Source: Deltaproteobacteria bacterium (GTDB lineage: Bacteria; Desulfobacterota; Desulfobaccia; Desulfobaccales; Desulfobaccaceae). From it: a DNA stretch of 64,000 bases. The notes beneath the pieces are model-generated. The model was not told where the DNA came from. It was given only the letters and a program-made list of their open reading frames with translations, and ran no database searches. The position numbers and the translations under genes are program-made. Of the stretch, positions 1-64,000 are shown piece by piece; the first letter of the stretch is position 1; each line of letters begins with the position of its first letter. Location: assembly GCA_019309545.1 (NCBI GenBank), contig JAFDGA010000008.1, positions 1 to 64,000 on the forward strand, in the 5' to 3' direction.

Positions 1-250
1 GCCTTGAAAGGTGCAGTCAAAGAAGTTATAGGCCCAGAAGAAGCAACCCCTGCAAAAAAACAAACGGAAATAATACAGCCGCAAATGCAAAAAACCTTGA
101 ATGCCTTAGAGAGAGCCAAAACTGCATTAAAAAAAGGCAAGCGCTAACAAAGGCGGCCATCGGGCTAAAGCCATGAAGTTGATTGATCAGGCGATTGACG
201 AAGTTAAGGCTGGGATTAAATATGCGAAAACTAAAAAACAATGTGTATAG
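1..250 (+). pseudogene. C-terminal part of a small KGGHRAKA-type protein, frameshifted
   Basis: The gene enters from before the window. Frame 1 reads lysine- and alanine-rich helical sequence and stops at 145-147. Removing one A from the seven-A run at 129-135 turns the frame into ALKKASANKGGHRAKAM and continues to a TAG at 248-250, ending in KTKKQCV. The motif KGGHRAKA followed by a helix like LIDQAIDEVKAGI recurs in small proteobacterial proteins that I remember but cannot name precisely. The joined product would be a small helical protein, perhaps exported; its N terminus is not visible. The break could be a true one-base insertion, a homopolymer consensus error, or corrected by slippage on the A run. 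No function is assigned. Confidence 0.55.
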
Positions 251-348
251 TCCGTCTCCAGAATTCTCTTTGGTCGGAGTTATACCAAAATCAAGCCAGC
301 TTGCCAGATAATCTGACAAGCTGGCTGAAGAGGGCCAGTTTTCCTTTT

Positions 349-1026
349 TCAGCCCTGATTTTGTTTCAGGATTTGAATTTTTTCCTCAATCAGGGGGGTG
401 AACGCGGCATCAGGATGCTGTCCTAATAACCGGCGATAGCAGGTAAGAGCTCGAGCCCGATCTCCAGCCTCCTCGTAGAGCATTGCCTGGCGTCTTAGCA
501 GTTCCCCCCGATATGGCAGTTTGTGGTCTTTTACCAGCGGTTCGAGAATCTCGGCGGCCCGTTGAAATTGCTTCTGGCCTTCCCAACAATAACTCAGACT
601 TTCGGTCAGCAACACCTCCAAGCCAGGGTCTCCCCCCCGTAAAGATTCATAAATTGCCGCGGCCTCGGCATATTTCTGCTGTTGATAAAGCAGTTGGGCC
701 TTAAACAGCCGAGCCTGAAAGGCGGCCCCGCTGTCCGGATAATCGCTGATGACCTGTTGTAAAGCCGCCAGACTCTTATCCACCTCTCCTGAAGGGGACA
801 ACTCTGGCCGCACCTTTTCCAATGACACCGCCGCGCTTATGGCGCGCTGCTGGTAAATTTTATGGATAACCGCCCACCCGGCCCCGGCCAGAATTACCAA
901 CGTGAAGCCCAGCAGCAGGATTTTAAGATTCTTTTTACAAAACTCAAGGAGACGGCTGGAAAAACTAATAAATTTATCTTCATTTTTAACAAACGGTTTG
1001 CGAGGGGTAAGCATTTTCTTGGCCAT
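349..1026 (-). CDS. TPR-containing inner-membrane-anchored protein (YfgM-like)
   Basis: A 225-residue protein with a basic cytoplasmic N terminus, one transmembrane segment at about residues 34-55, and a helical remainder of TPR-like repeats (for example YPDSGAAFQARLFKAQLL and RARALTCYRRLLGQHP). This is the architecture of the YfgM/TPR_21 group, which sits on the outer face of the inner membrane and in E. coli links to the Sec translocon and periplasmic chaperones. It is the last gene of a minus-strand run with the DHODH-like gene, starting 10 bases after it. The YfgM match rests on architecture, so the exact role is inferred. Confidence 0.75.
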   Translation of the reverse strand: MAKKMLTPRKPFVKNEDKFISFSSRLLEFCKKNLKILLLGFTLVILAGAGWAVIHKIYQQRAISAAVSLEKVRPELSPSGEVDKSLAALQQVISDYPDSGAAFQARLFKAQLLYQQQKYAEAAAIYESLRGGDPGLEVLLTESLSYCWEGQKQFQRAAEILEPLVKDHKLPYRGELLRRQAMLYEEAGDRARALTCYRRLLGQHPDAAFTPLIEEKIQILKQNQG

Positions 1027-1036
1027 TTTTAGGTCC

Positions 1037-2320
1037 TCAACAATCGGGCATCAAGCGACAGCGGCAATAACGGGGGGCCTCGGGCGGCACTGGCTCCAGG
1101 GGTTCGCCGCAGATCGGGCATCTCTCCAAGTCAGGTGGGTATAAAATCTCATTATCGCCCCGCCAATGTTCGGCCTTAAGGGTATTTTCAATCTGGTCCG
1201 GCACCCCGCACTCCCGAAAATCCATGATTTTGGCAGGCGATAAATTTTGGGGCGGCAAAGAGTATTGCGAATGATATCTCAAGGCCAGATAGGGATCCCA
1301 CATGGCACCGGTGCAGGACAGAGCGGCGTCCGCCCCCAGGTCCAAAAAATTTTGGAAATCCTGAGGAGTCAGGATACCCCCGACCGCCAAGATTTTAAAA
1401 TCGTAGTGCTTCTGTTCTCTAAGACTGGCCAGGCGGCGAATAAAATCCCGGGCCAGAGCTTTCAAGGCATAACCGCTGACCCCGCTTGCGGTCCGACCGG
1501 GTCCGGGCAAGGCCTGCCCCCCCTGTTGATCGACCACCGTCAATTTCAAGGAATTGATTGCCACCATCCCATTAACATCATCGCTAACCGCGGCCAGCAG
1601 CTCGGCCAGACGCTGATCCTCAGCCAGGTAACCGACTTTGATGAGCACTGGCAGGTCTTTGACCTGCTGTCGCACCGCCCGGGTGATCTGCCGGGCAAAG
1701 TCCGGGGCTTCATAGATGTGACCCTCGGCGACCGGAGCGTTGGGGCAGGAAAAATTTAGCTCGATGGCCTCAGCCCCGGCCTCAGCAGCCAGAGCCGCAG
1801 CCCGGACAAAGTCCCGGATAAACCTAGCCGGATGATTATCCTCGGCCGTCCCCACCACACTGACGATCAGCATCTGCCCCGGTTGCAAGTAATCTTTACT
1901 TTTAGCAATATCCGGCTGCCAGACTTCCGGGGACTGGGAGGGCATGCCCAGGGAATTGGTCATACTGATCTCGGTAAGCGGCCGATAGCGGTTCGAGACC
2001 TTCACCGAGTCAGGAATCGCCCCGCGCTCCCAAGGGGCGGAAGCCCCGATCAGCAGGCAATTGGGGTAGGTCAGACTGGCCTGGGGCCTAGTGCGAACTG
2101 TCTTGTAAGTTAGGATATCGAAGCCCAGCCGGGCATAGAGCCGAACCCAGCAGGAGTCCAGGAGCAGCCCGGCCGGAATCCCCAACCGGGAATTGAGCTT
2201 TTTTCCGAAAAACTCATGGCGCGGCTGGCCCACTAAAGTAAACGGCAGGGATTCCAACGCCAAATTGGGACCATGAGCCAGATTGGCCTCATAACTCTTG
2301 CGGATATCATAAACTGACAT
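1037..2320 (-). CDS. dihydroorotate dehydrogenase-like flavoprotein with cysteine-rich tail
   Basis: A 427-residue TIM-barrel protein of the DHODH family, which oxidises dihydroorotate to orotate with FMN. Visible signatures are TYKTVRTRP near the N terminus, NFSCPNAP at about residue 190 (the cysteine at this place is the catalytic base in class 1 enzymes), a KVGYL lysine strand, and AVGGI for the FMN phosphate. After the barrel there is an extra tail with CPICGEPLEP and YCRCRLMPDC, giving a probable metal-binding ribbon not found in ordinary PyrD. No pyrimidine genes adjoin it, so it may act on a different substrate. It overlaps the end of tsaE by 14 bases, suggesting translational coupling. 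Confidence 0.75.
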   Translation of the reverse strand: MSVYDIRKSYEANLAHGPNLALESLPFTLVGQPRHEFFGKKLNSRLGIPAGLLLDSCWVRLYARLGFDILTYKTVRTRPQASLTYPNCLLIGASAPWERGAIPDSVKVSNRYRPLTEISMTNSLGMPSQSPEVWQPDIAKSKDYLQPGQMLIVSVVGTAEDNHPARFIRDFVRAAALAAEAGAEAIELNFSCPNAPVAEGHIYEAPDFARQITRAVRQQVKDLPVLIKVGYLAEDQRLAELLAAVSDDVNGMVAINSLKLTVVDQQGGQALPGPGRTASGVSGYALKALARDFIRRLASLREQKHYDFKILAVGGILTPQDFQNFLDLGADAALSCTGAMWDPYLALRYHSQYSLPPQNLSPAKIMDFRECGVPDQIENTLKAEHWRGDNEILYPPDLERCPICGEPLEPVPPEAPRYCRCRLMPDC

Positions 2321-2819
2321 CAGATTCGATTCCGCCTGGCTGATTTACTATGGTTTTATGACCATATTGATTCAATAATTTTTCACCCCGCGGGCCATGA
2401 GCGCGGAAAACCAATTCTCGGCTCTGCTCCCCCGTCCAGATCAAGGTGACTTCCAGATATTCCTCGGGCAAAGCCCCGGCCAGGCGTTCGGCCCATTCGA
2501 TGACGGTGACATAGGGTCCGGACCAATATTCCTCCAGCTCCAGTAAAAAGTCCGGACTAAGCTGCTCCAGCCGGTAAAGATCAACGTGTATCAGGGTGAG
2601 ACGGCCGGCATATTCGTGCACCAAAACAAAAGTGGGGCTGGCGACTAAGCCCGGTGGCACTTCTAAACCCTGGGCCAAACCGTGGACCAATTCGGTTTTC
2701 CCCGCCCCGAGCTCGCCGATCAAGGCAATCACATCGCCCGGCTGCAGGCCGGCCGCCAGCCTGGCGCCGATGGCCTGGGTATCTTCTGGGCAAAGGCTGG
2801 ATATCCGTAGTTGATCCAT
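2307..2819 (-). CDS. tsaE: tRNA threonylcarbamoyladenosine biosynthesis ATPase TsaE
   Basis: A 170-residue P-loop protein. The Walker A motif GELGAGKT lies at residues 36-43, followed by SPTFVLVHEY and HVDLYRLE, both hallmarks of TsaE (YjeE). TsaE works with TsaB and TsaD to make the t6A base at position 37 of ANN-decoding tRNAs in the cytoplasm. Length is typical. It lies in the same strand run as nnr, the usual yjeF-yjeE association, separated by the CBS gene, and its 3' end overlaps the DHODH-like gene. Confidence 0.93.
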   Translation of the reverse strand: MDQLRISSLCPEDTQAIGARLAAGLQPGDVIALIGELGAGKTELVHGLAQGLEVPPGLVASPTFVLVHEYAGRLTLIHVDLYRLEQLSPDFLLELEEYWSGPYVTVIEWAERLAGALPEEYLEVTLIWTGEQSRELVFRAHGPRGEKLLNQYGHKTIVNQPGGIESDVSL

Positions 2820-2941
2820 CCTCTTATTAATATATTACTCGGTTCATAAAATAATTCAATCGGAGCCAGAGAGAAATTGGTCTGGGTAGGGGTACTTTTG
2901 GTCCCCAGGTCCTCCTTAAATTAATTAACCATGTTTGCTTT

Positions 2942-3397
2942 TCAACCCTCCTGCGACAGGGAGCGGACAATGTCTATTTTGCCGATGATGCCGATCAGTT
3001 TGCCGTCCTCGATCACTGGCAAGGTATGCACCTTTTTGTTGGCCATCAGGGTGGCAATTTCGTCCACCGGCATGTTTCCAGTAATGGTAATGGGATCCGC
3101 GGTCATAACGTCGGCCACGGTGCTGCCCAACAGCTTTTCCAGCTTCTTTTTGAATTGCCCCGGGGTTTCCAGAAAGATATGGGCGTCCAGGATGGTGATC
3201 ACATGGGGCAGGTCAAATCTCTTGGCCCGATCGATCAGGTCGCTCTGGGTAGCGACGCCGATCACCCGTCCCTCCGCATCGACTACAGGCACGCCGCTGA
3301 TCCGGCTGTCGGCCAGCAGGCGAGCCAGTTCCAGCACCGAGGCTTGGGGGGCGATAGTAATCACCTGCCGGGTCATGATATCACGCGCTTGTAACAT
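2942..3397 (-). CDS. CBS-domain pair protein
   Basis: A 151-residue protein made only of two CBS domains: MLQARDIMTRQVITI opens the first and VADVMTADPITI the second. CBS pairs bind adenine nucleotides and act as energy or redox sensors. The start is placed at the ATG at 3395-3397 because the purine-rich GAGGAGGAGGG lies directly before it and the sequence upstream is the end of nnr in another frame. The two genes overlap by about 25 bases, so translation is probably coupled. The effector is unknown. Confidence 0.82.
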   Translation of the reverse strand: MLQARDIMTRQVITIAPQASVLELARLLADSRISGVPVVDAEGRVIGVATQSDLIDRAKRFDLPHVITILDAHIFLETPGQFKKKLEKLLGSTVADVMTADPITITGNMPVDEIATLMANKKVHTLPVIEDGKLIGIIGKIDIVRSLSQEG

Positions 3398-4968
3398 CCC
3401 TCCTCCTCGACTTCGGGCAGCTGGCCCAGGGCAAACTCCTTGATAACCTCCGGCAACTCGTCTAGCAATTCCCCGGCCAGAAGGCCGCATTCTCCTTGCA
3501 AATTAGCCCATTGATCAGCCGCCAGCCCATGGAGATAGACCCCCAGCCGGGCGGCGTCGAAAGCCGCCAGCTTCTGAGCCAGAAATCCGCCGATCATGCC
3601 GGTCAGCACATCGCCCGTGCCTCCGGAAGCCAGGGCGGGATTGCCGGTGGGATTGAGGCTTAGCCGCCCGTCGGGGGCCGCCACCACGGTCTGAGCTCCT
3701 TTGAGCACCACTATCACGTTATAGCGGCGGGACAGTTCCTGGGCCTGTTCCAGGCGCTGGCTTTGAATATCCTTAGTAGTTATGCCTACCAGCCGGGACA
3801 TCTCCCCCGGATGCGGCGTGAGGATAATCGGCGCTGAGGCCGCCTCCAGGCAGGTCAGCTCATCAGCTAGGGCATTGAGACCATCGGCGTCGATGACCAT
3901 TGGGACGGGCGAGCGGCGCACCAGGTCCCGCACTAGTTGAGCGGTTTCCGGGTGGGTGCCCAATCCCGGGCCCAAAGCGATCGCGGATTTGCCGGCCCAG
4001 AAGGCTTCTAAGGGAGCCAAGGCGGCTGTTCCCAGCGCCCGTGCCCCGGAAGCCTCGGGCAGGGGCAAGGTCATGGCCTCGGTGAGTTTAACTTCCAATA
4101 TATCATTGAGGCTGGCCGGAACTCCGGCAGTAACCAGACCAGCCCCCACCCGCAAACCAGCCAAGGCGGTCAGGGTGGCAGCACCGGTCTTGCCTTCGGA
4201 CCCGGCTATTACCAATAGATGACCATAAGTGCCCTTGTGACTGGCAAAAGGCCGGGAGGGCATCAGAGAGCGCAGTTCTTCGGCTTCTGCCAATTCGATC
4301 GGCATGGTGGCGGCCAGGGCAGGCGGAATGCTGATATCCACCTGCCACAGGCGACCGACATAATCCCGACCCGGAGGCAGGATCTGTCCCAGTTTGGGCC
4401 AGCCATAGGTCACGGTCACCGCCGCCTCTACCGCCACCCCCAGAGGTTGGCCGCTATCAGCACATAATCCTGAAGGGAAATCCACCGCCAGTACCGGCAC
4501 CGGCAGCTCATTGAGCAATTCAATCACCTGTTGGTACAGGCCTCGTACCTCGGCATTAAGACCGGTACCGAACATGGCATCGACAATCAACTCGGAGTTA
4601 TAAACATCTCTGATTCGTGGAAGCAAGGCCTCTCCGCTGGTCACTTCCTCTACCCTTACCCCGATCTGCTCCAGGATGTCTAAATTAGTAAGAGCATCTC
4701 CACGCACTTGGGCCTTTTCGGCCAGCAGCAGCACTTCCACGGGCAGACCCTCATGAGCCAGATAACGGGCGACGACGAAGCCATCACCGCCATTGTTGCC
4801 CCGCCCAGCGATAACCAATACCGGTCCGCTCAGGTCAGGAAACTCCCGCCGTAGGATCTGGTAGGTGGTCCGCCCGGCGTTTTCCATTAATACTATCGAT
4901 GGGATGCCGATTTCCTCGATGGCCTGTCGATCCAGTTGCCGCATCTGGGCCGCAGTAAGCAGTTTCAT
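3373..4968 (-). CDS. nnr: bifunctional NAD(P)H-hydrate epimerase / ADP-dependent NAD(P)H-hydrate dehydratase
   Basis: A 531-residue fusion of two repair enzymes. The N-terminal YjeF_N half (to about residue 215) has IVLMENAGR and AGRGNNGGDGFVVAR, the epimerase part that interconverts S- and R-NAD(P)HX. The C-terminal carbohydrate-kinase-like half has GSEGKTGAA, LTPHPGEMSRL and NPALASGGTGDVLTG, the ADP-dependent dehydratase that restores NAD(P)H. Length matches the bacterial fusion. It heads a minus-strand run that continues with the CBS gene and tsaE. Confidence 0.95.
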   Translation of the reverse strand: MKLLTAAQMRQLDRQAIEEIGIPSIVLMENAGRTTYQILRREFPDLSGPVLVIAGRGNNGGDGFVVARYLAHEGLPVEVLLLAEKAQVRGDALTNLDILEQIGVRVEEVTSGEALLPRIRDVYNSELIVDAMFGTGLNAEVRGLYQQVIELLNELPVPVLAVDFPSGLCADSGQPLGVAVEAAVTVTYGWPKLGQILPPGRDYVGRLWQVDISIPPALAATMPIELAEAEELRSLMPSRPFASHKGTYGHLLVIAGSEGKTGAATLTALAGLRVGAGLVTAGVPASLNDILEVKLTEAMTLPLPEASGARALGTAALAPLEAFWAGKSAIALGPGLGTHPETAQLVRDLVRRSPVPMVIDADGLNALADELTCLEAASAPIILTPHPGEMSRLVGITTKDIQSQRLEQAQELSRRYNVIVVLKGAQTVVAAPDGRLSLNPTGNPALASGGTGDVLTGMIGGFLAQKLAAFDAARLGVYLHGLAADQWANLQGECGLLAGELLDELPEVIKEFALGQLPEVEEEGCYKRVIS

Positions 4969-5388
4969 GAATACTAACCTCAGACCTCCTTGCTATGCCA
5001 TGAAATCCTGCGGTTTGAATCTGTACTGCCGCCAGCCCGCAGGTTGAGCAGGAAGCACCCTCCGGGGCGGTCTCCTGATCTTTGTTAAAACATAGCATAA
5101 TCAAAACAATAGGCAAGAGATTATACCCTTAAAGGTTTGGGTTTCCGGTATTTATTAAATATTTATATAATTTTAATAGGTTAACATTTTTATGGGTTGG
5201 GTCTAAGGTTAAGACCGGAATCATTAATTTCCATCCATTGGATAACAAGGCTCACCCCTCTTAGCATTTAAAAGCTTGATTTGAGAGCAGGGTCGGGGGA
5301 CCGCCAACCATCTGTTCTGCTTACCTAAGTTCGGTCATCCTCGGGTTGGCCGGTTTCTCTAATCAACTTCTAATTGAGGATAATCTTA
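4969..5388. other. intergenic region between divergent nnr and hisH
   Basis: About 420 bases between divergently transcribed nnr and the hisH promoter. The part near nnr is GC-rich, the rest AT-rich. I see no RNA gene, no convincing ORF with a ribosome site and no repeat. It presumably carries the nnr promoter, but I could not pick one with confidence. Confidence 0.5.
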
Positions 5389-5417
5389 TTGACTCTTGTG
5401 CCTTAGACTGTTAAATT
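5389..5417 (+). promoter_or_regulatory. sigma-70-type promoter for hisH-hisF
   Basis: TTGACT at 5389-5394, a 17-base spacer, and TAAATT at 5412-5417 (four of six to consensus), about 60 bases before the hisH start. The surrounding DNA is AT-rich. Predicted from sequence only. Confidence 0.45.
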
Positions 5418-5475
5418 TTTAAATAGTTGTATATTAGAAAAATTTTGGTGGGCAGGATAACCGGTCCAAAAAGAG

Positions 5476-6108
5476 TTGATTGTCATCATTGATTATGAAG
5501 CGGGCAACTTGGCCAGTGTGAAGCGATCGCTGTCCGCCCTAGGAGCGGAGGCGGTAGTAACCCAGGACCCGCAGGTAGTGACCCAGGCGGAGCGGCTAAT
5601 TTTTCCAGGCGTCGGGGCGGCGGGTCAGGCCATGGACAATCTGAGATGCTGGGGACTAGACCAAGCGCTGCGCCAGGCTTTTAAGACCGGGACCCCCATC
5701 CTGGGCATATGTTTGGGAGCCCAGATAATTTTGGATTTCAGCGAAGAAAATGAAGTCCCATGTCTGGGGTTGCTGCCGGGGCGGGTCCGGGCTCTGGCCC
5801 GACTGTATCCTGGAATTCAAGGCGAATCGCTTAAAATACCCCACATGGGCTGGAACGAAGTAGATTTTCTCCGTCCCCATCCGGTCTTTCAAGGCTTGCC
5901 GAATAAGGTGGAATTTTATTTTGTCCACAGCTTTTATCCAGCCCCGGCCGTGGCCCAGTGTGTTTTGGGGGTCACCACCCATGGAGAGCCCTTCCCCAGC
6001 GCTCTGGGTAGCGGTAATCTGGTTGCCACCCAGTTCCACCCCGAAAAGAGCGGGCGGTTTGGTCTTGCCGTGTTAAAAAACTTCCTGGCTTGGGACGGCA
6101 CATGCTGA
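5476..6108 (+). CDS. hisH: imidazole glycerol phosphate synthase, glutaminase subunit HisH
   Basis: A 210-residue class I glutamine amidotransferase. The nucleophile cysteine is in GICLGAQ, and the histidine-glutamate pair is in QFHPEKSG near the C terminus. HisH releases ammonia from glutamine and channels it into HisF during histidine and AICAR synthesis. The start is TTG at 5476, opening [11 protein letters not shown] as in other HisH; the ribosome site is weak. Its stop overlaps the hisF start by seven bases. Confidence 0.95.
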
Positions 6109-6881
6109 GTAAACGAATAATTCCTTGTTTAGATGTCCGAAACGGCCGGACCACTAAGGGAATAAGATTTAAAAATAATATCGATATCGGTAATCCGGTG
6201 GAAATGGCTCGGTTTTATTATGAGGCCGGAGCCGATGAGATCGTCTTCTATGATATTACTGCCTCCAGCGACCGCCGGGAGATCATGATCGACGTGGTGC
6301 GACAGGTGGCCCGAGAGATCTTTATTCCCTTTGCCGTCGGGGGCGGCATCCGCTCCCTAGCCGATATGCGGGCGGCACTCCTGGCCGGGGCAGAAAAGGT
6401 TAGCGTCAATTCGGCTGCTGTCCAGGACCCGGAACTGATTCGGGAAGGGGCCCAATCTTTCGGCAGTCAATGCATAGTCCTGGGGATGGATGTTAAACAG
6501 GTAGCCAAGTCGGGGAAGATTCCCTCGGGTTATGAAGTGGTAATTAATGGCGGACGCACCTTTATGGGAATCGATGCCTTGTGGTGGGCCCAAGAAGCAG
6601 TGCGTCTGGGAGCGGGAGAGATCTGCCTCAATTCCATCGATGCCGACGGCACCAAGAAGGGTTATGAGCTTAATCTCACTCGGATGATTTCGACGGCGGT
6701 GTCAGTACCGGTGATTGCCTCGGGCGGAGCTGGGACCCCGGCCCACCTTTACGAGGTCTTGACGGCCGGAGCCGCGGACGCGGCGTTAATCGCGTCCATG
6801 GTGCATTATCACCTTTACACCATTAAAGAATTAAAAGATTACCTTAATCAGCAGGGAGTTAAAGTTCGACTCTACTGGTAG
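6102..6881 (+). CDS. hisF: imidazole glycerol phosphate synthase, cyclase subunit HisF
   Basis: A 259-residue TIM barrel. [12 protein letters not shown] opens the protein with the catalytic Asp of strand 1, DITASS and VGGGIRS follow, and the second catalytic Asp is in [12 protein letters not shown]. The stretch [12 protein letters not shown] and the insert near [14 protein letters not shown] match the HisF form I associate with deltaproteobacteria. The start at 6102 gives the family N terminus [11 protein letters not shown]; an upstream ATG in frame would add four residues. HisH and HisF stand as a pair with no other his genes here. Confidence 0.95.
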
Positions 6882-6915
6882 CAGTCTATCCTCCCGAAGG
6901 AGTTAGAAACCATTT

Positions 6916-7899
6916 ATGGGAACCCAAAAAACCACTTTAGAACCTGAAGAGATTGAAATTTTGGAACCTTTCCCTGGCTCCGAAGCGGAATCGGTGGAAG
7001 GCGAAGTGGAGCCAGAAGTCGAAGGGTCGCTGATCGGACTCGATCCCTTGCAGCGTTATCTGACCGAGATTAATCGTTATCCGCTGCTCCATCCCGAGGA
7101 AGAAAAACAGTTGGCCCAAGATTATGTCGAAACCGGGAATCCCGAGGCAGCTTATCGGTTAATTACTGCCAACCTGCGGCTAGTAGTTAAAATCGCTTTG
7201 GACTTTCAGCGCTATTGGACGAAAAATTTACTGGACCTGATTCAAGAAGGTAATATCGGCCTTATGCAAGCAGTGAAGAAATTCGATCCCTATCGCGGCA
7301 TTAAACTCTCTTACTATGCTTCTTTCTGGATTAAGGCCTATATTCTCAAGTTTATTATGGACAACTGGAAGTTAGTCAAGATCGGCACTACTCAATCGCA
7401 ACGCAAGCTGTTTTATAACCTTCGCAAAGAAAAAGAAAAACTCGAGGCCCAAGGTTTTGACCCGGGACCCAAACTGCTGGCGCACCGCCTCAAAGTAAAA
7501 GAGGAAGAAGTGATCGAGATGGACGAGCGTCTGGGAGGCTGGGAATTATCTCTGGATGCCCCGCTCAAAGAAAACTCCGAGGAACTGCATAAAAACTCCC
7601 TGGCGACTCCCGAGCCTTCAGCCGAAGAACATCTGGCCCGGCAAGAAATGAAGGACATCTTTAAGGATAAACTCAAGCAATTCCGAAGCGGTTTGAAGGA
7701 TAAAGAAAAAGATATCTTAGACTTACGCCTGCTGGCCGAAAAGCCCTTGACGTTGCAAGAGATCGGCACCCGACACCAAATTTCCCGGGAACGGGTGCGC
7801 CAGATTGAAGAGCGTCTGTTAAATAAATTACGTCAGTTTATGCAGGAGGAAATCCCGGATTTTGGGACCTACCAGTCCCTGGTCACTGATCCGGGTTAA
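6916..7899 (+). CDS. rpoH: RNA polymerase heat-shock sigma factor (sigma-32 type)
   Basis: A 327-residue sigma-70 family protein. Region 1.2 is DPLQRYLTEINRYPLL, region 2 contains NLRLVVKIALDFQRYW and DLIQEGNIGLMQAVKKFDP, and region 4 ends with the helix-turn-helix ISRERVRQIEERLLNKLR. The RpoH box, QRKLFYNLRKEK, is plainly present and separates it from other group 3 factors. It has an acidic N-terminal extension of about 40 residues. RpoH directs transcription of chaperone and protease genes. A GAAGGAG ribosome site precedes the ATG. Confidence 0.92.
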   Translation: MGTQKTTLEPEEIEILEPFPGSEAESVEGEVEPEVEGSLIGLDPLQRYLTEINRYPLLHPEEEKQLAQDYVETGNPEAAYRLITANLRLVVKIALDFQRYWTKNLLDLIQEGNIGLMQAVKKFDPYRGIKLSYYASFWIKAYILKFIMDNWKLVKIGTTQSQRKLFYNLRKEKEKLEAQGFDPGPKLLAHRLKVKEEEVIEMDERLGGWELSLDAPLKENSEELHKNSLATPEPSAEEHLARQEMKDIFKDKLKQFRSGLKDKEKDILDLRLLAEKPLTLQEIGTRHQISRERVRQIEERLLNKLRQFMQEEIPDFGTYQSLVTDPG

Positions 7900-8020
7900 T
7901 AGCAGGAAAAGGATTGCTTCCTAACCGTGGTAAACAGGATCCCACAACCCTGATGGGCAGGGTCCAAAGCTGACGCTTCCGGGCCGGATCACAGATGAAT
8001 CAATATGTTGGATTTAAAAG

Positions 8021-9781
8021 GTGGGGAGGATGACATTTAGGACCATAAGGTGCCTGGTTTTTGCCTTGGGAATACTTGGTCTGGCGTTAGTTTGGGTTCT
8101 GGCCGGATGTCACCATCGGGTTGCGGTTACGCCTGACTCTTCCTTGGCTGAGAGCGGTCCTTCTCCAGATTCTCCTCAAACTCAGGCTTTTTGCCATTAT
8201 CTGCAGGCCCAATGGTATCTGTTTAATGCGCAACTGGACCCAGCCATCACCGAATACCAGCAGGCCATCAAATATGATCCCCACTCGGCGGAATTGGAGA
8301 CCGAACTTGCTACCCTTTATCTGCGCCAAGGAGAGGTGAAAGAGGCCCTGACCCATGTTGAAAAGGCTATCACCTTAGACCCCAATTATCTGGAGGCGTA
8401 CCAGCTGCTAGCCGGCTTGCGGGCCGGACTGAACCAGTTAACGGAAGCCATTACTGGCTATGAAAAGATTGTCGTCCTGGACCCAGAAAATCAAGAAGCC
8501 CATTTTTTTTTAGCTACCCTTTATGCTCAGCAGGGAAATTTTGCCAAGGCCACTCATATTTTAAAGAAATTATTAAAGAAGAATTCTAAACTACCCTTGG
8601 CCCATTATTATCTGGGGAAAATCTATCTGGAACTGGGTCAAATGGACTCTGCCAAAGAGGAATTTTATCAGGCCCTGAATCAGAAACCGGATTTTATTTT
8701 ACCGATGTTTGACCTGGCTTTAGTCTATGAGCGGGAAGAGAATTTTCCCCAGGCCGTCACCATCTATCGCCGCATATTAACAAGGTACCCCACCAATATC
8801 CATGGCTTGGCCAATTTAGGACGGCTCTATCTGATCATGGGTCGTGATTCCGAAGCCAGGCAGATCTTTGATAAAATCAAAACCTTAGAAAAAAATGATC
8901 CGCGCCTAAGGTTTAAGATCGGACTGATTTTTTTGGAACAGAAACATTATGATGAGGCTATCCGAGAATTTCGGGAGTTGTTGGCCACCCGGCAAGGTTC
9001 AGACCGGATCCGGTATTTTCTAGGTGCGGCTTTAGAAGGAAAAGGCAACCCGGAGGCAGCCTACAAGGAGTATCAACAGATCCACCGGCTTTCCGACAGC
9101 TATATTCCGGCCTGCTTACGTCTGGCCCATCTCCTGGCCCGTCAGAAGAATTATGAAAAAGGCATAAACCTGATTAAAGAGACGCTGTCGCTGGCACCCG
9201 ATCAAGGGGAATTATATGTCACCCTGGCCATGCTTTACGAAGGGCAGAAACAATTTTCCCAGGCGATTGAGGTCTTACAGCAGGCTCTTAAGACCTCTAT
9301 AAACCCTTCCGAAGTCTACTTTCGCTTGGCAGTGATCTATGACAAACTAAAAAATCGGGGAGAGAGTCTGCGCCAGATTAAGAAGGTCCTGGAACTGGAG
9401 CCCAAGAACCCGGATGCCTTAAACTTTGCCGGATATATGTATGCCGAAGAAGGGGTCAACCTGGATGAAGCCGAAAAATTAATCCTCGAGGCCCTGGAAG
9501 CCGAACCCGAGGCAGGTTATATCATCGACAGCCTGGGGTGGGTCTATTTCAAAAAAGGGCTATATGACAAGGCCATTGCACAATTGGAAAAGGCCTATCG
9601 GAAAATGCCCGATGATTGCACTATCGCTGAGCACTTGGGAGATGCATACTATAAGAAGGCCTTCTATCACAAGGCTCTGAAAGTCTATAAACGCGCCATA
9701 CAGTTGGATTGCGACGACAAGCCAAGACTGGAGAGAAAGATTCAGCGCCTGGAAGGCTTGATTCAGGAGTTGTCTCTGTGA
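8021..9781 (+). CDS. large TPR-repeat lipoprotein
   Basis: A 586-residue protein with a signal sequence and lipobox VLAGC at about residues 26-30, so it is predicted to be a lipoprotein. The rest is an almost continuous array of TPR units (for example AHYYLGKIYLELGQMDSAKEEF and VYFRLAVIYDKLKNRGESL), fourteen or more. TPR lipoproteins of this size usually scaffold envelope assembly. The start is GTG at 8021 or ATG at 8030; GGGGAGG lies between them, too close to the ATG for normal use. The next gene, a LolB-like lipoprotein, overlaps its stop by four bases, suggesting a shared envelope job. Confidence 0.82.
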   Translation: MGRMTFRTIRCLVFALGILGLALVWVLAGCHHRVAVTPDSSLAESGPSPDSPQTQAFCHYLQAQWYLFNAQLDPAITEYQQAIKYDPHSAELETELATLYLRQGEVKEALTHVEKAITLDPNYLEAYQLLAGLRAGLNQLTEAITGYEKIVVLDPENQEAHFFLATLYAQQGNFAKATHILKKLLKKNSKLPLAHYYLGKIYLELGQMDSAKEEFYQALNQKPDFILPMFDLALVYEREENFPQAVTIYRRILTRYPTNIHGLANLGRLYLIMGRDSEARQIFDKIKTLEKNDPRLRFKIGLIFLEQKHYDEAIREFRELLATRQGSDRIRYFLGAALEGKGNPEAAYKEYQQIHRLSDSYIPACLRLAHLLARQKNYEKGINLIKETLSLAPDQGELYVTLAMLYEGQKQFSQAIEVLQQALKTSINPSEVYFRLAVIYDKLKNRGESLRQIKKVLELEPKNPDALNFAGYMYAEEGVNLDEAEKLILEALEAEPEAGYIIDSLGWVYFKKGLYDKAIAQLEKAYRKMPDDCTIAEHLGDAYYKKAFYHKALKVYKRAIQLDCDDKPRLERKIQRLEGLIQELSL

Positions 9782-10584
9782 CCCTTGACCGGTCTTCTCA
9801 TTTCAGACTGCTTGCCGTGGTCAGCGTCTTGGTCTGGCTGGCCGCCTGTGCCCGGGTGCCAATAGAGACCAAAATCCGTCCCGACATCCACTCGGCTCAA
9901 GACTTACGGGCGCGACTCTTGGCCCGAGCTCAGGCTATTCAGAGCTTCGAAGCCAAGGGCAGGGTAACCTATATCTCTCCCGACCAAAAATATAATGGCA
10001 CTGCTAATTTCCTGGGGTCCAAGCCTCAAACTTTGCGGGTCGATGTGCTTAACTTCTGGGGGCAATCAGCCCTGTCTATCCATACCGATGGGGATGAATT
10101 GCAGATTTTGGACTATCGCCAGGGAAAGCTGTTTCGCGGCCCCGTGACCACCCGCAATCTGGCCGCCTTTATCCCTCCGGTAAAAATCTCCGAACTATTG
10201 GAGGTTCTTACCGGCAGCGTAGTCTTGTCCCCGCAAGGACCGGCCCAGATGACCTATATGGCGGAGCAGGACCAGTACCGCCTGGACCTGAGTAACCAAG
10301 ATCGCCCCGGTCATACTGTCCTCTGGGTTGACGCCCAGAATCTGCAAATCATGGCCGGGGAATGGTCCGATGCGCAGAAACAACTTTTATTTAAAGTAAA
10401 ATTCCAAGACTATCAGCCCGAGGGCAGATATACCCTGCCCCACCAGATTATCCTGACCACTGGCGACAATAAGCGTCAACTCCGGCTGCATTATCGGGAG
10501 TTGACGGTTAATCCGCAAGTTACTTCAGAAGCTTTAACTCTGATGGTGCCCGCCCAGGTTCAACAGGTACCCTTCCCGCCATGA
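9778..10584 (+). CDS. LolB/DUF4292-like outer-membrane lipoprotein
   Basis: A 268-residue protein starting at GTG 9778, which overlaps the TGA of the previous gene and has AGGAG upstream. A signal sequence ends in lipobox VWLAAC. The mature part begins with a helix (DLRARLLARAQAIQSFEAKG) then beta strands typical of the LolB/LppX fold, such as GTANFLGSKPQTLRVDVLNFWG and LQILDYRQGKLFRG. LolB accepts lipoproteins from LolA at the outer membrane; DUF4292 relatives are less defined. The neighbouring TPR lipoprotein fits an envelope role. Confidence 0.72.
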   Translation: MTLDRSSHFRLLAVVSVLVWLAACARVPIETKIRPDIHSAQDLRARLLARAQAIQSFEAKGRVTYISPDQKYNGTANFLGSKPQTLRVDVLNFWGQSALSIHTDGDELQILDYRQGKLFRGPVTTRNLAAFIPPVKISELLEVLTGSVVLSPQGPAQMTYMAEQDQYRLDLSNQDRPGHTVLWVDAQNLQIMAGEWSDAQKQLLFKVKFQDYQPEGRYTLPHQIILTTGDNKRQLRLHYRELTVNPQVTSEALTLMVPAQVQQVPFPP

Positions 10585-11069
10585 GATTTATCGTTGATCA
10601 GACTCTGGGCGGCCTGGGAAAATGGCTGCGACTTTGCGGTTTTGATACCGACCAGAAGCTGATCCGGGTCCAGGACATTGACAGTCTACCCTCTCCGGAA
10701 CAGGATACCTATATCTTAACCAGACAGTCGGCCCTGGGCCGCGGTAGCGCTCGAAACGATATATTGGTGGTGACCGCTGATAGTCCGGAAGCGCAACTGG
10801 CTGAGGTTATCACCGCCCTCCGTCCGCCTCCGGATCAGTTCGATCCCTTAAAGCGGTGCAGCCGCTGTAACCAGCTCTTGGTGCCAGTATCCCGAGAGGA
10901 AGTCAGGGGACGGGTGCCGGAACATATCTTTCAGCACCATTACCAGTTCTTTGAATGTCCCGGCTGCCATCGGGTTTTTTGGGCCGGCAGTCATGTCGCG
11001 GCAATCTGCCGCCGCCTTCAGGCCCTGACCGATCAGCGGCCTGGCCCGAAACCAGATTCTCCAAGTTAA
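10581..11069 (+). CDS. Mut7-C RNase domain protein with zinc ribbon
   Basis: A 162-residue protein matching the Mut7-C (PIN-like RNase) family: it opens MRFIVDQTLGGLGKWLRLCGFDT, carries acidic residues in the first half and ends with a zinc ribbon (CSRCNQLL and FECPGCHRVFW). The usual length is about 150-165 residues. It overlaps the lipoprotein gene stop by four bases, so it is the last gene of that unit. Between residues 50 and 60 it has a short extra stretch (SALGRGSARND). The RNA substrate is unknown. Confidence 0.85.
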   Translation: MRFIVDQTLGGLGKWLRLCGFDTDQKLIRVQDIDSLPSPEQDTYILTRQSALGRGSARNDILVVTADSPEAQLAEVITALRPPPDQFDPLKRCSRCNQLLVPVSREEVRGRVPEHIFQHHYQFFECPGCHRVFWAGSHVAAICRRLQALTDQRPGPKPDSPS

Positions 11070-11341
11070 TTAAAGATGGCCACCAAAGCCAGATTAGCTA
11101 CCGATACGGTCATCGGGGCATTCGCGGAAATAAATATTAACGGGCAACAATCACGCTGTGGTTGAAATTTTATACGAATGTTACCTTTGCTCTGATAAAT
11201 ATGGTTTAATTGAAGGATATAATCATATAAAATTTTACCTTCTATTAAGAAAAATTTTTTGAGAATCGCTATAGCTGGCTCTCGGAATGACGGGTTTTCC
11301 TGGCAACCTCACATTTGAGTCCGGTGCCAGGGCGGCTCAGC

Positions 11342-12253
11342 CTATCCGGTTAACAGAAATTCCCGGACCAGGCGTTCCCAACCCAGCTGGGGATAGTGAC
11401 CAAAGACGTCGTCGACAATAGTCCCACCGTCGGGGAGGGTAACTCCTACCGAAGATTCCAGCAGACTCAGAAGGCGGTGGGCCTCGTTATTGGTCCAGGC
11501 CATATTTTCATCCCCAAAAAGTAAATTTTCCAGATTGGGCTTGAGGTTGGTGGGATTGACCACAAACAGCCAGCCCTCGCCATAAGGATCATCATGGGCC
11601 AGGCGAGGCTGACGCCGCACCTTGGGATTAACGGCTTCGATAATGCCATCCACCGGAGCCATGACCGCGGCTTTTTTGCCCTGGCGGGCCAGGGCCAGTC
11701 CTATGACACCTTGATTGGCTTCATCCCCGATATTGGGCAGTTGCATTTCCTCTGCGGGTCCTAACAACCGCTGGGAGAAATCATCCAGTCCGATGCGGAT
11801 GCGGCCGGCGTTTTCCACTGCGGCCCAGGCGTGGCCGCAATGCAGATAGATGCTGGTCGGCACCTGAAAGCCGAAAATCTCCTTGACTTGGGGACGCAGC
11901 GGGGTGAAAACTTCCAGTTGCTCTTCCAACATCTGGTCAAAAGGACAGCGGTAACACTCATAATTGTAAGCGCAGAAATAGGCCGGAATGCGGCCTGTAA
12001 GCATATGACGGCATTTCTGATCCAGACCGGCCCGTTGCCGCATCTTGTCCTGCCAGGGTATGATCTCGCCCTTTTTCCCGGGTGCAGGCTTCCCAGCCTG
12101 GCGCAGGGCAATATTGTGTTCCGCGGTTTTGGTCATGGCTTGGTCAAAGGGGCAGGTATTACAATCATAATTATGATCGCAGAGCTTATATTTGACCACC
12201 CCGGCCTGCATCCAGATACAATATTTATTATCACGGGGGGCTTTCTGTCCCAT
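11342..12253 (-). CDS. GcvH-like (lipoyl-domain) protein with duplicated cysteine module
   Basis: A 303-residue protein. The N-terminal half holds two copies of the same four-cysteine pattern, C12-C25-C31-C34 and C81-C94-C100-C103, each ending in CPFDQ. The C-terminal half, from about residue 137, aligns with the glycine-cleavage H protein: HCGHAWAAVE, GLDDFSQRLLG, APVDGIIEAVN and DPYGEGWLFVV. In true GcvH the lipoyl lysine is in ESVKA; here the matching turn reads RQGKKAAV, so K193 or K194 could serve but the context is different. A carrier or redox role is inferred. No gcvT or gcvP adjoins. Relatives occur in sulfate reducers as far as I know. Confidence 0.78.
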   Translation of the reverse strand: MGQKAPRDNKYCIWMQAGVVKYKLCDHNYDCNTCPFDQAMTKTAEHNIALRQAGKPAPGKKGEIIPWQDKMRQRAGLDQKCRHMLTGRIPAYFCAYNYECYRCPFDQMLEEQLEVFTPLRPQVKEIFGFQVPTSIYLHCGHAWAAVENAGRIRIGLDDFSQRLLGPAEEMQLPNIGDEANQGVIGLALARQGKKAAVMAPVDGIIEAVNPKVRRQPRLAHDDPYGEGWLFVVNPTNLKPNLENLLFGDENMAWTNNEAHRLLSLLESSVGVTLPDGGTIVDDVFGHYPQLGWERLVREFLLTG

Positions 12254-12570
12254 GGCTAAGTCCTCCTTGAATCTTTTAAACAGAAAAGATAAATTTCCAC
12301 TAATGCAAATGCAAAGAAGGTACCATGGTTGTATATTTTGATAACTTATTGATATAGCGGTTATTATTTTTTTAATGGGGCTGTTACTGATTTAAGACGG
12401 AGGAAATTTGCCGAGATAAATGTTGTAAAATTGTACGCTATTTCTATTTTTATTTAATATGCATTTGATTTATTTGAAATTTTTGTTGTACATAAATTAT
12501 CCAGTCTCCTTGACATTTGTTGTAATTATATACAACGATTCTATGCCGTCTAGGTAAGGTAACCGCTCTA
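12254..12570 (+). promoter_or_regulatory. AT-rich divergent intergenic region with repeated TGTTGTA boxes
   Basis: This region of about 317 bases separates the GcvH-like gene from the divergent 12571 gene. TGTTGTA occurs at 12421-12427, 12484-12490 and 12518-12524, and the last faces an inverted TACAAC at 12531-12536, giving a GTTGTA-N6-TACAAC palindrome. A TTGACA at 12510-12515 overlaps this palindrome, with TACAAC as a possible -10 at a short 15-base spacing. This arrangement would suit a repressor site over a promoter. The regulator is unknown. Confidence 0.4.
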
Positions 12571-13566
12571 ATGAGTTCGGAGACCGATCTTATGCCTTCC
12601 GGCCAGACCTTATTTACTCTCGGCTTTTCTTCGCATCGGATTGAGGCCTTGCCCTATGCCCGGCAGGAGATGGCGGGCCACCAGGCCATCGTCCTGGAAG
12701 AGCCGCCCTCGGAAACGCTAGCCCCGATGCTGGCCGGCCAATTGCCCATCGCGGACTATATCCAGGAGCAAGGCTCGGAATTTCCAGAATATAGTTACCG
12801 GCAGGCGGTGCTCCTACAAGAGATGCACCAGGCCGGCAAAATTATCCTTCAGATCGAACCTTTTTTAGAACGTCTGTTGCAGATCCACGAGATGTTCGCC
12901 CTGGATCAGACTCCCGCTGAGGTCTTGGCGCTGCCGGATTTAGCCCCGGTTTACCAGATGGAAAGGCAAGCTACCCGGGCTTTGTTAAATTTTTATACAC
13001 ATTCTCTGAAGTCTAGTTTTGGCCAGGTAGTGGAAGCGGTCAAGAGCTTTGCCCGGGCTGACGCGGGCCGTTTTCGCTACCGGGATGAACTCCGGGCCCA
13101 GGCATTGGCGGCTCTGGCCAGCCAGTATAAGCGCATCTATGTGGAAGCTGGATATATCCACCTGGGACTGCCGAGGGCTTTGCGCCGCCATTTAAGAAAC
13201 TCCGGAAAGGTTCGGTCGGTTTTTCTGTTAGGTTCGGTAGTGCGTCCGTTGCTGGGAACTAGCCGGGTTCTGGGCCCGGGTGATCGGCTCACCCTGGTTT
13301 ACCAGTTTAATGCCAAGTGCTCTGCCGAAAAGGAAAATCTCCTGGCCGCCCAGAGCTTAATCCACATCAAGCTGCTGAATCAGGAGGAAATCTTGGCCGG
13401 GGAATCCGCCACTCCGCACACCGATGACGAAATCCAGGCCAATTTATTGGTTAATCGGTTGACTTTCCAGGACTGTGAGAGACTTTATCCATTGATCCGC
13501 TTTGCCAACCAGGCCCAGGCCCTCAGACAAGTTCAAAACTATCTCCGCTCCCAAGTGAGACAGTAA
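12571..13566 (+). CDS. uncharacterised protein, faintly like the TraB/ChaN/EreA fold
   Basis: A 331-residue soluble protein of unknown function. Near the N terminus it has LFTLGFSSHRIEALPYARQ followed by AIVLEEPPSE, and later IYVEAGYIHLGLPRALRR; the placing of H-x-E and E-G-x-x-H around short strands faintly resembles the TraB/ChaN/erythromycin-esterase superfamily. I would not rely on this. No signal sequence or membrane segment is visible. It stands alone on the plus strand and its last 44 bases overlap the end of the convergent metallopeptidase gene. The upstream region has repeated TGTTGTA boxes. Confidence 0.65.
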   Translation: MSSETDLMPSGQTLFTLGFSSHRIEALPYARQEMAGHQAIVLEEPPSETLAPMLAGQLPIADYIQEQGSEFPEYSYRQAVLLQEMHQAGKIILQIEPFLERLLQIHEMFALDQTPAEVLALPDLAPVYQMERQATRALLNFYTHSLKSSFGQVVEAVKSFARADAGRFRYRDELRAQALAALASQYKRIYVEAGYIHLGLPRALRRHLRNSGKVRSVFLLGSVVRPLLGTSRVLGPGDRLTLVYQFNAKCSAEKENLLAAQSLIHIKLLNQEEILAGESATPHTDDEIQANLLVNRLTFQDCERLYPLIRFANQAQALRQVQNYLRSQVRQ

Positions 13567-14272
13567 TCGTAGGCTGGCGTCCCCAAGACCGGTTTTTCTG
13601 GACGGCGCGCCATTTCCGGAGTTCCCGGACCGCAAAGTCGTCGGCGTATTTTTCCACCTGATCGCGTAATCTTTTCAATTCCCGTCGCCGGCGGTGGGTG
13701 CGACGGCCACCGGAAAGGGCCGAGTTAATTGCCGCCGAAATCAAACAGGTGTTTCCCGACCGGCGGGTATGGCCAATTTCGTGGAGGAAGAGAAACGGTT
13801 GCACCTCTTTGGGCCCCAACTTCAGGCCCAGTTCCTGGCTCAGCCGGGCCGCGGTATCTTCCAGATTGAGGGCGGGATTGAGGTAGACCTTGTAACCCCC
13901 ATCCGGTCCCCAATCCAGGGTGGAACAGGCCAGGTGCCCCGGCCCCCAGAAGTGTTCAGGGTGATCGCTGGCCAGCCCCAAATAGGTTACCTGATAGTGC
14001 CGGGCATAATCCAGTAGCATGTCAAAGTCCAGCAACCGGCCAAAGCGCTTGATTTTGTCTAGCACCTCGACCACTTCCGGAATATTAAGGCCGTCAGGGT
14101 GGTGGTCCCAGGAAGTTTCCAGACTCCCTAAAAATGGCAGTTCGATAAGAGCGATATTTTTGCCAATGCGCCGAACCCGGCCGTGGAAACGAATCAGGAT
14201 TCTCATCAACCACATGCCAGCTGCCAATCCAGCCAAGCTGCTCACCAATACCAGCACAAGGTTTAGATTCAT
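13523..14272 (-). CDS. membrane-anchored putative zinc metallopeptidase (HEIGH motif)
   Basis: A 249-residue protein with an N-terminal membrane anchor (MNLNLVLVLVSSLAGLAAGMW) and a cytoplasm- or periplasm-facing domain that contains LFLHEIGHTRRSG, an HExxH zinc-protease motif, followed downstream by KYADDFAVRELRKW, whose acidic residues could be the third ligand. This is the pattern of M48- or ImmA-like minimal peptidases, but I cannot place the family. The start at 14272 follows GAGGGG by eight bases and lies 11 bases after the stop of the upstream gene, so the two form an operon. Confidence 0.65.
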   Translation of the reverse strand: MNLNLVLVLVSSLAGLAAGMWLMRILIRFHGRVRRIGKNIALIELPFLGSLETSWDHHPDGLNIPEVVEVLDKIKRFGRLLDFDMLLDYARHYQVTYLGLASDHPEHFWGPGHLACSTLDWGPDGGYKVYLNPALNLEDTAARLSQELGLKLGPKEVQPFLFLHEIGHTRRSGNTCLISAAINSALSGGRRTHRRRRELKRLRDQVEKYADDFAVRELRKWRAVQKNRSWGRQPTITVSLGSGDSFELV

Positions 14273-14283
14273 CCCTGACCCCC

Positions 14284-14877
14284 TCAATGGAGCTGGGGGG
14301 CACCGTACATCACCTTCCAGCTCCGCTGACGAATAAAACTGTTAAGCTTATATATCAGGACGGATTTGAAAGATTGGCCTTTCATGGCGGCAATGATGGT
14401 CTTCAAGAAGCAGAGCAGAAACTCAAAATGGAACTCGCAGTGGCTGAAATGGGTGAACTCGCTTACCGTGCCAAAAGAAATGAAGGCCTGTTGACACTGG
14501 TATCCGGGGAGGACATTGTTCAAGCCCTGAGCCAGGATAAGGATGGTTCGAGCCGTCTCCCGTGGGCCGATAACCCTGGGCTCACCCAAATCAATGCCGA
14601 CAAACCCCGGGTAATCACGGGATAAGTATTGGTTGGCGGTCCACAGCACATGGTAGGAGTTGGGCGATCGGCTGAGTTTGGATTGGCTGAGTGGGCGAGC
14701 CAACAGATGCTCCCTGAGGAAAGGGTCCAGCTTGCTATCCCGATAATCGATTAATTCCAATACCTGCCGGATCACCTCGCTGATAAAAAGCGGATCAGTG
14801 CGCATAAATATCAAGGCCTTTAACTGATTGAATAACCGGTCTGCTAACAGGGTATTCGATAATCCGGCAAAAATCAA
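14284..14877 (-). CDS. uncharacterised protein
   Basis: A 197-residue ORF of unknown family. It has stretches that read as real protein (NSYHVLWTANQYLSRDYPGF, and FVGIDLGEPRVIGPRETAR) and a more hydrophobic, cysteine-containing C-terminal third (HFEFLLCFLKTIIAAMKG). Its stop lies 11 bases before the metallopeptidase gene, which supports a two-gene unit. A 112-codon ORF on the opposite strand covers part of it but looks less protein-like. The start is uncertain. Confidence 0.45.
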   Translation of the reverse strand: MIFAGLSNTLLADRLFNQLKALIFMRTDPLFISEVIRQVLELIDYRDSKLDPFLREHLLARPLSQSKLSRSPNSYHVLWTANQYLSRDYPGFVGIDLGEPRVIGPRETARTILILAQGLNNVLPGYQCQQAFISFGTVSEFTHFSHCEFHFEFLLCFLKTIIAAMKGQSFKSVLIYKLNSFIRQRSWKVMYGAPQLH

Positions 14878-14915
14878 CCAACGGCTGCTTCAGGTAATCA
14901 GGTCCAGTGTTTCCT

Positions 14916-16256
14916 TTAGTGGAAAAGGATAAACTTGGCCACCTGAAAATAGGTGAATACTCCTAAGACATCGACCATGGTGGTGATAAACGGGGCTGAA
15001 ACCACGGCTGGATCAAGCCCCAGACGAACAAAGATTAAGGGCAACAGGCTCCCGAACAAAGTAGCCAGAGTCGAGATCAGGATCAGAGACGAGCCCACCG
15101 CGATTGATACCCACCAGTTCCCCTGCAGCCAAAAAGCCCAGAAGATGACAATAAACCCTAAAAAGGACCCCAGAAACAGGCCGATTCCCACTTCCCGGAG
15201 CAACAGTTTAAGGGCATTGCTAAAGGTGACTTCCTGGAGGGCCCAACCCCGGACCATGACCGCAGAGGTCTGGGCGCCGATGTTGCCGCCGCTGCCGGTC
15301 AGTAAGGGCACAAAGGCCGCCAGTGCAATGACCGAATGGAGCAATTGGGTCTGATGCATGATGATATTGCCGGTAAAGGTGTTGGTGATCAACAGGACAA
15401 GCAGCCAGCCCACCCGGCGGCTGGCCACGGCCAGCATCCCGGATTTAAAATAACTCTGCTCCGGGACCTGCACCGCACCCAAGCGGTAGATGTCCTCGGT
15501 GGTTTCGTCTTCCAGAACGTCCATGATATCGTCATGGGTGATAATGCCCACCAGGCGGTTTTCCCTGTCTACCACCGGGATGGCCAGCAGGTCATATTTT
15601 TTGATTTTATGGACTACCTCTTCTTGATCCTCATCCGTATGGACCGCCACCACCTGTCGTTTCATGAGGTTGGCAATCTTGGCTTCGGGGTCGGCCAGCA
15701 CCAGGTCTTTTAAGGATATGATGCCGGTTAAACGTCGTTGTTCATCGGTCACATAGCAATAATAAACCGTTTCCTTATCCAGGCCCACCCGACGAATTTT
15801 CAGGAGGGCGTCGCTGACCGACATAAAGCTCTTCAGATCAATATACTCCGGAGTCATGATCCGGCCGGCGGTGTTCTCTTTATAACCCAAAAGCAGGGCA
15901 GTGGCGTCCCGCTCCGCCGGACTCAACATCCGGAGCAGTCTTTTGGCGACCTTGGCCGGGACTTCATCCAAAAGATAGGCCCGATCATCCGGTGACATAT
16001 GTTCGACCAGGTCTCGGGCCTGTTCATCCCGAAAGCTGGCTAACAATTCCTGCTGGTCATTGACTTCCAGACTTTCAAACACTTCCACGGCTTGACGTTT
16101 ATCGAGCAGCCGGAAAACCAGGGCACGTTCACTGGCGGGCAGGGAGGTGATCAGACCGGCCAGATCCATGGGATTTTTTTCATTCAAGGTCGATTTGAGG
16201 TCTTCCCAGCGATGGGCTGCGACCAGGTCGGCAAAAGTCTGTTCGAATTCGGCCAT
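14916..16256 (-). CDS. mgtE: magnesium transporter MgtE
   Basis: A 446-residue protein with the full MgtE order: an N-terminal superhelical domain (residues 1-130, with LVEHMSPDDRAYLLDEVP), two CBS domains (IMTPEYIDL and LMKRQVVAV, to about residue 260), a plug helix and five transmembrane segments. The pore signature PLLTGSGGNIGAQTSAVMVRG is intact. MgtE is a Mg2+-gated channel for Mg2+ uptake in the inner membrane, closed by Mg2+ binding to the cytosolic domains. It is a single gene. Confidence 0.95.
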   Translation of the reverse strand: MAEFEQTFADLVAAHRWEDLKSTLNEKNPMDLAGLITSLPASERALVFRLLDKRQAVEVFESLEVNDQQELLASFRDEQARDLVEHMSPDDRAYLLDEVPAKVAKRLLRMLSPAERDATALLLGYKENTAGRIMTPEYIDLKSFMSVSDALLKIRRVGLDKETVYYCYVTDEQRRLTGIISLKDLVLADPEAKIANLMKRQVVAVHTDEDQEEVVHKIKKYDLLAIPVVDRENRLVGIITHDDIMDVLEDETTEDIYRLGAVQVPEQSYFKSGMLAVASRRVGWLLVLLITNTFTGNIIMHQTQLLHSVIALAAFVPLLTGSGGNIGAQTSAVMVRGWALQEVTFSNALKLLLREVGIGLFLGSFLGFIVIFWAFWLQGNWWVSIAVGSSLILISTLATLFGSLLPLIFVRLGLDPAVVSAPFITTMVDVLGVFTYFQVAKFILFH

Positions 16257-16494
16257 AAGATCACCTCTCGTACCACAATTGACAAGTTCCGCTCTAGCCT
16301 ATAAAATATATCATGCTTGTCCGAAAACCCTAAATTCTTCTCCCCGTCTTGGGCGGATGGTTAGGGTGGAGGAAGCATCGTAAGCAACAATACCTCCACG
16401 TGTCTCCCCCTCTCCCCGGCCCTCTCCTACCAGGGGATTCAACTTGAGCATGAATAATGATCGAACATCAAAGAACTATTTATTTGGAGGGTAA

Positions 16495-19179
16495 ATGATC
16501 TGGAGAAGAAATGCCGCGAGATCTGGTAATAAATTTCTGCTATCTCTCTTGGGGGTTATTCTGCTCGCGGGATTTCTCGGCCTCGCCTGGGAGGAAAGCC
16601 AAGCTACTGAGTCCACCGGGGGAACCTCGCCAGCGCCAAATGTACAACCGGCGATGGTGAAAATCCTGATGTTAACGACCCAGGATGTAGAAAAAGAAAT
16701 TGCCTCCTTGGAAGAACAGATTAACAAAAACAAGAAAGACTTAGACTCAGCCCAAAAGGTCACCGAGGAACTCAACACTTCTATCAGCGCCATGAAAGCG
16801 GCCTTGGCGCTTGATAAAATACCTTTACGACAGGCTGAAACACTCCTTAAAAGATTCTCCGCCCAGGAAGAAAAAATTAACTCTTCTCTTCAAAAGTTAG
16901 AAGAGCAAATCGCTACCCTTGAGAAAAAACAGGCCGATGACGCTGCCTCTCTGGCCGATTTAAAAGCACAAATCGATCGGCTCAAAGACTCAGACCTACC
17001 GGCGGAGCAGCAAAAAAGTATTCGCGCAATTTATCAGAGATATTTGAGATTGGCAACTGCTCAGGGCAAGTTAGTCAATCAGTTGATTCAGATACAGCGG
17101 GCTCAGGCCCAGGAACTTCACCAGCAACAGAAACTAGTGCATGACTTGACCGGCTCCTTTCAGACCCACATCACTGAGACCTGGAAAGAACAACTGTTCA
17201 CCCGCCGCAGTATTTATGATTTTTGGTACGATATCGTAAAATTGGCAAAGGAATCCGTATCCTTGCCAGCCAGGCTAAAAGACTGGACCCAGCAGCAGAT
17301 TGAGTCGGAAGCCCTGAGGCAGAAAGTCAAAGACCAAATGGCCCCACTGGTGGGGTTGCTGGTTTCTCTGGCCTTCGTATTGTACGGAACGCGACGCCTG
17401 AAGAAGCTTGTTGATTTATTTATCAAACAGTGGGAAGCCAGGGCCTTCAGTTTTGCCCAGAAGTCCTTCCTGGCTATTGTCCAGCTTATTTCCCGGCATG
17501 CTATTTCACTGGTTTTAGTTCTATGGTTGGCTCTCGGACTATGGATCCTGGACCTGCTGAAAATTACCGCCATAAAAATGGTCCTTTCCGGTTTGGTAGC
17601 CTGGGTAGTGATCAGACTGCTGACTAATTTGAACCAGGTTTTGTTTGGCCCCCGAGATCCAGATCGCCGAATCATTCCGGTAGTTGACGAAACCGCCCGG
17701 TTTTATGGCCGATATGGCAGCTTATACCTGATTTATGTGGTGGCTGGCCAGTGGGTCCTGGTGGTTTTAGAGTTATTAAAATATCCTATGGGAACTTTGG
17801 ATTTCTCAGAATTTATTTATGAAATCAGTATCTTATTAGGGCTGGCGGGGCTGCTCAAAAAGCCCCATTTAGGCAACCTCTTAGACGGCATGGGGGTGTC
17901 CGAGTGTTTCTGGTGGCAGGATATCATCAAGGCTCTTCGGTTATTAGTATTATTTGGATTAATGGTGGTTATTTTGGGCGATCTCTTGGGGTTTCACAAT
18001 CTGGCCACTTATCTCTCCCAAGCCACAGTTAATACCACCGGAATCTTGTTTCTCTTCTTAGTTCTGGCCCAATTGAGCGACGATTTTGCTACCTTTTTTA
18101 TCCACCCTAAAGAAGGCTTGTTGGTCCAAAAATTTCCTTCCTGGACCGCAAGTATAGCAAATATCTATCAGCAGTGGCGGAAACTAGTCCCCGCCGCGAT
18201 TGTCATTTTAGCTATACCCTTCATTTTAGATATCTGGGGAATGTGGTCAACAATTTCCGCTAAGCTTTTGAAGATACTCACCTATGGGCCGCACTTGGGG
18301 CCGGTTAAATTAACGCCGCTGGCAATTGTATTGGCAATTGTGGTGCTCTATCTAGCTAACCGTCTCTCTTATCTACTCCAGTTCCTGATGGAAAAACGCC
18401 TTTATTCCCGCAAAGGCTGGGATGAGGGGGTTCAGGCTACTATCTCTAAAACAACGCATTATGCCCTGATGACCCTGGGGACTATTGTGGCCCTGGGTTT
18501 CATGGGATTTAATCTCACAAACATCGCTCTAATCGCAGGCGCTCTGGGAGTGGGGATCGGCTTTGGTTTGCAAAATATCGTTCATAATTTTATCAGCGGC
18601 TTGATCCTGCTGTTGGAACGGCCCATCAAGGTTGGGGACATGCTGATCATCGATGGCCAGTGGGGCATGGTGAAGGAAGTCCGGGTGCGCAGCACCGTAT
18701 TTCAGACCTTTGACCGCTATGTGTTGATCATCCCCAACTCGGAACTGATCTCCAATAAGGTTCTCAATTGGACCTTTTACGGCAAGGGGATTAACCGTCT
18801 CAGCCTTAAAGTGGGGGTGGCTTATGGCTCGGATGTGCATCGGGTGACCAAAATTATTGATCGTGTCTGCCGGGACAATCCCAATGTGCTCCATGCCCCC
18901 CCGCCCACCATCTATTTTAGTGCCTTTGGCGACAGTTCCCTGGATTTTAACATATGGGTTTACCTTAGGACCCCGGATGTTCGGATCACTGTGACCCATG
19001 AGTTGAACTGCGCCATCTTTGACGCCTTCCGGGAACACGGCATCGAGATCCCCTTTCCGCAGCGTGATCTCCATATTAAGCAAATGCCAGAGTCCAACCA
19101 TATTCTTTTGATGCGACGGCATGAATCCACCGGCCAAGAAGAGTTGGGTAAAAGGTCGCGGTTTGAGTCAGACTATTGA
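16495..19179 (+). CDS. large MscS-family mechanosensitive channel (MscK/MscM-like)
   Basis: An 894-residue protein. An N-terminal signal is followed by a coiled coil (about residues 55-250, rich in EEQINKNKKDLDSAQK-type heptads), then about ten membrane segments. The conserved MscS core is near residues 660-780, with GALGVGIGFGLQNIVHNFISG as the pore helix and PIKVGDMLIIDGQWGMVKEV starting the beta domain. Such channels release solutes under hypo-osmotic stress. Size and periplasmic coiled coil resemble MscK (KefA) and YbdG/YjeP types. The ATG has a good TTGGAGGG ribosome site five bases upstream. Confidence 0.9.
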   Translation: MIWRRNAARSGNKFLLSLLGVILLAGFLGLAWEESQATESTGGTSPAPNVQPAMVKILMLTTQDVEKEIASLEEQINKNKKDLDSAQKVTEELNTSISAMKAALALDKIPLRQAETLLKRFSAQEEKINSSLQKLEEQIATLEKKQADDAASLADLKAQIDRLKDSDLPAEQQKSIRAIYQRYLRLATAQGKLVNQLIQIQRAQAQELHQQQKLVHDLTGSFQTHITETWKEQLFTRRSIYDFWYDIVKLAKESVSLPARLKDWTQQQIESEALRQKVKDQMAPLVGLLVSLAFVLYGTRRLKKLVDLFIKQWEARAFSFAQKSFLAIVQLISRHAISLVLVLWLALGLWILDLLKITAIKMVLSGLVAWVVIRLLTNLNQVLFGPRDPDRRIIPVVDETARFYGRYGSLYLIYVVAGQWVLVVLELLKYPMGTLDFSEFIYEISILLGLAGLLKKPHLGNLLDGMGVSECFWWQDIIKALRLLVLFGLMVVILGDLLGFHNLATYLSQATVNTTGILFLFLVLAQLSDDFATFFIHPKEGLLVQKFPSWTASIANIYQQWRKLVPAAIVILAIPFILDIWGMWSTISAKLLKILTYGPHLGPVKLTPLAIVLAIVVLYLANRLSYLLQFLMEKRLYSRKGWDEGVQATISKTTHYALMTLGTIVALGFMGFNLTNIALIAGALGVGIGFGLQNIVHNFISGLILLLERPIKVGDMLIIDGQWGMVKEVRVRSTVFQTFDRYVLIIPNSELISNKVLNWTFYGKGINRLSLKVGVAYGSDVHRVTKIIDRVCRDNPNVLHAPPPTIYFSAFGDSSLDFNIWVYLRTPDVRITVTHELNCAIFDAFREHGIEIPFPQRDLHIKQMPESNHILLMRRHESTGQEELGKRSRFESDY

Positions 19180-19246
19180 CATGCCCTGACCTACCCCCTA
19201 TAATCGATCCCTAAAAGAATAGGATGATGCTTGCGGAGTCACCCGA

Positions 19247-21712
19247 GTGAAACCAGCTCCCTCCCGATATATCTGTATCCACGGCCATTTTTATCAGCCG
19301 CCGCGGGAAAACCCCTGGTTGGAAGAGGTCGAGGTCCAGGATGCGGCGGCGCCGTTCCATGATTGGAATGAGCTGATCACCGCGGAATGTTACGGACCTA
19401 ACACCGCGGCCCGCATCCTGCGGGAAGATGGCCGGATAATTGATATTATCAATAATTATCAATATATCAGCTTCAATTTTGGCCCCACCTTAATGACCTG
19501 GCTCCAACGGCATGCCCCAAATATTTATCAGGCCATTCTGGAAGCCGATCGCCTCAGTCAGAATAATTTCAGCGGCCATGGCAATGCCCTGGCTCAGGTT
19601 TATAATCACCTGATTATGCCCTTAGCCAACCGCCGTGATAAGCAAACCCAGGTTTTCTGGGGGATCAAGGATTTTGAACACCGTTATGGACGGCGCCCTG
19701 AAGGAATGTGGCTGCCGGAAACCGCGGTTGATCGCAAGTCCTTGGAAGTGCTGGTCGATCATGGTATTAAGTTTACTATCCTGGCGCAACACCAGGCCCA
19801 TCGCATCCGGCCCTTAGGGGGAACCGAAGGTGATTGGCTAGATGTGAGTGGCGGGCAGATCGACCCTAGCCAGCCCTATCGGGTAGTGCTTGACCCAAAC
19901 CCCAATAATCCTAAATATATCGATATCTTTTTCTATAACGAAACCATTGCTCGAGCCGTGGCTTTTGAGGGGTTGCTGTCTAGTGGTGAGCATCTGACCA
20001 CTCGGCTACTGGGAGGATTTTCAGATGATCGGCAAGGCCCCCAATTGGTCCATATCGCTACGGACGGTGAATCCTATGGCCATCATCACCATTTTGGCGA
20101 GATGGCGCTGGCCTATGCCATTGAAAGGCTACGGTCCAATAATGAATGTCAACTGATTAATTATGGCCAGTTTCTGGAGGAATACCCGCCAACCTGGGAA
20201 GTAGAGGTGTATGATAATTCCTCCTGGAGCTGCCCCCATGGGGTGGAGCGCTGGCAGGCTGATTGTGGCTGCAATAGTGGCGGGCATCCAGGCTGGAATC
20301 AGGCTTGGCGTGCCCCCTTGCGGGCCGCCCTCGATTGGCTGCGCAATGAACTGTCAGTCCTGTTTGAGACTCGTGGCGGCCAATACCTGCGCGATCCCTG
20401 GGAAGCCCGGAATCAATACATTTCCGTAATCCTGGACCGCGGTTTGGATAATTTGGATAAGTTTCTAAATCAGCACCAGAAATATCCCCTGAAATATTTC
20501 GAGCGTCGGGATACCCTGAAACTGTTGGAAATGCAGCGCCATGCCTTATTGATGTATACCAGTTGTGCTTGGTTCTTTGATGAAATTTCCGGCGAAGAGA
20601 CGGTTCAAAACCTTAAGTACGCAGCCCGGGCCCTGCAACTGGCCCGGTCCTTTACCGGGGAGGATCTAGAAGAGGAGTTCTTGCGCAGGCTTTCCTGGGC
20701 TCCCAGTAATATCTCCGAATTCGGTAATGGGGCCCGAGTTTATCGATGTTTGGTAATGCCGGCGCTGGTTGATCTCAGACGGATTATTGCGCAATACGCT
20801 ATCTCCTCGATTTTCGAAGAGAAACCAGAAAGAAGTCAGATCTATTGCTTTGATTTAGAACATCGGGATTACCGGCAAGAAACCTATGGCGGCACTGCCC
20901 TGGCAGTTGGCCGAGTAATGGTTATTTCCCAGATCACCATGTCGGCCGAGGAGTTGACTTTCGTAGTGCTCTACCTGGGGGGACATGATTTTCACTGCGT
21001 CTTACGTACTACCCGGGGTATCATGGAGTATGAACAACTCAAAAAGGAACTGTTCCAGATTTTCTCCTTTCATTCCCTTACCGAGGTAATCCGTTACCTG
21101 GATAACAATTTTGGGACCAATTATTATAGTTTGAAAGATCTGCTGACCGAAGAACGCCGCAAGCTAATCTTTCAGATAATTGCGGAGACTTTTGCCAGGT
21201 TTGAAAATACCTATCGGCAACAGTATGAAGAGAACCGCAAGTTAATGGAATACCTAAAAGATATTGAGACCCCGATTCCGCGTCCCTTCCTGGTGGCCGC
21301 AGAATACACTCTTACCCAGGACCTGGAGCGGGAGATCACCGATTTGGAGGAAACCCCGGATTTGGAGAGGATAGCCTCCTTAGTCGAGGAAATTCGCCGC
21401 TGGAATTTAAGGGTGGAGGCAGAGCGCCTGGAACCCCAATTTCGCCGGACTCTGGAAAAGTCTTTGGACTGCGCCCTGCGGTCTTTGGATCAGCCCGAGA
21501 AGCTGGAAAAGGTTTTGCAGATGCTGAAGATTGCCCATGTCCTGCCATTTCCGGTCAATTTCTGGGGAGCACAGAACCGTTTTTATCAATTCTGGCAGGA
21601 GGAGGGGCGTCAACTTAAAGAGAGCGCGGCAGGCGAAGAGATTACTACCGGAATCCTGGATCTGGATATCTTGCTAGGCATCGCCGATCAACTCAACTTT
21701 GCCTTAAAGTAA
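19247..21712 (+). CDS. glycoside hydrolase family 57 protein (DUF3536 type)
   Basis: An 821-residue protein. The GH57 opening is RYICIHGHFYQPPRENPWLE, with later motifs RRPEGMWLPETAVD (nucleophile region) and IATDGESYGHHHHFGEMAL. The C-terminal half carries the DUF3536 domain that accompanies this subgroup (CSWSCPHGVERW-like region and long helices). GH57 enzymes act on alpha-glucans such as glycogen or amylopectin; the exact substrate of the DUF3536 subgroup is not known to me. The start is GTG at 19247, with GGAG upstream. It is a single gene. Confidence 0.88.
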   Translation: MKPAPSRYICIHGHFYQPPRENPWLEEVEVQDAAAPFHDWNELITAECYGPNTAARILREDGRIIDIINNYQYISFNFGPTLMTWLQRHAPNIYQAILEADRLSQNNFSGHGNALAQVYNHLIMPLANRRDKQTQVFWGIKDFEHRYGRRPEGMWLPETAVDRKSLEVLVDHGIKFTILAQHQAHRIRPLGGTEGDWLDVSGGQIDPSQPYRVVLDPNPNNPKYIDIFFYNETIARAVAFEGLLSSGEHLTTRLLGGFSDDRQGPQLVHIATDGESYGHHHHFGEMALAYAIERLRSNNECQLINYGQFLEEYPPTWEVEVYDNSSWSCPHGVERWQADCGCNSGGHPGWNQAWRAPLRAALDWLRNELSVLFETRGGQYLRDPWEARNQYISVILDRGLDNLDKFLNQHQKYPLKYFERRDTLKLLEMQRHALLMYTSCAWFFDEISGEETVQNLKYAARALQLARSFTGEDLEEEFLRRLSWAPSNISEFGNGARVYRCLVMPALVDLRRIIAQYAISSIFEEKPERSQIYCFDLEHRDYRQETYGGTALAVGRVMVISQITMSAEELTFVVLYLGGHDFHCVLRTTRGIMEYEQLKKELFQIFSFHSLTEVIRYLDNNFGTNYYSLKDLLTEERRKLIFQIIAETFARFENTYRQQYEENRKLMEYLKDIETPIPRPFLVAAEYTLTQDLEREITDLEETPDLERIASLVEEIRRWNLRVEAERLEPQFRRTLEKSLDCALRSLDQPEKLEKVLQMLKIAHVLPFPVNFWGAQNRFYQFWQEEGRQLKESAAGEEITTGILDLDILLGIADQLNFALK

Positions 21713-21731
21713 ACCTACCTGGATCCAAGTT

Positions 21732-22619
21732 TTACCTTGATCTCCTCCTCCTGGTTCTGGGAATTACCTTAATAATCTTGGCCTTGCCGGAGGGAGAGTA
21801 ACAGATCTTCACCGGAATCCCAGAGGCATAGCAGTAGGTATGCCATTGGGGTCGAGGGGGAGTAAGCCGGGGCGCTTTTTTAATGAATGATGAAGCGCGG
21901 GAGGGGCTGGGGTTATAACCTTGGGGTATGGGGGCGCCGGAATAGTTGCGCATGACGGTGGCGACGTAGTTGCGGGTCTCCTCAAAAGGCGGGCAACCAT
22001 TATACTTTACCACATTCTCCGGCCCGGCATTGTAAGCCGCCAGCGCGTGCCGGACATCCTGGAATTGGACCAAACATCGCCTCAGATATCTGACCCCGCC
22101 GGCAATGTTCTGTTCCGGGTCGAAGGGATTTTGTACTCCCATCAGGGCGGCGGTTTCAGGCATCAGCTGCATCAATCCCATGGCCCCCTTCGGAGACACG
22201 GCCCGGGGATTGAAACCCGACTCCTGGCGCATTACTGCCCGCACCAGTTTTTTATCCACCCCGTAATGCCGGGCATATTTCTCGATCAAGGGCTCTAGCT
22301 GTCGGACCTGCGGAAGTCGTTTTTTGGGCACTGGTTGTCTGAAAGAAGCCGGGGAAGCCGTTGGTGTCGGTGCCGGAGGGCATACTCGGGAGGAATTTCG
22401 GAAAATATAAACCTGCACCTGAGACTTTGACAATTTCTGGTCAGCTTCGGAAACCGGGTCTTGAGTGACAGATGGGGAGGGCGTATTTCCAGTTATAACG
22501 ATGGAGCCGTCGGGATGGAGTTTAAAGTCTTGCCCCTGGGCCAAGGCTATGCCATCCCCAAAGCATAATAAAAGACCTGCTAGTATAAGCCTTCGGGCCC
22601 ACCAAGTTGCCACATCCAC
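21732..22619 (-). CDS. lytic transglycosylase with SLT domain
   Basis: A 295-residue secreted protein. The signal sequence ends around ALAQG; a low-complexity, proline-rich linker follows, then an SLT domain from about residue 105. The catalytic glutamate is in MRQESGFNPRAVSPKGAMGLMQLMP, and AAYNAGPENV is the second family signature. It cleaves the peptidoglycan glycan chain to 1,6-anhydromuropeptides in the periplasm. A basic tail (RTRRRRSR) ends the protein. The start is probably GTG. It is convergent with the GH57 gene. Confidence 0.88.
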   Translation of the reverse strand: MDVATWWARRLILAGLLLCFGDGIALAQGQDFKLHPDGSIVITGNTPSPSVTQDPVSEADQKLSKSQVQVYIFRNSSRVCPPAPTPTASPASFRQPVPKKRLPQVRQLEPLIEKYARHYGVDKKLVRAVMRQESGFNPRAVSPKGAMGLMQLMPETAALMGVQNPFDPEQNIAGGVRYLRRCLVQFQDVRHALAAYNAGPENVVKYNGCPPFEETRNYVATVMRNYSGAPIPQGYNPSPSRASSFIKKAPRLTPPRPQWHTYCYASGIPVKICYSPSGKAKIIKVIPRTRRRRSR

Positions 22620-22836
22620 CCCTTTAGGACCTAATTTGGCATTTCATTATACTAAAAAAACCCAAACAAGTCAGTACTTTTTTACCATTCTTAGAATTTT
22701 TAATCGGTTTCCAGAAGTAAAAGAATTAATTTCCCTTAAGTTAATGAATTCTGATAAGATCGCTCTTCACCATGGTCAGCCCAGCTCTATATAAAATCAA
22801 ATCCCCCCCCCAGAATCTCTCCCAACCATTTTTTGC

Positions 22837-22865
22837 TTGACAGACCCTGATTATTTTATCTTAAT
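22837..22865 (+). promoter_or_regulatory. strong sigma-70-type promoter of the candidate RNA unit
   Basis: A consensus TTGACA at 22837-22842, a 17-base spacer, and CTTAAT at 22860-22865. It points at the hairpin-rich stretch at 22870-23005 and not at any long ORF close by. Predicted start of transcription is near 22872. Confidence 0.5.
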
Positions 22866-22871
22866 AAGATA

Positions 22872-23005
22872 AGCAAACAACAGAGGCTCTACTAAAGCTT
22901 GAAGAAAGGCATTGTTCCAGGACCCGCAATCAGGCCAACTAGTGGGTCTGGGGATCAAAAAAAACTGGGTGCCTTACCCGGGTCAGGCACGATCCGGGTT
23001 TTTTT
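22872..23005 (+). ncRNA. candidate small RNA or leader ending in an intrinsic terminator
   Basis: About 134 bases between a promoter and a terminator. Three stems are visible. A short stem at 22884-22900 pairs AGGCT with AGCTT. A long hairpin at 22917-22951 pairs CCA-GACCC with GGGTC-TGG. A terminator stem at 22976-22999 pairs ACCCGG with CCGGGT and is followed by seven T. A competing stem, GTGCCT at 22969-22974 with AGGCAC at 22985-22990, excludes the terminator, as in riboswitches and attenuators. No known riboswitch consensus (including the cobalamin box) was recognised. It could be a free sRNA or a leader of the following 45-residue ORF and RACo gene. Confidence 0.45.
22976..23005 (+). 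terminator. intrinsic terminator of the candidate RNA unit
   Basis: A six-base stem, ACCCGG and CCGGGT, with a 12-base loop and a run of seven T at 22999-23005. It would end transcripts starting at the 22837 promoter before they reach the 45-residue ORF. Confidence 0.6.
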
Positions 23006-23127
23006 ATCTGAGGTAGAGAGCCCGGCGACCTAGCCCAGGGAACACCACGACCTCAAGTCCCTTAAAATATGGAATAACCCCTGATTCAGAGGAGAATGGC
23101 CGGTGGCGGATGTGGTTATAACTTTTT

Positions 23128-23265
23128 ATGATTTCCCAAGAACAGAAAATTGAAGAAATCGTAATTGTTAAGGATAAAGAGGAGGCCCTGCGCTATCTGG
23201 CTGCCTTACTGGAGTGGATCAAAGGACATCCGGGCTTTGCCTACGGCTATCGCCCTTTTAAATAA
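23128..23265 (+). CDS. small 45-residue protein
   Basis: An ATG at 23128 opens 45 codons ending at TAA 23263-23265. The protein is MISQEQKIEEIVIVKDKEEA followed by a helix and a short basic, aromatic end (GYRPFK). It has the composition of a real protein: amphipathic helix, no rare-codon bias, and an in-frame stop just before the ATG. There is no good ribosome site. It lies between the candidate RNA and the corrinoid activator and may belong with it. No family was recognised. Confidence 0.45.
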   Translation: MISQEQKIEEIVIVKDKEEALRYLAALLEWIKGHPGFAYGYRPFK

Positions 23266-23348
23266 ACCAGGAAGATTAGACCTTCTGGTCACCTACCGCT
23301 TTAGTTAAAGTTAAGGTCTCAGTTTATGGTTAATCTCGATAACTTGTT

Positions 23349-25295
23349 GTGGTAGCTGTGAAAAAGACCGTTTGCTTTCAGCCTTATAATATTACTGTAG
23401 AGGTCGAAGAGGGAGAAAATCTATTAAGGGCCGCCATGGAGGCCGGTGTCCATATCAATGCCTCATGTGGCGGCGAAGGGGTCTGCGGCAAATGTAAGAT
23501 CATCCTGGAACAGGGTGAATTGGAGAGTAAACGCGGGGTCACCCAGAGTGAGGAAGACTGGCGGCTGGGCTTTCGGCTGGCCTGTCAGTCGCAGGTGGTC
23601 TCCGATGTCGTCGTCCGCATCCCCCCGGAATCGCTGTTAGACCGCAAGGTCTTGCGGCTCAAGCCCAAAACCGCCCGCTTGCGGCCGATGCCGTTCGATA
23701 TTGCCGAACTGCAGGCCAGTGGCCGTTACAATCCCGCCTTCCAGAAAAAATTTGTCAAATTGCCGCCCCCCACTTTGGCCGACAACGTCTGTGATCTGCG
23801 GCGCTTACGGGAAGGTCTGAGAAAACAACACGGCCTCGATAACATCACCCTGGATTTCTTCCTGCTCCGCAAATTGGCTCATGTGCTGCGAGAAAAAGAT
23901 TTTGAGGTTACCGCGGTCCTCGATTTTGCCCAGCGGCGCTCCCGCAAGCCGCGGCTGGTCGACGTCGAACCGGGGGATACCACTGCCGCCCACTATGCCA
24001 TCAGCATCGACATCGGCACTACCACGGTCTGGGGCCAGTTGCTGGAACTGACCGAGGGCAAGATCATCGGTGAAGCCGCGGAATACAATGCCCAGATCAG
24101 TTATGGGGAGGATGTCATTAGCCGGATCGTCTACGCCCAGAAGCCGGAGGGCCTGGACAAGATGCAAAAGCTGGTGGTCAGCACCATCAATCAGGTTATC
24201 CACCGCCTGTTGAAGAAACACCGGGTTGCCCGAGACCAGATCTCTCACCTGACCTTAGCGGCCAACACCACCATGACCCACCTTTTTTTAGGACTGGAGC
24301 CCAAATATATCCGGCTGGCCCCCTATACTCCGACCACCTGCTCGGTACCTCCGGTCCGGGGCCGGGATCTGGGGCTGGATGTCGCTGAACATGTGTTTGT
24401 GTATTGTATCAGTTCGGTCTCCAGCTACGTGGGCGGCGATATCGTCTCCGGGGTGCTGGGCTCGGGAATGTATCAGGAGAGCAAGTTAACCCTGTTTATC
24501 GATATTGGCACCAACGGCGAAATTGTTGTCGGTAATCAGGAATGGATGGCCTGTGCCGCCTGTTCTGCGGGGCCGGCCTTTGAAGGCGGCGGCATCCGTT
24601 TCGGGATGCGGGCTACCCAGGGAGCGATTGAGGATGTCAGCATCAATCCGGCCAATGCCGAGCCCATGCTGATGACCATCGGTATGGTCAAACCCAAAGG
24701 CATCTGCGGCTCCGGCCTGATAAATATCCTGGCCGCCTTGATGGAAACCGGCATTATCGACCCCAACGGCAAGTTCCGGGAAGATGTGGACACCCCCCGG
24801 TTGCGGATAGGAGAAGATGGACGGGAATATGTCCTGGCCTGGGCGGCCGACACCCAGATCGACCAGGATCTGACTCTGAGCGAAGTGGACATCGACAACT
24901 TGATGCGGGCCAAGGGGGCGATGTATGCCGGCTACCTCACCCTGTTGCAGAATATTGGGCTTGACATCCAGGACGTCGAACAGGTAATTCTGGCCGGGGC
25001 TTTCGGCAATTTCATCAATATTGAAAATGCTATTACCATCGGGCTGATGCCTGACCTGCCCCTGGACAGATTTCACTTTGTCGGCAATGGCTCCTTATTA
25101 GGGGCCACTTGCGTGGCTTTTTCCCGGGAAATGCTGGAGGAAGAACGCCGCGTGGCCTTGATGATGACCAATTTCGAACTTTCGGAAACCCCTGGTTTTA
25201 TGGACCAATATGTTGCAGCCCTGTTTTTGCCGCATACCAAAGCAGAGTATTTCCCCAGCGTCCAGGAGCGCCTGAAAAGTTTGGCGCCATCCTAA
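23349..25295 (+). CDS. corrinoid protein reductive activator (RACo-like, 2Fe-2S plus DUF4445/ASKHA)
   Basis: A 648-residue protein. Residues 1-90 form a plant-type 2Fe-2S ferredoxin domain (CGGEGVCGKCK and LACQSQ). After a linker, the C-terminal ASKHA-type ATPase domain begins at about residue 215 with AISIDIGTTTVWGQLLEL and holds FIDIGTNGEIVVGN and MACAACSAGPAFEGGGI. RACo proteins use ATP hydrolysis to reduce the inactive Co(II) corrinoid of methyl-transfer proteins back to Co(I), as needed by the Wood-Ljungdahl pathway. Its presence suggests acetyl-CoA pathway use. Start is GTG at 23349 or 23358. Confidence 0.9.
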   Translation: MVAVKKTVCFQPYNITVEVEEGENLLRAAMEAGVHINASCGGEGVCGKCKIILEQGELESKRGVTQSEEDWRLGFRLACQSQVVSDVVVRIPPESLLDRKVLRLKPKTARLRPMPFDIAELQASGRYNPAFQKKFVKLPPPTLADNVCDLRRLREGLRKQHGLDNITLDFFLLRKLAHVLREKDFEVTAVLDFAQRRSRKPRLVDVEPGDTTAAHYAISIDIGTTTVWGQLLELTEGKIIGEAAEYNAQISYGEDVISRIVYAQKPEGLDKMQKLVVSTINQVIHRLLKKHRVARDQISHLTLAANTTMTHLFLGLEPKYIRLAPYTPTTCSVPPVRGRDLGLDVAEHVFVYCISSVSSYVGGDIVSGVLGSGMYQESKLTLFIDIGTNGEIVVGNQEWMACAACSAGPAFEGGGIRFGMRATQGAIEDVSINPANAEPMLMTIGMVKPKGICGSGLINILAALMETGIIDPNGKFREDVDTPRLRIGEDGREYVLAWAADTQIDQDLTLSEVDIDNLMRAKGAMYAGYLTLLQNIGLDIQDVEQVILAGAFGNFINIENAITIGLMPDLPLDRFHFVGNGSLLGATCVAFSREMLEEERRVALMMTNFELSETPGFMDQYVAALFLPHTKAEYFPSVQERLKSLAPS

Positions 25296-25389
25296 ATCCT
25301 CTGGGTCTCTGGGTCCTTGTGGTAAAGAAGGTCCTACCTGAAAGACACCGAGAGATTACCTGAATTATGGCCTGCGAACGCACCCGACC

Positions 25390-26328
25390 ATGACCGTCCA
25401 ACTCCTTATCGGTACCCGCGGTAGCCCCCTGGCCCTGGCCCAGGCCCGCTGGGTCCAGGCCCGGTTAGAGGCTCACCATCCTCATTTACAGGTAACCCTT
25501 ACCATTATCAAAACCACCGGAGATAAAATTCTGGATGTGCCCCTGGCCCAGGTGGGGGGCAAGGGACTGTTTACCAAGGAAATCGAACAGGCCCTGTTGG
25601 CCAGGGAAGTGGATTTGGGGGTGCACAGTATGAAAGATGTTCCGGCCGAGTTGCCCGCTGGATTGACGATCAGCACTATCACGACGCGCGAGGATTGGCG
25701 GGATGCCCTGATTTCGCATCGATATCCGCGGCTGGAGGATATTCCCGCCGGAGGCCGGATCGGCACCAGCAGCCTGCGCCGCCGGGCCCAACTGCTGCAC
25801 CAGCGGCCGGATCTCAACATCGTGCCCCTAAGAGGTAACGTCGATACCCGACTTCGCAAACTGGCGGAGGAAAATCTGGACGCTATCATCCTGGCGGTGG
25901 CGGGCCTGAAGCGACTGGGACTCGAACATCTGATCACCAGCTACCTGCCAGCCCCGCAGATGCTTCCGGCCATTGGCCAGGGTGCCCTGGGATTGGAACT
26001 GCGGCGCCAGGATACCTGCTCCCAGGAACTGGTGGCCTGTCTCGATGATCCGGCTAGCCGGGTCGCGGTCCGGGCCGAACGCGCCTTTCTGGCCCGGCTC
26101 CAGGGCGGCTGTCAGGTGCCGGTGGCCGCCCTGGGTTTGCTGACGGAGGGCCGTCTGACCCTGGAGGGCCTGATCAGTGATCCAGAGGGGCGTCTGCTGC
26201 TCCGAGAGAAGGTAGAGGGGATCCCCAAGGACGCCGAAACCCTGGGAACTAGCCTGGCTGAATCCCTTCTGGACCAGGGCGGCCGGGAAATCCTCAGCCA
26301 AATCTATGGCCGGCCCCTAAATATTTAA
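25390..26328 (+). CDS. hemC: porphobilinogen deaminase (hydroxymethylbilane synthase)
   Basis: A 312-residue protein. IGTRGSPLALAQARWVQ opens it, HSMKDVPAELP and GTSSLRRRAQL mark the catalytic core, and the cofactor cysteine is in LQGGCQVPVAAL. It polymerises four porphobilinogen units to hydroxymethylbilane, the route to siroheme, heme and cobalamin. That fits with the corrinoid activator just upstream (94 bases), though no shared regulation is visible. Length is normal for the family. Confidence 0.96.
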   Translation: MTVQLLIGTRGSPLALAQARWVQARLEAHHPHLQVTLTIIKTTGDKILDVPLAQVGGKGLFTKEIEQALLAREVDLGVHSMKDVPAELPAGLTISTITTREDWRDALISHRYPRLEDIPAGGRIGTSSLRRRAQLLHQRPDLNIVPLRGNVDTRLRKLAEENLDAIILAVAGLKRLGLEHLITSYLPAPQMLPAIGQGALGLELRRQDTCSQELVACLDDPASRVAVRAERAFLARLQGGCQVPVAALGLLTEGRLTLEGLISDPEGRLLLREKVEGIPKDAETLGTSLAESLLDQGGREILSQIYGRPLNI

Positions 26329-26393
26329 GTTATGAAAATTGTTCACTGAAGTTGAGGGCAAGCGCAATATCGATTGTCCCGATTTTTCCAACC

Positions 26394-28160
26394 CTAAATT
26401 TTAAAAATCAGCAAATAAGCCGTGCCCAGAATGATAGTGATCAACATCGGCACAAAGCAGGCCCGTAGGTAGTAAAGAAAAGAGATGTGCACTCCGGCCC
26501 TTTCGGCCAGGCCCACAGTGACCACGTTGGCCGAGGCGCCGATCATGGTGCCGTTCCCCCCCAGGCAGGCCCCGAGGGCCAAAGACCACCACAGCACCCC
26601 GCTCTCTGCTCCCGGAATGGTCTCGTTCAAAAAGGCAATAATCGGCAGCATGGTGGCGGTAAAGGGAATATTATCCACAAAGGCCGAGGCCAGGGCCGAT
26701 ACCCAGAGCACCATCAGCACTGCCATAATTAATGACCCTTGGGAAACCCGGGCCACCCACTCGGCAATAACATGAATCAACCCGGTCGCTTCGGCTCCGG
26801 CCACGATAATAAATAGGCCGATAAAAAACATCAGAGTAGGCCACTCGATATCGTGTTCCAGCAGTTCGACGATATTTACCCGGGCAATGGTCAACAACAG
26901 TATGGCTCCGGTCAGGGCGGCGATGCAGGGTTCCATATGGAGCATACCGTGGATGACGAACAGGAAGATGGTAAAGACCAGGATGATTAAAGCCGTGGCT
27001 AGCAGCTTCCTGTCAGTAATGCGGTATTGCCGTCGCAGTTCAACGATAGTGCCTTCAACATCTTTGACTTCCGCGGTCAGATAAGCTTTTTTATACCAGT
27101 AAATGTAGTAAATCAAAGTGGCTAGCAGGCAGATGACAATGATGCCGGTCAGATTGACCACAAAATCGCCGAAACTGAGCCGGGCATAGGAGCCGATCAT
27201 GATATTCGGGGGATCGCCGATCAGGGTGGCGGTGCCGCCCACATTGGAGGCAAATACTTCCGGAATTAAGAGGGTAATAGGGTTAATCTTCAGGGTCAAG
27301 GCGATCTCGATGGTTACCGGAATCAGCAGCAGCATGGTGGTAACATTATCTAGAAAGGCTGAGAGGACCGCGGTTACTATCATCAGTATGCCAGACAATA
27401 AAAAAATTTTGCCTCGGGCCAGGGCATAAGATTGACAGGCCAACCACTGGAACAGGCCGGTCTTTTTCAACACCCCGATAATCATCATCATGCCCATGAG
27501 CAGAAAGATGACATTCATGTCAATGGCCCGGACCGCATCCTCGAAGGAAATAATAAAATATTCCTTATTGAAGGTTCCCAGGGTATAGCTGATGAACAGG
27601 ATCAGGGCCGCACCCAGCATGGCCGCTAAAGTCCGGTGCATCAGCTCGGCGGCGATAACCGCGTAAACCAGCACCAGAATGAGGGTGGCAATCCAGAAGG
27701 CGGGAGTAATCTGGCGACTCAGGGTGAGATGTTGCTGGGCCTGAAAGAGTCGATACCCCTCTTTATCCTGGCCGATTCTGAACAGCTTGGCCACCGTGGG
27801 GGATGGGGACTGCCAACCGGGCTTGTGCGCCTGGACCTCTACCTGGGCACCTGTCAGGATCCCGCCGGCAAGCTTGTATTCCCCCAGAAACTCCCCATGG
27901 TTGTCAGTAGTAAGGGTCTGCTTTCCCTCGATCGGCTTGATCGGCTGACCGTTGACCAAAATCTCTATTTCGGCCTCTTTGATACCCTTGCCTCGCTCAT
28001 CCTCAACTTTACCGATCAGTCGGAGACGATCCCCCGGAGTCGCGCTGGCCGCGACCCCGGCTGAGATTAAGATGACCCCAGCGATGATCAAGCAGACCAG
28101 ATATCGGCCGACAACTAAAGCTTTCCTTAGGATTACATCAAATTCTGGCGTATTTTCCAT
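26394..28160 (-). CDS. SLC13/ArsB-type ion transporter with N-terminal Ig-like domain
   Basis: A 588-residue protein. A first membrane segment (residues 15-40) acts as signal anchor; residues 45-150 form a beta-rich domain of the carboxypeptidase regulatory-like type (RLRLIGKVEDERGKGIKEAE, TTDNHGEFLG). From about residue 155 the ion-transporter-superfamily core begins: ASNVGGTATLIGDPPNIMIGS and the repeat-related GACLGGNGTMIGASANVV are the two re-entrant signatures. Such proteins carry Na+/H+, arsenite or dicarboxylates. The added extracytoplasmic domain is unusual. The substrate cannot be told. Confidence 0.82.
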   Translation of the reverse strand: MENTPEFDVILRKALVVGRYLVCLIIAGVILISAGVAASATPGDRLRLIGKVEDERGKGIKEAEIEILVNGQPIKPIEGKQTLTTDNHGEFLGEYKLAGGILTGAQVEVQAHKPGWQSPSPTVAKLFRIGQDKEGYRLFQAQQHLTLSRQITPAFWIATLILVLVYAVIAAELMHRTLAAMLGAALILFISYTLGTFNKEYFIISFEDAVRAIDMNVIFLLMGMMMIIGVLKKTGLFQWLACQSYALARGKIFLLSGILMIVTAVLSAFLDNVTTMLLLIPVTIEIALTLKINPITLLIPEVFASNVGGTATLIGDPPNIMIGSYARLSFGDFVVNLTGIIVICLLATLIYYIYWYKKAYLTAEVKDVEGTIVELRRQYRITDRKLLATALIILVFTIFLFVIHGMLHMEPCIAALTGAILLLTIARVNIVELLEHDIEWPTLMFFIGLFIIVAGAEATGLIHVIAEWVARVSQGSLIMAVLMVLWVSALASAFVDNIPFTATMLPIIAFLNETIPGAESGVLWWSLALGACLGGNGTMIGASANVVTVGLAERAGVHISFLYYLRACFVPMLITIILGTAYLLIFKI

Positions 28161-28241
28161 ATAATGAAATACAAAATACCGCAGCGCTCACTATTGATCG
28201 TCCTGAGGTTCAGGCTGGGGTGAGGTTGAGGAAGTTGGGGT

Positions 28242-28804
28242 TTAAACAGTAACGTCCAGACGGAAGGGACAGATGCAAGTCTCGGAAATACAGTGGTTTT
28301 CTCCTCTTAGATAATAACCTGCCAGCCCGAACAATACTCCGACCGAGTATAGACATCGGTAAGCAGGTGGGCGGCATCAGCCTCCAGGGCTACCGAGTCA
28401 AAGCGACGGGCCGCCTTGTAGAGGTAGGTGGCGACCACCAGATTAAGCCCCGCCGATAGCCCCATTACCCCCATGGCAGTGCCCAGAAAACGGACCAGCA
28501 CCGGATGAAACAACCGCTGTCCGGCCTGATAAAAGATGCCGGCCGCCACCCCAAAGATCAACAGGCCCTCCAGGAAGCCGCTCAGGTTTTCAAATTTCCC
28601 ATGGCCGTAAGGGTGCTCCCGGTCAGGCGGCGACGCAGAAAATTTCAGAGCCAGCCAGGCCATAAGATCCAGGCTGCTGTGCAAGGCTTCGCTCAGAATG
28701 GCGGTACTGCCACTGAGCAGGGCTACCCCGGCCTTACCGGTGGTCAGGGTCAGGTTAGAAATGATGCTGATCAGCGCCGCTGGCTGGGGAGACTTAAAAA
28801 ACAT
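28242..28804 (-). pseudogene. truncated, frameshifted cation diffusion facilitator (CDF) transporter
   Basis: The first 150 residues are a clear CDF transporter: SGSTAILSEALHSSLDLM holds the zinc-site histidine and aspartate of helix 2, HPYGHGKFENLSGF follows, and HLLTDVYT is the helix 5 site. The frame then ends in RSEYCSGWQVII. Adding one T near 28345 restores TSVGVLFGLAGYYL, the expected end of helix 5, but that frame also stops after about 20 unrelated residues at 28242-28244. The whole C-terminal half of a normal 290-310 residue CDF is missing, so it is broken twice and very likely non-functional. Confidence 0.75.
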
Positions 28805-28820
28805 CGTTGCCTGGTTTGAT

Positions 28821-29540
28821 CTAATCCGACAGGAAATACTCTATCGTTGAAACGACTCTGATCTTTTTGATATAAGGAGTATTACTGTCCCGATCTTTAA
28901 TCTCGAACAGTCCCTGGCGGGCCCGTTTAATTTTACCCAGTTGACTCCCAGAATCTTTGGCAAACTTCTCGGCCACTTGTCGGGCCTCTTGGGTAGCCTT
29001 TTCGATCATGGCCGGTTTTAAATCATTTAACCGGGTAAACAAAAATTGTGGTTTGCTCTGATAGTTGCTGCCGGCAATGGCAATGCCGTGCTCTACCAGT
29101 TCCACGATTTTCTCCATGGTTTCCCTAACCTTAGCTACTTTGTCAGTATAAACCGTTATGGCCGAAAAGGCCGAGTAGCGATATTGGGTTTTGGAGGCGT
29201 CCACATATTCCTGGGCCTGGCGATCCAGGATGGCGGGAACGGATATTGATATTTCCTGCTCGCTAAAGCCGTGGTTTTTCAGAAATTCCATGACCAATGC
29301 ATTATTTCGTTGAATAACCGTAAACAGATTGCTCAGATCATTATCAGCCACGGTAAATCTTATGGGCCAAATGGCGATATCGGCGGGCATTTCTTGTTCG
29401 GCCAAACCCTTAACCGTAACCGTTCTATCCTGAGCCTTTAGCCGGGTTACACTATCAGCCAAGAAATATCCCAGGATTATCAGACCCAAGCCTATGAACG
29501 CACCCAGAATCAGGGATTCCCATACTCTTTTATTATTCAT
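28821..29540 (-). CDS. SIMPL-domain (DUF541, YggE-like) exported protein
   Basis: A 239-residue protein with one N-terminal membrane segment (residues 10-28), then DRTVTVKGLAEQEMPADIAIW, the usual opening of SIMPL domains, and the later YRYSAFSAITVYTDKV. SIMPL proteins are periplasmic or outer-membrane oligomers linked to stress tolerance; YggE in E. coli lowers oxidative stress. It lies at the end of the lipid transport operon, 18 bases after the TPR lipoprotein gene. Confidence 0.85.
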   Translation of the reverse strand: MNNKRVWESLILGAFIGLGLIILGYFLADSVTRLKAQDRTVTVKGLAEQEMPADIAIWPIRFTVADNDLSNLFTVIQRNNALVMEFLKNHGFSEQEISISVPAILDRQAQEYVDASKTQYRYSAFSAITVYTDKVAKVRETMEKIVELVEHGIAIAGSNYQSKPQFLFTRLNDLKPAMIEKATQEARQVAEKFAKDSGSQLGKIKRARQGLFEIKDRDSNTPYIKKIRVVSTIEYFLSD

Positions 29541-29558
29541 AATCTCTCCCGGTTAACC

Positions 29559-30446
29559 TTAATGGGTGGAATCTGCAGTCAAAGACTCCAGAAGCAGGCA
29601 TATCCTTTGGGCCTCTTGGGTTTTGCCCAAGGCCTTATAAAGCTGGCATAAGCGTTGGCCGTAGTCCTGAGCCGCGGCTTGATTGCCGGTAGCCAGATAC
29701 AATTTGAACAGGCCGTCCAAGGCATCGATTACCCCGGGCACTGACTCCAAGCGGCGGAACTCTTGCAAGGCTGATTTTAAATCCATTTCAGCCTGAGAAA
29801 AATTCCCCAGTTCGAGATGAGTACGCCCCAGTCTTTCCAGACTTACGGCCCGTCCCCGGGCGGCTCCATAAGCTGTATTTAACTGCCGGGATTGCTCATA
29901 AAGGCTTAGGGCTTCATCATAGTCTTGCTGCTGGCGGGCCAAATCCCCCCGGTGGGTCAGAGTCAGAGCCAAGAGCCGCTCCAAACCTGGTAGCTGGGCC
30001 AGAGCCTGGGCCTCGGTATAGGCCGCCCTAGCTTGCTTAAGCTTTCCCTGGGCCTGCCAGAGGGTCCCGAGATTATTTAAAGTTTCAATGATGCCGGCCG
30101 CGTCGTCCTGTTGCCGATGCAATGCCAAGGCCTCCTTATAACATCTCTCGGCCTGGTCATATTGGCCCTGTTCCTGGTGGATAGCCCCCAGGTTATTGAG
30201 ATTTGCGGCGATCCCGGGGATATGGTCGATTAACCGGTTAAGTCTGAGGGCCTGGGCAAATTTTTCCTGGGCCAGTTCCAGATTTCCCCGGGCATAATAA
30301 TGGTAGCCGGTATCATTGGCATTGAGGGCGTCCTGGCGCAGGCCTACCCCAGGTTTGGGGGTTGGGGCGGCACAGCCCTGGAGCAGAATCAGTAAAACTG
30401 CTAATACTACACTGCCGTACCTCTGCCTAGCCCGGCTGGCTCTCAC
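29559..30446 (-). CDS. TPR-repeat lipoprotein in Mla-type operon
   Basis: A 295-residue protein with signal sequence and lipobox ILLQGC at residues 20-25. The mature part has six to seven TPR units (GYHYYARGNLELAQEKFAQAL, NNLGAIHQEQGQYDQAERCY, NNLGTLWQAQGKLKQARAAY). The GTG start overlaps the mlaD stop (GTGA), so the two are translated together. In Mla systems, MlaA or MlaC deliver phospholipids; none is present here, and this lipoprotein might stand in as an outer-membrane or periplasmic partner. That is an inference from position only. Confidence 0.82.
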   Translation of the reverse strand: MRASRARQRYGSVVLAVLLILLQGCAAPTPKPGVGLRQDALNANDTGYHYYARGNLELAQEKFAQALRLNRLIDHIPGIAANLNNLGAIHQEQGQYDQAERCYKEALALHRQQDDAAGIIETLNNLGTLWQAQGKLKQARAAYTEAQALAQLPGLERLLALTLTHRGDLARQQQDYDEALSLYEQSRQLNTAYGAARGRAVSLERLGRTHLELGNFSQAEMDLKSALQEFRRLESVPGVIDALDGLFKLYLATGNQAAAQDYGQRLCQLYKALGKTQEAQRICLLLESLTADSTH

Positions 30447-31465
30447 GGTCTATTGCTCCCTTGAATTTCCCGATCCAGGCGGATCGTCTTTTCTTCCTTT
30501 TTAGGGATATGACGGCGTAACAGCCAGCTCTTCTGGGCGGCTTGGGCCACATCATCGGCATCATTGATTAGCATCTGGCCACTATTAACTAATTCCGGCA
30601 ACCCGGCCCCGGCCCGGTTTAAGTGGTCCAGAAAGTTTTCTCCTTTCTCCACCGCGACTGGCATTTTCTCCGCCATTTTGCGAAATTTGTCCGAGGCCTG
30701 ACGGAAATTCTCCAGGGTGGCTTTAAGCGCTGCCATGGATTCTTGGGCCTCGGCCTTGAATTCCTGATCATGTAGCAGGGTCGCCAACAGACCCTCCTGG
30801 GTATTAAGGCTGGTGATGACCTTTTCGGTCCCGGAAATGGCCTGTCTCAGATCGTTATAGAGAGCAGGGTCATTGACCAGTTTGCCCAGGCTGCCCTGAC
30901 CCTCGTTGATCTTAGTGGTGATATCTTTTAACTGATTGACCATTCGGTTTAAGGTGCCCTGTTCATCGGCCCAGGAAGCGGTGATCTTGTTCAGATTGGC
31001 CAAAATTTTTTGAATATCCTCTAAAGAAGGGGTGGCTCGTTCGATAAAAGTAGTAAGAGCTAAAGGTTCTATCGAAGAAATAGTACTGCCAGGCGGAAGC
31101 ATCGCTACTTCGGGGGACCCGGAAGTAATGTCCAGGCACATATCCCCCAGGAGTCCGAGATAACCGATGGAAGCCTTGGAATCTTTCCGGATACGTTCGC
31201 GATATTCGGCCAGCACTTCAAACTCGACAATTATATTGCCTTTGGGATCGAAGGAAATCTTCCTCACACTGCCTACTGTTACCCCCGACAGGCGTACCTC
31301 CGCCCCTTCCTTTAAACCGCCGATGTTTTTGAACACGGTGCGATATTCCAGGCGTTTTTCAAACAAGCGCTCCTGCTGGGCGATGATTAGCACCATGGCC
31401 ATGAGGAGCAACAAAGTGACCACTACAAAGACCCCGACAATAGTCTCATATTTCTTCTGGCTCAT
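30443..31465 (-). CDS. mlaD: MCE-domain lipid transport protein MlaD-like
   Basis: A 340-residue protein with one membrane segment (about 11-30), then an MCE domain (YRTVFKNIGGLKEGAEVRLSG, GYLGLLGDMCLDI) and a long helical region to about residue 300. MlaD is the periplasmic hexameric substrate-binding part of the MlaFEDB phospholipid importer. It is longer than E. coli MlaD (about 183 residues) through the helical tail, as in many deltaproteobacterial and Mycobacterium-type MCE proteins. It lies 7 bases after mlaF. Confidence 0.92.
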   Translation of the reverse strand: MSQKKYETIVGVFVVVTLLLLMAMVLIIAQQERLFEKRLEYRTVFKNIGGLKEGAEVRLSGVTVGSVRKISFDPKGNIIVEFEVLAEYRERIRKDSKASIGYLGLLGDMCLDITSGSPEVAMLPPGSTISSIEPLALTTFIERATPSLEDIQKILANLNKITASWADEQGTLNRMVNQLKDITTKINEGQGSLGKLVNDPALYNDLRQAISGTEKVITSLNTQEGLLATLLHDQEFKAEAQESMAALKATLENFRQASDKFRKMAEKMPVAVEKGENFLDHLNRAGAGLPELVNSGQMLINDADDVAQAAQKSWLLRRHIPKKEEKTIRLDREIQGSNRP

Positions 31466-31472
31466 TGCTATC

Positions 31473-32261
31473 TCACTCCATCAGTGGGGTCGTGGCGAGG
31501 AAGCGTTTTACCTCGGGATTGGGGCAGGCATCCAGCTCCTGACAGGTTCCCACGAAGACAATCTTGCCGTCATATAGCATGGCCAGACGGTCGCCCACAA
31601 ACCTGGCAGTACGGATGTCATGAGTTACCAAAATCGAGGTTACTTCCAGGGATTTTTGCAAATCCCGGATTAAATGGGCAATGCCGTCTGAAGTAATGGG
31701 GTCCAGCCCGGTAGTCGGTTCATCATAGATAATGATGTGCGGGTCCAAAGCCAGGGTCCGGGCCAGGGCCACCCGTCGTTGCATGCCCCCCGATAGGGCC
31801 GAAGGTTCCAGCTCCTCAACATCTTTAAGACCTACCAGGGCCAGTTTTTCTTTAACTATCTGATTAATGCGGGACGGAGGCAGACGGCTGTGATGGACCA
31901 GCGGGAAGGCGATATTCTCCCCGACGGTCATGGAATCGTATAGAGCTGAGCCTTGGAATAGATAACCCATCTGCAGACGCAGTCTATCCCAGTCTGCTTC
32001 ATTCCGCAGTTTGGTGAGTTCCACACCGTTCAATATGATGGCCCCGGCGTCCGGGGTTTCCAATCCCACCAACATACTGGTTAATACTGATTTGCCGGCC
32101 CCGCTACGGCCTAACAGCACCAGGGTCTCACCACACCGGACCTCCAGATCGATCCCCTGGAGCACCGGTTTACCGTTGTAGGTCTTGTAAATGCCTTGGA
32201 AATAGATTAACGGCTCGCCTTTAGGTGGAAAAACCAGGTTCGGAGCCGATTGCGAAGTCAC
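31473..32261 (-). CDS. mlaF: lipid transport ABC ATP-binding protein MlaF-like
   Basis: A 262-residue ABC ATPase. Walker A is LLGRSGAGKSVL, the signature is ALSGGMQRRVALAR, and Walker B is HIIIYDEPTTGLDP. It energises MlaE to move phospholipids between the inner and outer membranes. Spacing to mlaE and mlaD is under 20 bases. The MlaE-MlaF-MlaD set is complete; an MlaB STAS protein is not seen. Confidence 0.94.
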   Translation of the reverse strand: MTSQSAPNLVFPPKGEPLIYFQGIYKTYNGKPVLQGIDLEVRCGETLVLLGRSGAGKSVLTSMLVGLETPDAGAIILNGVELTKLRNEADWDRLRLQMGYLFQGSALYDSMTVGENIAFPLVHHSRLPPSRINQIVKEKLALVGLKDVEELEPSALSGGMQRRVALARTLALDPHIIIYDEPTTGLDPITSDGIAHLIRDLQKSLEVTSILVTHDIRTARFVGDRLAMLYDGKIVFVGTCQELDACPNPEVKRFLATTPLME

Positions 32262-32278
32262 CGTCTATCTCTGAGTTC

Positions 32279-33064
32279 TCAAGGCCAGATGATTAGAGAA
32301 ATCCGGGTTAAAAATACATCAGAGACCAAAACCAATAGCGATCCGGAAACTACCGCCGCTTTAGTGGACTGCCCCACCCCGAAAGTTCCATGAGAGGTAT
32401 GATAACCATGAAAACAGCCCACGGTGCCGATGATGGCGCCAAAGACCACGGTCTTCAACACCCCCGGTATTACATCATTTAAACTGATATATTTTAAGGT
32501 AAGCTGGTAATAATACTTGGAGGTCAGCCCAACCTGGGTAACACCAATAACCCAGCCGCCCAGGATGCCCAAGATATCGGCTACCCCGGTAAGCAGGGGC
32601 ATTACCAACATGCAGGCCAGTAAACGGGTGCTCACCAGGTACTTCATCGGATTAACGGCTGAGACCCGCATGGCATCAATCTGTCTGGTCACCCGCATAG
32701 AGCCTAGTTCGGCAGTCATCCCCGATCCGGCCCGACCCACCACCATGAGGGCGGTTAATACCGGGCCTAGTTCCCGGACCATGGACATCCCCACGATGGT
32801 GGCGATATAATTAGCCGCCCCAAACCAGGAGAGCACCCCCACTGTCTGCATGGCCAGTACCAGCCCCACCGAAAACGCGGCCACCGCCACCAGCGGCAGG
32901 GATTTGACCCCTAAGTGGAACATCTGGGCGATGACCTCCCGAAAGAACCAGGGAGGGCGGAACAGGGAAGTAAAGGCCTCGCCAAAAAACAGGGTCAGCC
33001 TTCCCATATAGTCCACGAAGCGGACCACGTTGTGGCCGGTGAGTTGAAGAAACCGATCTCGCAA
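32279..33064 (-). CDS. mlaE: lipid transport ABC permease MlaE-like
   Basis: A 261-residue permease with five or six membrane segments. The family signatures VRELGPVLTALMVVGRAGSGMTAELGSM-type loop (about 90-125) and GCFHGYHTSHGTFGVGQST are clear. MlaE forms the membrane core with MlaF and MlaD. It is the first gene of the operon mlaE-mlaF-mlaD-TPR lipoprotein-SIMPL protein. Confidence 0.94.
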   Translation of the reverse strand: MRDRFLQLTGHNVVRFVDYMGRLTLFFGEAFTSLFRPPWFFREVIAQMFHLGVKSLPLVAVAAFSVGLVLAMQTVGVLSWFGAANYIATIVGMSMVRELGPVLTALMVVGRAGSGMTAELGSMRVTRQIDAMRVSAVNPMKYLVSTRLLACMLVMPLLTGVADILGILGGWVIGVTQVGLTSKYYYQLTLKYISLNDVIPGVLKTVVFGAIIGTVGCFHGYHTSHGTFGVGQSTKAAVVSGSLLVLVSDVFLTRISLIIWP

Positions 33065-33201
33065 GCTTAATTCCTAAGTGGGGGAAGATTATCCAATCTG
33101 CTTAAAACTATATAAGAATAGGGATTCTGTCAAGTCAAACCCGGACTTAGGAATCGCCCCGGATTTACTCAATGGGTTGCCCTCTGCTCGATCAAGCGTC
33201 C

Positions 33202-34833
33202 CTAGCGGTTATGGGTGGGTGGTGTATCGGATAACGGGGAAGAACTCCCGCGGGGCAAGAATAAGGCGCAACCGGAATCGCTATAGACCCGACGCCACTC
33301 GGTATGCTTTTGAAGCAGATCATGTATCTTGGAAGTAACCCTGATGACGATCATGTCGGGCGGGTAATGGGACAAGAACTGCTGCCAGTTAGGGCGACCA
33401 TTGAGAAAATCAAAATATTCTAAACTAACTGCTTCCGGGTACACGGTTTCGTAGCGTCCGTCCAGGGCTACCAGGCACTGCGGATATAAGGTCCAGAACA
33501 GATATTCCCCCCATTCGAACCAGGTCAGAATATTTCCGGATAAATGATGCCTCTGGATGTAGTCGATCGCCCCCACCGGGTAATACATTTTGATCTTGGT
33601 GCCGTCCGGTTGTTCGGGCTGAGAAGGAATGGTTAGGTTTAGAGGCTGATGATGGATGAAGCGATAAGAGTTGAAGGCTATCAGACCCAAGGCCAGTAAT
33701 ATCAAAACCCTCCAATCTAAACGTTCGTGACCGGCCTTTATCCAAGGGATGGTCTTAAGACGTTCAAAAAAAGCGCTGACTAATACCGGAAGATATGCCC
33801 CTAATACAATCCAAAAAAGAGACAGGTGGCGAATGTGCTTCAATCCTAAATATAAGGATACTCCTACTACCAACCCCGCGGTAATCTCCCGCCAGCGGGC
33901 CCATATTATCAACAACGCGCCAAAAACGACGATGGACAGAATATAAACCAGTTCACCTAGACTAATAATGTCCTTCTGATAGCCCTTAATAACCGAGGCC
34001 CATTCCGTGATCTCAGGGCGCGGCATGGTGACCGCGTAGATGATATAGTGCCAATATTCCAGGCCGTAGGGGTTAATCAGGGTGGCCAACCCGGAAAGCA
34101 ACAAAATCCCTAGGTAAGGCCACCAAGGTCGGCGGCTGAGGGCTTCTCCCAGAGTGTAAAGTCCCAGTAATCCCAACCCAGAGACAAATCCCCCATGCAG
34201 GTTACACCAGGGAATCTGGATCAGTACCAGCAGCCATAAACCGCGCCAGCGCCGGGTGAGCCGGGCTGTTTCTAAAAGGTAAATTGACAGCGCGAAAAAG
34301 AAAAAGGTGAATACCTGGGCCCGAACCGGACTGTAGCCTAATGAGAAGAAGCCACTGATTAGAAACAGCATAAATGCTGCGGCTGCCGGGGTGGCCCCGC
34401 GTCTTACCGCACTGAGATAAATAAGTCCGGCGGTGGCCAGGCCCAATCCATACCTGAGTAGCTGCAGACCAGTTGCCCCGAAGGTCTCATAAAGCGGAAA
34501 AAATATTACTCCGGTGAGCCATTCGTGATAGACCCAGGTTTCCAGGGTGGGAACATAGGAAAACACATCTTGATAGGGAAATTTGCCGGTCTCCCAGAAT
34601 AGCCGGCCGAAGGCCATATAGCCCCACAGATCCGGGTCGGCCCCGGTTTTGGCCAGCCAATAGAGTAAAAAAGTTACCAAGCAGATGCTAAGGATAGCAG
34701 TTCCACAGGCTTTTTTTCGATTGATCCCGAGGTAAGCTAACCGGCCCTGGCCTGCAATTGCGTCTCGCCGTGGTTCTAGTGCCAAACTCGATGAGTCCCT
34801 GGCGTATTGCCAAATATTGAGGATTAATACCAA
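33202..34833 (-). CDS. multi-spanning membrane protein, GT-C-like, function unknown
   Basis: A protein of up to 543 residues with about ten membrane segments and the order of GT-C glycosyltransferase-like proteins: an early acidic loop (KTGADPDLWGYMAFGRLFWE) and a C-terminal soluble part (NILTWFEWGEYLFWTLYPQCLVALDGRYET). Similar hypothetical proteins occur near cell-envelope genes. The longest start is a TTG that lies inside a repeat element; a TTG at residue 17 (34785) is an alternative. Substrate unknown. Confidence 0.72.
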   Translation of the reverse strand: MVLILNIWQYARDSSSLALEPRRDAIAGQGRLAYLGINRKKACGTAILSICLVTFLLYWLAKTGADPDLWGYMAFGRLFWETGKFPYQDVFSYVPTLETWVYHEWLTGVIFFPLYETFGATGLQLLRYGLGLATAGLIYLSAVRRGATPAAAAFMLFLISGFFSLGYSPVRAQVFTFFFFALSIYLLETARLTRRWRGLWLLVLIQIPWCNLHGGFVSGLGLLGLYTLGEALSRRPWWPYLGILLLSGLATLINPYGLEYWHYIIYAVTMPRPEITEWASVIKGYQKDIISLGELVYILSIVVFGALLIIWARWREITAGLVVGVSLYLGLKHIRHLSLFWIVLGAYLPVLVSAFFERLKTIPWIKAGHERLDWRVLILLALGLIAFNSYRFIHHQPLNLTIPSQPEQPDGTKIKMYYPVGAIDYIQRHHLSGNILTWFEWGEYLFWTLYPQCLVALDGRYETVYPEAVSLEYFDFLNGRPNWQQFLSHYPPDMIVIRVTSKIHDLLQKHTEWRRVYSDSGCALFLPRGSSSPLSDTPPTHNR

Positions 34834-34942
34834 GTTGCGATCAAAAAGCTAAAATGCCCCCCTCACCCTCGCCCTCTGCCCCGCCAGCGGGGGAGAGGGG
34901 ATAAAGGATAAAATTACTCATTTGAAAGCTAATCGGTATAAG
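34824..34942 (-). repeat. 119-nt dispersed repeat, copy 1 (palindromic core)
   Basis: This stretch is almost identical, in opposite orientation, to 48375-48493. Differences are only a few substitutions and single-base indels. The core contains CCCCGCCAGCGGGG flanked by GAGGG-type arms, which forms a long GC-rich hairpin, and the ends are AT-rich. The element has no ORF. It covers the most upstream possible start of the GT-C-like gene. It resembles REP/MITE-like intergenic repeats, which are widespread in proteobacteria. Confidence 0.8.
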
Positions 34943-34985
34943 ATGGCTCCATCAAGAGTGAGGTCGGCTAGGAGGGAAAGACCAC

Positions 34986-35285
34986 TCAGCGTTCCAAGAT
35001 GGCATTGGCGATAATGGCATCGGCTACCTTAAGGCTATCAATTTGATAAGAATTATTCTGGATAGCCTTGGCAATTGCTCGCACTTTCTGGGCACGCCGT
35101 TCTAAGGTCTGGGCGATCAACTGGTTAGCCTTTTGCAGCCGCGATCGGGTTGGCAACTTAACAGGATTTATTTTATCAAGTTTATAAGTGGGTAAAGGTT
35201 TGGCTTCGGGTCTGATCTCGAAAGGGACGGCTTTATCAGTGCGGAGATTATTTAACCCGCTGCTATGGGCATAGTGTATTCTCAT
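34986..35285 (-). CDS. flgM: flagellar anti-sigma-28 factor FlgM
   Basis: A 99-residue protein. The C terminus has the FlgM binding region: RAQKVRAIAKAIQNNSYQID followed by SLKVADAIIANAI, the KVA-ik-aI-Y-vD-vA pattern that wraps sigma-28. FlgM holds FliA until the hook is built. The ATG at 35283-35285 has AGGAG eight bases upstream and overlaps, as ATGA, the stop of the frameshifted partner, so it is preferred over a TTG six bases before. No other flagellar genes are in the window. Confidence 0.82.
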   Translation of the reverse strand: MRIHYAHSSGLNNLRTDKAVPFEIRPEAKPLPTYKLDKINPVKLPTRSRLQKANQLIAQTLERRAQKVRAIAKAIQNNSYQIDSLKVADAIIANAILER

Positions 35286-35714
35286 TGGCAATGCTCCTGA
35301 TTCATCATGTTTACGGTTGTGAGCAGTGGTGTCTTAATTAAGTTAACATGCGTTTTTTCTCTAGTGCTTAGAGATTGCAGAAATAGTCGAAGTTCGTCCT
35401 CTGGTCTGGTCTTCTCAGCAGAGGCAATATTTAGCTGCTGTTCCCCTCGATATCAGGAACGATTTCCACATCAGGACCAACCTCCTGGATTAATCTGGCC
35501 AGAGCCGCTTTGCCGATGTTATTATATACTCCGGTGACAGTGACTTTTTCATCATATCTTGGGCAACCCAGTCGATGACCTGTTGGCGCATGATCCCTGG
35601 AAAGATTTGTTCCGGGGATTCCATGCCGGTGGCATAACGCTTTTTGAGCTTCCGACGCAGCTGCCGGCTATAGGCTCGCAGCACATTCTGGATCTGATAG
35701 CTGGTTATGGTCAT
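35282..35714 (-). pseudogene. FlgM-associated protein (DVU0524-like) with two frameshifts
   Basis: The intact first part is MTITSYQIQNVLRAYSRQLR, the opening I know for the DVU0524 family, encoded next to flgM in deltaproteobacteria. The frame then dies at 35490. Adding one A to the five-A run (35545-35549 on this strand) restores KKVTVTGVYNNIGKAALARL; adding one G to the four-G run at 35443-35446 restores EGEQQLNIASAEKTRPEDELR and runs to a TGA at 35282-35284 that overlaps the flgM ATG. The rebuilt protein has 144 residues. Both breaks are homopolymer contractions, so a consensus error is as likely as decay. Confidence 0.65.
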
Positions 35715-35795
35715 GACTGGCCCTTTAACTTTACTTATCGGACCAAAGCCATAAATCTTGAAAACTTTATAGTACTTTGCTCATCAATCCAATTT

Positions 35796-36797
35796 TTATG
35801 GTGACCCTGCTCCTGGCCACCACAGGTAAAAAAATTCTGGCAATGATTCTATAGCCTTGGCTTCGGCCAGCCATTCCGGGAGACCAACCCTTGGCGGTCC
35901 CCCGGCCAGTAATAATGAATAAATATTGTTTACATAAGCCTCCGGACGATGATACCTAACCACCCGCGCCTCTTTCAACCCCGCCTGTTCCCGGGCTAAT
36001 TCCAAGGCCTCATCCAGATAGCCGACCTTATCGATCAATCGATGGGTTAAGGCTTGAGAGGCGGTGAAAATGCGGCCATCGGCGCATTTTAAGACTTCGG
36101 ATCGACTGAGCTGACGATTTTCGGCCACTACTGTCACAAAACGGCCGTAGAAATCATCGATGATCCCCTGCATCAGGAATTCCTCCTGGGAGGTGGCAGG
36201 TCGGAAGGGGGACCACAGATCCTTCAATTCTCCGGCTTTGACCAGTTCAGTATCCACGCCGAGTTTATCCATCAACCCCTTAACATTGAACTTTAAGGCC
36301 AACACCCCGATAGAGCCAATGATACTGGTAGGCTGGGCCACGATCGTATCAGCCGCCTGAGCTACATAGTAGCCTCCCGAGGCTGCCAGCCCCATCACCC
36401 AGGCAACCATTTTGACCTGATGGTCTTCTTTGAATTGCACCAGCTCATGGTAGATCAGGTCAGCGGCGTTAACCGTGCCCCCCGGACTATGCAGCCGCAG
36501 CACCACGGCCTTGACTCGCTTATCCTTAGAAGCCTTTTTTAGTTCCTCCTTGACCCGGGTGGGCAGACTGACCGGGCCCCCTAGCCCCAGCCAGCGGGTG
36601 GGGGACTGCTCCAGGAGCATCCCGGATATATCCAGCAATAGAATCTTATCCCGGCCCTGTCCGGCAACAACCTTTTCTTTCAGGGGAGCAGGCTCTTCCC
36701 ACAGGGACACCTTAACCGTCACACAGCCAAGGCCTACTCCCCAAAGCACTATAATGGCAAAAATAAATCTAATCAAGCTCTTTGGCATAACGCTCAT
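35796..36797 (-). CDS. sppA: signal peptide peptidase SppA, short form
   Basis: A 333-residue membrane-bound serine protease. An N-terminal membrane segment (5-27) ends at a lipobox-like GLGC. The catalytic serine is in GLAASGGYYVAQAAD and the lysine in VKAGELKDLWSPFR, with RLHSPGGTV before. It degrades cleaved signal peptides in the membrane. The 36 kDa form is the single-domain SppA of many bacteria. It is divergent from the Sir2 gene. Confidence 0.93.
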   Translation of the reverse strand: MSVMPKSLIRFIFAIIVLWGVGLGCVTVKVSLWEEPAPLKEKVVAGQGRDKILLLDISGMLLEQSPTRWLGLGGPVSLPTRVKEELKKASKDKRVKAVVLRLHSPGGTVNAADLIYHELVQFKEDHQVKMVAWVMGLAASGGYYVAQAADTIVAQPTSIIGSIGVLALKFNVKGLMDKLGVDTELVKAGELKDLWSPFRPATSQEEFLMQGIIDDFYGRFVTVVAENRQLSRSEVLKCADGRIFTASQALTHRLIDKVGYLDEALELAREQAGLKEARVVRYHRPEAYVNNIYSLLLAGGPPRVGLPEWLAEAKAIESLPEFFYLWWPGAGSP

Positions 36798-36888
36798 GAT
36801 TCCCTCGAGCTTTATAGTTTGTATAGCTTTTATAATCTCAATTTATCCAGAAATGAAAGCAAATTTGTCACAATTTTTCAACTTTTCC

Positions 36889-36918
36889 TTGTCATTAGCA
36901 CTTTTAAGGTTTTATGAT
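36889..36918 (+). promoter_or_regulatory. sigma-70-type promoter for the Sir2 gene
   Basis: TTGTCA at 36889-36894, an 18-base spacer and TATGAT at 36913-36918, each five of six to consensus. It lies 33 bases before the ATG of the deacylase gene. Predicted from sequence. Confidence 0.5.
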
Positions 36919-36950
36919 TTTTAAAAACTACGTAGGGGGACCGAGAGACT

Positions 36951-37724
36951 ATGGCAGAACCTAAAAGCCGTTATCAGTCCCGGGAAGCAAGCATGCAACA
37001 GTTGGCCAAGCGTCTGCAGAGCTCCCAGCGGGTGGTGGTCCTGACTGGGGCCGGAATCTCCCAGGAGAGCGGAATACCGACCTTTCGCGGCCCCGAAGGT
37101 CTGTGGCGGCAACATCGCCCGGAAGAGCTGGCTACCCCGGCGGCGTTTCGCCGAAATCCCCAACTGGTGTGGGAATGGTATGATTGGCGCCGCAGTCTGA
37201 TCGCCACCAAACAGCCCAATCCGGCTCATCACGCTCTGGTTGCATTAGAAAACGAGACCCCCGAATTCACCTTAATAACTCAAAATGTCGATGGCTTACA
37301 TGGGTTGGCGGGATCAAAGCGGCTGCTGGAGATTCATGGCAACCTCTGGCAGGTGCGTTGCCAGGAGTGTGGCCGGGTCCGCGAAGACCGGCGAGTGCCA
37401 CTGCCGCTGTTGCCTTATTGTCCGGAATGCGGCGGCCTGTTGCGGCCTAATGTGGTGTGGTTCGGGGAGTCGCTCGATGAAACCATTCTGCGCCAGGCTC
37501 AGTTAGCTCTGCAACAGGCCCAGGTTATGCTGGTGGTCGGGACCTCGGCCGTGGTCCAACCCGCAGCTTCCTTTGCCTATTGGGCCCAGCAGGCGGGGGC
37601 TGCCATTGCGGAATTCAACCTGGAGCCGACGCCCTTGACTCAGCATGCAGACTGGGCCTTCTCCGGCCGGGCCGGAGAACTGTTGCCGCAACTGCTTACC
37701 CGGCTCAGGGCTGACCTGGCTTAA
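36951..37724 (+). CDS. NAD-dependent protein deacylase (sirtuin)
   Basis: A 257-residue Sir2-family protein. VVLTGAGISQESGIPTFRG binds NAD, TQNVDGLH is the NAD ribose loop, and the catalytic histidine is in LEIHGNLW. Four cysteines (CQECG and CPECGG) hold the zinc. It removes acyl groups from lysines of proteins such as acetyl-CoA synthetase. The usual CobB length is about 240-270 residues. It is a single gene. Confidence 0.93.
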   Translation: MAEPKSRYQSREASMQQLAKRLQSSQRVVVLTGAGISQESGIPTFRGPEGLWRQHRPEELATPAAFRRNPQLVWEWYDWRRSLIATKQPNPAHHALVALENETPEFTLITQNVDGLHGLAGSKRLLEIHGNLWQVRCQECGRVREDRRVPLPLLPYCPECGGLLRPNVVWFGESLDETILRQAQLALQQAQVMLVVGTSAVVQPAASFAYWAQQAGAAIAEFNLEPTPLTQHADWAFSGRAGELLPQLLTRLRADLA

Positions 37725-37956
37725 TTTAATTAGCTTCCTTAAGACGCTAAATTGAAAACTTGAGAAACATCTAACTTGCTGATACTATGCCATCTTCCAA
37801 CCTCCCAATCGAATTTACCTTCTTAAGCAAATATTAGGGTGTGAGTGGCATCCCATTATGAACGGGAGTCCGATGGGTTATAATAAGAGTTGACGCCGCG
37901 GGTCATTCTCAGTAAACATAATTTCAGACTGCCGTCCCTGGGAGGTCTCGGAGATC

Positions 37957-38697
37957 ATGCTAAAAAGCCTGTGGTTTAATTTCTGGTTGGTCTTTTTGAC
38001 CATATTCGGGGGCATAGCGGTCATCCTGTTAGCGTTGCATGACCGCCAGGGGAATCGGGTCCATGAGATCGGCCGGTGGTGGGCCAGAACTTTGTTAAAA
38101 ATAGCCGGGGTTGCTGTTTCCATCCAGGGGTTGGAGCATCTGGCTCCTGATCGCTCTTATATTTTCGCGGCCAATCATCAGAGCCAATTTGATATCTTCG
38201 TGCTCCAGGCCTATTTGCCCGGTCAGTTCCGATGGCTGGCCAAGGTTGAACTTTTTTCTGTCCCCATCTTTGGCAAGGCCCTCAGACTGATGGGAAGTCT
38301 GCCGATTGACCGCAGTAATCGGCAGACAGCGATCAAAAGCCTGGATCAGGCCGCGGCCAAGGTCCAGGGTGGGACTTCGATCATCATTTTCCCCGAGGGC
38401 ACCCGGGGGGCTACCGGACAGTTGTTACCCTTTAAAAAGGGCGGCTTCGTCCTGGCGATTAAATCCGGCCAGCCGATCGTGCCGGTAAGTATCAGTGGTA
38501 CCCAGTTTATCCAACCTCGGGGGGTGCTGCGCATCCATCCGGGGCCGGTAAAAGTGGTTTTGGGTCCTCCTTTGGAGACCACCGCCTATACTCTTAACCG
38601 TAAACAGGAACTGATGGCGGAGTTGCGGGCCGCCATCGAAAGAAATTTGGATCCTAATTACCCCTATTGCCGAGCTTCTGAAACGAGGGTGACCTAA
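37957..38697 (+). CDS. plsC: 1-acyl-sn-glycerol-3-phosphate acyltransferase
   Basis: A 246-residue membrane-linked acyltransferase. The catalytic NHQSQFD (an HxxxxD motif), the LPIDRSN block and FPEGTRG are all present. PlsC adds the second acyl chain in phosphatidic acid synthesis. An N-terminal membrane helix (5-25) anchors it. A weak ribosome site, GGGAGG, lies 14 bases before the ATG. It is followed within 5 bases by the RNase J gene. Confidence 0.94.
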   Translation: MLKSLWFNFWLVFLTIFGGIAVILLALHDRQGNRVHEIGRWWARTLLKIAGVAVSIQGLEHLAPDRSYIFAANHQSQFDIFVLQAYLPGQFRWLAKVELFSVPIFGKALRLMGSLPIDRSNRQTAIKSLDQAAAKVQGGTSIIIFPEGTRGATGQLLPFKKGGFVLAIKSGQPIVPVSISGTQFIQPRGVLRIHPGPVKVVLGPPLETTAYTLNRKQELMAELRAAIERNLDPNYPYCRASETRVT

Positions 38698-38701
38698 ACC
38701 G

Positions 38702-40390
38702 ATGTCCATTTCCCAACCATTTCCCGCCGCCAACGGGCCTTGGGTGGACCTGGTTTTTTTAGGCGGCCTGGGTGAAATTGGCCTCAATATGATGGTGTTT
38801 GAGAGTTCCGAGGATCTGATCATCATTGATGCCGGCATCATGTTCCCGGAAGACTATATGTTGGGAATTGATATTGTTATCCCTGATTTTTCATATATCC
38901 GGGAGCGCCGCCAGAAGGCAGCCGCCCTGATCCTGACCCATGGTCATGAGGACCATATCGGCGCGGTGCCTTTCCTCCTGAAAGAGATTTCCTTGCCAGT
39001 TTATGGCACTGCCCTCACTCTGGAGTTGGTCAAGGAGAAACTTAAAGAACACCGAATGTTAGACCAAGCCGACCTGCGGCTTATCCAACCGCGGCATCCA
39101 CTGCCCTTGGGACCGTTTGAGTTCGATTTTATCAGGGTTTCCCATAGCATTGTGGATGGCGTGGGGTTAGCCGTTAATACCCCGGTGGGAACCTTTATTC
39201 ATTCCGGTGATTTCAAGATCGATTCGACCCCGATGACCAGTGAGATAACCGATCTCAACCGTTTTGCGGAATACGGTGAGAAGGGAGTGCTGGCCCTGCT
39301 GTCGGATTCGACTAATGCGGAGCGGCCCGGATACACCATGTCTGAGCGAGATATCGGGGAGACCCTGGAGGGGCTTTTCCGAGAGGCGCGGGGGCGGATA
39401 ATTATTGCCGTTTTCGCCTCGCATATCCCCCGCCTGCAACAGATAGTCCATCTGGCGGCCAAGTTTAACCGCAAGCTGCTCTTTAACGGCAAGAGTATGG
39501 CCATTAATGTTCGGATTGCCAAGGAACTGGGCTTCCTAAAGATCCCTCCGGAACAGGAAATCACCGTCAGCCAGCTCAAACACTTGCCGGATAAGGAAGT
39601 GGTCATTGTCACCACCGGCAGCCAGGGGGAACCCATGAGTGCTTTGGCCCGCATCGCCCTGGACTCCCATAAACACATCCACATTAAGGCCGGAGACTTG
39701 GTGATTCTGTCTTCCAAATTCATTCCGGGCAACGAAAAGGCCATCAGCACCGTGATCAACAATCTCTATCGGCTGGGAGCGGAGGTGGTCTACGAAGAGG
39801 TAGCCGATATTCATGTCTCCGGCCATGCCTCCCAGGAGGAATTAAAGCTGTTGATCAATCTCACCAAACCGCAATATTTTATCCCCATCCATGGAGAACT
39901 ACGCCACCTGATCAAACATACCCAGGTGGCCAAATCTTTGGGGATTGCTAAGGAACGGCTATTACTGGCGCGCAACGGCGACCGGTTGCGGTTTGATGCC
40001 ACCGGCGGCCGCGTGTTAGATCAGGTGGATGTAGGGCGGGTATTTGTTGATGGCAAAGGAGTGGGGGACGTCAGCCAGATTGTTCTGCGCGACCGCCGCC
40101 ATCTGGCTGAAGACGGCTTGGTCATCGCCGTGGTAGCTGTGGATGCCCGGGAAGGGAAGATAGTGTCCGGTCCGGATCTGGTCTCCCGGGGCTTTGTGTT
40201 TGAAGAGGAACAGACCCCGATGCTGACTACGGCGCGCGAGATCATTAAGGAAATTGTCTCTCGGGCCTTGCTAGAACCCACCCAGGATTGGTTGGAAATC
40301 CAGATCCAGATCGGCAAGGCGCTGCGCAAGTATTTCTTTAAACTCCTGGAACGGCGGCCGATGATTCTGCCTTTAGTGCTGACCTTATAA
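38702..40390 (+). CDS. rnj: ribonuclease J
   Basis: A 562-residue metallo-beta-lactamase/beta-CASP RNase. The zinc motif is ILTHGHEDHIGA, followed by IHSGDFKID and the beta-CASP motif SDSTNAERPG; VSGHASQEEL is a further zinc part. RNase J has 5'-3' exonuclease and endonuclease activity in mRNA decay and rRNA maturation. Full length with its C-terminal domain. It is in an operon with plsC. Confidence 0.94.
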   Translation: MSISQPFPAANGPWVDLVFLGGLGEIGLNMMVFESSEDLIIIDAGIMFPEDYMLGIDIVIPDFSYIRERRQKAAALILTHGHEDHIGAVPFLLKEISLPVYGTALTLELVKEKLKEHRMLDQADLRLIQPRHPLPLGPFEFDFIRVSHSIVDGVGLAVNTPVGTFIHSGDFKIDSTPMTSEITDLNRFAEYGEKGVLALLSDSTNAERPGYTMSERDIGETLEGLFREARGRIIIAVFASHIPRLQQIVHLAAKFNRKLLFNGKSMAINVRIAKELGFLKIPPEQEITVSQLKHLPDKEVVIVTTGSQGEPMSALARIALDSHKHIHIKAGDLVILSSKFIPGNEKAISTVINNLYRLGAEVVYEEVADIHVSGHASQEELKLLINLTKPQYFIPIHGELRHLIKHTQVAKSLGIAKERLLLARNGDRLRFDATGGRVLDQVDVGRVFVDGKGVGDVSQIVLRDRRHLAEDGLVIAVVAVDAREGKIVSGPDLVSRGFVFEEEQTPMLTTAREIIKEIVSRALLEPTQDWLEIQIQIGKALRKYFFKLLERRPMILPLVLTL

Positions 40391-40455
40391 AAATCGCTTT
40401 CGTGATTCACTTGGTGCCGAGCCAGTGATTCACCAGTGGTAGAGTCTTAGCGCTA

Positions 40456-40485
40456 TTGACAAAATCGACTCGGCACATTTATATT
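40456..40485 (+). promoter_or_regulatory. sigma-70-type promoter for htpX
   Basis: A perfect TTGACA at 40456-40461, an 18-base spacer and TATATT at 40480-40485 (five of six). The htpX start follows 62 bases later. The candidate has no clear heat-shock (sigma-32) signature. Confidence 0.55.
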
Positions 40486-40547
40486 AAAGATAAATCTGAC
40501 TATCAATCACCATGGATTGGCTGTTTATAGCCAACGGAGGTAGGTTC

Positions 40548-41390
40548 ATGAGCAATCAGATAAAAACGGTTCTGTTGTTAGGAGCCTTGACCGGCCTGAT
40601 CCTCTTTATGGGCCAAGTCATTGGTGGCACCCGGGGGGTTCAGATTGCCCTGATTCTGGCCTTGGCGATGAATTTTTTCAGTTACTGGTATTCGGATAAG
40701 ATTGTCCTGCGGCTATATCGGGCGCAAGAGGTCAGCCCCCAGGAGGCCCCGGAGCTACATGCGATGGTCGGAGAATTGGCCCGCGAGGCCCAAGTGCCGA
40801 TGCCGCGGGTTTATGTGGTTCCGAGCGAAACCCCTAATGCCTTTGCCACCGGTCGCAACCCCCAACATGCCGCGGTGGCGGTTACCAGTGGCATCCTGAA
40901 ACTCCTTTCCCCCACGGAACTGAAAGGAGTGTTGGCCCATGAGATGGGGCATGTCAAAAATCGTGACATCCTCATTCAAACGGTGGCCGCTACTCTGGGT
41001 GGAGCCATTACTTATCTGGCTTATATGGCCCAATGGGCGGCCATTTTTGGCGGGCGGGATGACGAGGAAGGCGGCGGCGTTTTGGGGGCGCTCGCTATGG
41101 CCATCCTGGCTCCGATTGCGGCCATGCTGATTCAGATGGCCATCTCCCGGTCGCGGGAGTACATGGCTGACGCCACCGGGGCCAGACTGTGCCACAATCC
41201 CCAAGCCCTGGCCAGCGCCTTGGAGAAATTGGCCTATGGCAACCAGAGGATTCCCATGCAGGCCAACCCCAGTACCGCGCACATGTTCATTGTCAACCCG
41301 CTGACCGGCGGTGGGCTGATGAGCTGGTTCAGCACTCATCCGCCCATTGAGGAACGGGTCGCCCGGCTCCGGGCCATGCGCAGATATTAA
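40548..41390 (+). CDS. htpX: membrane metalloprotease HtpX
   Basis: A 280-residue M48 peptidase. Two N-terminal membrane segments (8-28, 32-50) precede the catalytic [13 protein letters not shown]; the third zinc ligand glutamate is in [11 protein letters not shown]. HtpX degrades damaged membrane proteins with FtsH. The start is placed at the ATG at 40548 because GGAGGT lies eight bases upstream; the longer ORF starting at 40512 would add 12 residues without a good site. C-terminal [13 protein letters not shown] is typical. Confidence 0.95.
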
Positions 41391-41424
41391 GCCAACCGGA
41401 TAGCACGACCTTAAAGGATGAACG

Positions 41425-41462
41425 GGGTCATTTGCCGCGGCAGATGATCCTTTAATTTTTTT
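41425..41462 (+). terminator. strong intrinsic terminator after htpX
   Basis: GGGTCATTTGCC at 41425-41436 pairs with GGCAGATGATCC at 41439-41450 over 12 base pairs including two G-U pairs, followed by TTTAATTTTTTT. This is a clear rho-independent terminator for the htpX transcript. Confidence 0.85.
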
Positions 41463-41553
41463 CCAGGGTGAAGGATATAGTCCAATTCTAAAATCTGTTA
41501 ACCGAAAACTGAAAGCAGTGTAGCAACCTTCAACCCAGATCTGGGGGATTGGG

Positions 41554-42285
41554 GTGAAAAGGCAATTACAGATTTTAACCGTCATTCTATGCTGCGGCTT
41601 TATGGTCATCGCTTCTCAGGCTCAAGAAAATCTGCTGACCCAGGGGATGACCGCCTATCAACAATCGCAATATGCCACGGCGGTTGAGTTATTAGGGCAA
41701 TATCTGAAGGATCATCCCGACGCCGCGGAGGCCAGCCGCTATCTGGCCCTGGCCCTCACCAGACTGGAGCACCACCGCGAGGCCTTATCGGCCCTGGATC
41801 AGGGACTGGCTCAAAATCCCCAAAGTATCCCTTTACTCCTGGAGAGGGGGAAACTTTTGGCCAGATTGAAGCAGCATTCAGAGGCCATCGCCGCCTTTTC
41901 GCAGGTCATTGCCCTGGACCCCAAGAACCCGGAAGCTTGGAAAGAACGGGGGGTCAGTCAGGCCCAAGAGGGCCGTTTTGCCGAGGCCCTAAACGATCTC
42001 AACCAGGCTGCCGCTCTCAATCCCAAGGATCCCTGGGTTTTTAACCATCGAGGGATGGTAAAATTTTGCCAGGGGGACTACCAAGCCGCGGTGGCTGATT
42101 TTACCCAATCCATCCGCCTGGGGCCCGATTTGCCGCACGCCTACTTTTTCCGCGGCAATCTATATCTACACCATCTGCACCAGAAGGATAAGGCCCTGGC
42201 TGATTACCGTCGGGGCTGTCAACTGGGCCATCCGCTATGTTGCAATGAATTGGAAAAATTACAGACCAGCCCGGCCAACCATTAG
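41554..42285 (+). CDS. exported TPR protein
   Basis: A 243-residue protein with a signal sequence (KRQLQILTVILCCGFMVIAS, then QAQE). It has five TPR units, including AYQQSQYATAVELLGQYLKD, PLLLERGKLLARLKQHSEAI and WVFNHRGMVKFCQGDYQAAV. The start is GTG at 41554. TPR modules bind proteins; no partner can be named. It is convergent with fdhD. Confidence 0.8.
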   Translation: MKRQLQILTVILCCGFMVIASQAQENLLTQGMTAYQQSQYATAVELLGQYLKDHPDAAEASRYLALALTRLEHHREALSALDQGLAQNPQSIPLLLERGKLLARLKQHSEAIAAFSQVIALDPKNPEAWKERGVSQAQEGRFAEALNDLNQAAALNPKDPWVFNHRGMVKFCQGDYQAAVADFTQSIRLGPDLPHAYFFRGNLYLHHLHQKDKALADYRRGCQLGHPLCCNELEKLQTSPANH

Positions 42286-42320
42286 GTTCTGCGGGGTGAT
42301 CGGCTTAACCGTCCCTTAAA

Positions 42321-43136
42321 TTAGGCCGAAAGATCGATCAGCCTCTCGGGATGGCTGTAGATATTCATTCGGTTGCCTCGTACAAAACCGGCCAGGGTGA
42401 GGCCCAGGGCCTCTCCCAGGCGGATGGCCAAGTGGGTGGGGGCGGAGACCGCCGCCAGGATGGGTATCCCGGCCCGGGCTGCCTTGAACATCATTTCATA
42501 ACTGACCCTGCCGCTCAACAAGGTAATCTTGTCATGTAACGGAAGGCCTTCCAGCAAGGCCCGGCCTATGACCTTATCAAAGGCATTATGGCGGCCCACA
42601 TCTTCGGCACTGAGGATAATATCGCCCTGGACATTAGCCACGGCAACGGCATGAGTAGCGCCGGTCCGCTGGAAGAGCTCCTGTCGCAAGGGAAGCCGGG
42701 CCATCAGGGCGAGCAAATCATCGGCCTTGATCTGAAGCTCACGGTTGAGGGGCGGGAACCGGCTTGCCAACTCGGCATTCCAGTCCCCGCCGCCGCGGTC
42801 CTTTAAAAGGACAATGGGCAAGTCCGGAGCCGCACTCCGGGTCCTGGCCGATTCCGTCAGCCCGATTTCGACCACGGCCCAGGACCGGCCAGCCTCTGGG
42901 TCGGGAGGATAAAATTCAATGGCGGCGATGTCAGCTAAACCGCCAATGACTCCGGCAGTGAATAAGAAGCCCAGGGCCAGAGGCTTCTCCTGGCCAGGCA
43001 GGTAGAGCCGATATTGACAACTGTTCCCCTCGATGCTAATGGCCAACAGCTCCTCTACAACTACCGGTTCTTCCATGGCTACCAGCTCTGAGGGGGAGTA
43101 TTTCCAAACCCTGGCCTTGGCGATCTGGCTGAGCAT
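42321..43136 (-). CDS. fdhD: FdhD-like protein lacking the usual cysteines
   Basis: A 271-residue member of the FdhD family. SAEDVGRHNAFDKVIGRALL and TLLSGRVSYEMMFKAARAGIPILAAVSAPTHL-type end region identify it. FdhD transfers sulfur from IscS to the molybdenum cofactor of formate dehydrogenase through conserved cysteines. The expected GCGGG or CGxCG region reads KDRGGGDWN, with Arg114 where cysteine is expected; the only cysteine is C40. So either the protein is inactive in sulfur transfer or it uses another residue. No formate dehydrogenase gene adjoins. Confidence 0.88.
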   Translation of the reverse strand: MLSQIAKARVWKYSPSELVAMEEPVVVEELLAISIEGNSCQYRLYLPGQEKPLALGFLFTAGVIGGLADIAAIEFYPPDPEAGRSWAVVEIGLTESARTRSAAPDLPIVLLKDRGGGDWNAELASRFPPLNRELQIKADDLLALMARLPLRQELFQRTGATHAVAVANVQGDIILSAEDVGRHNAFDKVIGRALLEGLPLHDKITLLSGRVSYEMMFKAARAGIPILAAVSAPTHLAIRLGEALGLTLAGFVRGNRMNIYSHPERLIDLSA

Positions 43137-43216
43137 GGCCTTATTTTAAGGTAAGCGGGCAGTTATCCATAATCGATGGCCAGTTTAAACCAACTGCCAA
43201 AGCTAACCACTGACCA

Positions 43217-43801
43217 CTAATCACTTTCCGACTTTCTCTTCTGTTTAAGTTTTTTACCGGCCTCCCAGGCCGTCCCGGCATGGGCCCCGACCGTCCAGTA
43301 GCTATTGTCCGGCATGGATAATACTAAAGGATTCATCTTCTGGATGTCGGGCCTGCCGTCCGTCAGGTATCGTTCTTCGGTATAGGCCCCGACAATTTCA
43401 CCCAGGAAAAGCTCGTTATTGGGCAGGGCCACAGTGTCGATCAGGCGGCATTCCAGGCAAAGCGGGCATTTTTTAATCATCGGGGCATTTTCCAGTTCGC
43501 CATAAAAGACCTCGAAAAGGCCTGATTTATCGGCTACCCGTCCAGAGACCATGCCGCAGTAGTCGGTCTCGACTACCATATCGGCACTGGGAAAATTGAC
43601 GCTGAAGCAGCCATTTTCTCTAATGCCTGGCGTAGTAAAATGCCGCCGGTTGATGGCCACGGCCATAATGGCCGGTTTGTAGTTGACCCTGGCCAGCCAG
43701 GCCACGGCCATAAAATTGATCCGGCCCCCGACCATGGCGCCCAACAGCGACACCGGCATGGGATAAGGGCTAACATTGGTGCCAATATTGATTTTCTCCA
43801 T
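43217..43801 (-). CDS. flavin reductase-like FMN-binding protein
   Basis: A 194-residue protein of the flavin reductase/FMN-binding split barrel family, with PYPMPVSLLGAMVGGRINFMAVAWL at the start and NRRHFTTPGIRENGCFSVNFP, matching the family used in anaerobes (flavoredoxin-like). The start at 43801 (MEKINIG) has AAAGGAG 10 bases before it; an upstream ATG would add 7 residues. Flavoredoxin in Desulfovibrio transfers electrons in sulfur metabolism; whether this one does is unknown. Confidence 0.87.
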   Translation of the reverse strand: MEKINIGTNVSPYPMPVSLLGAMVGGRINFMAVAWLARVNYKPAIMAVAINRRHFTTPGIRENGCFSVNFPSADMVVETDYCGMVSGRVADKSGLFEVFYGELENAPMIKKCPLCLECRLIDTVALPNNELFLGEIVGAYTEERYLTDGRPDIQKMNPLVLSMPDNSYWTVGAHAGTAWEAGKKLKQKRKSESD

Positions 43802-43908
43802 ACCCATCATCTCCTTTGCCAAAAGTCTGTCTGGTCCCGGTTCCCATGTTGTCTAAGCAGCCATGGTTGTTAACCTTGGGTTTGGGCCTAAGGTATCTTT
43901 AAGTTTGC

Positions 43909-44739
43909 TCAACCCCAACGCAGCTTGGTCCGTAGGATTTCAAAATAGCTTTTCGAAGGCGATTTCACCAGTCGGATAGACTTGGCGGCTTTGCGGATCT
44001 CAACCCGATCCTGAGGTTGGAGGGCCAAGCCGATCTGGCCATCAAAGGTTAGATAAACATCACGGCTTTTGGCATCCATGGCCACCGTGATGGTTACTGA
44101 ATCAGGCAGGATAATGGGGCGGTTAGTCAATGTGAAAGGGCAGATCGGAATCAGTGTTATGGTTTTCAGGGTGGGGTAAACAATCGGTCCGCCCGCTGCC
44201 AGGGTGTAGGCGGTGGAGCCGGTCGGGGTGGAGACGATCAGGCCATCGGCACGATAGGTGGTCAGGTATTCATCGTCGATAAAGGTATCCAACTCCACGA
44301 TCCGGGCCAACGCCCCTTTATTGATCACCACATCATTTAAGACGCACTGCTGTTCCAGCTTTTTCCCGCCCCGGATAACGGTGGCGGCCAGCAGCATCCG
44401 TTTTTCAATGACAAAATCGTGTCCCAGGATCTGTTCGATGACCGGATAGAGCTCTCTTAAGGCGATCTCGGTGATAAACCCCAGACCGCCGACATTGACC
44501 CCTAAAATTGGAATGCCTTGCTGGCCATAATGCCGGGCGGCACTGAGCAAGGTCCCGTCTCCACCCATGACCACGATCATTTCGGTTCCGGCTGGCAGAT
44601 TGGGAATCTGTGGTTCAGGTTCATTTTCGAACAGCGCTGCCTTTACCCCTTTGGCAGTCAGCCAGTCTTTGAACTCTTTCCCGGCCTGATAGGCATCGGA
44701 TTTGTGTTTTTTAGTAATAATGGCCAATTGTTGAATCAT
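43909..44739 (-). CDS. nadK: NAD kinase
   Basis: A 276-residue ATP-NAD kinase. VVMGGDGTLLSAARHYG is the GGDGT motif, VLNDVVINKGALARIVELD the second block, and VSTPTGSTAYTLAAGGPIV the third. It makes NADP from NAD. Length is normal. It is divergent from the aminotransferase gene. Confidence 0.95.
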   Translation of the reverse strand: MIQQLAIITKKHKSDAYQAGKEFKDWLTAKGVKAALFENEPEPQIPNLPAGTEMIVVMGGDGTLLSAARHYGQQGIPILGVNVGGLGFITEIALRELYPVIEQILGHDFVIEKRMLLAATVIRGGKKLEQQCVLNDVVINKGALARIVELDTFIDDEYLTTYRADGLIVSTPTGSTAYTLAAGGPIVYPTLKTITLIPICPFTLTNRPIILPDSVTITVAMDAKSRDVYLTFDGQIGLALQPQDRVEIRKAAKSIRLVKSPSKSYFEILRTKLRWG

Positions 44740-44889
44740 TGTCGGTTACTTTTCGATAGTTGTAGTTGCCAGTGTTCCACACCGGACCAGGGAAAAAGCC
44801 TAAGTTTTGGGTCTAAGACTCACTAATATCAGGCTTGGCCGGGATTTCCGTTAAATTCGTCAAGATCTCCTGAGCAGATTGAGTTACCG

Positions 44890-44918
44890 TTGACAAATAT
44901 CATAGTTTCTTATATTTA
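44890..44918 (+). promoter_or_regulatory. sigma-70-type promoter for the aminotransferase gene
   Basis: TTGACA at 44890-44895, with TATATT at 44911-44916 (15-base spacing) or TATTTA at 44913-44918 (17-base spacing) as the -10. The gene starts 40 bases later. Confidence 0.45.
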
Positions 44919-44958
44919 TCAATCTCGGATTACAGATCAGAATAAGGAGAATTAAAAA

Positions 44959-46155
44959 TTGGTTTTGGCAAAACGCATCGGCCAGATTAAACCTTCCCCT
45001 ACTCTGGCCATCGACACCAAATGCAAGGCCCTGGCTGCCCAAGGTGTGGACATCGTCAATTTTGGCATTGGGGAACCAGACTTTGATACTCCGGATAATA
45101 TCTGCCGGGCCGCCATTCAGGCCATCCAGGAAGGTTTTACCCGCTATACTGCGGTCGGTGGCATCCCGGCGTTAAAAGAAGCGATTATCCATAAATTCAA
45201 AAAAGACAATAACCTGGATTACCGGGCCGAAGAGATCGTGGTCTCATGCGGCGGCAAACATTCCCTGTACAATCTTTTTCAAGTGCTGTTCGAAAGGGGC
45301 GATGAGGTCATCGTGCCCGCGCCTTATTGGGTCTCTTATCCGCCCATGCTGCTGTTAGCCGAAGCAGTGCCGGTAATTGTCTCCACCCCGGAAGATAACG
45401 GCTTTAAAATTACTCCCCAGATGTTACGGGAAGTCCTGACCCCGCGCACCAAGGGCCTAATCTTGAACAGCCCTTCCAATCCCACCGGTTCCGTCTATAC
45501 CCGGGAGGAATTGGCGGCCTTGGCAGAAGTGATTCTGGAGCACCATCTTTTCGTAGTCTCAGACGACATTTATGAAAAGATTCTATTCGATGGTCAGGAA
45601 TTTGTCAGCCTCGCCCAATTGGACCCGGAATTAAAGGCCCGGACCTTTGTGCTGAATGGGGTTTCCAAAACTTATGCCATGACCGGCTGGCGCATAGGCT
45701 ACATGGCAGGCCCGGAAACGGTGATCAAGGCGGTGACCAAAATTCAGAGTCAGAGCACCTCTAATCCCAATTCCATTGCCCAGAAAGCCGCGATCGAGGC
45801 CCTGCTCGGCCCCCAAGACTCGGTGGCAGCCATGGTTCAGGAATTTGCCTGGCGCCGGGACGATATCCTCTCCCGGCTGGCCCGGTTACCCGGAGTCAGC
45901 TGTATCCGTCCGGGCGGAGCCTTTTACGTATTTCCCAACTTCTCCCATTATCAGTCCTACTTCCGGCCCGGCCCGGAACAAGGTTTCTCGGACGCCTTGG
46001 CGGATTATCTGCTGGAAGAGGCCCATGTGGCCGTGGTGGCCGGAAGCGGCTTCGGTGAAGACAATTGCATCCGCTTTTCGTATGCTACCTCACGGGAACG
46101 GATCGCTACCGGCCTGGAGCGTTTGGGGCGAGCTTTAGAAAAGTTGAGCAGATAA
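44959..46155 (+). CDS. PLP-dependent class I aminotransferase (aspartate type)
   Basis: A 398-residue fold-type I enzyme. IGEPDFDTPDNI opens the active site, NSPSNPTGSVYTREEL binds substrate, and SKTYAMTGWRIGYMAGP holds the PLP lysine. The C-terminal arginine region is IRFSYATSRERI. It matches aspartate/tyrosine/aromatic aminotransferases of the AspC Ib group. The start is TTG at 44959 with AAGGAGA eight bases before. It is a single gene. Confidence 0.93.
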   Translation: MVLAKRIGQIKPSPTLAIDTKCKALAAQGVDIVNFGIGEPDFDTPDNICRAAIQAIQEGFTRYTAVGGIPALKEAIIHKFKKDNNLDYRAEEIVVSCGGKHSLYNLFQVLFERGDEVIVPAPYWVSYPPMLLLAEAVPVIVSTPEDNGFKITPQMLREVLTPRTKGLILNSPSNPTGSVYTREELAALAEVILEHHLFVVSDDIYEKILFDGQEFVSLAQLDPELKARTFVLNGVSKTYAMTGWRIGYMAGPETVIKAVTKIQSQSTSNPNSIAQKAAIEALLGPQDSVAAMVQEFAWRRDDILSRLARLPGVSCIRPGGAFYVFPNFSHYQSYFRPGPEQGFSDALADYLLEEAHVAVVAGSGFGEDNCIRFSYATSRERIATGLERLGRALEKLSR

Positions 46156-46167
46156 ATTTTTAGGTGT

Positions 46168-46204
46168 CAGCGCGACCGGCCAGAGTGGAAGGGCCGTCGC
46201 GCTG
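46168..46204. other. strong stem-loop between convergent genes
   Basis: CAGCGCGAC at 46168-46176 pairs with GTCGCGCTG at 46196-46204; a further GGCC-GGCC pairing lies inside a one-base bulge. It sits between the aminotransferase gene and the PxxKW gene. No T run follows on either strand, so it is not a standard intrinsic terminator, though it may protect 3' ends. Confidence 0.5.
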
Positions 46205-46220
46205 CACGCCCAGCGAGGGT

Positions 46221-46517
46221 TTACTTACTACTGGCACCCCGCTTAGAGGCTTTGAGCGGATTGAGCCTGGCTGCCTGACCGCCGTTATTGCCGTTCTTCA
46301 TATGGGTGGCCATATTACAGTTACCGTTCCGCCATTTCATCGCCGGGTCCGGGCTGATCATACAGTAGCGCCCAGTTTCCAAATCCAAAATCCGGTCGCA
46401 TCCCTCGCATTTGTCGATGATGGGGTGACACTTACCCCCGTTGAACGTACAACCCTTTTTGGTCATGAAGGCGCACGGATACCCCGCTTTGATAGTTAAA
46501 CAGTCCATGGCACTCAT
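46221..46517 (-). CDS. PxxKW family cysteine-rich protein
   Basis: A 98-residue protein with eight cysteines, including YPCAFMTKKGCTFNGGKC and CEGCDRILDLETGRYC, and the name-giving PAMKW. The spacing suggests one or two iron-sulfur or zinc centres. The PxxKW family is common in deltaproteobacterial sulfate reducers and syntrophs; its function is not known to me. The end is basic and may bind nucleic acid. It has its own promoter. Confidence 0.82.
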   Translation of the reverse strand: MSAMDCLTIKAGYPCAFMTKKGCTFNGGKCHPIIDKCEGCDRILDLETGRYCMISPDPAMKWRNGNCNMATHMKNGNNGGQAARLNPLKASKRGASSK

Positions 46518-46558
46518 CCCCCTTTCTATGGGTAAATTAATTTTTTTAAAATTTTTTT

Positions 46559-46588
46559 AATATATAGTATTAGAAATCGCTTTGTCAA
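46559..46588 (-). promoter_or_regulatory. sigma-70-type promoter for the PxxKW gene
   Basis: On the minus strand, TTGACA at 46588-46583, an 18-base spacer, and TATATT at 46564-46559 (five of six). The start codon lies 42 bases downstream. An AT-rich tract surrounds it. Confidence 0.55.
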
Positions 46589-46679
46589 CTGCGATCCATG
46601 CTAAAATCCATTCCGGCCTTCATGAGAAGTGATCAATGTCCGGAAGGGGTCGGGTTTAAAATCAGGGGCTAGGCCAAAC

Positions 46680-46706
46680 TGAGGCGAAATCCCCCGTTTT
46701 GCCTCA
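46680..46706 (+). other. stem-loop in the leader region of the DUF5701 gene
   Basis: TGAGGC pairs with GCCTCA across a GAAA/TTTT inner stem and a TCCCCCG loop, about ten base pairs. It lies 90 bases before the DUF5701 start. No T run follows. It could be a protein site or an RNA structure. Confidence 0.3.
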
Positions 46707-46796
46707 AACTATGCAGGTTAGAGGGCAACCTGGTTTGTTTAATAATAGGTTAAAATAGAATAAATATCTGGCATGCACTAAGAAGCAGGTCAATCT

Positions 46797-47492
46797 ATGG
46801 ATTTCTTGAAAGAACTTTTTTACCAACAGGTAAACCGGATTATTGCTAATCGGTTTCATCTGGCGGCCGGCCTGAGTCAAGAGGATTTTATCAACAGCTA
46901 TATCAGGCCCTTAGAGCAATTAATGGTTGACATTCATACCGAGACCGAATCAACCGAAGACCGTATTCCCATCCTAATTGTAGTACCTAACAATATAGTC
47001 AGTTTAAGCTATCAATTAAAATCCATCCGAGAGAACCTCAACGATACCCAACTGGAATATATCGTCAGACCTGAATGGTTTAAGAACGCCGAAGGGGTAT
47101 CGACTCCAGACCAACCCTATCTTCTGTTAGATGTCGAGACCGGTTATGCCATGCTAAATACCCCTCCGAAAAAATGCGTTGCCCTTTTCCAAAACCAAGG
47201 AAGATTGCCTTTAACTATTGACGAGGGGTTAGCTCTTATCAAGCAGTTCCCCGAAGTACTGGAAAGCCATTGGATTGATCTGCCTGGCTCGGAATTGATC
47301 CATAAGTGCGCCGGACAGGACGCGCAGCAACGCGGCATGCTCAATGCCTTACCCCCGGGTTTTGCTCTGGCGACCTTTGTTCCGACCCTTTATTACAAAT
47401 ATTATAACAGCCTACGACTTTACTATGTCTATGAGATGACGGAAACTCCCTATTCGGGATCTGCCTCCTGCGCCCGGCGTTTAGCGCTTTAA
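46797..47492 (+). CDS. DUF5701 family protein
   Basis: A 231-residue protein of the DUF5701 type, which I recognise by YLLLDVETGYAMLNTPP, GRLPLTIDEGLALIKQFPEV and the final YSGSASCARR, each matching conserved blocks of that family (known to me mostly in actinobacteria). The middle of the typical end block (WAGNPHTW) is altered here. Function unknown, no membrane segment. It is followed 13 bases later by a methyltransferase-like gene. Confidence 0.7.
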   Translation: MDFLKELFYQQVNRIIANRFHLAAGLSQEDFINSYIRPLEQLMVDIHTETESTEDRIPILIVVPNNIVSLSYQLKSIRENLNDTQLEYIVRPEWFKNAEGVSTPDQPYLLLDVETGYAMLNTPPKKCVALFQNQGRLPLTIDEGLALIKQFPEVLESHWIDLPGSELIHKCAGQDAQQRGMLNALPPGFALATFVPTLYYKYYNSLRLYYVYEMTETPYSGSASCARRLAL

Positions 47493-47505
47493 GGTTTTCC
47501 TGAAA

Positions 47506-48174
47506 GTGATTGACGCGGCCGCGCCGATTCTGACCATTTCCAGGGAGAGCTTAGCAATGACCAGCCCCGCGGTGGCCTTCCTCGGCAAATTCGGGCACAA
47601 CTCTCTTGTCAGCCTTGGTTGCGGCCTGGAGCTTAACCGGCTTGACAATCACCTCCGTCTTATGACCGCCTTGAATCTCACCTACTACGTTGGCATTGAC
47701 TACGGCCCTTCCATCAATCCGTCATCTCCCGACCTATTCATGGACCCTGAGGGGATGACCGACTTGCTGATCGAATATTATCAGGGCGAGCCCCAGAAGT
47801 TCTGGGAGGCTGCTAAACTTTTTCCGAAAACCTGGGTGGAGGAGCTGAACGGTATTCACTGCGCGGTGGTGGTCTGTCAGAGAGTGTACCCATACTGTCG
47901 CTGGGAAGAGCTGATCGCCTCCATGATGCCCAAGCTGGTGCTCCAGGAGGACCTGCACGGCTGCGAAAGACAGCAGCTTCGGCTCCATGGATACGTACGT
48001 ACGTTGAAAAAAATCCACCACTATGGCTTGCAACCATTTCGACCCTGGCCTATTTTCCCGTGGGAACGCAATCTAATCCTCTGGCAGCGCCGAGATCTGG
48101 CTGAGAGGGAGATCCGGCCGGGCCGGTGGCAGGTGCTCCGGCGTCTCCGTGATGTCAAAAAGAGCAGAGTTTAG
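47506..48174 (+). CDS. methyltransferase-like protein of unknown function
   Basis: A 222-residue protein. VSLGCGLELNRLDNHLRLMT followed by YYVGIDYGP resembles motif I and the acidic strand 2 end of SAM-dependent methyltransferases. Later ELIASMMPKLVLQEDLHGC could be motif IV-V. I do not recognise a family and no substrate is visible. The start is GTG at 47506. It lies 13 bases after the DUF5701 gene and is probably co-transcribed. Confidence 0.6.
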   Translation: MIDAAAPILTISRESLAMTSPAVAFLGKFGHNSLVSLGCGLELNRLDNHLRLMTALNLTYYVGIDYGPSINPSSPDLFMDPEGMTDLLIEYYQGEPQKFWEAAKLFPKTWVEELNGIHCAVVVCQRVYPYCRWEELIASMMPKLVLQEDLHGCERQQLRLHGYVRTLKKIHHYGLQPFRPWPIFPWERNLILWQRRDLAEREIRPGRWQVLRRLRDVKKSRV

Positions 48175-48374
48175 TGATCTGATTAGCAATTATCTAATCC
48201 CCAAAATCAACCTGTCCAAAGAATATTAGTTTTATAATCTCGATCTTATCGGAAAATGACGGTTCACCACCGCCCTTGCTGAAATAACTCTCGCCAAGGT
48301 TTGGTCGAGGCCCGTTCGTCAGTAGTCAACCGGATAGAAAACTTCGCCCTCTGCCAAACCCACTCCCCCAACCC

Positions 48375-48493
48375 CTTATTCCGATTAGCTTTCAAATGAG
48401 TAATTTTATCCTTATATCCCCTCTCCCCCGCTGGCGGGGGAGAGGGCGAGGGTGAGGGGGCATTTTAGCTCTTTGATCGCAACTTGGTATTAA
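48375..48493 (+). repeat. 119-nt dispersed repeat, copy 2 (palindromic core)
   Basis: This is the inverted, nearly identical partner of 34824-34942, 13.5 kb away. The core palindrome CCCTCTCCCCCGC-TG-GCGGGGGAGAGGG is perfect here over 13 base pairs. AT-rich ends (ATTTTATCC, CTTGGTATTA) flank it. It has no ORF. The copies differ at a few positions only, so the element spread recently or is kept under selection. Confidence 0.8.
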
Positions 48494-48512
48494 AGGGGGT
48501 TGAAAGGGGAAC

Positions 48513-48555
48513 TTGAGGGGGGCGGAAAGCTGGCAGTTCCCCGCTCCCCCCTCAA
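48513..48555 (+). repeat. long GC-rich hairpin after repeat copy 2
   Basis: TTGAGGGGGG at 48513-48522 pairs perfectly with CCCCCCTCAA at 48546-48555, with further C-G pairs inside. It follows repeat copy 2 by 20 bases. It may be part of a composite repeat; a T run is lacking, so it is not a standard terminator. Confidence 0.6.
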
Positions 48556-48655
48556 ATTATCCTTATTTGAAGCTCCGAGTAATATGATAAATGGCCTTGC
48601 GTTTATCAATGTTTTCAGTTAGGATGCTGAAGGCTGGAAAGGAGAACTCGTCAAG

Positions 48656-49285
48656 ATGGGAATCTCGTCTAAGTCATTGAGTTTTTGCCGCTATATGGTT
48701 CGGGGGGAGGTCCCAGAGGATTTCCTCCCCTGGGTTGACAATTGCTTACAGAAATACCAGTTTCTGGATATTGATGACAGCGCCCAGGAAAAATCTGTAG
48801 GCTGGGTGGAGTTAGGAAATCTATTGGAGACTGATTTCCAGCAGGGGGGCACTCATAAGGGTGAATACCTGGCTTTTTCTCTGCGCATCGATACCCGTAA
48901 AGTCCCGCCCGCGCTGTTCCGTAAACATTATCTGTTGGCCGAATCCACCCAGACCCGGCAACGCTCCCGAGCTTTAAGCCGCACCCAGAAGGCAGAATTG
49001 AAGGAAACCGTAATGCAGGAGCTCCTGCGCCGTCAGATGCCCCAACCGCATCTCTACGATGTGGTCTGGAGCCCGGCCCAAGGACGTTTATGGCTGTTCA
49101 GCACCAGCCCCAAGGTGCGAGAAGTCTTTGAGACTTTATTTCGCGACACCTTTGAACTGGACCTTTATCTCCTTTTTCCCTATACCCTGGCCCAGAGCCT
49201 GATAAAAATGGAATCTCAATGGCAGGCCCTGGAAAGTCTCAGCCCCTCCCTGGGGACTGAAATTTTGTCCGGAGAGCAGGTATGA
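48656..49285 (+). CDS. RdgC-like recombination-associated protein (short form)
   Basis: A 209-residue protein resembling RdgC, which binds duplex DNA as a ring and limits RecA in E. coli. Matching blocks are KSVGWVELGNLLE, the segment LRIDTRKVPPALFRKHY, and SRTQKAELKETVMQELLRRQMP, followed by LYDVVWSPAQGRLWLFSTSP. RdgC of gammaproteobacteria has about 300 residues, so this is a shortened version. It overlaps the next gene by four bases (ATGA), so the two products probably work together. Confidence 0.72.
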   Translation: MGISSKSLSFCRYMVRGEVPEDFLPWVDNCLQKYQFLDIDDSAQEKSVGWVELGNLLETDFQQGGTHKGEYLAFSLRIDTRKVPPALFRKHYLLAESTQTRQRSRALSRTQKAELKETVMQELLRRQMPQPHLYDVVWSPAQGRLWLFSTSPKVREVFETLFRDTFELDLYLLFPYTLAQSLIKMESQWQALESLSPSLGTEILSGEQV

Positions 49286-49818
49286 CTAACATGGATATAG
49301 TGGAGCGGCTGTGGAACTATCGCTTCCTGGGGCGGGAATTCCTAACCTGGCTCTGGTTCAAGAGCGAAGATGATCCTGATGGCACCATCCAATTGCCCGG
49401 GCAAAAACCTCTGTCCCTGGAAGTTGGAGAGAAAATGCGGCTGGAAGTAGGGGAAGGAGAATATTTCCAGAGTCTGGCGGTCCAAGGCAGCCATTCCAAC
49501 CACCAGGAGGCCCGCCTGGGACTACGACAGGGCAAGACTCTGGAGGAGCTGCACCTCAAGGTTACCCGGGAGGACCAAGAGTGGCCTCTGACCCTGAAGG
49601 CAACCACCTTCGAGGTCAAAGGCCTGAAAAACAATACCAGTCATTCCCTTGCCGACGAAGACGATGAAGCCCACTTTTTTGATCAGATGGCCCAGGTTGA
49701 GGAAATTACTGACATCCTCGACGGCCTGTTTGCCGAATTCTTGCGACTCCGCCTGAGCCCGGAGTGGGAGGCAACGGAACTGCCGCGCCTCAAAGCCTGG
49801 ATGGCCGCCGAGGTTTAA
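49282..49818 (+). CDS. uncharacterised partner of the RdgC-like protein
   Basis: A 178-residue protein with no recognised domain. It begins MTNMDIVERLWNYRFLGREF and has a predicted mix of strands and helices, including LSLEVGEKMRLEVGEGEYF and a C-terminal acidic helical end (HFFDQMAQVEEITDIL, FLRLRLSPEWEATELPRLKAW). The ATG overlaps the rdgC-like stop. The next gene, mutM, follows six bases later. The context (recombination, base excision) suggests DNA metabolism. Confidence 0.65.
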   Translation: MTNMDIVERLWNYRFLGREFLTWLWFKSEDDPDGTIQLPGQKPLSLEVGEKMRLEVGEGEYFQSLAVQGSHSNHQEARLGLRQGKTLEELHLKVTREDQEWPLTLKATTFEVKGLKNNTSHSLADEDDEAHFFDQMAQVEEITDILDGLFAEFLRLRLSPEWEATELPRLKAWMAAEV

Positions 49819-49824
49819 AGTCCC

Positions 49825-50673
49825 ATGCCAGAAGGACCTGAGGTCGAGGTCATTCGCCGGGGATTGGCATTACATCTCCCCGGAGGGCGGATTACCGCTC
49901 TGACTATAGGGCAAAAGCGGCTGCGGCAACAATCCTCCCGGGAAGAATTGGCAAGATGGACGATCGGGCATACCATTGAGAAACTTTCCCGACGGGGTAA
50001 ATATCTCTTACTCCACCTGGAGCAAGGGGCAACCCTGCTGATTCATCTGGGGATGAGCGGCAGCTTGCTGCTGTTTGACACCCCCTCCCCTGCCCTACCC
50101 CACGGACATATCATCCTTCACCTGGATGACGGCCACGCACTGGTTTTTCAGGATGCCAGACGATTTGGCCAGTTTCTTATCTATCCTCCCGGAGTCAAGC
50201 CTCTGCCTCTGGCCGCGGTGGGGCTGGAGCCTTTTTCCCGACGTCTTACCCCGGACCGCCTCCTGGAGCTCACCCGGGGGCACCAGCGGCCCATCAAGAA
50301 TTTCATGTTAGATGGGCGGATTATCGCCGGCATCGGCAACATCTACGCCAGCGAAATTCTCTTTGCTGCCCGCCTCCATCCCCAGACCCCGGTAGGGCAG
50401 CTAACCAGGGAGGACTGGCAGACCCTGATCAAGGCCATGCGCCGCATTTTACGGGCTGCCATCCGCCTGGGAGGGACCACCATTGCCGACTTTAAGAACA
50501 GCCAGGGGGAGAGCGGCAGGTTCCATCCTCAACTTAAGGTATATGGCCGGGCCGGGGAACACTGTCCTCGCTGTGGCACCCCGATTGAGCGTTTGGTCCA
50601 GGCCGGTCGCAGCAGTTTTTTCTGCCCCGGTTGTCAGATTCTCCACCCAGAACCCCGGATTAAATCGTACTAA
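49825..50673 (+). CDS. mutM: formamidopyrimidine-DNA glycosylase
   Basis: A 282-residue protein. MPEGPEVEVIRRGL carries the catalytic proline and glutamate after removal of the start methionine; HLGMSGSLLL, GIGNIYASEILF and the zinc finger CPRCGTPIERLVQAGRSSFFCPGCQ-type end complete it. It removes 8-oxoguanine and other oxidised purines. The start lies six bases after the previous stop, so it is the third gene of the rdgC-like unit. Confidence 0.96.
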   Translation: MPEGPEVEVIRRGLALHLPGGRITALTIGQKRLRQQSSREELARWTIGHTIEKLSRRGKYLLLHLEQGATLLIHLGMSGSLLLFDTPSPALPHGHIILHLDDGHALVFQDARRFGQFLIYPPGVKPLPLAAVGLEPFSRRLTPDRLLELTRGHQRPIKNFMLDGRIIAGIGNIYASEILFAARLHPQTPVGQLTREDWQTLIKAMRRILRAAIRLGGTTIADFKNSQGESGRFHPQLKVYGRAGEHCPRCGTPIERLVQAGRSSFFCPGCQILHPEPRIKSY

Positions 50674-50694
50674 CCATTAATTCACTAAAAATCC

Positions 50695-50723
50695 TTGATT
50701 TTTGGTTTAAAAATAAACATAAT
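50695..50723 (+). promoter_or_regulatory. sigma-70-type promoter for rpmE
   Basis: TTGATT at 50695-50700, a 17-base spacer, and CATAAT at 50718-50723 (five of six). It lies 39 bases before the rpmE start, in an AT-rich stretch. Confidence 0.4.
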
Positions 50724-50762
50724 TATAAAGATTAGTAAAAAATGGAGGGAACAGTATTACTG

Positions 50763-50996
50763 ATGAAAAAGGATATCCATCCCAAATATTATCAGACCAC
50801 AGTGCGTTGTGCCTGTGGCCATGAATTTGTCACCGGCTCTACTCAGGAGAATATCCGGGTGGAGATTTGCTCCAAGTGCCACCCTTTCTTTACCGGCAAA
50901 CAGAAGTTGGTGGACTCCACCGGCCAGGTGGATCGGTTTTTGCGGAAATACTCTAAGGTTCAGAATCAAGCTGCAGAAGGCGAAGCCGCGGAGTAA
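50763..50996 (+). CDS. rpmE: 50S ribosomal protein L31
   Basis: A 77-residue protein. [20 protein letters not shown] is the usual opening, and the four zinc cysteines are in CACGHEF and [10 protein letters not shown], so this is the zinc-containing type. The start at 50763 gives the family N terminus; the ribosome site GGAGGG is 13 bases upstream, a little far. An ATG at 50742 would add seven residues. It begins the rpmE-DUF1385-prfA-prmC order common in bacteria. Confidence 0.93.
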
Positions 50997-51002
50997 TCGG
51001 CG

Positions 51003-51938
51003 ATGCCAGATTTTCCCGTGGGCGGGCAGGCAGTCATTGAGGGCGTGATGATGCGCGCTCCCCACATGATGACCATTGCGGTCCGCAAGCCTGACGGGTC
51101 AATAATCGTAAGGGCAGACCGTCTCAAGCTGTTGGGCGACCGCCTCCCCTGGTTGCGCTGGCCTTTTTTACGGGGGCCAATCGTTCTGTGGGAATCCCTG
51201 CTCTACGGCCTCCAGGCCCTGACCTTTTCGGCCCAGGCCGCCGTAGAGGAAGATGAGGAACAACTCGGGTCCGGGGCGCTGATCCTGACGGTAATCGCCG
51301 CCTTTGCGCTGGCGCTGTTTTTTTTCGGACTGCTGCCGCATTATCTGAGCGGTCTGATCGGCCGCCTGTGGGGCGAGGAGTTAAGTACCGATACCTTGGC
51401 CTTCCATGTCATCGACGGCCTGCTCAAGATCGGATTTTTCCTGTTATATGTCTGGTCCATATCCCTTTTCCAAGAAGTTCGACGGGTATTTGAATATCAT
51501 GGTGCAGAGCATAAATCGATCTTTACTTATGAGGCTGGACAGGCCCTCACCCTGGAAAATGCCCGGCAGCACCAGATCATGCATCCCCGCTGCGGCACCT
51601 CGTTCATTCTGGTAGTGCTGCTGCTCAGTATTTTTCTGTTTGCGGCGCTATTTCCGCTGGTACCCGGCCTGAGCGGTTGGGGACGCTGGCTAGATCTACT
51701 CCTGCAGGTAGGTCTAAAAATCATCCTCATGATCCCCATCGCGGCGCTGTCCTATGAAGTCATCCGCTTCGGTGGGCGCCATGCCGACCATCCCCTCATG
51801 AGACTGGTGCTGTGGCCAGGACTGATGACCCAACACCTTACTGCCCGTGAACCCGCCGACGATCAGTTGGAGGTGGCTCTGGCAGCCCTGCGCGCCGCCA
51901 TCCACGGTGAACAGGAAGTCTTGCAAACCCCTGGTTAA
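51003..51938 (+). CDS. DUF1385 membrane protein
   Basis: A 311-residue protein with four membrane segments. The DUF1385 signatures are [17 protein letters not shown] and the later [18 protein letters not shown] plus [12 protein letters not shown]. It regularly sits between rpmE and prfA in many bacteria. Function is unknown, but histidine and cysteine pattern (HGAEH, MHPRCG) suggests a metal site. It starts six bases after rpmE. Confidence 0.9.
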
Positions 51939-51996
51939 AGGGACCGCGGCGGCCTTAACTTTCCTAACATTTATTATCCAGGGTGGAATCGGTAAC

Positions 51997-52025
51997 TTGC
52001 GGCCCAAAGCCGTCTGTTTTATAAT
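51997..52025 (+). promoter_or_regulatory. sigma-70-type promoter for prfA
   Basis: TTGCGG at 51997-52002, a 17-base spacer and a perfect TATAAT at 52020-52025. Transcription would start near 52032, giving a 130-base leader to prfA. Confidence 0.55.
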
Positions 52026-52031
52026 ATAATT

Positions 52032-52161
52032 ATAATTTGCAGCATTAAGAAAAATACTTGGGGAAAGGGCCGGAGGACTACCGGCCCCCGCCCTTCCCTC
52101 AAACTCCCCTCCCACCCCCCTTACGGGGTAGGGAAGAGGGTTTTTTTGACCCCGATTCATT
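52032..52161 (+). promoter_or_regulatory. prfA leader with a hairpin and a terminator-like structure
   Basis: The leader holds a perfect seven-base-pair hairpin, GGGCCGG 52067-52073 with CCGGCCC 52081-52087. A second structure pairs TTCCCT near 52095 with AGGGAA near 52131, with CCCC/GGGG inside, and a run of seven T follows at 52141-52147. This looks like an intrinsic terminator placed 14 bases before the prfA ATG. It could end DUF1385 transcripts or attenuate prfA. No good ribosome site precedes prfA. Confidence 0.45.
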
Positions 52162-53235
52162 ATGTTTATCGAACGCTTGCAAGCCATCGAAGATAAATTC
52201 CAGGGACTGGAAGCCTGCCTGAGCAATCCTGAGATCATCAAAGATCAGGAGCGTTATCAGCAATATGCCCGGGAACACGCTGAGTTAATGCCGTTGATTC
52301 AAACCTTTCGGCGCTATCAACAGGTCCGCCAGGAGTTGGAATCTAACCAAGTCCTGTTAAAAGAGGAGACCGACGAGGAATTCAAGGCCCTGGCCCGGGA
52401 AGAGATTCAGCAGCTGCGAGCCCAATTGCTGGAATTAGAGGAAGAACTGCGGTTACATTTACTCCCCAAAGATCCCAATGATGCCCGGAACATTCTTCTC
52501 GAAATCCGGGCCGGCACCGGAGGCGAGGAAGCAGCCCTGTTTGTCGCCGATCTTTTCCGGATGTATAGCCGCTATGCTGAAAATAAGGGTTGGAAGGTCG
52601 AAGTGCTGAGTCATAGCCCCACAGGCATGGGTGGACTGAAAGAGATCATTGCCTTGATCTCGGGCCAACGGGTTTATAGCCGCTTAAAATTTGAGAGTGG
52701 AGTGCACCGGGTGCAGCGAGTGCCGGTCACCGAATCCCAGGGCCGGATTCACACCTCGGCGGTCACCGTGGCCATCTTGCCGGAGGCCGAAGAAGTTGAC
52801 GTCCAGATTAACCCGGAGGAAATCCGGGTGGATGTCTTCCGCTCCTCTGGCCCCGGGGGGCAAAGCGTCAACACCACTGATTCGGCGGTGCGCGTTACCC
52901 ATTTGCCCACCGGTCTGGTGGTTTCTTGTCAGGATGAAAAATCCCAGCATAAAAACAAAGCCAAGGCCTTGAAGGTGCTTAGAGCTCGCCTGTTGGATCT
53001 AAAACAGCGGGAACAGCGGCAAAAAATTGCCCAGGACCGCAAGACCCAGGTCGGCACTGGTGATCGCAGCGAACGCATCCGCACCTATAATTTCCCCCAG
53101 GGGCGCATCACTGACCACCGCCCCGGACTTACTCTTTACCGTCTGGAGGATATTCTGGCCGGGAATCTGGATGAACTGCTTGATGCCTTGAACACCTATC
53201 ACCGCAGCACGGCCCTGAAACAGCAGGTCGGATGA
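52162..53235 (+). CDS. prfA: peptide chain release factor 1
   Basis: A 357-residue class I release factor. The GGQ motif is in [17 protein letters not shown]. The stop-codon-recognition region is in the central domain, with [20 protein letters not shown]-type surroundings. RF1 releases peptides at UAA and UAG. It overlaps prmC, the enzyme that methylates its GGQ glutamine, by four bases (ATGA). Confidence 0.97.
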
Positions 53236-54122
53236 CCGCCGACCCCGGAGCAGCCTGGACCATCATGGAACTGCTCTGCTGGACTACCAGTTATTTTCAC
53301 CACAAAGGAATCAGCGAACCCCGGGCCTCGGCCGAAGTGTTGTTGGCGCACTGTCTGGGTCGGGGGCGGCTGGCTCTTTATCTGCAACATGATCAGCCTC
53401 TGAGCACCGCGGAACTGGCCAACTTTAAGGAGCTGATCCGGCGCCGTCTGGCCGGGGAACCGACCCAATATATCACCGGCCACCAGGAATTCTGGTCCCT
53501 GGATTTCCTGGTCAACCCTGCGGTCCTGATCCCCCGTCCGGAGACCGAAATTCTGATCGACACCGTCCTGAAGCAGGTGCAACAGCCGGATTTTCCTCTG
53601 GCCCAAGGCCCCTTGTTAGACCTTGGCACCGGCAGCGGGGTGCTGGCCATCGTCCTGGCCCGAGAACTTCCAGTTGCTCGATTTGTCGCTCTGGATCTGT
53701 CGGCCGCGGCCTTGGCTGTGGCCCAGGAAAATGCCCGACGCCATCAGGTTGTGGAACGCATCGGATTCATCCGGGGCGATCTCTTCCAGCCGCTGGCGCC
53801 TCGCCCCACCTTTTCGGTAATCATTTCTAACCCCCCTTATGTGCCTACCAGGGAATGGCAGCACCTGCCCCGGGAGATTCGCCACTATGAACCACGCGCT
53901 GCCCTGGACGGCGGCCCTGATGGCTTAGCAGTGATCCGGCGGTTGGTCTCGGAAGCTCATCAATATCTGATTCCGGGCGGACTTTTGGCCCTGGAGGTCG
54001 GACAGGGGCAGGCCTCGGCAGTTTTGGACCTGTTACTCCAACAGGGAGCTTACGCCCCCGCCGAGACCCGGTACGATTACCAGAAGATCCAACGGGTGGT
54101 CTTCGCCCGGCGATTGGAATAA
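53232..54122 (+). CDS. prmC: release factor glutamine methyltransferase
   Basis: A 296-residue SAM-dependent methyltransferase. [19 protein letters not shown] is motif I, and [10 protein letters not shown] is the NPPY motif that takes the glutamine amide. It methylates the GGQ glutamine of RF1 and RF2. The upstream prfA gene and the four-base overlap fit. The N-terminal helical domain, [16 protein letters not shown], is normal. Confidence 0.96.
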
Positions 54123-54221
54123 GTATCAAAAAGAACAATCCGTCAATAAGGGGTTGCACTCAGAGCGGATAATTAATCGGGGGGCCTTAGTGCCTGGCCT
54201 GCAGTTTTACCTCATAGAGAA

Positions 54222-55187
54222 TTATTTTCCTTCTACCCTGGTGATCAGAAAGTTTTCCCAGGCGTCTTCGTCTTCTTGCCCGATTTCCCCCAGCGCCTCC
54301 AGTGGAATCTCCGCCCGGGCACTGGCGGGGTGGCCGCCGGCCGAGCCCAGCTTGCCAAAGGCTTTATTGGCCAGACGGCCAGCATTTTTTCGCAAGCCGT
54401 CATTGCGAAAGATGACAATCAGTTTGTCCTGGTAAATGCCAGCGACAATGCTCCAGGAAATCTCAACCAAACGCAGGAAAAAATCCGCCAGCATCACTAA
54501 AAGGTCGGGGGTTGGGACCGAGCCCACAAAGCTATAAAGCCGGTCATGGTGAATCTGCCAACGTCCCAGCCCCCGCCGGAAATACTTGAGCATCCCCAGA
54601 GTCAATTCGGCGATTTCGATGCGGCGCACCAAAGCCCGGCGGGTGAATTGAAATAGAAAGTGGAAGGCCCGCACATCGGCTTCGGTGGAATGGCTCTCAA
54701 AATTAGACGTATCAGTCTTGATGGCGTAGAACAGTGCGGTCGCCAATTTCAAGGATGGTTTGATCTTGGCATCCCGGAGGTACTCGGTCAGGATGGTGGC
54801 AGTAGCCCCATATTTCGGGCGAATATCTAGGAACGGCGCTTCGGTCTGGGGATGAAGAGGATGGTGATCAATGATCAGGTCGTAATCGAGGTCGGCTAAC
54901 CGTTCATGATGACTCGGTTGGCTATCGACCAGGGCCTTGCGTGAGAACTCCCGCGGATCAATTTTCTCATAAGCTACCAGAGGAATTTCCAGGAGTCGGA
55001 CCATGGTCTGATTCTGCGGTCGAGTGATGGGGCGGATGGGCACAATGACACAGGTGGCCACCCGACGCCAGAGCAACCGTTTCAGCGCTAAAGCGCTGGC
55101 GATGGAATCAGGGTCAGCGTCGATCAGGATCAACAGCCGGTCATCGTGAGCAAAGAGTTTGTATAACTTCCGCAGCCGTTCCCGCAA
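54222..55187 (-). CDS. DHH-family phosphoesterase (NrnA-like)
   Basis: A 321-residue protein. Motif I reads LILIDADPDSIASALALKRL instead of the more usual DHDPD or HxxPDGD; motif III is LIIDHHPLHP, the name-giving DHH. The DHHA1 part has GGHPASARAEIP. Such enzymes degrade oligoribonucleotides or pAp, or cyclic dinucleotides. The start is TTG at 55187, with GGAGGTGG seven bases before it. The exact substrate cannot be told. Confidence 0.87.
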   Translation of the reverse strand: MRERLRKLYKLFAHDDRLLILIDADPDSIASALALKRLLWRRVATCVIVPIRPITRPQNQTMVRLLEIPLVAYEKIDPREFSRKALVDSQPSHHERLADLDYDLIIDHHPLHPQTEAPFLDIRPKYGATATILTEYLRDAKIKPSLKLATALFYAIKTDTSNFESHSTEADVRAFHFLFQFTRRALVRRIEIAELTLGMLKYFRRGLGRWQIHHDRLYSFVGSVPTPDLLVMLADFFLRLVEISWSIVAGIYQDKLIVIFRNDGLRKNAGRLANKAFGKLGSAGGHPASARAEIPLEALGEIGQEDEDAWENFLITRVEGK

Positions 55188-55314
55188 TTTCCACCTCCGA
55201 GCCGATAGGTCAGTTTCTATTTTAAATCAAGCCGGTAATTACGGCAAGTTGCCAGCTCTAGTTGACAGAGTCCATTAAAACACTTATATCCCTCCGGGCA
55301 TGGATGGAATAAGA

Positions 55315-56475
55315 TTAACCGGGCATCAGCTCAATGTCGGGGCCATTATCCGCAAATAATCTGGCCAGCCGGCGCCAGCCGCCGGTAGCCACAGGAGTTT
55401 GCAAAGATTGCGCTAACCACATGGCCAGGTCCGGGGGCTGGAAGATGACGCTGCTGACCGTGCCTGGATTGGCTACTTCCGGATCAGCCAGCAAGGTTCT
55501 GGCCTTGGGGATATTTAGGCCACCAGCGGCCAATTCTTGTAAGCGCCGGTAGCGGCTATGGCTATAGGCTTCAGTAAAGTGCCTGGGGGAAAGCGGCGAA
55601 AACGGCGGCCGGGGCGGAAACCGGCCCTGGAGGGGCTGCATGGTGGCACTATGGTAGTGATTGGTGGCGATAATTAAACCTTGGGCGGCCTGCCGGGCTT
55701 GCCAATGGCGGGCAGAAACCTCCAGTACCTGGGCTTCGGTGGGGCTGCAAAGCACCAGATTGTTGCCGCTGGTCCGGGTACTGGCGGTAATCAGACCAGC
55801 CACTTCCGGCAGACTCCGGCCCTGCTGCAAGGCCTGGCGATTGCGGATACCTGCCGGGCAGCCCCTGAGGGTCCGGTCCACGGTCATGGTCGAGAGCTGG
55901 GCCAAGGCTACCTGATTCTGATTCATACCGGTATAGAGTCCAACAAACCCCGGCCAGGCGACCGAAACCAGAGGCACTCCCCGCACCGGATGTAACAGAA
56001 AGACGGTCTGCAGTCGGGTCATGACCTCGGTGAAGACCGCATAATCCAAATTCCGGGCCAGCAGCCAGGCACCGGTTTGATTGCACCTCCCCCGGCCGGC
56101 TACAGCCGAGCAGTGCGGCATGTTCTGGGCCAGGTCATCAAAAACATTAAGCAATAAAATGAAATGTACCCCGACCCTCGCACCTGCCGCCACCCCTTTC
56201 ATTTCCTTCCAATAAGGACCAGGGATAAAAGGCCGGAAACGCCAGGCCAGAACAACCAGTCCCAGATAGAGCGGCAAGCCCCCCAGCCAGCCGGTGATTT
56301 TGGCCAAATATTTCAGTATACTACACCGAATTTGGCAAATCTCCCGGGCTAACCAGCGGCCGTGAGCAAAGCCCAACTCAGGTGGGGTGCCGCTGAGGCG
56401 CACGACCTGCAGGCCCGGTTCCTTCAAGAGCAGAGCTGGAGGGATTTTCTGAGATGTCCCTATGGGTATCGCCAT
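55315..56475 (-). CDS. C45-type acyl-transferase / peptidase
   Basis: A 386-residue protein of the isopenicillin N acyltransferase-like (C45, Ntn-hydrolase) group. GTPPELGFAHGRWLAREI opens it, and the likely self-cleavage site and catalytic cysteine are in MPHCSAVAGRG, followed by LLARNLDY. A hydrophobic segment near residues 65-85 (LGGLPLYLGLVVLAW) suggests membrane association. The substrate of this subgroup is unknown. It is divergent from the hopanoid genes. Confidence 0.78.
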   Translation of the reverse strand: MAIPIGTSQKIPPALLLKEPGLQVVRLSGTPPELGFAHGRWLAREICQIRCSILKYLAKITGWLGGLPLYLGLVVLAWRFRPFIPGPYWKEMKGVAAGARVGVHFILLLNVFDDLAQNMPHCSAVAGRGRCNQTGAWLLARNLDYAVFTEVMTRLQTVFLLHPVRGVPLVSVAWPGFVGLYTGMNQNQVALAQLSTMTVDRTLRGCPAGIRNRQALQQGRSLPEVAGLITASTRTSGNNLVLCSPTEAQVLEVSARHWQARQAAQGLIIATNHYHSATMQPLQGRFPPRPPFSPLSPRHFTEAYSHSRYRRLQELAAGGLNIPKARTLLADPEVANPGTVSSVIFQPPDLAMWLAQSLQTPVATGGWRRLARLFADNGPDIELMPG

Positions 56476-56738
56476 AAGCAGCGGAACCTGTTAGAAGAGG
56501 CGTTAGGTTGCTTGAATGCTGCCTTAAAATTGCCCTCTGAGTTTACCTCATCGACAACATCCTGTCTATACACAGATAGAAGTCATTCCAGGTAATTAAA
56601 TGTCGTTAGCTGATAGAAATAAAGGCGCAGAAAAAAAAGTTTGTTTCCAGGCCGAAACCGCGGGACCAAAATTTACTTATAAAAATCTTTTGAATTGAAC
56701 ACCAATGTATGATAATCTTTTTTGTTAAATTTCCCATA

Positions 56739-56744
56739 TATAAT
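56739..56744 (+). promoter_or_regulatory. -10 box before shc
   Basis: A perfect TATAAT at 56739-56744. No good -35 is seen at the right distance. Transcription near 56751 would leave a 16-base leader with AAAGGCGG as ribosome site, which favours the ATG at 56767 over an earlier TTG at 56722. Confidence 0.4.
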
Positions 56745-56766
56745 TGTTAAGTTAAAGGCGGACAGA

Positions 56767-58734
56767 ATGACTGAGGGTTTGCAGTACACTGGGATGTCTC
56801 AACAAAGGACCTGGTTCCTGGCGAATGAGTCACTGACTGAAGCCGTGGAAAAAGCCGTGGCTGGGGCTCGCCAGGCGTTGTTGGGAATGCAGACGCGAGA
56901 TGGCTATTGGTGGGCGGAGCTGGAGTCCAATGTTACTATTACAGCCGAATACCTTATGCTCCATTATCTACTGGAAATAGCCGAGCCAGCCAAGATTTCC
57001 GCCTTGGCCAACTATATTCTTCAGCAACAGCTCGACAACGGTGGCTGGTCTATCTATTATGGAGATGGCGGCGACCTGAGCACCTCGGTGGAGGCTTACC
57101 TAGCCCTGAAGTTGGCTGGCCTCTCGCCTCAGGAGCCGGCTGTGCAGCGGGCCCGGGCCTTTATTCAACAGCGTGGGGGACCGTTGCGGACCCGGGTTTT
57201 CACCCGAATTTTCTTGGCCCTGTTTGGCCAGGTAAGTTGGGAAGGAGTTCCCACCCTGCCGGTGGAATTTATACTTTTCCCCCCCCAGAGTGGCTTGAGC
57301 ATCTACGAATTTTCCAGTTGGTCTCGCGCCACCATTGTGCCCTTGTCGGTGGTCATGGCCAAACAGCCTGTGCTCTCCCTGCCCCTGGAATTGGGAGTGA
57401 GGGAGTTGTTTAGTGATGCGGAAGAAGGGTTCCGGAACCACCGGGTACAATGGAATCACAATGGCTTGAGTCTGGATAATCTCTTTGTGCTCTGGGATCG
57501 GGTCTTGAAATTTTACCAGAGCTGGCCACTTCACCTTTTCCGCCGATTGGCTCTCAAGCGGGCCGAGGACTGGATTCTGGAACATCAGGAAGACAGCGGG
57601 GATTGGGGCGGTATTCAGCCCGCCATGCTCAATTCCCTGCTCGCCCTCCACTGCCTGGGTTATGCCAATGATCATCCGGCCATGCGGCGTGGTCTGGAAG
57701 CCCTGGAGTTCTTCACCTTAAAGGACCAGGACTCTATCCGGTTGCAATCTTGCATCTCCCCGGTATGGGATACGGCTCTGGCTGTCCGGGCCTTGGCCGC
57801 CTCGGGCTGCCCGGTGTCGCATTCGGCCATGATCCGGGCCTGCGACTGGCTGCTGCGCCAGCAGATTCTGGTTCCCGGGGACTGGTCGATCAAAAAACCT
57901 GATCTGGCCCCGGGGGGATGGGCCTTTGAATTTGTCAACAACTGGTACCCGGACATTGATGATAGTGCGGTAGTCTTGATGGCTCTCAAAGAAGGGCTAC
58001 CGGATCCGGATCAATTCCGATCCGCCCTGAATCGAGGGATTGACTGGTGCCTGGGCATGCAGTCTAAAAATGGCGGCTTCGGGGCTTTTGATGTTGATAA
58101 TACCAAAGATTGGCTCAACAGCATTCCCTTCGGGGATTTGAAGGCTCTGATCGATCCCCCTACCGAGGATGTGACTGGCCGCGTCCTGGAAATGATGGGA
58201 ATTTTTGGCTTTACCCTGGACCACCCGGTGGCGGCCCGGGCTTATATTTTCCTGCGCCGGACACAACAGCCCGATGGATGTTGGTGGGGGCGTTGGGGGG
58301 TTAATTATATTTATGGTACCTGGTCAGTGTTATTGGGGCTTAAAAGTATCGGCGAGGACATGTCTCAAACCTATATTCGCCAGGCAGTGGCCTGGCTGAA
58401 AGGCTGTCAGAATGCCGATGGCGGTTGGGGCGAGACTTGCGAATCCTACCGGCGCCCTCAACTCCGGGGCCAGGGAGAAAGCACCGCCTCCCAGACCGCC
58501 TGGGCCCTGATGGCCCTCATCGCCGCGGGTGAAGCCCACTCCCCTGAAGTCCGGAAAGGCGCCGAATATCTGGTCAGGACCCAGAATACCGAGGGCCGCT
58601 GGGAGGAGGCTTATTTTACCGGCACCGGATTTCCGCAGCACTTTATGATCCGTTATCATTTATATCGTGATTGTTTCCCCTTGATGGCGTTGGGCCAATA
58701 TCTCCAAGCCTGCGGGAGAACCCCGCATGAGTAA
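56767..58734 (+). CDS. shc: squalene-hopene cyclase
   Basis: A 655-residue triterpene cyclase. The acid motif is in WYPDIDDSAVVLMAL (DIDD, matching DxDD), and QW repeats occur along the protein (QNADGGWGETCESY, QEDSGDWGGIQPAML). It cyclises squalene to hopene, the base of hopanoids, at the inner membrane. Length is typical. The ATG at 56767 is chosen because the -10 box lies inside the alternative N-terminal extension from 56722. Its 3' end overlaps hpnA by eight bases. Confidence 0.96.
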   Translation: MTEGLQYTGMSQQRTWFLANESLTEAVEKAVAGARQALLGMQTRDGYWWAELESNVTITAEYLMLHYLLEIAEPAKISALANYILQQQLDNGGWSIYYGDGGDLSTSVEAYLALKLAGLSPQEPAVQRARAFIQQRGGPLRTRVFTRIFLALFGQVSWEGVPTLPVEFILFPPQSGLSIYEFSSWSRATIVPLSVVMAKQPVLSLPLELGVRELFSDAEEGFRNHRVQWNHNGLSLDNLFVLWDRVLKFYQSWPLHLFRRLALKRAEDWILEHQEDSGDWGGIQPAMLNSLLALHCLGYANDHPAMRRGLEALEFFTLKDQDSIRLQSCISPVWDTALAVRALAASGCPVSHSAMIRACDWLLRQQILVPGDWSIKKPDLAPGGWAFEFVNNWYPDIDDSAVVLMALKEGLPDPDQFRSALNRGIDWCLGMQSKNGGFGAFDVDNTKDWLNSIPFGDLKALIDPPTEDVTGRVLEMMGIFGFTLDHPVAARAYIFLRRTQQPDGCWWGRWGVNYIYGTWSVLLGLKSIGEDMSQTYIRQAVAWLKGCQNADGGWGETCESYRRPQLRGQGESTASQTAWALMALIAAGEAHSPEVRKGAEYLVRTQNTEGRWEEAYFTGTGFPQHFMIRYHLYRDCFPLMALGQYLQACGRTPHE

Positions 58735-59734
58735 AACCCTGGTAACCGGGGGCAGCGGATTTGTTGGCCGTGCCCTGGTTCAAGAACTCCTGGCCGATGG
58801 TCGCCAGGTACGGGTATTGGCCCGACATCCGGAACACCCAGCTTTGCAGGGACTGGCGGTTGAGGTTGTCCAGGGTGACTTGCGCCATCCGGACTCGTTG
58901 AGAATTGCTCTGGAGGGCTGTAGCTATCTTTTTCACGTGGCTGCCGATTACCGCCTCTGGGTTCCCAACCCTAAGGATATGTATGCTACTAATGTCGAGG
59001 GCACCCGCCATATCCTCCGGGCGGCCTGGGAGCGCGGTCTGGAGCGGGTGGTCTACACCAGCACAGTGGGGACCCTGGGCAACCCGGGGGACGGCACTCC
59101 GGGCAGGGAAGACACCCCGGTCAGTTTTGCTGATATGGTCGGGCATTACAAAAAATCCAAGTTTTTAGCCGAGCAGATAGCCCTGGAATTCGCCCGGCGA
59201 GGGCTTCCTATAGTGCTCGTCAATCCCAGCACCCCGGTCGGGCCTTGGGATTACCGCCCCACCCCGACCGGCCAGATGATCGTCGATTTTCTAAACGGCC
59301 AGATGCCGGCTTATCTGGATTCCGGCCTGAATCTGATCCATGTCCGGGATGTGGCCCGCGGCCATATCCTGGCAGAAGAACGGGGCCGTCCGGGGGAAAA
59401 ATATATCCTGGGACACCAGAACCTCAGCCTGTCAGAGATTTTTGAGATTCTGGCCGGAATCAGTCAGCGGCCGGCTCCCCGCTGGCGGCTGCCCTATTAC
59501 CCGATCCTGGGACTGGCTTATGTCAATGAATTCTGGGCCACCTGGGTCAGTCACCGACCGCCGCGGATACCCCTGACTGCGGTTAAGATGGCCGGGAAAT
59601 TTATGTATTTTGATAGTAGCAAAGCCATGCAGGAGTTGGGACTTCCTCAGACTCCGGTCCGGGAGGCCCTCCAGGATGCCATCACCTGGTTCCAAAAACA
59701 CGGCTATGTAAAGGAAAATAAAGTTCAAAGTTAA
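58727..59734 (+). CDS. hpnA: hopanoid-associated sugar epimerase HpnA
   Basis: A 335-residue extended SDR. The NAD loop is TGGSGFVGRALVQ, the catalytic pair is in GHYKKSKFLAEQ (YxxxK), and VNPSTPVGPWDYRPTPTG matches HpnA. It is encoded in nearly all hopanoid clusters; its exact substrate in side-chain formation is not settled. It overlaps shc by eight bases. Confidence 0.94.
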   Translation: MSKTLVTGGSGFVGRALVQELLADGRQVRVLARHPEHPALQGLAVEVVQGDLRHPDSLRIALEGCSYLFHVAADYRLWVPNPKDMYATNVEGTRHILRAAWERGLERVVYTSTVGTLGNPGDGTPGREDTPVSFADMVGHYKKSKFLAEQIALEFARRGLPIVLVNPSTPVGPWDYRPTPTGQMIVDFLNGQMPAYLDSGLNLIHVRDVARGHILAEERGRPGEKYILGHQNLSLSEIFEILAGISQRPAPRWRLPYYPILGLAYVNEFWATWVSHRPPRIPLTAVKMAGKFMYFDSSKAMQELGLPQTPVREALQDAITWFQKHGYVKENKVQS

Positions 59735-59818
59735 GTGGAGAAAGGCAACAGCCTGCTGCTGGTTATACCTTTCCCCCCTGGCAACGTTTACAGCCTGAAT
59801 TATTTACAGGAGACCCTG

Positions 59819-60817
59819 ATGCGCTTTCCTTTAAGCCTTGATATCTCTTTAATTAACTACTTAATCGAAAAACGGCTCCAACGCCAGGAGAAATTTCCTC
59901 TGGTACTGATGTTAGAGCCTACCCATTTATGCAACCTGGCCTGTAAAGGTTGCGGTCGCATCCAGGAATACCGGGATACTCTGGGACAGATGATGCCCCT
60001 GGAGGAATGTTTGACCTCGGTAGAAGAATGCGGCGCCCCAGTAGTAACCATCACCGGGGGCGAACCCTTGCTTTATCCGCCAGTCTTTGAGCTGGTGCAG
60101 GAATTGATCCGGCGGCGCAAACATATCTATCTGTGCACTAACGGCCTCCTGCTTGAGAAGTCCCTGGCCAACTTGCCAGCTTCAAACTACTTAACCCTAA
60201 GTGTCCATCTGGATGGTCTGGCTCCCACCCACGACCTTATCCTGGGGCGTCCGGGAGTGTTTGATCAGTCGATCAAAGCGATCAAAGCCGCCAAACGGCA
60301 AGGCTTCCAGGTCTGCACCAATACCACCATCTATAAACAAACCGATATACAGGAGATTGAAATTCTTTTTGCTTATCTGACTTATCTGGATATTAACGGC
60401 TTATTGGTATCACCCGCGTTCAGTTTCGAGTCGGTTGACCCGGAATTATTTTTAAGCCGCGAAGAAATCAAGGAAAAATTTGCCCGCCTTACCGCCAGCG
60501 GTAATAAATTTAAATTTTACGATTCCCCCTTATATCTGGAATTCCTGCGGGGGGAACGGGATTACGAGTGCACTCCCTGGGCCAACCCCACCCGTAACCC
60601 CAGAGGGTGGCGATCCCCTTGTTACCAACTCATGGATGCTCATTACCCTACCTTTGAGGAATTTATGACCCAAACCGAGTGGGAACGCTACGGTGTGGGT
60701 CGCGATCCCCGTTGTCAGCAATGCATGATGCATTCTGGTTTCGAGCCGACTGTAGTGCGGACCCTGGGTAGGGACCTTAAAGATCTCTGGGAAATGTTGC
60801 GTTGGAACCTGTCTTAG
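59819..60817 (+). CDS. hpnH: adenosyl-hopene transferase HpnH (radical SAM)
   Basis: A 332-residue radical SAM protein. The cluster cysteines are in CNLACKGCGR, followed by TITGGEPLLY, and the conserved SVHLDG. HpnH joins the 5'-deoxyadenosyl radical to diploptene, the first step to C35 hopanoids. The start at 59819 gives the family N terminus (MRFPLSLDISLINYLI) and has AGGAG seven bases upstream; the longer frame from 59735 lies directly against hpnA and is less like the family. Confidence 0.93.
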   Translation: MRFPLSLDISLINYLIEKRLQRQEKFPLVLMLEPTHLCNLACKGCGRIQEYRDTLGQMMPLEECLTSVEECGAPVVTITGGEPLLYPPVFELVQELIRRRKHIYLCTNGLLLEKSLANLPASNYLTLSVHLDGLAPTHDLILGRPGVFDQSIKAIKAAKRQGFQVCTNTTIYKQTDIQEIEILFAYLTYLDINGLLVSPAFSFESVDPELFLSREEIKEKFARLTASGNKFKFYDSPLYLEFLRGERDYECTPWANPTRNPRGWRSPCYQLMDAHYPTFEEFMTQTEWERYGVGRDPRCQQCMMHSGFEPTVVRTLGRDLKDLWEMLRWNLS

Positions 60818-60841
60818 GGCAATGAGCAAAGGCGAGTCACG

Positions 60842-62095
60842 GTGGCATACAGAGACCTTGGTCTGCCGATCTATCTGATATTGGTGGTTATCGGGCTCAG
60901 TAGCTGCAGTATGAACATACCCACCGCGGCGGTTCCTCCTCCCTTGCCGGTGCAACGCACCGATGAGAAAATTGGAACTACTCTCTTTCCTTTGCCGGTG
61001 TTGGCCACTAACCCTAATTCCGGTAATGATTACGGCTTCTTGCCGGTATGGATTTTCCCTCGGGAAGATAAGGCGATGGGGCTGATTATAGCCCCCTCGG
61101 TGATCTATAACGAAGAGGATGGCACTGCTTTTGCGTTTCGTGTCCTGGCCTATCCCACTTCCGAGGTGCACTACCGGCTGATTGCTAATCAGTCCACCGG
61201 CACCAATACCGAATATGAACTTATGTATGATAATAAAGGCATGGGACCTCAAGATTGGGCTTATGGCCTGCTGCTGAATTATAACAGTGACTATTTCCCG
61301 CGCTTTTATGGGTTTGGGAATAATAGTGCGGAAGATGACGAGACCAGTTATACCTCCCGGACCCGGGAGGCAGTGGCCCATCTGGGTTATCAGGTTACCC
61401 AAAGCCTGGAGCTTATCTGGCAGGAACGTCTGACCATGACCTCTCTGAGCGACAAACACCTCCCCAGTCTGCCAGCCACCGTGGAATTATTTCCTGAGGC
61501 GGTGCGCATTCGGCAAAATACCACTTTTGCCCATCGCCTTTCTTTAAGTTATGATACCCGGGACTTGGAGGATACTCCCACCTGTGGATTGCTGGCCCGC
61601 GTCTATGGGGAAACTGCGGCCAAGGCCTTAGGAAGCGATGCCTCTTATGACCGGGTGGGAGTGGTGATCAAAGGTTTTCAACCCCTGGACGCGGATCGGC
61701 GGTTTATCACCGCTATCCGGTTGGAAGGCCAATTTATGCTCCGGGAAGAAGACACCCCTTTTTTCGAATGGCCTCAATTAGGCGGGTTTGGCAGCAACCG
61801 GGGCTATGGCGAATGGCGATTTATCGATCGTAATATGGTCGCTTTTACACTGGAACAGCGCATTGAGGCCTTCAGCCTGAACCATTTCGGGGTCATCAGC
61901 CATTGGGAGATCGCACCTTTTTTTGACGTTGGCAAGGTGTTTCCGACCATCGGTAAATTTAACTTCCGCGATCTGAAGCCGGTCGGCGGACTCGGCCTGC
62001 GTGCTACGGTCCGGCCCCAGGTTGTTGGTCATGTCGACTTTGGTTTCGGCCAGGAAGGCAGCGCCGTATTCATGGGACTGGATTACCCGTTTTGA
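60842..62095 (+). CDS. outer-membrane beta-barrel-like lipoprotein (BamA/surface-antigen type)
   Basis: A 417-residue protein. A signal sequence ends in lipobox GLSSC. The mature part is beta-rich, and the C-terminal third has surface-antigen/Omp85 features: FGSNRGYGEWRFIDRNM resembles the conserved RGY block, and it ends in GLDYPF with a final phenylalanine as in outer-membrane barrels. It is shorter than BamA and has no POTRA domains. The join of a lipobox and a barrel is unusual. Start is GTG 60842. It sits with hopanoid genes. Confidence 0.75.
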   Translation: MAYRDLGLPIYLILVVIGLSSCSMNIPTAAVPPPLPVQRTDEKIGTTLFPLPVLATNPNSGNDYGFLPVWIFPREDKAMGLIIAPSVIYNEEDGTAFAFRVLAYPTSEVHYRLIANQSTGTNTEYELMYDNKGMGPQDWAYGLLLNYNSDYFPRFYGFGNNSAEDDETSYTSRTREAVAHLGYQVTQSLELIWQERLTMTSLSDKHLPSLPATVELFPEAVRIRQNTTFAHRLSLSYDTRDLEDTPTCGLLARVYGETAAKALGSDASYDRVGVVIKGFQPLDADRRFITAIRLEGQFMLREEDTPFFEWPQLGGFGSNRGYGEWRFIDRNMVAFTLEQRIEAFSLNHFGVISHWEIAPFFDVGKVFPTIGKFNFRDLKPVGGLGLRATVRPQVVGHVDFGFGQEGSAVFMGLDYPF

Positions 62096-63786
62096 ACCTG
62101 GAGACCAGGAAAACCTTGGCTGCCGGCCTGAGCCTGATCCTGCTGGGGCTGGCCATTTTTTTGCCGACCCTGGGCAAGTTGCCGCTGATCCGCTCTGAAG
62201 CTATGTATGCGGTTATTCCCCAGGAAATGCTGGACTCCGGGCAATGGTTGACGCCCATGCTGAACGGGGCCCGTTATCTGGATAAACCGCCGATGCTCTA
62301 TTGGATTAATCTAGTGGCGTTCAAGCTGTTTGGGGTTTCGGATGTGGTGGCCCGTCTGCCCACCTTTGGTCTGGCCCTGGGGGAACTCCTGGCCACCTTT
62401 CTGATCGGTAAAACTTTATTTTCCCGTCGGGCCGGCTGGCTGGCCAGCGTCATTTTGCTCACCAACATCGGCTTTTTTATCTTACACGAAGAACTTCTCA
62501 CCGACCATCTCATCACCCTGACCCTGGCCTGGGCCATCTATTTCTTGCTTCGCTGGTGGCGGCAGCCCAACCCGGCAAATGCCATGGCCTTCCATCTGTG
62601 TCTGGCCGTCGGCCTGTTGAGCAAAGGTTTTATCGGCCTGGTGTTCCCCATCGCCATCGGTGGGCTGTTCGCGGTCTTGCTGTGGGATTCTCAAACCTGG
62701 AGGATTCTATTACACCCCTTAGGACTGCTAGTCTTTGCGGTCATAAGTCTGCCCTGGTTTATCGCCATGGAAATCCATCATCCGGGGTTTCTCTATTATC
62801 ATGTGGTTAATGAACAGATCGGCCGCTTTTTGGGCATGCGGGTGCCTCTGGATATAGTTGGTTTTTCTATTCCGATGTTTTGGCTGTTTGTGTTAATCTG
62901 GCTGATGCCCTGGACTCCTTTCCTGCCCACGGCCCTGGCTCGCCTCTGGCCCCGGCAGTGGTTTCCGCTTCGTCCTGAATGCCAGGGGCCGGCACTGTTA
63001 ATCCTCTGGGCCGGCATCGTGTTGGGCTTCTTTACCCTCTGTTCTTTGCGTATTGAGTATTATTCTCTGCCCGCCCTCCCCCCTTTGGCTCTGGCCCTGG
63101 GCTGGCGTCTGGAACAATTCCTGGTCAATCCGCGGGACTGGGCCATTGCCGCCAGTCTGTCCCTGTTGCCCCTGATGACCATTGGTATGGCTGCCCTGGT
63201 ACCGCTGTTTGAACAGGTCTGTACCAACAACCGCCGGGAATTTCTGGAAATGTTTGAACTGCTACGTCCTATTGCCCACCAGGTTAAATTCTTGCTTCCG
63301 GCCTTGGGTCTGGGCAGTGCACTTCTGGGATGGCTCAAGCGACCCCGCCTCTGTCTGCTGGCGGTGAGCACCACCGCCCTGGTGCTCCTGTACTTTACCT
63401 TTCAGTGTATGGTTATTTTGTCCCCTAATCTCAGTGACCGTCTGATGGGGGAATATATCCGCCAGCATGCCGGCCTGAATGATCTGGTAATTATGGAAAG
63501 CATTGAGGAATTCGAGTATGGCGCCAGTTTGCGCTTTTATGCCCAGCGGCCGATCCTGATGGTAAAACGTCATGGCTTACCCCGGTTTGGCTTTCCGGTT
63601 CCTCCTGAACATAACTACTTGATTACCCCGGATCAGCTCCGGGACCTTTGGACCACTCACAACCGCGTCTACCTGCTCAACGACGATGCCATTCCAATGG
63701 ACACGTTCTTAGATCACGCCCCAGTAGCCTTGGCCGCCGGTGGTAAACACCTGCTGACCAATCAGCCCCTCCCTGATTCCCAATAA
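62092..63786 (+). CDS. GT39/ArnT-like glycosyltransferase
   Basis: A 564-residue membrane protein with about 12 segments. The family opening is LPLIRSEAMYAVIPQEMLDS, then WLTPMLNGARYLDKPPMLYW, which matches the ArnT/PMT acidic loop and KPP-YW block. ArnT adds aminoarabinose from a lipid carrier to lipid A; relatives move other sugars. The TTG start at 62092 overlaps the barrel gene stop by four bases. Whether it modifies lipid A or hopanoids is not known. Confidence 0.88.
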   Translation: MNLETRKTLAAGLSLILLGLAIFLPTLGKLPLIRSEAMYAVIPQEMLDSGQWLTPMLNGARYLDKPPMLYWINLVAFKLFGVSDVVARLPTFGLALGELLATFLIGKTLFSRRAGWLASVILLTNIGFFILHEELLTDHLITLTLAWAIYFLLRWWRQPNPANAMAFHLCLAVGLLSKGFIGLVFPIAIGGLFAVLLWDSQTWRILLHPLGLLVFAVISLPWFIAMEIHHPGFLYYHVVNEQIGRFLGMRVPLDIVGFSIPMFWLFVLIWLMPWTPFLPTALARLWPRQWFPLRPECQGPALLILWAGIVLGFFTLCSLRIEYYSLPALPPLALALGWRLEQFLVNPRDWAIAASLSLLPLMTIGMAALVPLFEQVCTNNRREFLEMFELLRPIAHQVKFLLPALGLGSALLGWLKRPRLCLLAVSTTALVLLYFTFQCMVILSPNLSDRLMGEYIRQHAGLNDLVIMESIEEFEYGASLRFYAQRPILMVKRHGLPRFGFPVPPEHNYLITPDQLRDLWTTHNRVYLLNDDAIPMDTFLDHAPVALAAGGKHLLTNQPLPDSQ

Positions 63787-63835
63787 TAGTTGCTTTTGTT
63801 TAGAAAAAAACTTAATTTGTTTCCAGGCTAGGCTA

Positions 63836-64000
63836 ATGATTCCTCTACATGATAATATCCCATCGCAGCGCACTCCCTATGTCAACTATGGTATTATTGC
63901 GGTCAACTGCCTGTTTTTCCTGTTAGAGATTGCTACTGGGCCCCATCTTCAGGAATTAATCCATACCCTGGGTTTTATTCCGGCCCGTTTCCTGGCCCTG
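63836..64000 (+). CDS. rhomboid-family intramembrane serine protease, N-terminal part
   Basis: An ATG at 63836 opens 55 codons that run off the window. The protein starts MIPLHDNIPSQRTPYVNYGI and continues with a first membrane helix (IIAVNCLFFLLEIAT) and a loop LHTLGFIPARFLAL-like end, a pattern well known for rhomboid proteases. The catalytic serine and histidine lie beyond the end. An SD-like purine tract is not clear. Confidence 0.75.
   Translation, partial: MIPLHDNIPSQRTPYVNYGIIAVNCLFFLLEIATGPHLQELIHTLGFIPARFLAL

Follow-up and report, generated by a model that had tools for sequence, protein, structure and literature searches.

A probable orphan expression platform of a cobalamin riboswitch upstream of a RACo-type gene

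A unit with a promoter, a hairpin and a terminator is present at positions 22837-23006 of the window, the whole stretch of 64,000 nucleotides that was analysed. We believe, with good though not complete confidence, that this unit is what remains of a transcriptional cobalamin riboswitch, namely its orphan expression platform, a relic that has no aptamer and is locked in termination. Most likely, it is an evolutionary leftover and not a new kind of RNA switch. The features of the region were as follows.

22837..22865, + strand: sigma-70-type promoter, TTGACA-17-CTTAAT, read directly; 87-88% identical over 32-37 nt in the sister species G001
22866..22940, + strand: leader, at the position of the cobalamin aptamer in relatives; no aptamer remnant found by search
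22906..22975, + strand: long hairpin, from folding, predicted also to capture the former 5' antiterminator arm
22941..23005, + strand: probable orphan expression platform of a cobalamin riboswitch, from the match of model R1
22956..22973, + strand: conserved antiterminator loop, from alignment columns; consensus CAAGnAARCUGGGUGCA, CAAAAAAAACUGGGUGCC in the window
22976..23005, + strand: intrinsic terminator, stem 22976-22999, Ts on to 23005
23103..23265, + strand: small-ORF copy; the ATG frame 23128-23265 (45 codons) remains, with a 5' part from GTG 23103
23349..25295, + strand: RACo-type corrinoid activation protein (Pfam PF14574, PF17651, PF17650, PF00111)
25390..26328, + strand: porphobilinogen deaminase, hemC (Pfam PF01379, PF03900)

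The consensus promoter noted in the first-pass annotation was confirmed, with the -35 hexamer at 22837-22842 and, after a spacer of 17 nt, the -10 hexamer at 22860-22865. A simple promoter scan misses it because the scan demands A at the second position of the -10 element. Judging from the promoter, transcription would start at about 22872. The intrinsic terminator, the 45-residue ORF and the RACo-like gene behind it were likewise present. The fold of 22860-23010 was better than expected by chance (-48.7 kcal/mol, z = -3.0, with 1 of 200 shuffles equally good). The long hairpin has inner arms at 22920-22927/22942-22949, and its outer arms pair 22906-22918 with 22951-22955 and 22968-22975. Terminator-like sites in the region were not above chance (4 found, 7.8 expected). 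Two mutually exclusive stems had also been proposed. The hairpin and the terminator are compatible in the minimum-energy fold, and the exclusion holds for the ancestral antiterminator and the terminator.

When 59 related genomes were searched at the DNA level, three places, all of them directly 3' of a cobalamin aptamer, matched the final 55 bases of the unit, and a pattern search added two loci where the platform lies behind an aptamer. Behind further aptamers of the order, a motif recurred, aaGGAYCAAGnAARCUGGGUGCAAUCC, followed by a terminator. The covariance model R1 was made from an alignment of 30 relatives with the window left out. It matched the window at 22941-23005 (33 bits, E = 3.1e-6), which was its sole match in the 64 kb; when the whole genome was searched, the E-value of this platform was 1.2e-4. 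The nearest platforms, from another family of the order, were 71% identical to that of the window, and the platform of the intact btuB-type riboswitch of its own genome, at G000:C2:108267-108575, was 63% identical, which counts against our reading.

R1 found 103 platforms in 29 genomes from the order, and 100 of them had an RF00174 aptamer upstream, counted within 250 nt on the same strand. The remaining three were a contig end (G003:C4), a remnant (G011:C197) and the window. Of 297 genomes sampled from the phylum, 70 had the motif, and 58 of these, with 96 platforms, were outside the order. The aptamer was upstream in 91 of these 96 platforms (78 among the aptamers listed and 13 by direct Rfam search), and the five exceptions were three contig ends, the G011 remnant again in G171, and a false match in a protease gene. 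Altogether, an RF00174 aptamer lay just upstream in 191 of 199 platforms, and the other eight comprised four contig ends, one shared remnant counted twice, the false match and the window. As orphan platforms, G003:C4, G084:C121, G292:C27 and G191:C213 were rejected as contig ends, G274:C28 because its match falls inside the protease gene, and some further apparent cases because direct Rfam search confirmed an aptamer. By comparison of sequences, the motif serves cobalamin riboswitches across the phylum as their expression platform, and the 3' half of the unit is homologous to it.

Examples of this platform from across the phylum are L090 1384-1447, L104 1415-1476 and L003 1491-1553. In the order, 33 of 133 RF00174 aptamers were without an R1 platform; most of them have low scores, and their output may work in a different way. 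Weak R1 matches were seen at L071 8002-8059 (- strand, 18.6 bits) and L069 7228-7276 (- strand, 16.4 bits), apparently corresponding places in two sister species, with a nuoA-like ORF nearby in L071. Several genera shared a short ORF, MKDGLIVYLV..., at the riboswitch-controlled loci L002, L003, L005, L006 and L008, and several of these loci also carried a TonB-receptor-like gene and an oppositely oriented MoaA-like gene.

It is hardly credible that an ordinary intergenic terminator came to resemble the platform by chance. Simple terminators are common, and R1 gives at least one false match, that in the protease gene, but the E-values of R1 in the window and in the whole genome speak against chance. 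The identity also extends beyond the terminator stem into the loop (CAA...AAACUGGGUGC), the position and orientation suit a riboswitch behind its promoter, and comparable R1 scores were not seen at many unrelated terminators of the same genomes.

The aptamer itself was absent from the window. Rfam search of the unit at gathering and relaxed thresholds (E up to 10) returned chance matches only and no RF00174. This family models the aptamer only and does not cover the expression platform. The earlier statement that the unit matches no known class, including cobalamin, is thus right for the aptamer and wrong for the platform. The -35 element lies 104 nt from the platform in the window, but 234-292 nt from it in those intact riboswitches where a -35 can be detected, a range that ignores inner TTGAMW matches (201-205 and 246 nt) where an outer one is present. 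This indicates that about one aptamer length is absent from the window, where the gap between promoter and platform is too short for an aptamer of about 190 nt. With RF00174 and pairwise comparison, no aptamer remnant above the level of shuffles was found in the window leader. There is no aptamer fragment left as proof of loss at this site, which counts against our reading. The aptamer may have been deleted in place or, given that RACo loci in other genomes have no intact riboswitch, an isolated platform may have arrived by recombination, a point that also counts against our reading.

Both mutually exclusive helices of the platform were strongly supported by covariation in 102 aligned sequences. 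In the antiterminator helix, 92.7% of the cells were paired, with 104 double-change cells, and in the terminator helix, 97.5% were paired, with 109 double-change cells; in each case 0 of 500 shuffles were as high. At column 38 of the alignment, position 22976, all 101 relatives have C, and the window alone has A. A22976 breaks the otherwise invariant core pair of the antiterminator with G22953 (G13-C38 becomes G-A). The same A22976 pairs with U22999 as the outermost pair of the terminator, a double change from the C-G of nearly all others. Counting this A-U for C-G, 9 of 10 terminator pairs are kept in the window, with a slightly better energy than average (-15.9 versus -13.8 kcal/mol). The antiterminator helix keeps 3 of 5 core pairs, the lowest of the 102, and its energy is worse than average (-4.4 versus -6.5 kcal/mol). 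With the 3' half of the terminator removed, the predicted antiterminator probability was 0.00 in the window, versus a median of 0.86-0.92 in the 101 relatives, none of which was that low. The 5' antiterminator arm was paired upstream with a probability of about 0.9 in the window versus a median of 0.01 in relatives.

The loop between the antiterminator arms is near-invariant in cobalamin riboswitches across the phylum and lies outside the RF00174 match. Complementarity between loop and aptamer recurred about 10-15 nt 5' of the GACCTGCC box (69/96), and a second one about 140 nt 5' of this box (64/96). As the loop hardly varies, its pairing with the aptamer is no more than a candidate. The loop was also considered as a copy of the aptamer P4-L4 strand (GAAGCCGGUGCAA), and this was rejected, as the similarity did not exceed the level of shuffles (mean z 0.7).

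Intact relatives follow the order promoter, aptamer, platform and genes. When the ligand is absent, the platform would be expected to form the antiterminator (GGAY.../...AUCC), which would block the terminator; when the ligand is present, the terminator would form. In the window, with the aptamer gone, the core pair of the antiterminator broken, its 5' arm predicted to be held by the upstream hairpin and the terminator whole, RNA polymerase starting from about 22872 would halt near 23005 whatever the cobalamin level. The expected output would be an RNA of about 135 nt with little read-through into RACo-hemC. Sequence comparison shows the homology to the platform, the missing aptamer, the broken antiterminator and the preserved terminator; we infer from this that the unit is transcribed, that it terminates constitutively and that it is a relic. 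The riboswitch or attenuator layout seen in the first-pass annotation is right as to the origin of the unit, but a working switch finds no support, given the broken, sequestered antiterminator and the lack of the element upstream of RACo in relatives.

A new sensor in 22866-22950 might have replaced the cobalamin aptamer and still govern termination. The promoter, structured leader and terminator do stand in the correct order for such a working riboswitch or attenuator, but the broken antiterminator is not predicted to form, and no homologue of the 5' leader that could show covariation turned up in the relatives. We regard this possibility as very improbable.

The platform may instead have been retained as a stand-alone sRNA or a constitutive attenuator, that is, as a stable RNA of about 135 nt with a loop that works in trans or a leaky terminator that determines the expression of RACo-hemC. 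The double change in the terminator and the nearly whole conserved loop count against our main reading, and could reflect selection for the RNA, not decay. The promoter conserved in G001 and the fold that beats shuffles point the same way. However, the RNA is missing from G001, the 297 genomes contain no similar aptamer-less unit except the one shared remnant, and one pair with a double change amounts to a single observation. We consider this explanation unlikely. That a platform cut loose from its aptamer was kept as an RNA of about 135 nt or a fixed attenuator, with selection preserving terminator and loop, seems quite unlikely to us. A role as sRNA or attenuator, though possible, is unsupported, and for a function of the short RNA just the kept terminator pair and the conserved loop can be cited.

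All 29 genomes from the order have RACo, and Desulfobacca-like MAGs are the nearest named genomes in which a close RACo occurs. At the RACo loci of the other genomes, neither a platform nor an intact riboswitch was found; the RACo locus of the window is the only one with a platform. G001 retains the promoter, followed by a 281-nt leader in which there was no platform, no aptamer trace above shuffles and nothing significantly similar to the window leader; a promoter kept without the platform favours our reading. G002 was outside the leader comparison, since its contig ends within the small ORF. The element thus stands upstream of RACo in no relative, and the lack of conserved stems there is what the first-pass annotation had named as refuting its proposal.

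Compared with the intact 52-aa homologue in G001, the small ORF has a one-base frameshift in its 5' part, and a Pfam search of the window copy gave no match. It belongs to a family of proteins of about 52 aa (MADVVITFPVSQEQK...IKGHPGHACG) that occurs in 28 of 29 genomes, frequently as two tandem copies (for example, L017 5629-5784 and 5963-6091; L075 3968-4354), and its gene often adjoins one starting LALVADTHxYxAGLP.

These results suggest that, once its sensor is lost, a riboswitch can persist as a terminator mimicking a new regulatory RNA, and such aptamer-less remains cannot be recognised by RF00174, which covers the aptamer alone. The comparison also revealed that cobalamin riboswitches throughout the phylum share a platform, which has two alternative helices, both covarying, and a loop that hardly varies. 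The literature searched contained no account of a cobalamin platform without its aptamer. In delta-proteobacteria, B12-elements control B12 synthesis, transport and B12-independent enzymes (PMC545781). They belong to the same broad bacterial group and riboswitch class as the window, but the sections of that report considered here describe neither aptamer-less platforms nor a RACo locus.

Compared with a cobalamin riboswitch of the RF00174 class with a transcriptional platform, the unit shares the upstream promoter, the platform loop and terminator, and the strand order. It differs in having no aptamer or RF00174 score and in its broken, sequestered antiterminator. In the metE corrinoid riboswitch of Priestia megaterium, over-stabilising the upstream hairpin P13 by mutation leads to termination with or without ligand (PMC10653944). 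The metE platform also has mutually exclusive antiterminator and terminator helices, and its P13-locked termination resembles the state predicted for the window. Unlike the window, which has no aptamer to kiss, metE has an aptamer, an L5-L13 kissing loop and another platform arrangement (PMC10653944). A platform remnant in which unrelated sequence replaces the aptamer was noted at L200 2353-2417 (- strand) and L245 645-709, near-identical in genomes of two families; it precedes a long ORF starting MLxNARPVxIASIMWSSHMPTF, and horizontal transfer or a contaminant common to both assemblies may explain it. The remnant G011:C197 / G171:C183 resembles the window in that platform and terminator are retained and an RF00174 aptamer is undetectable, but it lies at another locus with other genes, has unrelated sequence at the aptamer position and still carries its antiterminator arm.
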